The translations under genes were made by a program, and so were the position numbers. This document shows positions 1 to 41,115 of a DNA stretch of 41,115 nucleotides, piece by piece. The first letter of the stretch is position 1, and every line of letters starts with the position of its first letter. Origin of the DNA: Deltaproteobacteria bacterium (lineage in GTDB: Bacteria; Desulfobacterota; Syntrophia; Syntrophales; JACQWR01). The stretch covers positions 1-41,115 of the forward strand of contig JAPLJV010000048.1 of assembly GCA_026388415.1 (NCBI GenBank). The letters run 5' to 3'. Below the pieces are notes generated by a model. It had not been told where the DNA came from. It worked only from the letters and a program-made list of their open reading frames with translations, and did no database searches.

Positions 1-1481
1 GTCAGTCGTGAAATTACATAAGCAACAACAAACATGACGCCAAATGTTGCCAGAAAGCGGATATCACTTACGGCAAACGTAAAAAAGGGGGGCACAAAAA
101 AGAAGTCGAAGGCGGCTACGCTCAGCAAGGTGGCAACTAGAGCGGGCCAGCGACTGGTACGCGTCGAGGTGACGACAATGCCCAGGAGATAGATCATTGC
201 CACATCCGTCCTGTCTAGGTAGGGAAAGGTCAGACGCGCCACGACAGTGCTTAATGCAACGGCTCCAATACTCCAGTACCACTCTCGAGATTTGATTTTA
301 GGCGATGAGGTCCTAGTATCCGGCTTAATGGAGTTTTCCGCTGCGTCTCCCGTGATCACATAGATATCTATGCTGCCGCTTCCCCTGATGATTTCGTCCA
401 GCGGCGATCCAAAGAGCCTGTCCTTCCAGCGCGGGTGCATCGGCTTGCCAACAATGATCTTGGTGACATTACGCTGTCTGGCATAGCTAAGCAGCTCTTC
501 GCTTACCTTTTGTCCCGTAAGCGTTGCGGTTTTCGCTCCCAGGTTTTCTGCCAGCCTCATATGGTCAGCCAGCAACTTAAGGTCGTGGTCCGACGGTTTG
601 ATCTGGGCAGGTGCTTCTACATGTACGGCAATCCACTCGGCTCGCAGGCCGGCGGCCATCCTGCGGGCCGCGCGAATGAGGCGAATTGAACGGGGGTTGG
701 GGCTGATGCAGACGAGAATTCGCTCCGATGCCGGCCATATTTCTTGAACGCCTTTATCGCGCCGGTAGCATACCATCTGCTCTTCCACCCGCTCGGCGGT
801 GCTCCTCAGGGCCAGCTCTCTCAAAGCGATCAGGTTGCCCTTGCGGAAAAAATTTTCGCTCGCCCTTTCCACCTGGTCGGGGATATAGACCTTGCCTTCT
901 TTTAGACGTTGCAACAGATCCTCCGGCGGCAAGTCAATCAGCTCTATTTCGTCCGCCCGGTACAGGAAGGAGTCAGGGAATGTTTCCCGGACGACAACAC
1001 CGGTAATTTGTTGTACAATGTCGTTAAGGCTCTCCAAGTGCTGCACATTGACTGTAGTGTAAACCGAAATACCCGTAGCAAGTAGCTCTTGGACATCCTG
1101 CCAGCGTTTCTTGTGCCTGGATCCGGGCACATTCGTGTGGGCTAATTCGTCAACGACAATCAGTGAGGGATTGCGGAGCAGGGCGGCATCGAGGTCAAAC
1201 TCCCGAATTTCCCTGCCTCGATAGGAATGCATCCGACAAGGCAAGATTTCGAGACCCTCAAGAAAAGCCGCTGTCTCCTTTCTGCCATGGCTCTCCGCAA
1301 TCCCGACAACGATATCAACGCCTTCTTCGCGTTGTTTCTGCGCGGCCGCCAACATCGCGTACGTCTTGCCCACTCCCGGTGCGGCGCCGAAGAATATCTT
1401 CAGTTTACCCTGGCTTAGACGCTCCTCCTCGGCCATCGCCTGGTCAAGGAGTTCGTCGGGATCGGGTCGTTTCGGTTCCAT
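1..1481 (-). CDS. kdpD: Sensor histidine kinase KdpD, N-terminal part (runs off left edge)
   Basis: This is the potassium / turgor sensor kinase that controls the Kdp transporter, usually through KdpE. The frame is open from the ATG at 1481 to the first base of the window, so 493 residues of what is normally about 900 are seen. Residues 32-40 form a Walker A motif (GAAPGVGKT), and a VVDELAHTN segment near residue 100 is the matching Walker B of the KdpD domain. A universal-stress-protein domain follows at about 250-375 (SERILVCISPNP). The visible part ends in the first membrane helices of the DUF4118 region, including the typical FDFFFVPPFFTF. The histidine kinase core and any kdpE lie outside the window. 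The gene is last in the visible operon, 57 bases after kdpC, with only a weak ribosome-binding site. Several short frames overlapping it on both strands are shadows. Confidence 0.95.
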   Translation of the reverse strand, partial: MEPKRPDPDELLDQAMAEEERLSQGKLKIFFGAAPGVGKTYAMLAAAQKQREEGVDIVVGIAESHGRKETAAFLEGLEILPCRMHSYRGREIREFDLDAALLRNPSLIVVDELAHTNVPGSRHKKRWQDVQELLATGISVYTTVNVQHLESLNDIVQQITGVVVRETFPDSFLYRADEIELIDLPPEDLLQRLKEGKVYIPDQVERASENFFRKGNLIALRELALRSTAERVEEQMVCYRRDKGVQEIWPASERILVCISPNPRSIRLIRAARRMAAGLRAEWIAVHVEAPAQIKPSDHDLKLLADHMRLAENLGAKTATLTGQKVSEELLSYARQRNVTKIIVGKPMHPRWKDRLFGSPLDEIIRGSGSIDIYVITGDAAENSIKPDTRTSSPKIKSREWYWSIGAVALSTVVARLTFPYLDRTDVAMIYLLGIVVTSTRTSRWPALVATLLSVAAFDFFFVPPFFTFAVSDIRFLATFGVMFVVAYVISRL

Positions 1482-1538
1482 GTTGTCTCTATTCTGAAAG
1501 AATTACGTGTATATTGACCACGGTGCATTGTAACAAAT

Positions 1539-2111
1539 TCAGCGCAGGGTATCCAGTGCCATATTTAACCGCAGAACATGCACCGTGGATTCACCTAATA
1601 TTCCAAACTGTCTGTCCTCGATGTGTGCTCTGACAAGTGCTGCGACCTCCTTTTCACGGATACCACGTACCCTGGCCACGCGCGATACCTGGTATAGCGC
1701 GGCTGCCGGACTGATGTGCGGATCAAGTCCACTTCCGGAAGATGTTACGAGATCTGCCGGTATTGGCAGCAGATTATGGGGATCGGCAGCGCACAGAATA
1801 GCAATCCGTTTGAGCACGACCGTCTTCAGGTCAGGATTTGAAGGACCTAAATTCGAGCCTGTGGATGAAATCCCATTGTAAGGCACAGGCGTCGTTGCCG
1901 AAGGCCGTCCCCAGAAATACCTGAATTCCTCAAACGATTGACCGACAAGTTCCGAGGCGATTTTTTGTCCGTTCTTCTCAATAAGACTACCGTTTGCCTG
2001 ACGTGAGAAGAGCACTTGCGCCACTCCCGTAACTGCAAGGGGATAAATGAGTCCCGTGAGCAGGCTTAGGACAAGAAGAAGTATAACCGCTGAGCGTATC
2101 TGTTGCCACAT
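1539..2111 (-). CDS. kdpC: Potassium-transporting ATPase subunit KdpC
   Basis: KdpC is the single-span subunit of the KdpFABC pump that stabilises the complex. The protein of about 190 residues has one N-terminal membrane helix (AVILLLVLSLLTGLIYPLAV). It then shows the family signatures: FRYFWGRPSA, a Ser/Gly/Asn-rich SSTGSNLGPSNP stretch, SGSGLDPHISPAAA and a C-terminal LNMALD. Two ATG codons lie six bases apart. An AAGGA directly abuts the outer one at 2117, leaving no spacer, but sits six bases before the one at 2111, so I take 2111. kdpB ends just upstream at 2123, giving the usual tight kdpB-kdpC coupling. All key motifs are intact. Confidence 0.95.
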   Translation of the reverse strand: MWQQIRSAVILLLVLSLLTGLIYPLAVTGVAQVLFSRQANGSLIEKNGQKIASELVGQSFEEFRYFWGRPSATTPVPYNGISSTGSNLGPSNPDLKTVVLKRIAILCAADPHNLLPIPADLVTSSGSGLDPHISPAAALYQVSRVARVRGIREKEVAALVRAHIEDRQFGILGESTVHVLRLNMALDTLR

Positions 2112-2122
2112 AGTCATTCCTT

Positions 2123-4189
2123 TTACGTCAAATGAAAAAATGCCAGGAGCATATCTATGGCCTTGATTCCGACAAAGGGGACGATCAGCCCGCCAACGCC
2201 ATAGATAAGCAGATTGCGGCGGAGAATCCTGGCGGCACTCATCGGTCGGAACCTAACGCCGCGTAGAGCGAGGGGAATCAGGGCCACTATGATCAGGGCA
2301 TTGAAGATGACCGCCGATAGGATAGCGCTTTGTGGTGTTGAAAGGGCCATGATATTCAGAACCGCCAAACCTGGATATATTCCCAAAAAGGCTGCCGGCA
2401 AGATGGCAAAGTATTTGGCCACGTCGTTGGCAATACTGAAGGTGGTGAGCGTACCCCGAGTCATGAGGAGTTGCTTGCCGATCTCAACGATCTCGATCAG
2501 TTTTGTGGGGTTGGAGTCAAGGTCAATGAGATTTCCGGCTTCCTTCGCCGCCTGCGTCCCCGTATTCATGGCTACGGCCACATCTGCCTGCGCCAACGCC
2601 GGCGCATCATTCGTTCCGTCGCCCGTCATCGCCACAAGATGTCCTTGAGCTTGATAGGTGCGTATCAGATTCAACTTCGCCTCCGGCAGCGCCTGGGCCA
2701 GGAAGTCGTCCACACCCGCTTCGGCGGCTACAGCGGCTGCCGTCAGCGGGTTATCACCGGTGATCATGACCGTGCGAATACCCATCCGGCGCAATTCCCC
2801 GAAGCGTTCGCGAATGCCGCCCTTCACCACATCGCTCAAGCGCACTACGCCCAAAACCTGCGAATCTTCCACAACAACAAGGGGGGTGCCGCCTCGTATC
2901 GCTATGTCTTCGACTATTGAGGTAACCTCATCAGGGTAATAGCCACCCCGATCTTTTAGGTAAGATTCTATCGCCTCGGCAGCTCCTTTGCGAATCTCCC
3001 GGTTGCCAAGATCGACACCGCTCATACGGCTCTTGGCCGTAAAGGGAATAAAATGAGCACCCAGTGTTTTAATATCCCGTTCGCGGATACCGTGGGATTT
3101 CTTGGATAGGATGACAATGCTGCGCCCCTCCGGTGTTTCATCGGCAAGCGAGGCAAGCTGGGCCGCATCAGCCAGTTTCTGAACGGATATTCCCGGCACT
3201 GGCAGAAATTCAGTTGCCTCGCGATTTCCTAATGTTATGGTGCCCGTTTTGTCGAGGAGCAGGACGTCTACATCGCCGGCTGCTTCTACGGCTTTACCGG
3301 ACATGGCGATGACATTTGCCTGGATCATACGGTCCATTCCGGCGATGCCAATAGCAGAAAGAAGGCCACCGATGGTGGTAGGGATGAGGCATACCAGCAG
3401 GGCCACAATGACCGTCATGGTCGCCGGCGAACCCTGTCCTGTGGCCCTAACGCTGTAGATCGAGAAAGGGATCAGGGTTACCGTAGCAAGGAGAAAAATG
3501 AGTGTGAGACCGGCGAGTAGAATGCCGAGGGCGATTTCGTTGGGCGTTTTTTGACGTTTGGCCCCCTCCACCATGCTAATCATTTTATCGAGGAACGTTT
3601 CCCCAGGATTTGCCGTAATGCGGATGATCAGGGAGTCCGAAAGCACTCTTGTTCCACCCGTGACGGCACTTCTGTCTCCACCACTTTCCCTTATTACCGG
3701 AGCACTTTCACCCGTAATGGCGCTTTCGTCTACTGAGGCCACACCCACGACGACCTCTCCGTCTCCGGGAATGGTCTCACCCGCTTCAGCAAGCACCAGG
3801 TCCCCTTTTTTGAGCAGCGAACCAGGAACGATTTCTGCTTCAGCATGCCAATCAGCTCTGGAAAGACGCTTTGCCGTCACGTCGCGCCGCGAACCTTTCA
3901 GCGACCTGGCCTGTGCCTTCCCTCTTCCTTCTGCCATGGCTTCGGCAAAGTTGGCAAAAAGGACGGTAAACCATAACCAGAGGCTCACGCTGAGAATAAA
4001 GGACGCTCGTTCCTCTCCCTGTCCAAAGAGCGATAGAATGAAAAGAATTGTGGTAAAGATGCAGCCGATCTCCACAACGAACATTACTGGATTCTTGATA
4101 AGATGAAGGGGATTGAGTTTTAGAAAGGCATCGCAGATAGCCGGCCAGATAAACTTCTTGTCAAAGAGAGAAAATCCTTTTGTTTCCAT
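2123..4189 (-). CDS. kdpB: Potassium-transporting P-type ATPase subunit KdpB
   Basis: KdpB is the catalytic subunit that couples ATP hydrolysis to potassium import through KdpA. At 688 residues it has the normal family length. The phosphorylation motif DKTGT is present with the aspartate at residue 313. The TGES actuator motif and the hinge motif [20 protein letters not shown] are intact. Membrane segments lie near residues 30-80, 225-290 and 570-688, including the KdpB-type [18 protein letters not shown]. An AGAGGA ribosome-binding site stands about eight bases before the ATG. The gene lies between kdpA and kdpC with short gaps. Nothing in it suggests decay, in contrast to the stop codon in kdpA. 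Confidence 0.97.
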
Positions 4190-4208
4190 GTTCCAAATCC
4201 TCTATTTT

Positions 4209-5951
4209 TTATGGAGTCCAGGAAAAATATTCGGCAATCGGTCCCAAAGCAAGGGCGGGAATAAACGTGAGTGCCCCAACAAGAATAATTACGACCAAGA
4301 GAAAGAAAACGAATAGCGGCGTATGGGTGGGCAAGGTGCCGGCGCCAACGGGTACATGTCTCTTACGGGCCAGTGATCCTGCTGTTGCCAGCACAGGTAT
4401 GATAAGCCAGAATCGCCCGATGAGCATGACCATGCCAAGCGCTATATTATAAAAAAGTGTGTTGGCGTTCAATCCGGCAAAGGCGCTGCCGTTATTGTTT
4501 GCCGCAGAGGAAAAGGCGTAGAGCACCTCGGAGAATCCATGCGGGCCGGTGTTCGATATTCCGGACAAACCTACCTTTGTCACCACGGCAACGGCTGTAC
4601 CGACAAGAATAAGGACCGCTGGAATGAGAATAACGAGGGATGCCATCTTTATCTCGTAAGCTTCAATCTTCTTGCCGAGATATTCCGGTGTCCGTCCCAC
4701 CATAAGTCCCGCCACGAAAACGGTGATGATAACAAACATCAGCATCCCGTACAGGCCCGAGCCGACACCTCCGAAAATAATTTCACCAAGCTGTATTAGC
4801 CAGAGAGGAGCCAATCCACCCAGAGGCGTAAATGAATCGTGCATCCCATTGACAGATCCATTGGAGGCGGCCGTCGTGACGACCGCCCAGAGAGCGGAAT
4901 TCACGATGCCGAATCGCACCTCCTTGCCTTACATGTTGCCGCCGGATTGCAGTTCCCCCGCATTCTGATCTATGTTCATACCGTACAGCGACACATTACC
5001 CGTCTGCTCACTGGATAGACAAAGGCCGAGAAGCGGCAAGAGAATTAATATCATAGTAGCCAGCAGCGCCCACCCTTGCTTCCTGTCCCCCACCATCTTG
5101 CCAAAGGTAAAACAAAGGGCCGCCGGGATTAGCAAAATTGCCAGCATCTCCAGAAAATTGGACAGCGGTGTCGGATTTTCCAGCGGATGCGATGAGTTAG
5201 CGTTAAAAAAGCCGCCGCCGTTAGTCCCCAGCTGCTTGATAGCCACCTGACTGGCGGCGGGCCCCAAGGCGATCCTCTGTTCAGTTACAATATTACTCTT
5301 TTCATCCCTTGTCTGTTCCATGAGCGGCACCCTGACGGAACCGTCCAACGTTTGCACGACGCCCTGCGATACGAGGATGAGAGCCATGAATAATGACAAC
5401 GGCAGGAGGATATAGACCACTGATCTGGTCAAGTCCACCCAGATGTTTCCGATGGTCTGTGCAGAGGTTCTCTTAAGGCCACGGATGAGCGCGACAAGAA
5501 CGGCCATGCCCGTTCCCGCGGAAACAAAATTTTGGGCGGTAAGGCCCATCATCTGCGTGAAAAAACTCATCGTTGCTTCGCCGCCATAAGCCTGCCAATT
5601 CGTATTGGTCACAAAACTTATGGCGGTATTGAAGGCGAGATCGGGAGCAACGGCAGACATGCCCTGCGGATTGAGTGGTAACATTCCCTGGAATCGCTGC
5701 AATAAATAAACGGCCAGGCATCCTGCCAGATTGAAAATGAGCAGGCCCCCGGCATAGGTCTTCCAGGACATTTCCCGGTCCGGATCAATGCCACAGCATC
5801 GGTAGATCAACCTTTCGAGTGGACCGGCAAATTTGGTTAGAAAAAAAGGTTCGCCTGAGTAGATCTTGGCCATGTAGTGCCCAAGTGGTATTGCCGCTGC
5901 AAGAAGGATGATAAAATACAGCGCAACTTGAAGAAATCCCTGGGCGTTCAT
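4209..5951 (-). pseudogene. kdpA: Potassium-transporting ATPase subunit KdpA, interrupted by one in-frame stop
   Basis: KdpA is the channel-like potassium-binding subunit. Read through, the gene would give about 580 residues, full family length. Residues 1-340 lie at 5951-4929 and carry filter loops TNTNWQAYGG and TNGGGFFNANSSHP. The rest follows at 4928-4209 in the same frame, with [21 protein letters not shown] and [11 protein letters not shown]. Between them a TAA at 4931-4929 replaces the Glu of the conserved NMEGKE segment, a single G to T change from GAA. The reading frame is otherwise unbroken, so this is a nonsense codon rather than a frameshift. AAGGAG follows the stop but abuts a GTG at 4919 with no spacer; the next in-frame GTG is at 4904. 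Efficient restart is therefore doubtful but not excluded. It overlaps kdpF by ATGA. A sequencing error is possible. Confidence 0.9.
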
Positions 5952-6040
5952 GAGAATAACTCCGGTCTGAGCAGGGCCGTAAAGAGATAAACGACAAGTC
6001 CGATGACAATAATCAAGCCGATAACGTAGAGTGCTGTCAT
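5948..6040 (-). CDS. kdpF: KdpF small membrane subunit
   Basis: This is a 30-residue hydrophobic peptide starting MTALYVIGLIIVIGLVVYLF and ending in LLRPELFS. One membrane helix followed by a short tail ending RPE(x)F is the standard KdpF pattern. KdpF binds and stabilises the KdpABC complex in the inner membrane. Its TGA overlaps the kdpA ATG as ATGA, so translation of the two is coupled. A GAGG lies about nine bases before the ATG. It is too short for ordinary ORF cut-offs, but position, sequence and overlap make the call firm. Confidence 0.93.
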   Translation of the reverse strand: MTALYVIGLIIVIGLVVYLFTALLRPELFS

Positions 6041-6059
6041 GGTAAATTACCTCAAAATA

Positions 6060-6078
6060 TTATCAGAATCCCTGATAA
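6060..6078. promoter_or_regulatory. Inverted repeat 20 bases upstream of kdpF
   Basis: TTATCAG and CTGATAA form a perfect 7-base inverted repeat around a 5-base spacer, between the probable kdp promoter and the kdpF start. It could be an operator or a small hairpin in the leader. It has no T tract, so it is not a terminator. What binds it is unknown. Confidence 0.35.
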
Positions 6079-6129
6079 GCAACCATAGCCTTATTTGCCC
6101 GTTTTCCCTGCCTGCACCGGCCAGTCTTC

Positions 6130-6166
6130 ATTATATTCAATGAGAAAATGAAATATTAAAATATAC
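6130..6166 (-). promoter_or_regulatory. Probable kdpFABC promoter with T-rich activator site
   Basis: On the minus strand a perfect TATAAT (6135-6130) is preceded by no good -35 box. Instead there is a T-rich stretch (TATATTTTAATATTTCATTT). A weak -35 with a T-rich element at that place is what is known for the KdpE-activated kdp promoter of Escherichia coli. The leader to kdpF would be about 80 bases. The assignment is inferred. Confidence 0.35.
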
Positions 6167-6329
6167 CCGGCAACTTTAACATGTTATATACCATCACCCC
6201 GATCGACAAGCGATCCAGCCAGGAAGACATGGCCATCCTCTTTACGGAACCGATGAGTTGTCCGGAGGATGCACTGGCGCTTACACATGCCAATAGTTTT
6301 TCTTTTGCGGGTACCGAGCTATTGCCCAT
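6156..6329 (-). pseudogene. Short Usp-like ORF, probable remnant of a KdpD-type universal stress domain
   Basis: A 57-residue frame on the kdp strand starts at an ATG with a strong GGGGGT seven bases upstream. Residues 10-33 (EKLLACVSASASSGQLIGSV then KRMA) align with the Usp domain of KdpD in this window (ERILVCISPNPRSIRLIRAA then RRMA), sharing the E-x-L-x-C-x-S pattern and the RMA. After that the frame loses similarity. A neighbouring frame carries GWIA, which matches the next KdpD block (EWIAV), so a small indel near residue 35 is likely. I read it as the decayed head of a Usp/KdpD-like gene just upstream of kdpF. It might instead be a real small protein. A 58-residue frame on the other strand (6181-6357) has no ribosome-binding site. 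Confidence 0.45.
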
Positions 6330-6462
6330 CGTTGTTACCCCCTATTTAGTTTTATGATAACAGTTAGTATGTAAAGATAATGTTAAGATCAACGATAGGG
6401 ACATAAAAATTTTGTAAAGAATCATGCCGAACAATTCAGATGAAAATGTTATTTTTGTTTTG

Positions 6463-6810
6463 CTATACTTGAGCGACCGGTAGCCCATGCTTTGAAAGAA
6501 AATGATTTATATGATCAAGATTGCGAGGGTAGGATTTCTTTTGATGACTCAGCCAGCTTGAAAGTTGATCAGGATCCCTGCCTATCAATTTTCCTAACTC
6601 ACGTAAGCTCAACCCCTTGATCTTCTTAAAATAGGATAGCCTTCCCAGAACATCTCTTTGACAATCAAACGGTACATAACCTAAAAATCCTATAATCTTC
6701 GGCATATGTTTGATTTCCGGTTCATGGCCACTACCTTCCCAATTGTAAACAGTACACTCTGAAACCCCGATCATGTCAGCCACATCCTTTTGGAAAAGCT
6801 TTCTATCCAT
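6463..6810 (-). CDS. Two-HTH Xre-type DNA-binding protein, 5' end apparently frameshifted
   Basis: The 115 residues hold two helix-turn-helix units. The first is around 8-30 (QKDVADMIGVSECTVYNWEG) and the second around 70-90 (LSLRELGKLIGRDPDQLSSW), joined by the typical IIGFLGYVPFD linker. This matches a stand-alone regulator family common in deltaproteobacteria. In that family the first helix is preceded by GYP...IGEHIRKRR. Here IGEHIRKHR is encoded in frame upstream of the ATG, but the preceding DPGYPAPKK is in another frame. The two join at an A7 run (6837-6843). The ancestral or complete gene therefore probably began near a GTG at 6926. It may be a pseudogene, a homopolymer sequencing error, or use slippage. 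Its target is unknown; it lies between kdp and the amino-acid transporter. Confidence 0.7.
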   Translation of the reverse strand: MDRKLFQKDVADMIGVSECTVYNWEGSGHEPEIKHMPKIIGFLGYVPFDCQRDVLGRLSYFKKIKGLSLRELGKLIGRDPDQLSSWLSHQKKSYPRNLDHINHFLSKHGLPVAQV

Positions 6811-6959
6811 CCTATGCTTTCGAATATGTTCACCAATTTTTTTGGGGCCGGATATCCAGGGTCTGAAACTATTTGACCGGTCTTTTTATAGCTGTTACTT
6901 CGGGCACCGTAAATATCAAAGCCCACAAACCCTTTGTGACCCGCAGCTTCGATATCCTC

Positions 6960-7040
6960 TTAATGAGATCGTATAGTTAACTTTGATTCAAAACAGCCGT
7001 CCGTAACCAGGACGTGGCAGTGGGGATTGATTGGGGGCAT
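6960..7040 (-). pseudogene. Remnant of an IS91/IS801-type transposase
   Basis: A 26-residue frame just after the end of the permease gene contains NPHCHVLVTDGCF. This closely resembles the conserved block NPH(x)H(x)LV(T/A)DG(x)F of transposases in the IS91/IS801 group (Transposase_32). It ends in TAA at 6962-6960. No other part of the transposase is recognisable on either side. I read it as a scrap left after insertion and deletion. The call rests on one motif only. Confidence 0.5.
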
Positions 7041-7050
7041 CTCATTTTTC

Positions 7051-7746
7051 TTACCGTTTCCAGGCAAGGTTCTTTTCGAGCCATCGGGAAAGACTGGTGA
7101 AGGCAAAGCAGATAATAAAATAGATGACGGCGATGAAAAAGAATATCTCGGTAGGATAATTGATCGTCCGGTTGTTAATCTGAGTCGCCACGTGCGTCAA
7201 TTCGGAAACGCCCACGATAAAGGCCAGGGATGTATCCTTGATCATGGAAACAAACTGATTCACGAAGGAGGGGATCATATTGCGCAGCCCCTGCGGCAGC
7301 ACGATATAGACCATCGCCTGCCAGGGGTGAAGTCCCGTTGAAAGCGCCGCCTCGGTTTGCTCACGGGGGATACTTTCCACGCCCGCCTTGACGATCTGCG
7401 ACATATAGGCCGAGGTAAAGAGCGTCAGCGCCATAATGACCGTCCAGCTTTCATTGACGGTATGTCCCAGCAATGCCGGAAGCAGAAAATACATCCAGAA
7501 TATTACCATTAATAGCGGCATGCCACGAATAATATTAACGATTGTCAGGGAACTATATTTTAGCGCCCGACTATGCGATACACTCATCAGACCAAGCAGC
7601 AACCCGCCCAAAAAAGAGAGGAGGCACGCTACCACCGCGAGATACAGGGTAAGGGCAATCCCACCCAGAGGACCATGGGGATACCGTCCGATGAAAAAGT
7701 AGGTTAAATTCGTTCCAATAACGGTAAAATCAAAGCCTGTCGGCAT
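7051..7746 (-). CDS. Polar amino-acid ABC transporter permease (GltK/GlnP type)
   Basis: This is a 231-residue inner-membrane permease of the HisM/GlnP family with about five membrane helices. The coupling-helix region (ESIPREQTEAALSTGLHPWQ) includes the EAA-loop pattern that contacts the ATPase. An RGMPLLMVIFW segment is also typical. It is the last gene of a four-gene unit and begins one base after the previous permease ends, implying translational coupling and a heterodimeric permease. The substrate is probably glutamate, aspartate or glutamine, judged from family membership. An IS remnant begins 10 bases beyond its stop. Confidence 0.9.
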   Translation of the reverse strand: MPTGFDFTVIGTNLTYFFIGRYPHGPLGGIALTLYLAVVACLLSFLGGLLLGLMSVSHSRALKYSSLTIVNIIRGMPLLMVIFWMYFLLPALLGHTVNESWTVIMALTLFTSAYMSQIVKAGVESIPREQTEAALSTGLHPWQAMVYIVLPQGLRNMIPSFVNQFVSMIKDTSLAFIVGVSELTHVATQINNRTINYPTEIFFFIAVIYFIICFAFTSLSRWLEKNLAWKR

Positions 7747-7747
7747 A

Positions 7748-8455
7748 TCAGTGAGCCTTCATGGGAGCGAGGAATTTCCTGTTGTAGAGGGTTACCAAAC
7801 TCGTAATGACCACGGAAAGGACTACGTACACAAGCGTTGCCGCCGTAAATGCTTCAAATCCCTTAAAGGTGTAACTCTCTACCTGGCGTGCCTGGTAGGT
7901 AAGCTCCGCAACGCCGATCGTCATTGCCAGGGAAGAGTTCTTGTTCAGGTTGAGAAACTGGTTTATGAGCGGCGGAATGGTTAATCGCACCGCCTGGGGC
8001 AAGATGATATACTGCATGGAGCGCAGATACGAAAAGCCGGAGCTTTGCGCCGCCTCCATTTGCTCCTTGGGAATGGAGCGAATGCCGGAGCGAATATCCT
8101 CGGCAATAAATGCGGAGGTGTATATGGTTAAAGCAATGACTGCCGCGGAAAATTCAAAATTCAGCGTATTCATCCAGTTGTTCACGGCATCCGGCAATAT
8201 CTTGTAGGAGCCGAAGTACCAGAAAAATATCTGAACCAGAAGCGGCGTGTTCCGGAAAAATTCCAGATAGCCGTACGCGAACCAGCGGACCGGCCTCACA
8301 CTGCTCATCCGCATCACCGCAATGAGCAGCCCCAACAAAAAGGAAAAAAAGATGGATATCAGCGAAAGCTGAATCGTGATGTTGAGGCCGGAAACCAGCC
8401 ACTCAAAATATTTTCCGGAGGTAACTACAGACCAATCGAAGTTATATTTCAGCAC
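7748..8455 (-). CDS. Polar amino-acid ABC transporter permease (GltJ type)
   Basis: This 235-residue HisM-family permease is the partner of the next gene. An N-terminal periplasmic stretch (SVVTSGKYFEWLVSGLNITI) precedes the first helix, as in GltJ. The motif FFRNTPLLVQIFFWYFG and the EAA loop (RSIPKEQMEAAQSSGFSYLR) are clear. It forms the membrane channel with the 7051-7746 product. The ATG at 8455 follows the binding-protein gene after 120 bases that contain a strong hairpin, suggesting lower expression of the permeases than of the binding protein. Confidence 0.92.
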   Translation of the reverse strand: MLKYNFDWSVVTSGKYFEWLVSGLNITIQLSLISIFFSFLLGLLIAVMRMSSVRPVRWFAYGYLEFFRNTPLLVQIFFWYFGSYKILPDAVNNWMNTLNFEFSAAVIALTIYTSAFIAEDIRSGIRSIPKEQMEAAQSSGFSYLRSMQYIILPQAVRLTIPPLINQFLNLNKNSSLAMTIGVAELTYQARQVESYTFKGFEAFTAATLVYVVLSVVITSLVTLYNRKFLAPMKAH

Positions 8456-8523
8456 GGAACTTTAACTTTGCTCCTCTTCGCCAGCTATTTTAAGAGCAAC
8501 ATCGGGACGAACCGAAGGCCTCA

Positions 8524-8566
8524 GGGAAACGGGGCGCCCTCAAAGAGGATCACCCCCGGTTTCCCC
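8524..8566 (-). repeat. Intercistronic hairpin between binding protein and permease genes
   Basis: On the transcript GGGAAACCGGGG pairs with CCCCGTTTCCC with one bulged base, and an inner CCTC-TTT-GAGG hairpin caps it. There is no T tract, so it is not a simple terminator. Hairpins at this place in binding-protein transporter operons are known to protect the upstream message and reduce downstream expression. Confidence 0.6.
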
Positions 8567-8575
8567 GTTGCGGAT

Positions 8576-9409
8576 CTACTTCTCCGTTATCCTGTTGCCT
8601 TCTGTTATCTTGAAGCTTCCCCTCTTTAGGGCTATAGTAGCGCCGGGACCAAACCACTTATCAAAAATCTTCCTTGCCTCACCGCTTTTCTCCATCTCCA
8701 GGAGCGTTTTGTTGACAAAATCAACAAAATTTTTGTCACCCTTGCGCATGCCGAGACCGTATGGCTCGTCTGAAATCTGTATATCCGGTATTTCATACTG
8801 ATCCTTATTCGGCGCATTGCCCAGCAGGTTTGCCAGAATTGATTCATCGGTGGTCGCAGCAAAAACCTTGCCCTGCTGGAGCGCCAGTAATGCCTGCGGG
8901 TAGTCATCAAAGGAGAGGATCGTTGCCTTGGGCAATGCCTTGGACGCATTCTGTTCCGACGTTGATCCCTTTGCGGTTCCGATCCGTTTCCCGTTAAGGT
9001 CGGCCAGACTCTTCACCGTTCCCTTTTTTACAATAAATTTCTGCCCCGTAAAAAAGTACGTCAAGCTGAAATCAATCTGCTTGGCCCGTTCAGGGGTGGC
9101 CGTCATCGTTGCGGCAATAATGTCAATATTGCCCTCGACCAACTGCGGCATCCGGCTGGCCGAGGTCACCGGTTTCAGTTCAAGCTTCACGCCCAGTTTG
9201 TTTGCTATTGCCGCGACAAAATCCACATCATAGCCGATAATCTGACGCGTCTTTTCATCCACGAAGCCAAATCCCGGAGTGGAATCCTTCACTCCCGCCA
9301 CAAGAACGCCCTTTTTCTTGACCATCTCCAGCGTGTCCGCCGCCAGTAAAGCCCCGCACAGACCGGCAACAATCACCAGAGACATCGCCATAATTGCAAC
9401 TTTCCTCAT
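8576..9409 (-). CDS. Periplasmic amino-acid-binding protein of ABC transporter
   Basis: This is a 277-residue solute-binding protein (SBP family 3, GltI/GlnH-like). A signal peptide (MRKVAIMAMSLVIVAGLCGA) ends near residue 24 with ALLAA. The mature part begins with DTLEMVKKKGVLVAGV. The family signature GYDVDFVAAIANKLGV follows at about 59, and ATMTATPERAKQIDFSLTYF forms part of the ligand cleft. The conserved arginine of TPERA, which binds the substrate carboxylate in this family, is present. It is encoded between the ATPase and the two permeases. The ligand is probably glutamate, aspartate or glutamine; the sequence does not decide which. Confidence 0.92.
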   Translation of the reverse strand: MRKVAIMAMSLVIVAGLCGALLAADTLEMVKKKGVLVAGVKDSTPGFGFVDEKTRQIIGYDVDFVAAIANKLGVKLELKPVTSASRMPQLVEGNIDIIAATMTATPERAKQIDFSLTYFFTGQKFIVKKGTVKSLADLNGKRIGTAKGSTSEQNASKALPKATILSFDDYPQALLALQQGKVFAATTDESILANLLGNAPNKDQYEIPDIQISDEPYGLGMRKGDKNFVDFVNKTLLEMEKSGEARKIFDKWFGPGATIALKRGSFKITEGNRITEK

Positions 9410-9439
9410 ATCAAATCCTCCTTAGCAAATTTTGTTGTT

Positions 9440-10174
9440 TCAGTGCATTGGCGACAGCACTTCCTGCAGGAACTGCTGCGCCCTCTCATGTTTAGGGTTG
9501 GTAAAGAATTCTGCCGGACGAGCCTCCTCAAGGATCGCACCGTAATCCATGAAGGCTACATTGTGAGCGACTTCCCTGGCAAATCCCATTTCGTGGGTAA
9601 CGACGACCATGGTCATCCCCGACCGGGCAAGATCCTGCATGACGGCCAGCACCTCTCCAATCATCTCCGGATCAAGGGCAGAAGTGGGCTCATCAAAAAG
9701 CATTATCCTGGGTTTCATGGCAAGGGCACGCGCTATGGCTACCCGCTGCTGCTGACCGCCCGATAACTGTGAAGGGTAAGAATGCACCTTGTCGGCAAGG
9801 CCAACCCTTTCCAGGAGGGCCATTGCCTGGTCTTCCGCCGCTTTTTTCCCCGTCTTGCGAATCTTGATGGGGGCAAGCGTGATATTCTTCAAAACGGAGA
9901 GATGGGGGTAAAGGTTAAACTGCTGAAAAACGAATCCTATCTCGGCCCGCAGCTTGTTAATATTTGTCTTGGCATCGGACAGGTCCATTCCATCAACGAT
10001 AAGCGTCCCCTGATCTATAGGCTCAAGCCTGTTTATGGTCCTGATCAAGGTTGATTTTCCGGAACCCGAGGGGCCGCACACTACCAGCACTTCCCCCGGC
10101 TCAACGTGCAGGTCCACCCCATTCAGGACATGGAGCTTCGTAAACCATTTGTGAACTCCTTGAAATGTGATCAT
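9440..10174 (-). CDS. Amino-acid ABC transporter ATP-binding protein (GltL/GlnQ type)
   Basis: This ATPase powers the importer. Walker A is [10 protein letters not shown], the signature motif is [15 protein letters not shown], Walker B is [14 protein letters not shown], and the switch histidine is in [10 protein letters not shown] start it at the ATG at 10174 ([11 protein letters not shown]), 244 residues, because TGAGGT stands five bases before it and this gives the family length. A longer frame from 10201 has no ribosome-binding site. It is the first gene of the unit; the binding-protein gene follows after 30 bases. Confidence 0.93.
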
Positions 10175-10246
10175 GCATGACCTCATAAAGGCTCTTTCCA
10201 ATGATAAAACCGGCGCCAGCAGGATGCAGATATACGACGCACGGAG

Positions 10247-10276
10247 CTTATACCCTCATTCATCAGAAATAATCAA
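10247..10276 (-). promoter_or_regulatory. Probable sigma-70 promoter of the amino-acid transporter operon
   Basis: TTGATT (10276-10271), an 18-base spacer and TATAAG (10252-10247) on the minus strand lie about 75 bases before the ATPase start. The spacing and fit are reasonable. The rest of 10202-10419 shows nothing I can name. Confidence 0.4.
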
Positions 10277-10419
10277 TAGGGATTTGATATTCTTTTTCTC
10301 AGGCCTGCAAGTTCGCTCAGCCGTAATAATTGGGTAGAGCCACTCATTTCATACCTTCTTCCCCTGTTCCCGATAGCCAAGAATAATTAGTGGTTGTCCC
10401 CAATTATCCCACAGAAGTC

Positions 10420-10448
10420 TTGATAGAAGGATGATTTAGTGCTAATAA
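10420..10448 (+). promoter_or_regulatory. Probable sigma-70 promoter upstream of ilvE
   Basis: TTGATA, a 17-base spacer and TAATAA give a good fit with ideal spacing. The start of transcription would be near 10455, about 60 bases before the ilvE ATG. It probably drives ilvE-lolA and perhaps the glycogen genes beyond. Confidence 0.45.
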
Positions 10449-10514
10449 ATGCACCGCTCCTCTGTCATGAGTGGCCAGAGGATGGTAAACATCTATTTTA
10501 AAGGGGGAATAGCC

Positions 10515-11588
10515 ATGGAAATTAGAATTATCACGGCGGCGCCGGACAAAAAAAAGCCTAAACCGACTGATGAGACAAAACTGGGCTTTGGGAAAATATT
10601 CACTGATCACTTCTTCACGATGCCTTATAGCGGCGGCGCCTGGCACGATCCCGTCATCGAACCGTACCGCCCCCTTTCCCTGGCTCCGACTGCCCTGTGT
10701 CTGCATTATGCCCAGGAAATCTTTGAAGGTATGAAGGCTTACCGGGGACAGGAGGACGCCATCGCCCTCTTTCGGCCGGCCGAAAACGCAAAGCGGATGA
10801 ATATGTCGGCCAGGAGGATGTGCATGCCCGAAATTGACCCCGATCTGTTCCTGGCGGCGGTTAAAAAATTAGTGCTGCTGGAAAAGGATTGGATCCCCCG
10901 GAGCGAGGGCGCCTCGCTTTACATCCGCCCGACCATGATCGCCACCGAAGCTGCTCTGGGCGTGCATGCCTCCAGTGAATATCTCTTTTTTATTGTTGTC
11001 GGACCAGTGGGCGCCTATTACCCGGAGGGTTTTGGTCCCACCAAAATTTACGTCAGCGAAGAATACGTGCGGTCGGTGCGCGGGGCAACGGGATCATGCA
11101 AGGCGGCGGGCAACTATGCCGCCAGTCTTTACGCGAGCCGGATCGCCGGTGAAATGGGTTATACCCAGGTGCTGTGGCTGGACGCCCTCGAGCGAAAATA
11201 TGTGGAAGAAGTGGGCACCAGCAACGCCTTTTTTGTGATTGACGACGAACTGATCACGCCACCCCTGACGGGAGGGGCGATCCTGCCCGGCATTACGCGC
11301 GATTCCGTCCTCCAGTTGGCCAGAAGCTGGGGCCTTACGGTTTCCGAACGGCCGCTGGCCATGGACGAGATCCTGGCCGAAGCTGCCCGGGGGCGCCTGC
11401 AGGAGGCATTTGCCTCCGGGACGGCGGCCATCGTTTCCCCCATCGGCCATTTCTTCTACAAGGGGCGGGAGCATGTGGTCAATGGCGGCCAGGCCGGCCC
11501 GCTGACGGAAAAATTATACAAGGCCCTCCTCGGAATTCAGTATGGCAAAACGGCCGATCCCTTCGGGTGGCGGCTGAAAATATCCTAA
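10515..11588 (+). CDS. ilvE: Branched-chain amino-acid aminotransferase, class IV
   Basis: This PLP enzyme exchanges amino groups between glutamate and Leu, Ile or Val keto acids. The 357 residues resemble the mammalian-type BCAT group. LHYAQEIFEGMKAYRG, YIRPTMIATEAALGV and EVGTSNAFFV are all present. The PLP lysine is K196 in GSCKAAGNYAASL. ILPGITRDSVLQLA follows, where the cofactor phosphate is bound. The start at 10515 is chosen for AAGGGGG eight bases upstream and because the family begins here; an in-frame ATG at 10449 has no ribosome-binding site and its added residues look non-coding. lolA follows at once, probably co-transcribed. Confidence 0.95.
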   Translation: MEIRIITAAPDKKKPKPTDETKLGFGKIFTDHFFTMPYSGGAWHDPVIEPYRPLSLAPTALCLHYAQEIFEGMKAYRGQEDAIALFRPAENAKRMNMSARRMCMPEIDPDLFLAAVKKLVLLEKDWIPRSEGASLYIRPTMIATEAALGVHASSEYLFFIVVGPVGAYYPEGFGPTKIYVSEEYVRSVRGATGSCKAAGNYAASLYASRIAGEMGYTQVLWLDALERKYVEEVGTSNAFFVIDDELITPPLTGGAILPGITRDSVLQLARSWGLTVSERPLAMDEILAEAARGRLQEAFASGTAAIVSPIGHFFYKGREHVVNGGQAGPLTEKLYKALLGIQYGKTADPFGWRLKIS

Positions 11589-11593
11589 TAAAG

Positions 11594-12292
11594 ATGAGGC
11601 ATTCCGTGGTTGGAGCTGATCGTTTATTGCCGTTGGTAGTTGTCCTAGTCGTGGGGGCCCTTTTCTTCACCCTGCCGCAATCAGGGATGGCCCTTTCCCT
11701 GGACGAAGTTGTTGCCAACGCTCAGAATGTTTACGAAAATACCGCTGATCTCAAGGCTAATTTTCTCCAGGAACTCACCATGAAGTCCCTCCGTAAAACG
11801 AATCGGGAAGAGGGGATTTTTTACTTCAAAAAACCCCGGCAGATGGTCTGGGATTACACCCTGCCCAAAGCGAAAAAAATGGTGGTTAATGCGAAAACGG
11901 TGTGGCTTTATATCCCCGCCGACGGCGTTGTTTATGTGCAGAATGCCGCAGAAGTTTTTAAAACACAGGCGATTGTCCGCTTTCTGTCCGGTTGGGGCAA
12001 ATTGGCGGATGATTTCCATATCACCTTCGCCAGAACCGACGCCCGCACCGATGATGCTGACAAGGACGGCGATTACCAGCTCAAGCTCGTTCCTCACGAA
12101 CGCGATTTTGGGGTCGCGGAACTTTTTCTCACCTTGGACAAGCAATTTCAAATTTCGAAGGTAAATTTTACCGATAGCTATGGCAATGCGACGCGCCTTG
12201 TTTTCCGCGGCATCAAGATCAATAACAATCTGCCGGAAAAGTTTTTCAGCTTCATCCCGCCGGCGGGGACGGAGGTCTATCGCAACCGCTGA
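11594..12292 (+). CDS. lolA: Outer-membrane lipoprotein carrier protein LolA
   Basis: LolA takes lipoproteins from LolCDE at the inner membrane across the periplasm. A hydrophobic N-terminal signal (LLPLVVVLVVGALFFTLP) is cleaved near MALS. The mature part starts LDEVVANAQNVYENTADLKA and contains the LolA hallmarks NREEGIFYFKKPRQMVWDY and AKKMVVNAKTVWLYIP. The length of about 232 residues is normal. Two starts are possible: ATG 11594, used here, or GTG 11567, which overlaps the end of ilvE. Neither has a good ribosome-binding site, so translation may be coupled to ilvE. No lolB is seen, as is usual in deltaproteobacteria. Confidence 0.88.
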   Translation: MRHSVVGADRLLPLVVVLVVGALFFTLPQSGMALSLDEVVANAQNVYENTADLKANFLQELTMKSLRKTNREEGIFYFKKPRQMVWDYTLPKAKKMVVNAKTVWLYIPADGVVYVQNAAEVFKTQAIVRFLSGWGKLADDFHITFARTDARTDDADKDGDYQLKLVPHERDFGVAELFLTLDKQFQISKVNFTDSYGNATRLVFRGIKINNNLPEKFFSFIPPAGTEVYRNR

Positions 12293-12347
12293 ATCTTTAT
12301 TTTGACCAGTAGCGTCGTAACCCAAACGAGGTGTACAAGGAGCAGAG

Positions 12348-14348
12348 ATGAATGACCTTTTGATAGATGACAGTTCCTGCCTTGATCCCCGGGAGGCCCT
12401 GGGATGGGAGTGGTTGGAGGTTAATGGCTCCGGCGGGTATGTCTCAAGCAGCGTCATGAATTGCCATACCCGTAAATATCATGGTCTTTTGGTGGCTAAT
12501 CTTGCTCAACCCGCCGGCCGGCATGTCATGCTTTCCAAATTTGAGGATTCCGTCTGCCTCGGCGCAGAGGAACATTTTTTCTCCTGTCACCAGTATCCCA
12601 ACTTTTTCTTCCCCCCGGTGCGGCATTGCCTGGGCAAATTCAGTCTCGGCCCGGCCCCCCAATTCACTTATCAGATAGCCGGACAAACAGGCGAAATTAT
12701 TATTCGCAAGACCGTTATGCTCATGTCGGGCGAGAACTGCGTACTCATCAAGTATGATCTGGAAAATGCCCCGGACGATCTTGTGCTGCGTCTCAAGCCT
12801 TTTCTGGCCTGGCGGAATTTCCATGGGCTGGCCAAACAGAATGACCGCTTCGCTGCCGTCACGACGCCCATGAATAATGGCTTTGCTATCACACCCTATC
12901 CGGAGATGCCGACTTTATTCATCCGGACGAACGTCAGTTCCCAATTTTTGTCAGCTCCTGACTGGTATAACAATTTCGAGTATCCGGCGGAGCGGGAAAG
13001 GGGTTATGGCTGGCAGGAAGACCTTTTCATGCCGGGAGTGCTTTCGGTTGTCGTCCGGAACGGGCAGAGCGTCATCGTGGCCGCTGCGCTGCAGGAAAAG
13101 CCTCTGCAACTGCAAAAGAAATGGACATCCGAACTGCAAAGGCGTTCCCGCAATCAGGAGCAAGAGGAAGCTGTCGCCGCCGGTTTTCCGCCGGAAGATC
13201 GCGACCATGTCCGGCAACTCCTCCAGGCGGGGCGGCAATTCCTCATTACCAGCCCGGCCGGGCGTCCGGCCATCATCGCCGGCTATCACTGGTTTGGTTC
13301 CTGGGGTCGGGACACCCTGATTGCGCTGCCGGGCCTGACTTTTGGCAGTGGACGCGGTCAGGAAGGCGTCGTCTTACTGGCCTCCCTGGGCCAATATGAA
13401 AGGGATGGCCTCCTGCCCAATTTCTTTGCGCCGGATGATGAAAACCATGCCTACAATTCGGTAGATGCATCGCTTTGGTTTTTCTGGGCGGCGCAGCAGC
13501 AACTCCAGTACACGGGCGACCTGCATCAGGTCGAACACACCCTGTGGCCGGTCATGCAGAGCATTATCAAAAAATTCATGGCCGGATCCGTATATAACAT
13601 TTACATGGCCGATAACGGCTTGCTGCACGCCGGAGACGCCGTCACGCATCTCACCTGGATGGATGCCAAGATCGGCGGCCGGCCCGTGACGCCCCGCGGG
13701 GGGTTTGCCGTGGAGATCAATGCCCTTTGGTACAACGCCCTGTGCTTCGCCGGCCAACTGGCAACTGCTTTTGGTCAGGAGGCGCTCTTCCCGGCCGATC
13801 TGCCGGAGCGTATTCGCCTGGCTTTCCAAAATACCTTCTGGATTGCCGATGGCGCCTATCTGGGCGATGTTTATGCGGAAGGCGTCCTGGACCAGGCTGT
13901 CCGGCCGAATCAGATTTTTGCCCTTTCCCTGCCTTTTTCCCCCGTAACAGAAGCCCAGGCAGCCGGCGTGCTCAAGAGCGTGCGGGAAAATCTCCTGACG
14001 CCCTGCGGACTGAGAACTCTGGCGCCCGACGATCCGGCCTACCAGGGAAGTTACGGAGGCAATGCTGTCCAACGGGACGGCGCCTATCATCAGGGGACCG
14101 TCTGGCCCTGGTTGCTGGGCGCTTTCGGGGAAGCCACGCTCAAGTATGCTAAAGACAAGGATAGCGCCAGGGCTTTCTTACGGGAATATCTCCGGAACTT
14201 TCTTGGCCGGCACCTCCGGGAGGCCGGACTGGGCAGTGTTTCCGAAATATTTGACGGCGACGCGCCTCATGCACCGCGGGGTTGCATAGCGCAAGCCTGG
14301 AGCGTGGGGGAGATTATCCGCCTATACCGTCTTTTACAGGATGCCTGA
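12348..14348 (+). CDS. Glycogen debranching enzyme (archaeal/bacterial GDE, amylo-alpha-1,6-glucosidase type)
   Basis: The protein has 666 residues. Residues 1-220 form the bacterial/archaeal GDE N-terminal domain (WLEVNGSGGYVSSSVMNCHT, RKYHGLLVA). Residues about 285-660 form the (alpha/alpha)6 amylo-1,6-glucosidase domain with FGSWGRDTLIALPGL near 315, DASLWFFWA, THLTWMDAKIGGRPVTPRGG and VEINALWYNAL. In this family the acidic residues in these motifs are catalytic. It removes alpha-1,6 branches from glycogen left by the phosphorylase encoded two genes downstream. AAGGAG lies just before the ATG. The next gene starts 11 bases after its stop, so the glycogen genes form one unit. Confidence 0.93.
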   Translation: MNDLLIDDSSCLDPREALGWEWLEVNGSGGYVSSSVMNCHTRKYHGLLVANLAQPAGRHVMLSKFEDSVCLGAEEHFFSCHQYPNFFFPPVRHCLGKFSLGPAPQFTYQIAGQTGEIIIRKTVMLMSGENCVLIKYDLENAPDDLVLRLKPFLAWRNFHGLAKQNDRFAAVTTPMNNGFAITPYPEMPTLFIRTNVSSQFLSAPDWYNNFEYPAERERGYGWQEDLFMPGVLSVVVRNGQSVIVAAALQEKPLQLQKKWTSELQRRSRNQEQEEAVAAGFPPEDRDHVRQLLQAGRQFLITSPAGRPAIIAGYHWFGSWGRDTLIALPGLTFGSGRGQEGVVLLASLGQYERDGLLPNFFAPDDENHAYNSVDASLWFFWAAQQQLQYTGDLHQVEHTLWPVMQSIIKKFMAGSVYNIYMADNGLLHAGDAVTHLTWMDAKIGGRPVTPRGGFAVEINALWYNALCFAGQLATAFGQEALFPADLPERIRLAFQNTFWIADGAYLGDVYAEGVLDQAVRPNQIFALSLPFSPVTEAQAAGVLKSVRENLLTPCGLRTLAPDDPAYQGSYGGNAVQRDGAYHQGTVWPWLLGAFGEATLKYAKDKDSARAFLREYLRNFLGRHLREAGLGSVSEIFDGDAPHAPRGCIAQAWSVGEIIRLYRLLQDA

Positions 14349-14359
14349 CAGGAGTCGTA

Positions 14360-15562
14360 ATGCCAAGTGTATGCTTATATTTTCAGGTCCATCAACCCTA
14401 CCGCCTCCGGCCGTTCTCTTTTTTCGACATCGGCAACAACCATGTTTATGACGATGAAGAAAACAATCGCGCCATCCTCAATAAAATTGCCGATAAGTGT
14501 TACCTGCCCACCAATGTCGTCCTGCTTGCGCTGATTAAAAAACATCACGGTGCTTTCCGGCTGGCCTTTTCTCTGACCGGGATCGTCCTGGAACAGTTGG
14601 AAAAATACCGCCCCGATGCCCTCGCAAGCTTCCAGCGCCTGGCCGAGACCGGTTGCGTCGAATTTTTAAGCGAAACCTATTTTCACTCCCTGGCCTTCAT
14701 TTTTTCCCCGCGGGAATTCCAGGAACAGGTCTCGCTGCACCGGGACAAAATCCAGTCGCTCTTCGACTATCAACCGGTCACCTTTCGCCATACGGAACTG
14801 ATCTACAATAACGCCCTGGCCAGCCTGGTGGAAGAAATGGGCTATCAGGCGATCCTGGCGGAAGGGGCCGACAAGATCCTGGGCTGGCGCAGTCCCAACT
14901 TCCTCTACCGCCCTGTCGGGTGTACGAAGATAAAATTGCTCTTGAAAAACTACCGTCTTTCTGATGATATCGCCTTTAGATTTTCCGATTCCCAATGGGT
15001 CGAGTATCCGCTCCTGGCTGACAAGTTTGCCCATTGGTTGCATCAACTGCCGGCCGGCGGAGAGATTGTTAATCTTTTCATGGATTATGAGACCTTTGGT
15101 GAACATCAGTGGCAGGAGACGGGTATCTTTGATTTCCTGCGCGCCTTGCCGCAGGAGATTTTCACCCATGCCGACTTCCGCTTCCAGACGCCGGCCGAGG
15201 TCGTGCGGGATCACGAACCCGTGGCCGAGCTGGATGTGCCCGAACTTACTTCCTGGGCGGATACGGAACGGGATTTAACCGCCTGGCTCGGCAATGCCAT
15301 GCAGCAGGACGCGCTCCGCAATCTCTATGCCCTGGAGGCCCCGGTGCGCCGTCCCAAAAACCAGGCGCTGCGGCAGGCATGGCGTAAGTTGCAGACCTCC
15401 GATCACTTCTACTACATGTGCACCAAGTGGCTTGCAGACGGCGACGTACACAAATATTTCAACCCCTACGAGTCTCCCTACGATGCCTACATCAATTACA
15501 TGAATGTCCTGGATGATTTTTCCGGCCGCTTGCTAACCGGCGGCAGGAAAATAACAGATTAA
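14360..15562 (+). CDS. Glycoside hydrolase family 57 (alpha-amylase / 4-alpha-glucanotransferase-like)
   Basis: This 400-residue GH57 protein begins at ATG 14360, which has AGGAG five bases upstream; an in-frame ATG at 14282 lies inside the debranching enzyme gene and is rejected. Conserved region 1 is YFQVHQPYRLRPF. The probable nucleophile Glu is in FRHTELIYNN, and the probable acid/base Asp is in LFMDYETFGEHQW. The C-terminal part ends with YMCTKWLADGDVHKYFNPY. Close relatives are archaeal and bacterial alpha-amylase-like GH57 proteins found beside glycogen genes. Whether it hydrolyses, transfers or branches glucan cannot be read from sequence. No separate branching enzyme is seen in the window. 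Confidence 0.9.
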   Translation: MPSVCLYFQVHQPYRLRPFSFFDIGNNHVYDDEENNRAILNKIADKCYLPTNVVLLALIKKHHGAFRLAFSLTGIVLEQLEKYRPDALASFQRLAETGCVEFLSETYFHSLAFIFSPREFQEQVSLHRDKIQSLFDYQPVTFRHTELIYNNALASLVEEMGYQAILAEGADKILGWRSPNFLYRPVGCTKIKLLLKNYRLSDDIAFRFSDSQWVEYPLLADKFAHWLHQLPAGGEIVNLFMDYETFGEHQWQETGIFDFLRALPQEIFTHADFRFQTPAEVVRDHEPVAELDVPELTSWADTERDLTAWLGNAMQQDALRNLYALEAPVRRPKNQALRQAWRKLQTSDHFYYMCTKWLADGDVHKYFNPYESPYDAYINYMNVLDDFSGRLLTGGRKITD

Positions 15563-15577
15563 AAGGAGATATATCCC

Positions 15578-18500
15578 ATGACGGAAGAAAGAATTAGAGC
15601 AGCCAGCACTCAGTCTTCAGCACCCAGTCCTCAGCACTCGGTCCTCAGCACTCAGCCCTCCTATCTCTTCGAGGTAAGCTGGGAAGTGTGCAACAAGATC
15701 GGCGGCATCTACACGGTGATCACCAGTAAGGCCCGTCAGGCAGGCAATGCCTACGGCGAAAACTACTACTTCCTGGGGCCTGATCTCAAGAACAATCTCG
15801 AATTTGAGGAAACAGAGGAGGACTGCTGGACCAAGATGAGGGCGGCCACCGCTATTCGGGACATACCCTGCCGTTTTGGCCGGTGGCGCATCCCCGGCAA
15901 TCCGAAAGTTATCCTGGTCGGTTTCGGCAAGAAATACGATAAGGAACAACTGCTCTTCCGTCTCTGGGAAAGATATGGCGTGGACTCTATCGCGGGCGGC
16001 TGGGATTATGTGGAGCCCGTCATGTTCAGTTATGCCTGCGGGGAAGTGATTGAAATTATATATAATTTATACGTCAAGCCCGAGGGCGCCACGGCCGTGG
16101 CTCATTTTCACGAATGGATGTGCGGCGCGGGACTGCTGGCGATCAAGCAGATGGCCCCGGAAGTAGGCACGGTATTTACCACCCATGCCACGATTCTCGG
16201 GAGAACCCTGGCCAGTTCCGGGATGGATATTTACACCAACATGGAGAACATCTCACCGCTCCGGGAAGCCAACGCCCATAATATTACCGCCAAGAACTCC
16301 ATGGAAGCGTCGGCCGCACGGGAAGCCGATTGTTTCACCACAGTCAGCAACATCACCGCTGCCGAGTCGAAAAACTTTTTAGGCCGGGCGCCGGATGTCA
16401 TCACCCCCAATGGACTGGACATGGAGCATGTCCCCGACCTGGTTGAAAATAGGGCGCCGGCGCTCAAGGCACGGGAAAGGCTGCTTTCGGCCGCCGGCCA
16501 CTTTTTAAGAAAAGAATTTCCTGATGATACGAAGATTATGTCCATTTCCGGACGCTATGAATTCCATAACAAGGGGATAGACCTGTTTCTTAATGCCCTG
16601 GGTCGTCTCGAAAAGAGCATGAAGGATAATGAAACCGTCCTGGCCTACCTGTTCGTTCTCGGCGGTCACAAGGACCTTATCCCCGCTCTCCAGTGCGAGC
16701 AGCCCTCGATATACTGCGATTCCACAAGGTATGAGACCGGCGCCCCCCTCCCCATTGCCACGCACCGGCTGGACTACGAGGCGTCAGATCCGATTCTGCA
16801 GACATGCAGTCACCTGGGTCTCAAAAACGGGCAGCAAAACAAGGTCTTTGTCATATTTATTCCGGCCTATCTGAATGGACACGATGGTCTTTTGAACATG
16901 ACCTATTATGAAGCGCTTTCGGGTAGCGATCTGGGTGTTTTCCCCTCCTACTATGAGCCCTGGGGCTATACTCCCTTAGAAAGCGCCGCCTATGCCGTAC
17001 CTACAATAACCACGGATCAGGCTGGTTTCGGCATCTGGGCGGAGCAGAAGGTTGGCGATAGCAGCGGCGTCATCCTGCTGCGGCGCAAAGGGAAGGATGA
17101 TAACACTATCGAAGACAAGCTCTACGGCATTTTGCATAATTTTCTGGGCTGGACGGAAGGGGAGCAGTTAGAGAGAAGAAAGATGGCCCGCCAGGCCGCC
17201 GAACAGGCTAACTGGCAAGACTTCTTTCTTGCTTACCAGCAGGCTTACGAGGGGGCATTGACCGTTGCCGCGGCGCGCTACACGAAGCTGATGACCAGCG
17301 CGGAAAGGGAGGAGAAGGTCCGCGTCTTTGCCGGCACGGTATCCACTCAGCCTCACTTTCGTAGTTTTTTGGCCGTGGCCAATCTACCGGAAAATATTGC
17401 CCGGCTGCGGGAGCTGGCCTACAACATCTGGCTGGCCTGGAACCCCCCGGCACTTAACCTGTTCGCCACTTTAGACCCCAAGTTATGGGAGGAAACAGGC
17501 AAAAATCCCATCCGGATATTAGAAACGACATCGCCGAAGCGGCTGCTGGAAGCCTCGAAAAGCGGAAGTTACATTGCTCTTTACGACCAGGTAATGGAAC
17601 ACTTCGACCAATATATGGATGAAATCAGAGACGCGGCCGGTCGCCCGGTCACGCTGGAAATGAAAAGCTCGGCGCCCGTCGCCTATTTTTCCACGGAGTA
17701 CGGCCTGCATGAGACCGTTCCCATTTATTCGGGCGGTTTAGGCACCCTCTCGGGCGATCACATGAAGACGGCCAGCGACCTGAATATACCTCTGGTGGGA
17801 GTGGGCCTGCTCTACAAGAATGGTTTTTTCCGGCAGGTCATAGACAGCAACGGGGTGCAACTCGCGGAATATCCGGAAAACGATTTCTCTACCATGGCCG
17901 TGCAGTTAGTGCAGGACGATCGAGGCAATGCCGCGCAGATTTCGCTCGAACTGCCCGGACGCATCCTCTTTGCCAACATCTGGGAAATCAAGGTCGGCCG
18001 GACTTCTCTTTATCTCTTGAACACCGATGTCCCGGCAAACACCCCCCAGGACAGGCGGATAACCGACCGCCTGTACAGCGGCGACCAGAGGACGCGGATC
18101 GAGCAGGAGATTCTGCTCGGCATGGGCGGGGTAAGGTTGCTGAAGAAACTCGGCATCAAACCGAGCGTATATCACATCAACGAGGGCCATTCGGCGTTCC
18201 TCATCCTGGAAAGGGTTGCCATCCTGATGGGTGAGGAGGGGCTGGGTTTTGAGGAAGCTTGCGAGGTTGTTCACGGCAGCACCATCTTTACCACCCACAC
18301 GCCTGTGGAGGCAGGCAACGAACGCTTCCCCAAGGAATTAATCGAGCATTATTTTGCTTCCTTTGTCAAGAAGTGTAATATTTCGTGGTCACAATTATGG
18401 GCATTGGGTTGCAAGGAGAGCGGCGATGACAAGAATTTTTTCCTGACGATCCTCGCGCTGAAAATGAGTTTTATGACTAACGCGGTCAGCCGGCTGCATG

Positions 18501-19921
18501 GACGTATCTCGCGGCATATGTGGCGTGACGTCTGGAAAGGTTTTTACGGCTCCGACGTGCCGATCGGTCACATCACCAACGGCGTCCATATGAAGTCCTA
18601 CGTTGCCCCGCGGATGAGAGAACTGCTGGATGTCTATCTGGGCGCGGATTGGTGGAGACACATCGCCGATAAGGAAATGTGGCAGCGCATTCAAGAGATT
18701 CCGGATGCAGTTTTATGGCGCACCCGCTATGAACTGAAACAGAAAAACTTTGATTTTCTGATCGACAATATTTCCCGGCAATGGTCAAGATACGGCCTTT
18801 CCAAAACATGGCGGGAAGATCTCCTGGGCAAGGTCAATCCCGCCGCCATGATCATTGGCTTTGCCAGAAGGTTCGCCCCCTATAAACGTGCTGATTTGAT
18901 TCTGTCGGATATGGATCGTCTGGCCAATATTTTGAACAATAAGGACCGCCCCGTCCATATCATCATGGCCGGCAAGGCCCATCCCAGCGACGAGATGGGA
19001 AAGAGCCTGATAAAGAAGGTCGTTGACGTCTGCAAGGAGGAGCGGTTCCGAGGCAAGATCTTCTTTATCGAAAACTATGATATTCGCGTCGCCCGACATC
19101 TGGTGCAGGGCGTTGATGTCTGGCTGAACACGCCGCGGCGGCCCTTTGAGGCGAGCGGCACCAGCGGCCAAAAAGTGGTGATCAACGGCGTGCTGAATCT
19201 CAGCGTTTCCGATGGCTGGTGGTGCGAAGGCTATGACGGCACCAATGGGTGGAATATAGGGCCAGTGGTGAGGGAACGCCCGGACAACCGGCAAAATGCC
19301 GATGAGGAAGACAGTCAATCCCTCTATTCGCTCCTGGAAAACACGATCGTCCCGCTCTTCTATGACCGCTCCTCCTCAGGCTTGCCCGAAAAGTGGGTAG
19401 CCATGATTAAGAGATCAATGCAGACCCTGACCCCGGAATACACTACGGCGCGGATGCTGACCGATTATTACGAGCAGATGTACGTGCCGACCATGAGAAG
19501 AGAACAGGTCGTGACGGCGGATTCCTTCAAGCTGGCCCGTGAACTTGCCGCGTGGAAGCTCAAGACCCCCATGCGCTTTTCATCCTTGAAAGTTCTCGAT
19601 TTCACGATTGACGGGGTACAGGGCGACACAATTGATGTTGGTCAGCCGCTGTTTGTGAAAGCCAGAATAGACCCGGGCAAGATGGATGAACAGGAAATCA
19701 TTGTGGAACTTATGATTGGCCGGGCCGAGGGCGGTGATTTTATTGAAAGCCCCGCCAGCGTGCCTCTGGAAATAGCCCAGCGGGGCCCGGACGGCATCCT
19801 GACCTTTACCGGGCAATACGAAGTCAGCCAGAACGGTATGTATTCTTACGGGATACGCGTGGCGCCGTATCACAAAAACCTGGCCTCCAAATACGAGCTC
19901 GGGCTAATGCTATGGGGATGA
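15578..19921 (+). CDS. Fused glycogen synthase (GT3-like) and alpha-glucan phosphorylase (GT35)
   Basis: This single 1447-residue frame carries two opposed activities. Residues about 29-590 are a GT3-type glycogen synthase. FEVSWEVCNKIGGIYTVITS is the nucleotide-sugar site, HFHEWMCGAG is near 177, and the catalytic E-x7-E is E460/E468 in YEPWGYTPLESAAY. Residues about 593-700 are a DUF3417 domain (LAYNIWLAWNP). Residues about 700-1330 are a GT35 phosphorylase with YFSTEYGLHETVPIYSGGLG, HINEGHSAFL and the PLP lysine K1199 in EASGTSGQKVV. Residues about 1335-1447 look like a beta domain. The start has AAGGAG about nine bases upstream. Residues 9-28 come from a heptanucleotide repeat. All catalytic motifs look intact, so both halves are probably active. 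It follows the GH57 gene by 15 bases. Confidence 0.93.
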   Translation: MTEERIRAASTQSSAPSPQHSVLSTQPSYLFEVSWEVCNKIGGIYTVITSKARQAGNAYGENYYFLGPDLKNNLEFEETEEDCWTKMRAATAIRDIPCRFGRWRIPGNPKVILVGFGKKYDKEQLLFRLWERYGVDSIAGGWDYVEPVMFSYACGEVIEIIYNLYVKPEGATAVAHFHEWMCGAGLLAIKQMAPEVGTVFTTHATILGRTLASSGMDIYTNMENISPLREANAHNITAKNSMEASAAREADCFTTVSNITAAESKNFLGRAPDVITPNGLDMEHVPDLVENRAPALKARERLLSAAGHFLRKEFPDDTKIMSISGRYEFHNKGIDLFLNALGRLEKSMKDNETVLAYLFVLGGHKDLIPALQCEQPSIYCDSTRYETGAPLPIATHRLDYEASDPILQTCSHLGLKNGQQNKVFVIFIPAYLNGHDGLLNMTYYEALSGSDLGVFPSYYEPWGYTPLESAAYAVPTITTDQAGFGIWAEQKVGDSSGVILLRRKGKDDNTIEDKLYGILHNFLGWTEGEQLERRKMARQAAEQANWQDFFLAYQQAYEGALTVAAARYTKLMTSAEREEKVRVFAGTVSTQPHFRSFLAVANLPENIARLRELAYNIWLAWNPPALNLFATLDPKLWEETGKNPIRILETTSPKRLLEASKSGSYIALYDQVMEHFDQYMDEIRDAAGRPVTLEMKSSAPVAYFSTEYGLHETVPIYSGGLGTLSGDHMKTASDLNIPLVGVGLLYKNGFFRQVIDSNGVQLAEYPENDFSTMAVQLVQDDRGNAAQISLELPGRILFANIWEIKVGRTSLYLLNTDVPANTPQDRRITDRLYSGDQRTRIEQEILLGMGGVRLLKKLGIKPSVYHINEGHSAFLILERVAILMGEEGLGFEEACEVVHGSTIFTTHTPVEAGNERFPKELIEHYFASFVKKCNISWSQLWALGCKESGDDKNFFLTILALKMSFMTNAVSRLHGRISRHMWRDVWKGFYGSDVPIGHITNGVHMKSYVAPRMRELLDVYLGADWWRHIADKEMWQRIQEIPDAVLWRTRYELKQKNFDFLIDNISRQWSRYGLSKTWREDLLGKVNPAAMIIGFARRFAPYKRADLILSDMDRLANILNNKDRPVHIIMAGKAHPSDEMGKSLIKKVVDVCKEERFRGKIFFIENYDIRVARHLVQGVDVWLNTPRRPFEASGTSGQKVVINGVLNLSVSDGWWCEGYDGTNGWNIGPVVRERPDNRQNADEEDSQSLYSLLENTIVPLFYDRSSSGLPEKWVAMIKRSMQTLTPEYTTARMLTDYYEQMYVPTMRREQVVTADSFKLARELAAWKLKTPMRFSSLKVLDFTIDGVQGDTIDVGQPLFVKARIDPGKMDEQEIIVELMIGRAEGGDFIESPASVPLEIAQRGPDGILTFTGQYEVSQNGMYSYGIRVAPYHKNLASKYELGLMLWG
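15604..15659 (+). repeat. Tandem heptanucleotide repeat inside the synthase-phosphorylase gene
   Basis: Eight near-perfect 7-base units alternate between CAGCACT and CAGTCCT forms (a 14-base period). They are translated as a Ser/Gln/Pro-rich stretch (SAPSPQHSVLSTQPS) between the start codon and the first conserved residue of the synthase. Similar CAGCACTCAGTCCT tracts are common intergenic repeats in some bacterial genomes. Here one lies in frame in a coding region. Confidence 0.85.
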
Positions 19922-19937
19922 AGTGATCGGGCTCAGA

Positions 19938-20879
19938 TCAATGTGGACCGAAGGGATCATCCTGGTTAAAATCGGGTGACAGATGACGATCGCTGACCTC
20001 TTGGGCGAAGATATTCTCAAAGCCTAGATCCAGGGCGAAGTTTACCACCGCCTCGTATTCCCGGCGGGTTATCCTGCGCCCCAGGATGGCGTGCCGGACC
20101 AAAGCGGGAATCGGTGTGTATTGCGACATGATGCTGAGGGATACCCGCAGGGAGATATTTTCCTTGATCAGTCGGAGCGCCGCAAGGCTGTTCTCCTGCC
20201 TGCCCGGCAGGATCAGGTGCCGGATCAGCAGACCCCGGCGGGCGATGTTGTCCTCCGTCTCCAGTTCATCCCCCACCTGGCGCACCATTTCCTTGATTGA
20301 AGCCAATGCCTGGGCAACGTAATCCTTCACCCCGGAAAAAAGCAAGCCGTCGTCGTCACAACCGTACTTGAAATCCGGCAGATAGATATCCACCATCCCG
20401 GCCAGCATTTTAATTACCTCCGGCTCTTCGTATCCGCCGCAATTATATACGAAGGGCAGTTGCAGGCCCTGCTCACGCGCCATCGAGAGCGCTGCCATGA
20501 TCTGGGGCGTCTGAGGGGTGGGGGTGACGGGTTCAATATTGTGGCAGCCCCTGTCCGCAAGCGACAGCATGATCCGGGCCAGCGCGGCGCTGTCCAGCAA
20601 TTCTCCCTTTATGTCGTGACTGATCTGATGATTCTGGCAATAGATGCACTTCAGGTTGCAGGATGAGAAGAAGATCGTACCGGCGCCACAGTTCCCCGAA
20701 AGCGGCGGCTCTTCGCCATGATGGACAAGGGCGCAGTCCATGACAATCTGATCCCCCAGTCGGCAGAAGCCCTGCTCGCCCCTGGTCCGGTCCACCCGGC
20801 AGTGACGGGGGCAAAGTGTGCAACTACTGAACATCCCTTTGAGTTTTACAAGGGCCTCGTGATGGTCTGGCGTCGCCAT
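19938..20879 (-). CDS. Radical SAM protein, PflX-like (pyruvate formate-lyase activase family)
   Basis: The 313-residue protein has the radical SAM cluster motif C-x3-C-x2-C at C74, C78 and C81 (FSSCNLKCIYCQNHQ). A Cys-rich N-terminus (CTLCPRHC, with CRL near 39) may bind a second metal site. NIEPVTPTPQTPQIMAAL, FVYNCGGYEEPEVIKML and VDIYLPDFKYG are typical of the COG1313 / PflX group. The true substrate of this group is not established. No glycyl radical enzyme gene is present in the window. The ATG immediately follows the stop of the patatin gene, so the two are co-transcribed. It converges on the glycogen fusion gene with a 16-base gap. Confidence 0.88.
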   Translation of the reverse strand: MATPDHHEALVKLKGMFSSCTLCPRHCRVDRTRGEQGFCRLGDQIVMDCALVHHGEEPPLSGNCGAGTIFFSSCNLKCIYCQNHQISHDIKGELLDSAALARIMLSLADRGCHNIEPVTPTPQTPQIMAALSMAREQGLQLPFVYNCGGYEEPEVIKMLAGMVDIYLPDFKYGCDDDGLLFSGVKDYVAQALASIKEMVRQVGDELETEDNIARRGLLIRHLILPGRQENSLAALRLIKENISLRVSLSIMSQYTPIPALVRHAILGRRITRREYEAVVNFALDLGFENIFAQEVSDRHLSPDFNQDDPFGPH

Positions 20880-21950
20880 TCAGTCTAACTTCTCCACTAC
20901 ATCCCGGATTTTTCCGCTGACCACCAATTCCAGAAACTCCTCCCCCAGCGGTGCAGCCAGGGCTGTTACCTGTAGCCAGTTGGCCATCCTCTGCCCGGGA
21001 TCGTTGAGATAGGTAAGATAATCCACGCGATCAGGGATACGTGCGCCGGGCAGTTGCGCCACAAATTCCGCAGTGGGATGGACCATCAGGACGTTGTTCA
21101 ATATCCTGGCGGCCGGCTTGCGGCTCGTTAGTCTTTTGTCTAACCAGCCCGGAATGATCCGCTCCGAGTGGTGGAAAAAAAGGGTCACCCCTCCCGTCTG
21201 CCTCGCGTACCGGTGCGTCAGATGATAATCGAGCAAACCACCATCGCGATAAAGGCCCGCAGGCGCCCCGTAAATGTCCCGCACCCCGGCGACAACTAAG
21301 GGAATAGCGGCGGAGGCCAGCAGGGCATGGCGGAAGTTGATCTCGCTCAGGGCTGTAAACCGGCCCCGGAATCCCTTCTCAAAGCAGAAATCGGGCGGTT
21401 TGGCGCCCGTGTAAAACACCATCCGCTCCGCAAAACCAGCAAGATAGGAACGATCGAGGTAGTTCGCCACGAAGCATATCCCCAACCCCAGCCACTGGAC
21501 CAATGGTACGTCGGAGGCGAGCAGATGCTTCGTCCGCACCGTGATGACGGCCAGACGATACTGCTTGCAGCTCAAGGCGAAGGGCAGGGCGTCTGCGGGC
21601 AGATAGGCATTGATAACGTCGCCGAGGGCATTAAAAACCTGTCCCGGCGAATCCTTGCGGTGGTAAGGCATGGCGATATAGGCATCCATCAGACGGCGAT
21701 AGCTGGTTTCCGCTTCCGGCTGGAGCCAGGCGGCCAGACGCCAGGCGCCAGCCGAAGAACCGACAAGCAGCAGGGCTTGTTTGTTCCCCAGCAGTCCGCT
21801 TTTTAACAGGGCCAGATCAAAACCGCTCGCCACTAACCAGCGCGGACCTCCGGCCGGCGCAAAATAGGCGCTAACCATATCCGGATGAAAGCCGCCGTCT
21901 TTTATCAGTTCATAGGCTTCTTTGCCGGCCTTGATGCGCAGATTATTCAT
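20880..21950 (-). CDS. Patatin-like phospholipase / acylhydrolase
   Basis: This 356-residue patatin-fold protein has a serine nucleophile motif GSSAGAW (S66 in G-x-S-x-G) and a glycine-rich oxyanion region AYFAPAGGPRW upstream. The second catalytic residue is the Asp in the YRDGGLLDYH motif near residue 240. No signal peptide is present, so a cytoplasmic place is likely. Family members cleave acyl esters from lipids. The substrate here is unknown. It precedes the radical SAM gene without a gap; no functional link between the two is known to me. Confidence 0.85.
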   Translation of the reverse strand: MNNLRIKAGKEAYELIKDGGFHPDMVSAYFAPAGGPRWLVASGFDLALLKSGLLGNKQALLLVGSSAGAWRLAAWLQPEAETSYRRLMDAYIAMPYHRKDSPGQVFNALGDVINAYLPADALPFALSCKQYRLAVITVRTKHLLASDVPLVQWLGLGICFVANYLDRSYLAGFAERMVFYTGAKPPDFCFEKGFRGRFTALSEINFRHALLASAAIPLVVAGVRDIYGAPAGLYRDGGLLDYHLTHRYARQTGGVTLFFHHSERIIPGWLDKRLTSRKPAARILNNVLMVHPTAEFVAQLPGARIPDRVDYLTYLNDPGQRMANWLQVTALAAPLGEEFLELVVSGKIRDVVEKLD

Positions 21951-21970
21951 GCGGGGAGACCTTCCCGGTC

Positions 21971-21999
21971 ATTGCGAGGCGACTGCGCGCCGTGGCAAT
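21971..21999. repeat. REP-like imperfect palindrome
   Basis: ATTGC-GA-GGCG and CGCC-GTG-GCAAT form an imperfect stem between the divergent patatin and proA genes. The sequence starts GTCATTGCGAGG and ends TGGCAATCTC, like a widespread dispersed repeat of bacterial intergenic regions. Only one copy is seen here. Confidence 0.5.
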
Positions 22000-22031
22000 C
22001 TCTTTGATAATAAATGGTTCCCGAAATGGCC

Positions 22032-22060
22032 TTGACACAACCGGCCCCCTTTTGTAGACT
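22032..22060 (+). promoter_or_regulatory. Probable sigma-70 promoter of proA-nadD
   Basis: A perfect -35 box TTGACA, a 17-base spacer and TAGACT (four of six consensus bases) stand about 80 bases before the proA start. This is the best promoter match in the window. Confidence 0.55.
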
Positions 22061-22138
22061 AACCGATATATGATAGCGGGGTTCATATACAGACATGATG
22101 ATATTTGTCAATGCTCCCGGTTAAAGAAAGGATGCCAA

Positions 22139-23395
22139 ATGGATATTAAGCTGCAGGTAAGAGGAATTGCCCAAAACGCCCGATTGGCATCCTTGGCCCT
22201 GGCGCGCTGCCCTACTGATCAAAAGAATCGGGCGCTGACGGAAATGGCCGCGGAGCTGATCCGACAGGGGGACTATCTGCAGCAGGAAAACGGGAAAGAT
22301 ATGGCCTATGCCAGACAGGCAGGCCTTGCGGCGGCCATGTTAGACAGGCTGATGCTCAAGGGAAGCACGATCAGCGACATGGCCGGTGGTCTGGAAGAGG
22401 TCGCGGCGCTGCCGGACCCCGTGGGCAAGGTAACTTCCATGTGGCGTCGTCCGAACGGGCTGCTCGTGGGGAGGATGCGGATCCCGCTGGGGGTAATCGG
22501 CATCATCTACGAATCCCGTCCGAATGTTACGGCCGACGCCGCCGCCCTGTGTCTGAAGTCGGGCAATGCCGTCATCCTGAGAGGTGGTTCCGAGGCGATC
22601 CATTCCAATCTGGCGATTGCCGGCATTTTGCGGGGCGTGCTGAAAAAGCTGGCCCTGCCCGAGGAGGCCATTCAGCTCATCCCCATCACGGACCGGGAAG
22701 CCGTCTATGAGATGTTGCAGTTAGAGGAATACATTGATGTCATCATCCCCCGGGGCGGGGAAGAACTGATCCGGGCCGTCGTGGCCCAGTCTAAGATCCC
22801 GGTCATCAAACATTACAAGGGAGTCTGCCATGTCTTTGTGGACGCCGACGCCGACCTCGCCATGGCCGAAAATATCTGCCTGAATGCCAAGACCCAGCGT
22901 CCCGGCGTCTGCAATGCCCTGGAGACGCTTTTGGTCCATCAGGACATAGCGGCGCAATTTCTGCCGGGTATGGCGATCAAACTGCAGCAGGCCGGCGTTA
23001 CGCTGCGCGGCTGCGAGCAGGCCCGAAAGCTTACGCCCGGCATGGAAGCGGCGACAGAAGACGACTGGTATCGTGAGTACCTCGACCTCATCCTGGCCGT
23101 CCGCGTTGTGCCCGACCTCGATGCGGCCATGGCCCATATTGACAAATACGGCTCCCTCCACACCGAGGCCATCGTCACTAAGGATTATCACAATGCCCAA
23201 CGCTTCCTGAACGAGGTGAACTCCTCCACGGTGCTCGTGAACGCCTCGACCCGCTTCAGCGACGGATTTGAACTGGGCTTGGGGGCCGAGATCGGGATCA
23301 GCACGACGAAACTGCATGCCTTCGGCCCCATGGGGTTGGAGGAACTGACTACCACCAAATTCATCATCTACGGCGACGGGCAGGTACGGGTATGA
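22139..23395 (+). CDS. proA: Gamma-glutamyl phosphate reductase (glutamate-5-semialdehyde dehydrogenase)
   Basis: ProA reduces gamma-glutamyl phosphate to glutamate semialdehyde with NADPH, the second step of proline synthesis. The 418-residue protein shows the family blocks [20 protein letters not shown] and [14 protein letters not shown], and IPRGGEELI. The catalytic cysteine is in [35 protein letters not shown] lies near the C-terminus. I start at 22139 because AAAGGA precedes it at the right distance and [15 protein letters not shown] matches family N-termini; an in-frame ATG at 22070 adds non-conserved residues. The nadD start overlaps its stop. No proB is in the window. Confidence 0.96.
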
Positions 23396-24036
23396 AGCTG
23401 GGCATTCTGGGCGGCACCTTCGATCCCATCCATTTGGGCCATTTGCGATGCGCCGAGGAGGTCAGGGAATTATTCGCCCTGGACCGGATATTGTTTATCC
23501 CAAGCTCCCAACCGCCTCACAAGGATTATCCGGCAGTGACCCCTTTTGCCCAGCGGGCGGAGATGGTCCAGTTGGCCATTGCCGGGCAACCGGTTTTTTC
23601 CTGTTCCGATCTGGAAAATAAACGGGCCGGGCTGTCCTACTCCGTCATAACGGTAGAAGAGCTGCTCGCCTCCCAACCCCAGGCGACGCTTTATTTTATC
23701 CTGGGTCAGGATGCCTTCCAGACCATCCAGACCTGGAAGGACTGGGAACGGCTGCTCACTTTGTGCCACGTGGTTGTCATGACCAGGGCTGGCTGGAAAA
23801 ATGAAGGCCTGACGGAGATCCTGCCCCCTGACCACGCCGGCCGGTTCCGCTATAACGCCGCCCTGGACGGATATCAAGGCCCCACCGGCAAGGCCATCTT
23901 TTTTCGCCAGGTCTCTTTTCTGGAGGTATCTTCTTCGGATATCAGAAGCCGGATCAAGGCCGGGAAATCCGTCCGATATCTCGTGCCGGAAGCAGTGCTT
24001 GCCTACCTTGCCGAGGCCGGTTGCTACCGGCAATAA
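23392..24036 (+). CDS. nadD: Nicotinate-nucleotide adenylyltransferase
   Basis: NadD joins nicotinate mononucleotide and ATP to deamido-NAD. The 214 residues begin [20 protein letters not shown], which holds the nucleotidyl-transferase GGTFDPxHxGH motif. IPSSQPPHK and the C-terminal [13 protein letters not shown] (ISSTxIR type) complete the ATP site. Its ATG overlaps the proA stop (ATGA), a proA-nadD linkage common in deltaproteobacteria. nadE, the final step of NAD synthesis, lies 3.7 kb downstream in another unit. Confidence 0.96.
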
Positions 24037-24049
24037 TCCTGGGAGTTTA

Positions 24050-24946
24050 TTACTGCTGCCCCCTGCTGTTCACATAGATGCCGACGCATACTAATGACAT
24101 GCCAATCACCAAGCCCACCGTGACCGGTTCAGCCAGAAAGATCGCCCCGGAAGCAACGCCGAAAATTGGCGTCAGGAAGGAAAAAACCGCGAGCTGGGAA
24201 ACGGGATAGGTATGAATCAGTTTGAACCACACCAGATAGGAAGCGAAGGCGACAATAACCGACTGATAGCCGAGCGCGGCCAGGACAGGTCCGTTGATGC
24301 CGTGGATCCAGGTCGGTTCCAGGACATAGGCGCAGAGAAGGAGGATAGGAATGGAAAAGACGAGCTGGTAGAGGAAGGTATGAATCGGCTGGACCTTGCC
24401 GGCCAGATATTTTTTGATGTAAATTGTCGTCGCACCCCACAGCACTGCGGCTATTATCTGCAGCGCATCCCCAAAAAGCATGGATGGGGTCCAAGTAGCC
24501 GGTTTACCCCAGAGCAGGACGCAGGCCGCCCCGGCGAAGGCGAGGACCAATCCTGTTATATTGAGGGCATTCAAGCGCTCCCGCAGAAATAGCCAGGCGC
24601 CGATGGCCACCACGAACGGCGAAAGATTAAGCAGGATACTGGCGCGGGCGGCATGGGTATAGCGCAGGCCGAAATAGATGCAGGCAAACTCGATCCCAAA
24701 AAGGAGCCCTACCACGCATCCGTGCCAGAGACGGATGTCCCGGTGGAAAAGCGGCTCCTTGATGGCCAGGCAGTAGAGGATGCCCAGAAAAGAGGCAATC
24801 GCTGAACGGAGAAAGGACATGAAGACAGGCGAGATGCCACCGCTGGCGAACTTGATCGCCGAATAGTTGCAACCCCACAGAAATGTGAGCAGAACCATGA
24901 AGAGAATGCCGCTGAGATCTATGCGGTCCTTGGGCGTACTATGCAT
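24050..24946 (-). CDS. DMT-superfamily (EamA) membrane transporter
   Basis: This 298-residue protein has ten predicted membrane segments in two EamA repeats of about 140 residues. It starts with LFMVLLTFLWGCNYSAIKFA, a typical first helix of the family. The second repeat begins near LFGDALQIIAAVLWGATTIY. These proteins export or import metabolites such as amino acids; the substrate cannot be told. It follows fbp by 22 bases on the same strand and is probably co-transcribed. It converges on nadD. Confidence 0.88.
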   Translation of the reverse strand: MHSTPKDRIDLSGILFMVLLTFLWGCNYSAIKFASGGISPVFMSFLRSAIASFLGILYCLAIKEPLFHRDIRLWHGCVVGLLFGIEFACIYFGLRYTHAARASILLNLSPFVVAIGAWLFLRERLNALNITGLVLAFAGAACVLLWGKPATWTPSMLFGDALQIIAAVLWGATTIYIKKYLAGKVQPIHTFLYQLVFSIPILLLCAYVLEPTWIHGINGPVLAALGYQSVIVAFASYLVWFKLIHTYPVSQLAVFSFLTPIFGVASGAIFLAEPVTVGLVIGMSLVCVGIYVNSRGQQ

Positions 24947-24968
24947 GCTGGACTTCCCTCCCCCGTAA

Positions 24969-25910
24969 TTAGTTACCCGTTAGAAATCCTCGCGCCTGTT
25001 CCACCTCTACACGGCTGCCGATGTAGATCGGCGAGCGCTGGTCCAGATCCGTTACCGTCAATGACAGGATATCCTCCCGGCCATTCGTGGCCATACCGCC
25101 CGCCTGTTCGATGATGAAGGCCATGGGCTGAAGTTCGAAAAGGAGCCGCAATTTCCCCTGCGGTTCATTTTTTAAGGCGGGGTAAGTGAAAATACCCCCT
25201 CTTTTGATCAGCAACTGATTGATGTCCGGTACAAATCCACCGCTATAGCGGAGCTTGTAGCCGGCTGCCTCCAGCGCTTCCAGAAATTTACAATGCTCCG
25301 GAGTGCAGTCCCTTCTCAATCCGCCCGGGCTGTAAATGGAGCCTCGATCATTTAAGGTTATGTTCTCCTGAGAAAGGACATACTCGCCTTCCCTGTTCAG
25401 CACAAATTCATGGGCCCCCTTGGCCGTCGCATACACCATCGTGATCAGCGGGCCGTAGGTAATGTAGAGCGCCGCCACCATGGATTTTCGGCCCTGGCCT
25501 AAAACCGCCTCCTGGTGGATGCCGATAATGGTGCCGATGGACAGATTGGCATCCACGAGCGAAGAACCGTCCAGGGGATCGGCGGTAATGAAATATTTTT
25601 CATTCCCCTGGCCGATGGTGACAACGGTTTCCTGCTCTTCGGAGGCGTATTCCCGGACAGACCCGGAAAACTGGAGTTGATTTTTTAGAATTTCATCGGC
25701 GCCGCGGTCCAGGGCTAATTGGTCCTCTCCGTAAATGTTTTGAAACCCCGCCAGCTTGCGGTTGGATTCGTGAATCTTGGCGGATATATATTTCCCCGTC
25801 ACGGCAATCTGCCAGATCAGGCGGCGCAATTCCATCTCTACGCCGTCCATCCACATGTGGCGTCGTAAGTCCACGGCAAATTTGGTGTAATCAGATATGC
25901 CTTCCCCCAT
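24969..25910 (-). CDS. fbp: Fructose-1,6-bisphosphatase, class I
   Basis: This gluconeogenic phosphatase removes the 1-phosphate from fructose 1,6-bisphosphate, feeding hexose towards the glycogen genes in the same region. The 313-residue protein has the metal and substrate motif ADPLDGSSLVDANLSIGTI. EYASEEQE carries the metal-binding acids, and SGGFVPDINQLL and the C-terminal FIIEQAGGMATNG are family blocks. AAAGGA lies seven bases before the ATG. A REP-like palindrome stands 19 bases upstream, inside the probable leader. Confidence 0.96.
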   Translation of the reverse strand: MGEGISDYTKFAVDLRRHMWMDGVEMELRRLIWQIAVTGKYISAKIHESNRKLAGFQNIYGEDQLALDRGADEILKNQLQFSGSVREYASEEQETVVTIGQGNEKYFITADPLDGSSLVDANLSIGTIIGIHQEAVLGQGRKSMVAALYITYGPLITMVYATAKGAHEFVLNREGEYVLSQENITLNDRGSIYSPGGLRRDCTPEHCKFLEALEAAGYKLRYSGGFVPDINQLLIKRGGIFTYPALKNEPQGKLRLLFELQPMAFIIEQAGGMATNGREDILSLTVTDLDQRSPIYIGSRVEVEQARGFLTGN

Positions 25911-25928
25911 AGCTATTCCTTTCCTATC

Positions 25929-25963
25929 TTTGTAGGGGCGGGTTTGAAATCCGCCCCTACAAA
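25929..25963. repeat. REP-like perfect palindrome upstream of fbp
   Basis: TTTGTAGGGGCGG and CCGCCCCTACAAA form a perfect 13-base stem around a 9-base loop. Elements with a TAGGGGCGGG(x)CCCGCCCCTA core are widespread dispersed repeats. It lies between the small membrane-protein gene and fbp, in the likely fbp leader. Confidence 0.8.
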
Positions 25964-26016
25964 TTTATGGGCTATCCCGATGCAATTGCAATTAATTGAT
26001 TCATGATTCTCTACAC

Positions 26017-26379
26017 TTAATGATCTGCCCGCTCCTCTGCATTGGCAAGGCTTCTTTTCCCTATCCGATAGGCGTCAACCACGGAAAAAATCCAGCAGGC
26101 GACAAGAAACAGCAGAATGGTCGTATTATCAGTGAAAATATTGCCGGAGGTTGTCTCGGCAAGACGGGAGATTGCGTTGGCATCAATCACCGTCCCAGCG
26201 CCCTGCATTACTTTTAAACTATCTAGGGCAACAACGGTCGCTCTGACAATGACTATAGTCAATCCCAGCAGTATGAGCAGTAGCAGCAGTAGACCACGCC
26301 CGTATCGCTTGAGATAAAACTGCCCTGATCCGGGAAAAACAAGCGCCGATAACAAGGCAGCTTTAATGGCTTTATTCAT
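26017..26379 (-). CDS. Small two-helix membrane protein, function unknown
   Basis: The 120-residue protein begins MNKAIKAALLSALVFPGSGQ, followed by FYLKRYGRGLLLLLLILLGL. The PGSGQFYLKRYGRG segment before the first helix recalls TM2-type small membrane proteins. A second helix (TTILLFLVACWIFSVVDAYR) sits near residues 88-107. The region between, about 45 residues, is probably outside the membrane. I start at ATG 26379; a TTG four codons earlier is possible. It appears to be a single gene, 106 bases upstream of fbp with a palindrome between. Confidence 0.65.
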   Translation of the reverse strand: MNKAIKAALLSALVFPGSGQFYLKRYGRGLLLLLLILLGLTIVIVRATVVALDSLKVMQGAGTVIDANAISRLAETTSGNIFTDNTTILLFLVACWIFSVVDAYRIGKRSLANAEERADH

Positions 26380-26409
26380 TTTAGCCCCCAACGCCTAACA
26401 TCTCTGATA

Positions 26410-26439
26410 CATCTATCACCGCTCGGGCAAAGATGTCAA
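26410..26439 (-). promoter_or_regulatory. Possible promoter of the small membrane-protein gene
   Basis: TTGACA (26439-26434), an 18-base spacer and TAGATG (26415-26410) on the minus strand lie about 30 bases before the ATG. The -35 box is perfect and the -10 box is poor. The rest of 26440-26573 holds only the queD ribosome-binding site. Confidence 0.35.
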
Positions 26440-26573
26440 TCGCTACCTTGCGGAAATTCGGGGAATATAACCTATATCAAGATAATAAAGTGTTACGTCC
26501 CTTTATTTCAATAATTAAGTATACTGTCCCCGGAACTCGTGATATAAGACACACTCTAACTCAGGAGAAAATA

Positions 26574-26951
26574 ATGTACGAAATAACTATTACCCGATCC
26601 TTTTCCGCCGCCCATATGTTGAAGGGTATCGGCGGCAAGTGCGAAGGGTTGCATGGACATAATTTTATTGTGGAAGTGACCCTGGCCGCCTCGACTTTGA
26701 GCAAGGAAGGATTGCTCTTGGACTTTCGCATCCTCAAGGAGTGGACCGACGAGATACTTGATTCTCTGGATCACAAATATCTGAACGAGCTGCCCTATTT
26801 TCAAAATGTTAATCCTTCGGCGGAAAATCTGGCCCGTTTCCTTCACGACCGGATTGACGAAAAGGCCGCCGCGCAGAACATAGCTGTGCCCTGTGTTACC
26901 GTCTGGGAATCCGAAAATGCGAGGGCCTCCTACCGCGGTAAATTGTCATGA
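26574..26951 (+). CDS. queD: 6-carboxy-5,6,7,8-tetrahydropterin synthase
   Basis: QueD makes 6-carboxytetrahydropterin from dihydroneopterin triphosphate, the second step of queuosine synthesis. The 125-residue protein has zinc ligands H14 (FSAAHML), H27 and H29, and the catalytic Cys C23 in the C-x3-HGH motif (CEGLHGHNF) that marks QueD rather than the PTPS-III type. LDHKYLNELP and WESENARASY complete the active site. The start at 26574 has AGGAG seven bases upstream; an earlier in-frame ATG at 26433 covers intergenic-looking sequence. Its TGA overlaps the folE2 start. Confidence 0.95.
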   Translation: MYEITITRSFSAAHMLKGIGGKCEGLHGHNFIVEVTLAASTLSKEGLLLDFRILKEWTDEILDSLDHKYLNELPYFQNVNPSAENLARFLHDRIDEKAAAQNIAVPCVTVWESENARASYRGKLS

Positions 26952-27720
26952 TAGATATGCAAAATCAGCAAGACTACCGTCGTATAGATATTCAAAAGGT
27001 CGGCGTGAAGGGGATTAAATATCCCATTACTGTCCTGGACCGCGTCCAGGGAGTCCAGCAGGTTAATGCCGCCATCAATATGTACGTCAACTTGCCCCAT
27101 CACTTCAAGGGAACCCACATGAGCCGCTTTGTGGAAATCCTCAATGAATACCATGGTGAGGTCAACATTAAAACCCTGCAGCTCATCCTGGAAAAGCTCC
27201 GGGAAAAGCTCCGGGCCGAGTCGGCGCACATAGAAATCAGCTTCTCTTACTTTGTGAAAAAAACGGCGCCTGTTTCCCGCGCCAAAAGCCTGATGGAATA
27301 CGAGTGCCGGTTTTGGGGACAAAACCGGGGTAATAAAACGGATATTATGGTGGGCGTGGTGGTGCCCGTCACCACCGTCTGCCCCTGTTCCAAAGAAATC
27401 AGCAACGCCGGCGCCCACAACCAGCGGAGCATGGTGGATGTGAAGGTAAAATTCAAAAAATTTTTCTGGATAGAAGACGTCATTACGCTGGTAGAAAATT
27501 CGGCCAGCGGCGAGGTTTATTCCCTTTTGAAACGGGTAGATGAAAAATACGTGACGGAAAAAGGCTATGAAAACCCCATGTTCGTCGAGGATGTGGTCCG
27601 TAACGTGGCCGAGCGGCTGAATGCCATTGACAATTTCACCTGGTACAGCGTGGAGGCGGAAAACTTTGAAAGCATCCACAACCACAGCGCCTATGCCTAT
27701 GTGGAGAAGGAGGCAACCTG

Positions 27721-27721
<1 letters not shown>
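26948..27721 (+). CDS. folE2: GTP cyclohydrolase I type 2 (FolE2, GCYH-IB)
   Basis: FolE2 converts GTP to dihydroneopterin triphosphate, the precursor of both folate and queuosine. The 257 residues show [15 protein letters not shown] near the N-terminus, [11 protein letters not shown], and the metal-site block [20 protein letters not shown] with C145 and C147. This type can work with metals other than zinc. It overlaps queD upstream (ATGA) and shares one base with nadE downstream, so its product is placed to feed QueD. Confidence 0.96.
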
Positions 27722-29787
<2,066 letters not shown>

Positions 29788-29799
29788 GGGAAACCAGTC

Positions 29800-30000
29800 A
29801 TGGTGAGAGAAACATACCGCGATTTTGATGCCACGGAACTTTTTTGCCCTCGCTGCCAAAGATCTGTCCGGGTTAGAAAAAAGCTGCTCCTCATTATCCC
29901 GGACGGGGAAAAGTATGACTACACCTGCATGGCCTGCGGCACGTCGGTGGGCGACAAATTTGTCCACAATAATAGCGATGCGGGCCTGCTAATCCGATGA
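29800..30000 (+). CDS. Small zinc-ribbon protein
   Basis: The 66-residue protein has two CxxC pairs, CPRCQR at about 16-21 and CMACGT near 43-48, a clear zinc ribbon. The middle is basic (VRVRKKLLLIIPDG). It has no signal peptide. Its start lies 12 bases after nadE and its TGA overlaps the ATG of the lytic transglycosylase gene (ATGA), so it belongs to the operon. Function unknown; a nucleic-acid or protein contact role would be a guess. Confidence 0.75.
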   Translation: MVRETYRDFDATELFCPRCQRSVRVRKKLLLIIPDGEKYDYTCMACGTSVGDKFVHNNSDAGLLIR

Positions 30001-31889
30001 AAAAGATTTACATGAAAATTGCGTCTGTCATCATTCTTTTCCTTCTCCTGACGACTAACACCACTACCTCCGCCTTTGCCGCCTCTACCCGCGAAATATA
30101 CGCTGACGGCAGAAAATTCATGAGGGAGGGAAAATGGCAAAAGGCAATCGAAATCGTCAAGCCGCTGGAAAACGATTACCAGTTACTGGCCGATTATGTG
30201 CTTTTGGATCTGGCCACCTGTTATGAAAAGTCCGGTGATAGCGAAAGGGCCTTGAATGCCCTCCGGAAAATAGTCAAAATTTACAAAACCTCTCCCCTTT
30301 ACCGCAAGTCATACCAAAAGATTCTGGACCTGGGCAAAAGCGGCGACATCACTGCTCTTTTTGCCGATTACGATCTTTACCTGAAAGAATTTCCCCAGGA
30401 CAGCAAAGTAGCGTGGGACAAGGCCGGCCTGCTGGAAAAGAGCGGCCGGAGTGATGAAGCCCGCGCCCTGCGGAAAGAAATCTTTTTTTCCGGCAGCGAT
30501 TATAGCATGAACGCCTACGAAGCGCTTAAAAAGGCTGATTTTCAGCCTTCCGCCGCAGATATCAAAAAAGTCCTCGTAAGCCTCCTGGAAAATAATAATT
30601 ACGCCCAAGTCGTCAGTTTAACGGAGGGTATCAATTTCAAGGACGATGAAGGCAAGTATCTGCTGGCCCGGGCCTATTTCCGTCTGCGCCGCTATAGTGA
30701 AGCCATCAAGACACTTGCCGGTGTATCATCAAAAGAAGGGAAATATCTTCTGGCCCAAAGTCTCGTCCGGGCCAAAGAAAATGAAGCATTTTACAAACTC
30801 ATCGCTGAGCTGGCCGGGGAAGGCAGGCAAGATCTATTCAGCCTGCACATTCTGGCCGCCGAGATGAAGAGAAGAGCAGGTGATCACACGAGCGCCGGCG
30901 CTATGCTGCAATCCATGCTGGGCCTCTATCCCGAAAAAAAAGAGGAAATTACCTGGTCACAGGCCTGGCTGAATATCAGGCAAAAACGCTACCCTGATGC
31001 GGAAAAAATTCTTGCCAGCCTGGCAGCGTCTGATTCCAATAAGCGTGACAAGTTTCTTTTCTGGCTGGCCAAGGTGAAGAAATATCAAGGTCAAAACGGG
31101 GATGCTATCTTTGCGCAGATTAAGGACAAAAACAGCTATTACTGGTTTCAATCGGGCATCAGCAGGCCCAGACCGCCATCGGGCCGAGATGGCGCCGATC
31201 TGAAAAAGGATGGCGCTTCCCAGCTTCCTGAAGAGATGAACAGAAAATTTCTGCGGATAACTACTCTCCACGGCCTGGAAATGAGTACGGAAGCCCGGAC
31301 GGAAGCCCGCCTGATGATGAGTTCGGTTACGGAGCCATACATTTCCGCTTTTGCCCAACTGCTGCTAACCATAGAAGACTATCTTTCTCTGGTCCGGCTG
31401 GGCGGGCGGCACAATTACCCCTTGCTGAAATACCCGCTCGCCTTCGGGGATATCGTGGCCAAGTGCGCTCAGGCACAAGAAATTGACCCTTTTCTTATTA
31501 TGGCCATAATGAGAGAGGAAAGCCATTTCCAGCGGGATGTCGTATCCTCCGCCGGTGCGCTCGGCATCATGCAGCTCCTGCCGGCTACGGCGCGCAGCAT
31601 GGCCAATATCAAACATAATGAGGAACTATTCGATCCGGAAAAAAATATCAGGCTGGGGACAAATTATTTCGCCAAGCTGCTGGTGCAGTTCAAGTTATCG
31701 CAATACGCCATTGCCGCCTACAATGCGGGACCGCACAACGTGGAAAAATGGCTCGCCATGGGTTATCAGGATGAAGAGGAGTTTACGGAAGATATTCCCT
31801 TCGGTGAGACAAAAAGCTATGTTTTCCGCATCATGCAAACCCGCGGCATTATGAAAGCTCTTTACAAAAAAGAGCCGATAAGTGATTAA
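29997..31889 (+). CDS. Soluble lytic murein transglycosylase with TPR-like repeats
   Basis: The protein cleaves the glycan strands of peptidoglycan in the periplasm. The 630 residues start with a signal peptide (IASVIILFLLLTTNTTTSAFA). Residues about 30-480 are alpha-helical repeats resembling TPR, as in Slt70. Residues about 485-615 form the SLT catalytic domain. The catalytic Glu is in MREESHF (E508 by the ES motif), followed by GALGIMQLLPATA and AIAAYNAGPHNVEKWL. FGETKSYVFRIM closes the domain. It is the last gene of the queD-folE2-nadE unit, overlapping the zinc-ribbon gene by four bases. Confidence 0.92.
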   Translation: MKKIYMKIASVIILFLLLTTNTTTSAFAASTREIYADGRKFMREGKWQKAIEIVKPLENDYQLLADYVLLDLATCYEKSGDSERALNALRKIVKIYKTSPLYRKSYQKILDLGKSGDITALFADYDLYLKEFPQDSKVAWDKAGLLEKSGRSDEARALRKEIFFSGSDYSMNAYEALKKADFQPSAADIKKVLVSLLENNNYAQVVSLTEGINFKDDEGKYLLARAYFRLRRYSEAIKTLAGVSSKEGKYLLAQSLVRAKENEAFYKLIAELAGEGRQDLFSLHILAAEMKRRAGDHTSAGAMLQSMLGLYPEKKEEITWSQAWLNIRQKRYPDAEKILASLAASDSNKRDKFLFWLAKVKKYQGQNGDAIFAQIKDKNSYYWFQSGISRPRPPSGRDGADLKKDGASQLPEEMNRKFLRITTLHGLEMSTEARTEARLMMSSVTEPYISAFAQLLLTIEDYLSLVRLGGRHNYPLLKYPLAFGDIVAKCAQAQEIDPFLIMAIMREESHFQRDVVSSAGALGIMQLLPATARSMANIKHNEELFDPEKNIRLGTNYFAKLLVQFKLSQYAIAAYNAGPHNVEKWLAMGYQDEEEFTEDIPFGETKSYVFRIMQTRGIMKALYKKEPISD

Positions 31890-31915
31890 ACAGGTTGGGT
31901 AAATTTCGTTCTCAA

Positions 31916-32386
31916 TTAAGGGCGTGATTTCGCCTTATCCGCCAGGGCTTTTTTCAGCTTCTCGGCCAGCGTGTTTCCCACCTGCTGTTCCTGGTCCTGA
32001 TAGACGAGGCTGCTCTCCCGACCACCGCCGCCGGCGCCTTCAATGTAATCGCCAAGTATTCCGCGGCTGTGCGCATCTTCATGGCAGTATACGCAGAGCG
32101 GTTCCCAGTTGCTGCCGTCCGGCGGGTTGTTGAGATGATTGCCGTCCTTGTGGTGCACCGTCAGCAGTTGACGATTATCGTTTTCAAACTCCCGGCCGCA
32201 ACGCGCACAGATCAAACCATATATCGCCAGAGCCTTTTCACGATAGGTCGCGGCGGCGGGTAGCTTCGACTGCGCCTGCTTTATCTCCCGCACCACTTCT
32301 TCCGCCGATTTGGCATTCTGACTCACGTCCTTCGTTACGGTAGAGTGGACACGCCCCAGCCTGCTTCCATAACTGACCTTGTTCAC
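31916..32386 (-). CDS. HNH nuclease family protein (YajD-like)
   Basis: The 156-residue protein contains an HNH domain at about 60-110. It has two CxxC pairs (CARCGREF and CVYCHEDAH) that would bind zinc, and the core LTVHHKDGNHLNNPPDGSNW that carries the catalytic HH and N. Length and order resemble YajD of Escherichia coli, whose role is not known. The start is a GTG that overlaps the stop of the upstream gene (TAGTG). It is the last gene of the tmk-holB-metG block and converges on the transglycosylase gene. Confidence 0.82.
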   Translation of the reverse strand: MNKVSYGSRLGRVHSTVTKDVSQNAKSAEEVVREIKQAQSKLPAAATYREKALAIYGLICARCGREFENDNRQLLTVHHKDGNHLNNPPDGSNWEPLCVYCHEDAHSRGILGDYIEGAGGGGRESSLVYQDQEQQVGNTLAEKLKKALADKAKSRP

Positions 32387-32793
32387 TATTTCCCTTCCCC
32401 TTGCCGATTCTCACCTTGCTGCAGGAAAACGCTCAGGAAAACCCCGATCCCTTTCAGCAAGCCGCGCGCCGTTCTCAGCGTCTCCATAAGCGGGACCTTG
32501 ACGCCCTGCAGCAAAGTTACCTCCAGGTCATTTACCAGCCCCAGAAAGGCGCGCACCTTCCGGCTCAGCACGACAAACTCCTCTGCCTCATGCCTGATCA
32601 TATCAGTGGCACTGTGTATATTGGCAGTGATTTCCTGCATATTGGCCAAGATCTCCGGCAGGGTTTTATTGAACTCTTCCAGGGCCGTGGCCATGTTTTT
32701 TGCCGTCCGCCACATCTGCCAGAGGAACAGAATCAGTAAAAGGATAACTACAAAGAACGCCACGCTCCAAATCACGGCTTTGGTTTCTACCAT
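32386..32793 (-). CDS. DUF948-like membrane-anchored protein
   Basis: The 135-residue protein has one N-terminal membrane helix (VIWSVAFFVVILLLILFLWQ) followed by a long helical region, probably coiled coil (LEEFNKTLPEILANMQEITA). This is the pattern of DUF948 proteins, which are commonly encoded next to YtxH proteins, as here. Function unknown; a cell-envelope role is suspected from the membrane anchor. The stop shares one base with the HNH gene start. Confidence 0.7.
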   Translation of the reverse strand: MVETKAVIWSVAFFVVILLLILFLWQMWRTAKNMATALEEFNKTLPEILANMQEITANIHSATDMIRHEAEEFVVLSRKVRAFLGLVNDLEVTLLQGVKVPLMETLRTARGLLKGIGVFLSVFLQQGENRQGEGK

Positions 32794-32830
32794 AGGGCAC
32801 GCCTGCTCCTAACTAATTAACATACTGATA

Positions 32831-33205
32831 TTAAGATGTTTTTTCCTCTTTAAAGGCTTCCACGCCGGCATCAAGGGCCCTTTTAAAACGGGTTTTACCA
32901 TCCTGAAAGGCCTCCTTGCCCCGCTCCGCCATTTCCACCGCCTCTCCTTCCAGGTGTTCAACCGTTTCCTTCGCCGTTGCTTCCAGATCATGGAGCCGTT
33001 TCAGGGCGGATTCATAGGTTTTCTTGCTTTTCTCCAAGGCTTTTTCGTAGTCCTCCTTAGCCTTGGTTATCAATTCTTCCGTCTTACGGGCGATATCTTC
33101 GCGTGTTTCCTTGCCGCTTTTGGGCGCGTAAAGTATCCCCAAGATTGCACCGGCCACGCCCCCGATCAACAAACCCTTAAAAAATTCACCACTTTTGTCT
33201 GACAT
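32831..33205 (-). CDS. YtxH-domain protein
   Basis: The 124-residue protein begins with the YtxH signature FFKGLLIGGVAGAILGILYA then PKSGKETR: a short glycine-rich hydrophobic helix followed by a basic turn. The remainder is charged, with helix-forming repeats (KEDYEKALEKSKKTYESALK) likely to form a coiled coil. YtxH proteins are small stress-related membrane-associated proteins of unclear role. AAGGAGG precedes the ATG and follows a 13-base duplication that contains the metG stop. The DUF948 gene follows. Confidence 0.82.
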   Translation of the reverse strand: MSDKSGEFFKGLLIGGVAGAILGILYAPKSGKETREDIARKTEELITKAKEDYEKALEKSKKTYESALKRLHDLEATAKETVEHLEGEAVEMAERGKEAFQDGKTRFKRALDAGVEAFKEEKTS

Positions 33206-33216
33206 AGTCCTTACCT

Positions 33217-33242
33217 CCTTGTTTAACTGCCTTGTTTAACTG
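33217..33242 (-). repeat. 13-base tandem duplication at the metG stop
   Basis: CAGTTAAACAAGG occurs twice in direct tandem on the transcript. The first copy holds the metG TAA; the second repeats it just before the YtxH ribosome-binding site. It looks like a recent slippage duplication. Confidence 0.85.
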
Positions 33243-35140
33243 ACTTTTGCCCCCGGCAGGGGCTTGCCGTCCACAGAGAGCAGCGCCAGGCCGTCCGCGG
33301 TACCGGTAGCCAGCAGCATCCCCTGCGATTCAATTCCCATGAGTTTGGCCGGCTTCAGATTGGCCACAACTACGACGGTCTTGCCGACGAGGTCAGCGGG
33401 CAGGTAGTCCTTGCCGATCCCCGCGACAATCGTTCTTTCTTCCCCCAGATCAATCTTCAATTTGACCAGTTTTTGAGAATTGGGCACCCTCTCGGCGGCT
33501 ATGATCGTGGCCGTCCGGAGATCAACTTTTCCCCATTCTTCAAAATCAATAAGCGGCTTGACGGGAGGTATCTCCACCTTAGCTGCGGCGGTGGGGCTTT
33601 CCTCGGCGAGGGCGGGAACGCGCGGGAACAGGTTGCCTCCCTGCTTGATTTTCTGCCCGACCATCAGGCCTCCCCAACTGCGGATGCTCTGAAAATCTTC
33701 ACGAGCCTGATCCTCGATGCCCAGTTGCGCCATGATCTTGCCGGCGGAATCAGGCATAAACGGTAAGATGAGGACGGCAATGATCCGCAGGGCCTCCAGC
33801 AGATCGTACATAACCGCATCCAGCCTGGCCTTTTGGGCAGGATCTTTGGCCAGAACCCACGGCTCGACGGCAACGATGTGCTTGTTCACGCAACCGATGA
33901 ATTCCCAGATGGCTATCAGCGCTTTATGGGGCGCCAGTTCCGCGAAAGAGGCTTCTACCTCGGAATTGACTTTTTGCAGGGCCGCAACCAGGGTTTCATC
34001 TCCCGCAACTGACTGACCGGGCGCGGGAACTTGGCCATTGCCGTACTTCAAGGCCATGGTCATGGTTCTGCTCACGAGATTGCCCAGGTCGTTCGCCAGA
34101 TCGGAATTGATACGCTGAATGAAGGCCGCTTCGCTGAAACTTGAATCCAGGCCAAACACCATATCCCGGAGCAGAAAATACCGAAAGGAATCTAAACCGT
34201 ATTTGTCTTTCAGCGTCAGGGGGTTGACGACATTGCCCACCGTCTTGGACATCTTGCTCTGATCAACATTCCAATAGCCATGGACATTCAGGCGCCGGTA
34301 GGGTTCGATGCCGGCCGCCTTCAGAATGGTTGGCCAGTAGATGCCATGGGGTTTCAGAATGTCTTTGGCGATCAGATGCTCGGCTACGGGCCAGAAGGTT
34401 TTGAAATTATCGCCTTCGGGATAGCCGACGCCCGTGATGTAATTGATCAGGGCGTCAAACCATACGTAAGTCACATACTTGTCATCAAAGGGCAGATCAA
34501 TGCCCCAGGTCAGCCGCGACTTGGGCCGGGAGATGCAGAGATCCTCCAGCGGTTCCCGCAGGAAGGCCAGGGCCTCATTCCGGTAGCGCTCCGGCCGGAT
34601 AAAATCGGGATGATCAGTAATGTGCCCGACCAGCCAATCCTGATATTTGCTCATACGGAAGAAGTAATTGCTTTCCTTGCGATACTCGGGTGCGGTCTGA
34701 TGATCGGGACAGTGACCGGCGATGAGTTCCTTTTCCATATAAAACCGCTCACAACCTACGCAATAGTAGCCTTCATAACTTCCGAAGTAAATGTCGCCGG
34801 CGTCATAGACCTTCTGCAAAATCGCCTGCACCGTCTTTATGTGACGCGCCTCGGTGGTTCTGATAAAATCATCATTGCTGATGCTTAACTCGGGCCAAAG
34901 ATTACGGAACTGTCCGCTGATCATGTCGGCGTACGCCTGCGGGGTTACTCCGGCTTTAGCTGCGGCGGCCACGATTTTGTCGCCGTGCTCATCCGTTCCC
35001 GTCAAGAAAAAGGTACGATATCCGGACAGGCGATGATACCGGGCCAGCACATCCGCCACAATGGTCGTATAGGCATGGCCGATGTGCGGCGAGGCGTTGA
35101 CGTAATAGATAGGGGTAGAAATATAAAAGGCTTTTTCCAT
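33236..35140 (-). CDS. metG: Methionyl-tRNA synthetase with C-terminal tRNA-binding domain
   Basis: MetRS charges tRNA-Met. The 634-residue protein has the class I motifs HIGH in ASPHIGHAYTTIV (about residue 20) and KMSKT in DQSKMSKTVGN (about 295). A single zinc knuckle CVGCERFY...GHCPDH lies between. WGIDLPFDDKYVTYVWFDAL is the methionine pocket region. Residues about 530-634 form a Trbp111/EMAP-type domain (DFEEWGKVDLRTATIIAAER) that dimerises and binds tRNA. It follows ricT on the same strand after 32 bases, in the order tmk-holB-ricT-metG. Confidence 0.97.
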   Translation of the reverse strand: MEKAFYISTPIYYVNASPHIGHAYTTIVADVLARYHRLSGYRTFFLTGTDEHGDKIVAAAAKAGVTPQAYADMISGQFRNLWPELSISNDDFIRTTEARHIKTVQAILQKVYDAGDIYFGSYEGYYCVGCERFYMEKELIAGHCPDHQTAPEYRKESNYFFRMSKYQDWLVGHITDHPDFIRPERYRNEALAFLREPLEDLCISRPKSRLTWGIDLPFDDKYVTYVWFDALINYITGVGYPEGDNFKTFWPVAEHLIAKDILKPHGIYWPTILKAAGIEPYRRLNVHGYWNVDQSKMSKTVGNVVNPLTLKDKYGLDSFRYFLLRDMVFGLDSSFSEAAFIQRINSDLANDLGNLVSRTMTMALKYGNGQVPAPGQSVAGDETLVAALQKVNSEVEASFAELAPHKALIAIWEFIGCVNKHIVAVEPWVLAKDPAQKARLDAVMYDLLEALRIIAVLILPFMPDSAGKIMAQLGIEDQAREDFQSIRSWGGLMVGQKIKQGGNLFPRVPALAEESPTAAAKVEIPPVKPLIDFEEWGKVDLRTATIIAAERVPNSQKLVKLKIDLGEERTIVAGIGKDYLPADLVGKTVVVVANLKPAKLMGIESQGMLLATGTADGLALLSVDGKPLPGAKVS

Positions 35141-35172
35141 AACCAGCTCGTTTTAGGGGGCTCGCCGTCATC

Positions 35173-36000
35173 TCACCGGCCGCCAGATTCAAGATCCTTT
35201 ATGTTCAGGGTGATTTCCTTGCCATTTTCCAGGGCCACGGCAATCTCGCCGCGCAAGACATTTTGTCTGAGCACCTTGGCGTTGCCTTGGGCAGTGTGCA
35301 CCGTTTTCCCGCACTTGGGCATGCCTTTTCTCATCTCCACATAACCTTCATATTCAAAAGCCAGGCAACACATCAGGCGACCGCACAGACCGGAAATCTT
35401 TTCCGGATTCAAGGAGAGGCTCTGCTCCTTGGCCATCTTGATCGAAACCCGGTCAATATTGGGCAGGGAACTGGCGCAACATACCTCGCGACCGCACATG
35501 CCGAGACCTTTAACGAGCTTCGTTTCCTGCCGGGCGCCGATTTGCCTGAGTTCGATCCGGGCCTTGAATTTCTGCACCAGATCCCTTACCAGCTCCCGAA
35601 AATCAACCCTGTTTTCCGCCGTAAAATAAAACACCATCTTGCTTTTATCAAAGGCGCACTCCAGGGTGATCAGCTTCATGGGCAGCGCCCGGGCGATGAT
35701 CCGTTCCCGGCAATACTGGCGGGCCTCTTTTTCCAGACATTGGTTTTCTTCCCGGATGCGCAAGTCGCCCTCAGTGGCCTTACGGATGATATATTTAAGA
35801 TTAACGGGTAACTGGTCAACCTCGACTGTTGAAAGCTCTGTCGCCACCCTGCCTATGGACAAGCCCTGATCCGTATTGATAACCACCTGATCGTTCTTTT
35901 GCAGAGGCAAGTCACCGGCGCCGAAAGTGTATATCTTCCCCTCCGGTCGAAACTTTACCCCGACTATTTGTTTCGCCAAGTAAATCTCCTTTTCCGTCAA
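35173..36000 (-). CDS. ricT: PSP1-domain protein, RicT/YaaT family
   Basis: The 275-residue protein begins AKQIVGVKFRPEGKIYTFGA and has the conserved Cys clusters GLGMCGREVCCASSLP and SGLCGRLMCCLAFEYEGY. In Bacillus subtilis, RicT works with RicA and RicF, binds Fe-S clusters and affects RNA processing. Its role in deltaproteobacteria is less clear. The gene sits between holB and metG, the conserved place of this family across many bacteria, and starts three bases after holB ends. Confidence 0.92.
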   Translation of the reverse strand: MTEKEIYLAKQIVGVKFRPEGKIYTFGAGDLPLQKNDQVVINTDQGLSIGRVATELSTVEVDQLPVNLKYIIRKATEGDLRIREENQCLEKEARQYCRERIIARALPMKLITLECAFDKSKMVFYFTAENRVDFRELVRDLVQKFKARIELRQIGARQETKLVKGLGMCGREVCCASSLPNIDRVSIKMAKEQSLSLNPEKISGLCGRLMCCLAFEYEGYVEMRKGMPKCGKTVHTAQGNAKVLRQNVLRGEIAVALENGKEITLNIKDLESGGR

Positions 36001-36003
36001 TCC

Positions 36004-36975
36004 CTATCTAAGTTTAAACATCATCACTTCCAAAGTCAATGTCTTATCCGCGTTTTGCTCGACCGCCGAGAACGCCCGACCGATGGCTTTGATATTGCTG
36101 ATCAGGTCCGTGAGCGGCAGGCGATCGGACAGGGCCTTGATCATCTCCCCCTGATCCTGATTGATCAGCGCCTCCACTGTGCCCGTTTCCCTGTAAACCA
36201 TGGCGTCCCGATAGCAGGTGCACAAAATAACCAGCCGCTCCATGACCTCTTCCCGAGTTTGCCCGAAACGGTTTAAACTGGACAGGCGCAACAGGGGATC
36301 ATGCATCAGCCCGGCGGCCGCCAACTCGATTATTTCCTTACGCATATCCAGATAGGAACTACTGTGCATCTCGAGTGCCCGGGCGATACTGCCACCGGCA
36401 GAGCTGGCCAGCAGGCGGGAAGCGGGGACGTCTAAAGAGAGGCGCCGCTGTAAAAAACGGGCCACTTTTTCTTCCGGGAGGGGATTAAACCTGATCTGCT
36501 GACACCGGGAAAGTATCGTGGCGGGCAACTGGAAAGGAAGCGCGGAAATCAGGATGATGATATTTGCTGCCGGGGGTTCTTCCAGTATCTTCAACAGGGC
36601 ATTGGCCGCCACATCGTTCATCTTCTCGGCATTATCTATGATACAGACCCGCTTTTTCCCCTCCCAGGGTTTAAACTTCATGCGTTCCTGCAGGTTGCGG
36701 ATCGCCTCGATTTTAATAAACTGGCCGTCAGCCTCCACTGCCATAATGTCCAGATGATTATTGTGGTCCGCCTTCACGCATGAGGAGCAGACATCGCAGG
36801 AATCATACTTATCGGCGAGACAGTTAATGGTCTTGGCAAGAGTCCCGGCCGTTGTCCTTTTACCGATGCCCTCCAGACCGTAAAAGAGGAACGCGTGGGG
36901 GATGCGGCCCTGGGCCAGAGAGCTCTGCAACTGCTCAATCTGCCTTTCGTGACCGAAGATATCCTGGAAAGACAT
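36004..36975 (-). CDS. holB: DNA polymerase III subunit delta prime
   Basis: HolB is part of the clamp loader. The 323-residue protein has a Walker A-like FYGLEGIGKRTTAGTL near residue 35, a zinc module CDVCSSCVKADHNNH, and the Walker B / sensor regions VCIIDNAEKMNDVAANALLK and LEEPPAANIIILIS. ILSRCQQIRFNPL (SRC motif) is present. It lies between tmk and ricT on the same strand, 30 bases after tmk. Confidence 0.95.
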   Translation of the reverse strand: MSFQDIFGHERQIEQLQSSLAQGRIPHAFLFYGLEGIGKRTTAGTLAKTINCLADKYDSCDVCSSCVKADHNNHLDIMAVEADGQFIKIEAIRNLQERMKFKPWEGKKRVCIIDNAEKMNDVAANALLKILEEPPAANIIILISALPFQLPATILSRCQQIRFNPLPEEKVARFLQRRLSLDVPASRLLASSAGGSIARALEMHSSSYLDMRKEIIELAAAGLMHDPLLRLSSLNRFGQTREEVMERLVILCTCYRDAMVYRETGTVEALINQDQGEMIKALSDRLPLTDLISNIKAIGRAFSAVEQNADKTLTLEVMMFKLR

Positions 36976-37005
36976 TAATTGGTTCCTCTGGTAATAAGCT
37001 GGCAG

Positions 37006-37647
37006 TTATCTTTTTATGAAGGCCAAAAGTTCACGACACACATCTGTACTTACGGCCGCTATTTCGCGGGCCGCGTTGATGATCCGGTATCTCGCCGGAT
37101 GCTCCGCCGCCAGGGCCAGATAGCCATCCCGGACGCGCTGGTGGAAGCTCAGAGCCTCTCTTTCGAAACGATCCTCCCGGTTGTTGCCCTGGAGCCGGGC
37201 AATTCGACCCAGCGCCCGCTGGAGACCTTCCTCAACCGGCATGTCCAGGAGGATAGTCAGGGCAGGGGTCAGGGAAGCCGACGAAAAATTGTGCAGGTCC
37301 TTGATTACCGTGCGATCCAAACCGCGCCCGTAACCCTGATAGGCTAAAGTGGCGTCAATGAACCGATCACAGAGCACCCATTTCCCCTGCTCCAGGGCGG
37401 GCCTGATTACATCCTGGACATGCTGCACCCGGGCAGCCACAAAAAGGAGCAGTTCGGCACGCGGAGAAATAGCGTAAGGGCCGATGTTTAAAAGCATTTC
37501 CCGGATTTTTTCCCCCAACGGCGTACCACCCGGCTCATCAGTGGCCAGGCAGCTAACGCCTTGCGCGGCAAGGTATTCGCCCGCCATTCTCACTTGGGTG
37601 GTTTTACCGCAACCTTCAATCCCTTCAAAGGCAATAAATCGGTTCAT
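37006..37647 (-). CDS. tmk: Thymidylate kinase
   Basis: Tmk phosphorylates dTMP to dTDP. The 213 residues begin MNRFIAFEGIEGCGKTTQVR, a P-loop. TDEPGGTPLGEKIR (the DE-x-GGTPLG motif) and LCDRFIDATLAYQGYGRG (DR(F/Y) and lid-side residues) are clear. The gene heads the tmk-holB-ricT-metG block. Its start lies only about 22 bases after the T tract of a terminator, which leaves little room for a promoter of its own. Confidence 0.96.
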   Translation of the reverse strand: MNRFIAFEGIEGCGKTTQVRMAGEYLAAQGVSCLATDEPGGTPLGEKIREMLLNIGPYAISPRAELLLFVAARVQHVQDVIRPALEQGKWVLCDRFIDATLAYQGYGRGLDRTVIKDLHNFSSASLTPALTILLDMPVEEGLQRALGRIARLQGNNREDRFEREALSFHQRVRDGYLALAAEHPARYRIINAAREIAAVSTDVCRELLAFIKR

Positions 37648-37669
37648 GCGGTTCCCGGAATGATATCAC

Positions 37670-37717
37670 AAAAAAACAGGGGGAAACACCGGCCTTTACA
37701 GGCAAGCGGTTCCCCCC
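37670..37717 (-). terminator. Intrinsic terminator after the ferredoxin gene
   Basis: On the minus strand GGGGGGAACCG pairs with CGGTGTTTCCCCC, with an inner GCC-TGTAAA-GGC hairpin, followed by TG and seven T. It is a strong intrinsic terminator 22 bases after the ferredoxin stop, separating that unit from tmk. Confidence 0.8.
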
Positions 37718-37738
37718 TTTGGTTCGACAATGAAAAAT

Positions 37739-37918
37739 TTATTTCTCTTCCCCGGCGACAATAGCCTCGACGGGACATTGCTCGGCACAGGTTCCGCAAT
37801 CCGTACAAAGCTTCGCATCAATGGTGTATTTATCATCTCCTTCGCTGATCGCCTCCACCGGGCACTCGTCCTGACAAGAACCGCAAGCGATGCACTCATC
37901 TGTAATCACGTAAGCCAT
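37739..37918 (-). CDS. 2[4Fe-4S] ferredoxin
   Basis: This 59-residue protein has two classical Cys motifs, CIACGSCQDECP (C9-C19) and CTDCGTCAEQCP (C38-C48), each C-x2-C-x2-C-x3-CP. It would carry two low-potential [4Fe-4S] clusters and transfer single electrons in the cytoplasm. A strong AAGGAG lies eight bases before the ATG. The gene is short enough to be missed by ORF cut-offs. It follows the NifU-like gene after a hairpin and is closed by a terminator. It could supply electrons to the Fe-S enzyme IspH encoded upstream; that is inference. Confidence 0.95.
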   Translation of the reverse strand: MAYVITDECIACGSCQDECPVEAISEGDDKYTIDAKLCTDCGTCAEQCPVEAIVAGEEK

Positions 37919-37949
37919 TTTCTCTCTCCTTTATAATTATTTTAACCAA

Positions 37950-37977
37950 GTTGAGACGGACGGCAGCCCGTCTCAAC
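37950..37977 (-). repeat. Perfect hairpin between the NifU-like gene and ferredoxin gene
   Basis: GTTGAGACGG and CCGTCTCAAC form a perfect 10-base stem around an 8-base loop. It begins at the last base of the NifU-like stop codon. The sequence after it on the transcript is TTGGTTAAAATAATT, without a proper T tract, so it is a weak terminator or an RNA-stabilising hairpin. Confidence 0.65.
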
Positions 37978-38198
37978 TATACAGAAACAACCTCTTTTAC
38001 CTGGGGGACTTCCTGCTTCAAATGTTTTTCAATCCCCATCTTCAGGGTCATCTGCGACATCGGGCAACCCCCGCAGGCGCCCAGCAGCTTAACCTTTACT
38101 ACACCATCATCAGTGATATCAACCAGTTCCACATCCCCGCCATCCATCTGCAGGTTGGGCCTGATCTTATTAATCGCCTTTTGCACTGCTTCTTTCAT
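37977..38198 (-). CDS. NifU C-terminal-domain Fe-S scaffold protein
   Basis: The 73-residue protein consists of only the NifU-like (Nfu) domain: [20 protein letters not shown] followed by [18 protein letters not shown]. The C-x2-C pair binds a [4Fe-4S] cluster for transfer to target proteins. The start at 38198 is chosen for GGAGG seven bases upstream. It lies between a lipoprotein gene and a ferredoxin gene, downstream of the Fe-S enzyme IspH, so a role in maturing such proteins is reasonable but unproven. Confidence 0.93.
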
Positions 38199-38238
38199 CA
38201 CATCACCTCCGTCTTATCAAGACTTTCATTACTTCCCC

Positions 38239-38832
38239 TCAACGGGGCATAGCCCTCAACATTTGCCTTACCACGTCCCTGGCTACACTGCGCAGTTCCG
38301 GTTTCATAATCACATATTTCTCCGCCAGATCATGCCCGGCCTTCCAGATCACCACCCCCGTGGCGGCATTGATCAGCTTCATGCTCAGGCCGACCTTGGC
38401 CACATTCTTGTCGGCCTCCTGGGTATAATACCAGTAATCCACATTAATCAATAAAAAAGCATCAACACCGGCCAGCTCACCTATTTTTTTGCTCAGGTCG
38501 CTATCGGAAAAATTTACTGCCTTCAGCTTGGCCAGATAAGCAGTTGTTGTCTTACGCAGGGGTTCATTTTCCTGGAGCAGGCGCTGCATCATCTGATATG
38601 AGAAAAAGCTCTTAAATTGCCTCTCATCTGACAATTCACCGGCAATAATCCGGTCCAGCACTTCCCTTGATTCCTCAACACCCACCACATCCAGCGCCAG
38701 CAGAGCTAATGTCTGCGGGTGAAAGCCCTCAGCCTCCGGAGCAATCTGGGAAAAGCGGACGCCGCCACAGCCGCCCAGCATCAAAATCAGCAGCATGCCC
38801 AGAGAAAAAACCCGATATTTAGGTATCGCCAA
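38239..38832 (-). CDS. Putative outer-membrane lipoprotein
   Basis: This protein of about 197 residues has a lipoprotein signal (VFSLGMLLILMLGGC) with the lipidated Cys just after LGG. The remainder (PQTLALLALDVVGV, ELAGVDAFLLINVDYWYYTQ, VGLSMKLINAATGVVIWKAG) recalls GNA1162 / DUF799-type lipoproteins, whose function is not known. I take TTG 38832 as start because TGGAG stands at the right distance; a TTG at 38847 is in frame but badly placed. It begins 27 bases after the IspH-UbiA gene and is probably co-transcribed with it. Confidence 0.78.
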   Translation of the reverse strand: MAIPKYRVFSLGMLLILMLGGCGGVRFSQIAPEAEGFHPQTLALLALDVVGVEESREVLDRIIAGELSDERQFKSFFSYQMMQRLLQENEPLRKTTTAYLAKLKAVNFSDSDLSKKIGELAGVDAFLLINVDYWYYTQEADKNVAKVGLSMKLINAATGVVIWKAGHDLAEKYVIMKPELRSVARDVVRQMLRAMPR

Positions 38833-38859
38833 AATATCTCCAGTCAATCTTTGCCGGCG

Positions 38860-40593
38860 TCAGACACGATTAATGGCCAGCCACGACAAGGCGCTCACCC
38901 CCGCAAGGATGTAGTTGGTCTCTAAAAGCCCCCATATCTCCATGCTGGAAAGTGCCGCCCTTCTATCACAAAGTTTAAAACATATCAACACATAAAATAG
39001 ACAAATAATCAGCGCTATACTCACCGATGCCGACCATCCGGCGGGGTAGGCAGACGCGAGCAGAATAAATAATAAAACCCAGACAACCTTCAATATCCGC
39101 TGCGATGTTTTACTGCCCACCAGGACCGGAATCGTCTCCCGCCCCAGCAAGCGGTCATTTTGCATTTCGATGATATCCGATAAAATGGAACGGATGAAAA
39201 CCATGGCAAAAGTAAAAACAAAGGCCACCGCCAAGCCGGGGCGGAAAGTAAACCCCGCGCCCACGACTGGCAGCACTACGGTCACCATCGCCCAGGCCAG
39301 GGCCATTGACACATTTTTTGAGCCCGGCAGTTCCTTCAAGCTTCGAAAACGCCATCGGGACGGCAAGAAACGGGCATTATAAAGGACACCGGACAGGGAA
39401 ATGACAAAAAGCAAAAGGAATTGTCCCGCCCCCTGGGCCAGGGCTAAGAGCAGGGCGGCTATTAATGTTGCAACAGCCAGAAAAATATAAAGGGCTTCGT
39501 GTTGCCGGTAATTTTCTTCCCGGAAGGAACCGCTGATATTTGTTTTATGGTCCGTAAATCTGTTCAAAACATGCATCGCATAAACGTAAAGGGAGGCTAT
39601 CAAAAAATTGCTGAACCGCACCTCCAGCTCCTGCATAATGGCGCCGGCCAGATAAAGGCACCCGGCGCCCAACGCCGCATAGATGTCCGTACGCACTAAA
39701 AAAAGCCATATATTAAACAGACCTGGCGATTTTTCCCCCCGCTGGCCCTGAAGATTGGTAATGTCATTTACTACCCGGTCAATGATCCAGTTCGGCGTCG
39801 AAGCCCCTGCTGAAACCCCGATACTGCCATAGAGACCCAGGGGGTGGTCTTTCAGGCCTTCCGCCGTTTCAATGTAAAAGGTCGGTTTCCCCTGCTGCTC
39901 CGCCATCTCGGCCAGCCGTTTGGTATTGGCGCTGTTGACGCCCCCGACAATAACCATGGCATCCATCCGGGCCGCCAGATTTTTAACCTCCTTTTGTCTC
40001 TTTTCCGTGGAGTCGCAGATGGTGTCAAAGACCAGCGCCCGGGGAGATTTCCTTTTGATGATTTGCGCTATTTCCTGATAAAGCTCCTGATCTTGCGTTG
40101 TCTGAGCGACAATGCCTAAGTGCTCTGCAGGGGGCAAGCGCTGCGCTTGCTCCTTAGTGCCTATTACCAGGCCCCGGCCAGCGCTGTAACCGAGCAAGGC
40201 CGTTACCTCCGGATGACCCTCGTCGCCCACAATCACAATCGTATAACCGAGGGCTACCTGCTTCTTGATAATGGCCTGGACGCGCGCCACCTTCGGGCAG
40301 GTGGCGTCCACGATCTTGACGCCTTTAGCCATAATCTGGCGCCGTTCCTCAGGCGATACGCCATGGGTGCGGATGACCAGCGTTGTTTCGCTGCCGGCGG
40401 GAATTTCCTCGAGGCTGGCGATGGGCAGGATGCCCCGTTTTTCAAGCAGCGCGACCGTCTGAGGATTATGGATCAGGGGACCGTAGGTATAGATTGGCCC
40501 CGGGCCGGCCTGCCGCGCGGTGTCCAGCACCAGGTCAACCGCCCGCCGGACACCCATGCAAAAACCAGCAGTTTCCGCCAGTTTCACGCCCAT
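38860..40593 (-). CDS. ispH: Fusion of IspH (HMBPP reductase) and a UbiA-family prenyltransferase
   Basis: Residues 1-283 are a complete IspH, which makes IPP and DMAPP in the last MEP-pathway step. The three cluster cysteines are C12 (AETAGFCMGV), C99 (VDATCPKV) and C193 (DTICDSTEK), and GVSAGASTPNWIIDRV closes the domain. Residues about 295-577 are a UbiA-type membrane protein with about eight helices. Its first motif is N344-RFT-D348-HKT-N352, where the last Asp of N-x3-D-x3-D is Asn. The second is D473-II-E476-MQN-D480-RLLGRETIPV, where the usual second Asp is Glu. Two changed acids could mean altered or lost prenyl transfer. No stop or frameshift separates the halves. The prenyl acceptor is unknown. 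Confidence 0.92.
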   Translation of the reverse strand: MGVKLAETAGFCMGVRRAVDLVLDTARQAGPGPIYTYGPLIHNPQTVALLEKRGILPIASLEEIPAGSETTLVIRTHGVSPEERRQIMAKGVKIVDATCPKVARVQAIIKKQVALGYTIVIVGDEGHPEVTALLGYSAGRGLVIGTKEQAQRLPPAEHLGIVAQTTQDQELYQEIAQIIKRKSPRALVFDTICDSTEKRQKEVKNLAARMDAMVIVGGVNSANTKRLAEMAEQQGKPTFYIETAEGLKDHPLGLYGSIGVSAGASTPNWIIDRVVNDITNLQGQRGEKSPGLFNIWLFLVRTDIYAALGAGCLYLAGAIMQELEVRFSNFLIASLYVYAMHVLNRFTDHKTNISGSFREENYRQHEALYIFLAVATLIAALLLALAQGAGQFLLLFVISLSGVLYNARFLPSRWRFRSLKELPGSKNVSMALAWAMVTVVLPVVGAGFTFRPGLAVAFVFTFAMVFIRSILSDIIEMQNDRLLGRETIPVLVGSKTSQRILKVVWVLLFILLASAYPAGWSASVSIALIICLFYVLICFKLCDRRAALSSMEIWGLLETNYILAGVSALSWLAINRV

Positions 40594-40614
40594 CTACTGA
40601 TCCTTTTTATTGAA

Positions 40615-41115
40615 TTATGCACTATAATATCTATATCCATTCCTGCCTGTCTGCTTAACGCTATACATCGCAATATCTGCATTCTTTACAAGGGTGTCTA
40701 TATCCTCGCCATGGTCAGGGTAGACGGCTATGCCGATACTCATCGTGACAGACATGGTATGATTATTAATTGTAATATTGGTCTGGAAATCTTCCATTAT
40801 CTTTTCTGTAATGGTATTAACATCTTCTGTCTGCTTAAGGTCGGCAAAAATCAACATAAACTCATCACCGCCCATGCGTGCGACTGTGTCACCTTTTCGT
40901 ATCTGCAAGGTGAGTTTTTCTGCAACAGCCTGTAATAACAGATCCCCGCTACTATGGCCAAATGTGTCGTTCACATCTTTGAACTTGTCAAGGTCAAGCA
41001 TCATCACGGCAACCTTCTCGTTAAAGCGTTCAGCGTGGGCCATTGCCATAACAAGACGGTCATTAAAGAGTGAACGGTTGGGCAGGCCAGTCAGGGCATC
41101 ATGGAACGCCATGTG
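40615..41115 (-). CDS. Diguanylate cyclase GGDEF domain (C-terminal part, runs off right edge)
   Basis: The frame is open from the right edge to a stop at 40615, giving 166 residues. They begin HMAFHDALTGLPNRSLFNDR and contain LDLDKFKDVNDTFGHSSGD and RMGGDEFMLIF. The GGDEF signature is intact, so the domain should make c-di-GMP from two GTP. An RxxD inhibitory site (RKGD) lies five residues before GGDEF, so product inhibition is likely. The sensory N-terminus lies outside the window. The stop is 21 bases upstream of the IspH-UbiA start, so the two may be co-transcribed. Confidence 0.93.
   Translation of the reverse strand, partial: HMAFHDALTGLPNRSLFNDRLVMAMAHAERFNEKVAVMMLDLDKFKDVNDTFGHSSGDLLLQAVAEKLTLQIRKGDTVARMGGDEFMLIFADLKQTEDVNTITEKIMEDFQTNITINNHTMSVTMSIGIAVYPDHGEDIDTLVKNADIAMYSVKQTGRNGYRYYSA

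Follow-up and report, generated by a model that had tools for sequence, protein, structure and literature searches.

IspH, the enzyme of the last MEP step, is normally a soluble protein. Forty-seven IspH-UbiA 'Rosetta stone' fusions, primarily from Desulfobacterales, were described by Rao et al. (2015, Chem Sci, PMC4746011). In these proteins a UbiA domain of unknown function, listed as PT_UbiA_5 and stated to carry two DXXXD repeats, is located C-terminally. Membrane localisation together with a local supply of IPP and DMAPP to the UbiA-like domain was proposed; the full-length fusion could not be expressed (PMC4746011). No assay of a full-length IspH-UbiA fusion was found in the literature searched. 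IspH is also extended at its C terminus in the IspH-RPS1 fusions of anaerobes, whose partner, unlike a UbiA domain, consists of ribosomal protein S1 repeats and is soluble.

In UbiA proteins the N terminus lies in the cytoplasm, and the two acidic loops are found on that same side of the membrane (PMC4106721). The direct Mg ligands of A. fulgidus AfUbiA are N68, D72, D198 and D202, a set that does not include the third Asp of motif 1. Substitutions N68A and D72A abolish GPP binding, D198A and D202A have milder effects, and equivalents of N68 and D72 are required in E. coli MenA (PMC4106721). In human UBIAD1, which is enzymatically active, motif 1 (N102TYYDFSKG) is without the third acid (PMC9314443). 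UBIAD1 is, in addition, a UbiA-fold GGPP sensor bound to HMG-CoA reductase, the mevalonate pathway's key enzyme (8djk; PMC9314443). There, too, a UbiA fold is tied physically to an isoprenoid-precursor enzyme, but the two are separate proteins of the eukaryotic mevalonate pathway and regulation proceeds via degradation.

The locus considered here lies in a stretch of 41,115 nucleotides (hereafter the window) from a member of Syntrophales. According to the original prediction, IspH is fused in it to a UbiA-like membrane protein that could anchor the enzyme or pass prenyl diphosphates to an acceptor. Since anchoring and local supply had already been proposed in 2015 (PMC4746011), this main idea is a rediscovery. 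The protein shares with the fusions of Rao et al. the domain order, the C-terminal UbiA domain, the anaerobic delta-proteobacterial setting and the anchoring and supply proposal. It differs from them in source: the published fusions come from sulfate reducers and this one from Syntrophales, which are largely syntrophs. Four results reported below are new as far as the searched literature shows: the survey of the motifs across the family, the one natural loss of the UbiA half, the finding that this half is almost always fused, and the operon context.

The fusion gene and its product

The gene and its parts were delimited as follows.

38860..40593, minus strand: ispH-ubiA fusion gene, 577 aa in one uninterrupted frame, two Pfam domains
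39754..40593, minus strand: IspH half, residues 1-280, assigned by 10 conserved residues and fold
39721..39753, minus strand: linker, residues 281-291, low model confidence
38863..39723, minus strand: UbiA-fold half, residues ~291-577, predicted amphipathic helix and nine transmembrane helices, assigned by Pfam UbiA and model
39538..39564, minus strand: first acidic motif, residues 344-352, NRFTDHKTN (canonical form NDxxDxxxD)
39154..39177, minus strand: second acidic motif, residues 473-480, DIIEMQND (DxxExxxD)

The predicted fusion was borne out, both Pfam domains being found in the single frame. Residues 3-278 match LYTB (PF02401; 3.9e-88, 295.7 bits against a cut-off of 24.5) and residues 313-551 match UbiA (PF01040; 1.1e-11, 44.9 bits against a curated cut-off of 34.2). 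TIGR00216 (ispH) is matched with 279.5 bits (cut-off 187.85), and the match to PRK00087 (IspH-RPS1) covers residues 1-285 only, i.e. the IspH part. Structure prediction, which had been suggested as a check, was run with AlphaFold2 (mean pLDDT 84.2, pTM 0.76). The model consists of an IspH domain, a linker (pLDDT of 59 in block 281-290) and a UbiA fold made of nine long helices in the C-terminal half.

The IspH half is matched by A. aeolicus IspH (3dnf) at 6e-66, and its modelled fold superimposes on E. coli IspH with a Z score of 32.6 and an rmsd of 1.7 over 280 residues. In a family survey of 143 fusions (83 from Syntrophales and 60 others) the cluster cysteines C12, C99 and C193 and the active-site residues H42, H127, E129, T166, S221, N223 and S265 are invariant in all 143 sequences. 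A LYTB search revealed no other IspH in the source genome or in nearly all IspH-bearing Syntrophales genomes. In one genome (G006) a second, divergent IspH (L199, G006:C32:101268-102092; 39% identical) is present besides the fusion and is either a true paralog or contamination. With intact catalytic residues and as the only IspH found, the fused IspH is in all likelihood the working enzyme.

The UbiA half has no sequence match in the PDB at E values up to 1, and its placement accordingly rests on Pfam, profile alignment and fold. No NCBIfam equivalog reaches its cut-off for this half. The closest folds are those of UbiA prenyltransferases: A. pernix ApUbiA (4od4) with a Z score of 18.1 and an rmsd of 3.1 A over 249 residues, DMAPP-bound AfUbiA with 16.8, and UBIAD1 from its complex with HMG-CoA reductase with 15.4. 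Soluble prenyl synthases, which have a similar helical arrangement, rank below these UbiA fold matches (Z ~13-15). The nine-helix fold is thus shared with the UbiA prenyltransferases (E. coli UbiA and MenA, ApUbiA 4od4/4od5, AfUbiA 4tq3/4tq4) at Z scores of 16-18, the difference being that here it is joined to IspH.

With helix boundaries taken from the model, the loops carry 14 Lys and Arg residues on the predicted cytoplasmic side and 2 on the opposite side. The positive-inside loops and the UbiA fold suggest that the N terminus of the UbiA domain and both acidic-motif loops face the cytoplasm. Because the N terminus of a UbiA fold is cytoplasmic, the N-terminal IspH would share a face with the pocket entrance, and channelling between the two halves is plausible. 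Anchoring of IspH at the membrane beside a site that handles prenyl diphosphates, as suggested originally and in PMC4746011, is well supported by domain anatomy, fold and predicted topology.

Distribution and inheritance of the fusion

The fusion would be spurious if relatives encoded the two halves separately and the junction had arisen during assembly or annotation. In the 60 related genomes searched, a match was obtained in 55, for the most part at full length, with 47-61% identity and in single frames of 554-689 aa. IspH was detected in 55 Syntrophales genomes, and 51 of these encode it fused in one frame; the remaining four comprise three broken or split sequences (G002, G041 and G045) and one clean case of IspH alone (G012). 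A scan of one genome per species (84,980 species) yielded 80 loci with titles such as Syntrophaceae, Syntrophus, Smithella and similar. Of 395 genomes sampled from the phylum, 148 contain the UbiA half, nearly always in frames of ~565-690 aa, that is, fused. No standalone relative of the UbiA half was detected among these 395 genomes, the few short frames being contig ends or damaged assemblies. The same one-frame junction recurs in independent genomes throughout Syntrophales and in many further families of this phylum, which rules out an assembly artefact, and IspH-UbiA fusions have been published independently (PMC4746011). We regard the chance of an artefactual junction as negligible.

Divergence in one half tracks divergence in the other (Mantel rho 0.86, compared to a maximum of 0.13 in 300 permutations). 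Placing the UbiA half among UbiA families had been proposed as a further check. In a tree that covered E. coli UbiA and 28 paralogs from the order, one branch (SH-aLRT 99) separates all fused UbiA halves from the other sequences, although long branches meet there. Most simply, the fusion arose once, long ago, and was vertically inherited.

In the clean case of IspH alone, the UbiA half has been lost naturally. This genome (G012, 99% complete) encodes IspH in a 303-residue frame at the same locus, flanked by the dxs/tlyA region and by the lipoprotein-nifU-tmk genes, and the search of the 60 related genomes revealed no fusion-type UbiA elsewhere in it. Since IspH is retained there without its partner, the UbiA half is dispensable in G012.

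Acidic motifs and conservation of the UbiA half

The first motif reads N344-RFT-D348-HKT-N352, exactly as the original prediction had it, and does not match the strict NDxxDxxxD. The second reads D473-II-E476-MQN-D480, i.e. ExxxD with an extra Asp three residues before. In a profile alignment with seven loosely chosen paralogs and E. coli UbiA, from which register is claimed for the two acidic motifs only, N344 and D348 align to the first motif of E. coli UbiA, and E476 and D480 align to its DxxxD (D191 and D195). The Glu noted originally is thus present, but it replaces the first and not the second Asp of DxxxD.

Like the UbiA prenyltransferases, the fusion has N344, D348, D480, Y405 and an acidic second motif. 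It differs from them in being without the third acid of motif 1, in having Glu for the first Asp of the second motif, and in having SFRE in place of the RP-type loop after motif 1. Equivalents of AfUbiA N68, D72 and D202 are kept and D198 is represented by Glu. Since all four Mg-ligand equivalents are retained, one of them as an Asp-to-Glu change, the protein's own motifs are weak evidence for a different chemistry, contrary to what was first suggested. UBIAD1 also departs from strict NDxxDxxxD, which makes this motif a common trait of the superfamily and not a strict criterion for it.

At the family level, the suggestion that the chemistry may differ fares better. The position of D348 is Asp in only 17 of the 83 Syntrophales fusions and otherwise mostly Asn, Ser or Gly, the Asp being missing from 66; it is Asp in 46 of the 60 fusions from outside the order and lost in 14. 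The column of N344 is Asn in 133/143. The strict form NxxxDxxxD is found in 3/143 fusions, compared to a canonical or slightly looser form in 28 of 31 same-order UbiA paralogs. The motif changes recur in homologous fusions, with motif 1 departing from the canonical register in 140/143 and Glu at 476 being a recurrent conservative change. This erosion qualifies the 2015 statement of two DXXXD motifs (PMC4746011), the first repeat being absent here.

Other parts of the predicted pocket are retained. Position 473 is acidic in all 143 fusions, position 476 is Asp or Glu in 127 and position 480 is Asp in 140; Y405 is kept in 142, R358 in 127 and K426 in 134. Conserved family-specific signatures mark the loop that follows motif 1, SFRE-like in 80 of the 83 Syntrophales sequences and NDP in 45 of the 60 others. 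No equivalents of AfUbiA R22 and K146 could be assigned from the alignment, column 301 being variable outside Syntrophales. Because the second motif, Y405, R358, K426 and the loop signatures are conserved despite the erosion of motif 1, the UbiA half looks, from its sequence, more like a pocket that is altered yet under constraint than like an anchor in decay.

The UbiA half could instead be a degenerate pseudoenzyme whose main role is to hold IspH at the membrane. The eroded motif 1, with Asp at 348 changing state at least 12 times on the tree of IspH halves, is in line with such decay, as are the overall conservation of the UbiA half, lower than that of the IspH half (0.51 vs 0.64), and the loss of the UbiA half in G012. 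However, the near-invariant second motif, Y405, R358 and K426 would not be needed by a mere anchor, and conservation in the second-motif loop (0.69) exceeds that of the IspH half. Asp 348 is, moreover, kept in most fusions from outside Syntrophales and in the protein described here. We consider a pseudoenzyme rather unlikely.

A membrane-embedded sensor of prenyl diphosphate that tunes the activity or stability of IspH is also conceivable by analogy to UBIAD1. UBIAD1 provides the precedent (PMC9314443), is among the fold matches and likewise is without the third acid of motif 1, and the covalent link of the UbiA half to IspH is obligate. The resemblance is one of analogy, however, and conserved Y405 and the second motif fit catalysis equally well, so that a sensor of this kind seems quite unlikely. 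For a more specific version, in which the Syntrophales UbiA half would have lost transferase chemistry and, as a prenyl-diphosphate sensor, would feed back on the attached IspH, we see a slim chance.

Gene context and possible function

The neighbours of the fusion gene in the window are listed below.

40615..41115, minus strand: 3' end of a PAS-GGDEF gene, upstream of the fusion, GGDEF Pfam match
38239..38847, minus strand: putative lipoprotein with lipobox LGGC, directly downstream of the fusion, no Pfam match
37977..38201, minus strand: NifU C-terminal-like Fe-S scaffold, GTG start, NifU_proper 9.5e-18
37739..37918, minus strand: 2[4Fe-4S] ferredoxin of the FdxA family, NF058577 1.4e-27, above cut-off

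In Syntrophales the cluster order is ispA-dxs-tlyA-ispH/ubiA-lipoprotein-nifU-ferredoxin. Among 49 Syntrophales loci, the lipoprotein gene is found downstream of the fusion and on the same strand in 49, the NifU-like gene in 47 and the ferredoxin gene in 46, followed further downstream by tmk (45), holB (43) and ricT (43). Upstream are tlyA in 48, dxs in 37 and ispA in at least 27, the ispA count being limited by the length of flanking DNA. The same 47 residues of the PAS-GGDEF protein end both the window and contig C12 (L236 1-3243), so that the window contig and C12 are probably adjacent in the genome. C12 carries an xseA-like gene, ispA-dxs-tlyA and then the 5' part of the PAS-GGDEF gene, and the most likely order in the source genome, as judged from sequence overlap, is ispA-dxs-tlyA-PAS/GGDEF-ispH/ubiA.

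The NifU-like and ferredoxin genes had been taken as support for the Fe-S half. Both are indeed present downstream throughout most of the order and fit the needs of IspH, but lipoprotein, NifU-like and ferredoxin genes occur at none of 46 loci from outside Syntrophales. The Fe-S genes are therefore not a general partner of the fusion, and the link is order-specific. Other Syntrophales neighbours are likewise not shared by these 46 loci, bar single matches.

Two side observations were made elsewhere in the window. The kdpA gene (4209-5951, minus strand) is interrupted by an in-frame TAG (GGNM*GKEVRFG) and is otherwise intact, its two parts matching KdpA 1-306 and 317-548 within an otherwise normal kdp cluster; the TAG is either a nonsense mutation or a sequence error. 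A 1447-aa frame (15578-19921, plus strand) that adjoins GDE and GH57 genes combines glycogen synthase (PF05693) with a glycogen phosphorylase-type domain (DUF3417 and PF00343), and is a possible synthase-phosphorylase fusion.

A CruF-like membrane protein gene on the opposite strand and an HpnG-like phosphorylase gene lie upstream of the fusion in four of the 46 non-Syntrophales loci, which belong to two families (L193, L164, L144 and L145), hinting at carotenoid or hopanoid metabolism. These genes bear on whether the UbiA half, its first motif being different, catalyses another reaction of the superfamily, such as phosphoribosyl transfer, cyclisation or C5 transfer directly from DMAPP. Replacement of motif 1 and the following loop by the family-specific SFRE or NDP signatures, and the lack of an NCBIfam equivalog, would agree with this. 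Yet the core ligands are kept in this protein and the gene neighbours outside Syntrophales are inconsistent, and we judge another reaction to be improbable.

A role in futalosine menaquinone synthesis (MenA/MqnP) was considered and is not supported by co-occurrence with MqnA and MqnD: genes for both are absent from 50 of the 60 Syntrophales genomes, including the source genome, and nearly all of these genomes carry the fusion. Both genes are present in G001, the sole sampled genome of the same family as the source genome. A separate MenA-like UbiA protein is encoded in the source genome, and the fusion is the only UbiA found in G017, G021 and G026. A quinone enzyme is not the obvious reading of the UbiA half.

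From the fusion, its predicted fold, its conservation and its gene context, we propose with moderate confidence that the protein is a membrane-anchored, probably bifunctional IspH-prenyltransferase of the published IspH-UbiA family. The N-terminal IspH would be the cell's working HMBPP reductase and would make IPP and DMAPP at the cytoplasmic face of the membrane, sitting over the mouth of the prenyl-diphosphate pocket and raising the local precursor supply for its partner. The UbiA half would most likely bind a prenyl diphosphate with Mg and transfer the prenyl group to an acceptor. Intact IspH residues, the UbiA fold, the conserved second motif with Y405, R358 and K426, co-divergence of the halves and the isoprenoid gene cluster count for two active halves. 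Against them count the rarity of a canonical motif 1, the frequent loss of the D72-equivalent Asp, the UbiA-less G012, the absence of a linked acceptor pathway, MqnA and MqnD being missing from 50 of the 60 relatives, and the failure of Rao et al. to express the full-length protein (PMC4746011).

The near-sole IspH of a whole bacterial order is thus tied to a membrane domain of a prenyl-handling type. Ready material for natural comparisons exists in G012 and in lineages that differ in whether they keep the motif-1 Asp. If active, the UbiA half would be a prenyltransferase in syntrophs and other Desulfobacterota. An inactive UbiA half may instead be a membrane anchor or sensor built into the enzyme of the last MEP step; as a sensor, it would make the fusion the bacterial equivalent, in the MEP pathway, of UBIAD1 paired with HMG-CoA reductase.
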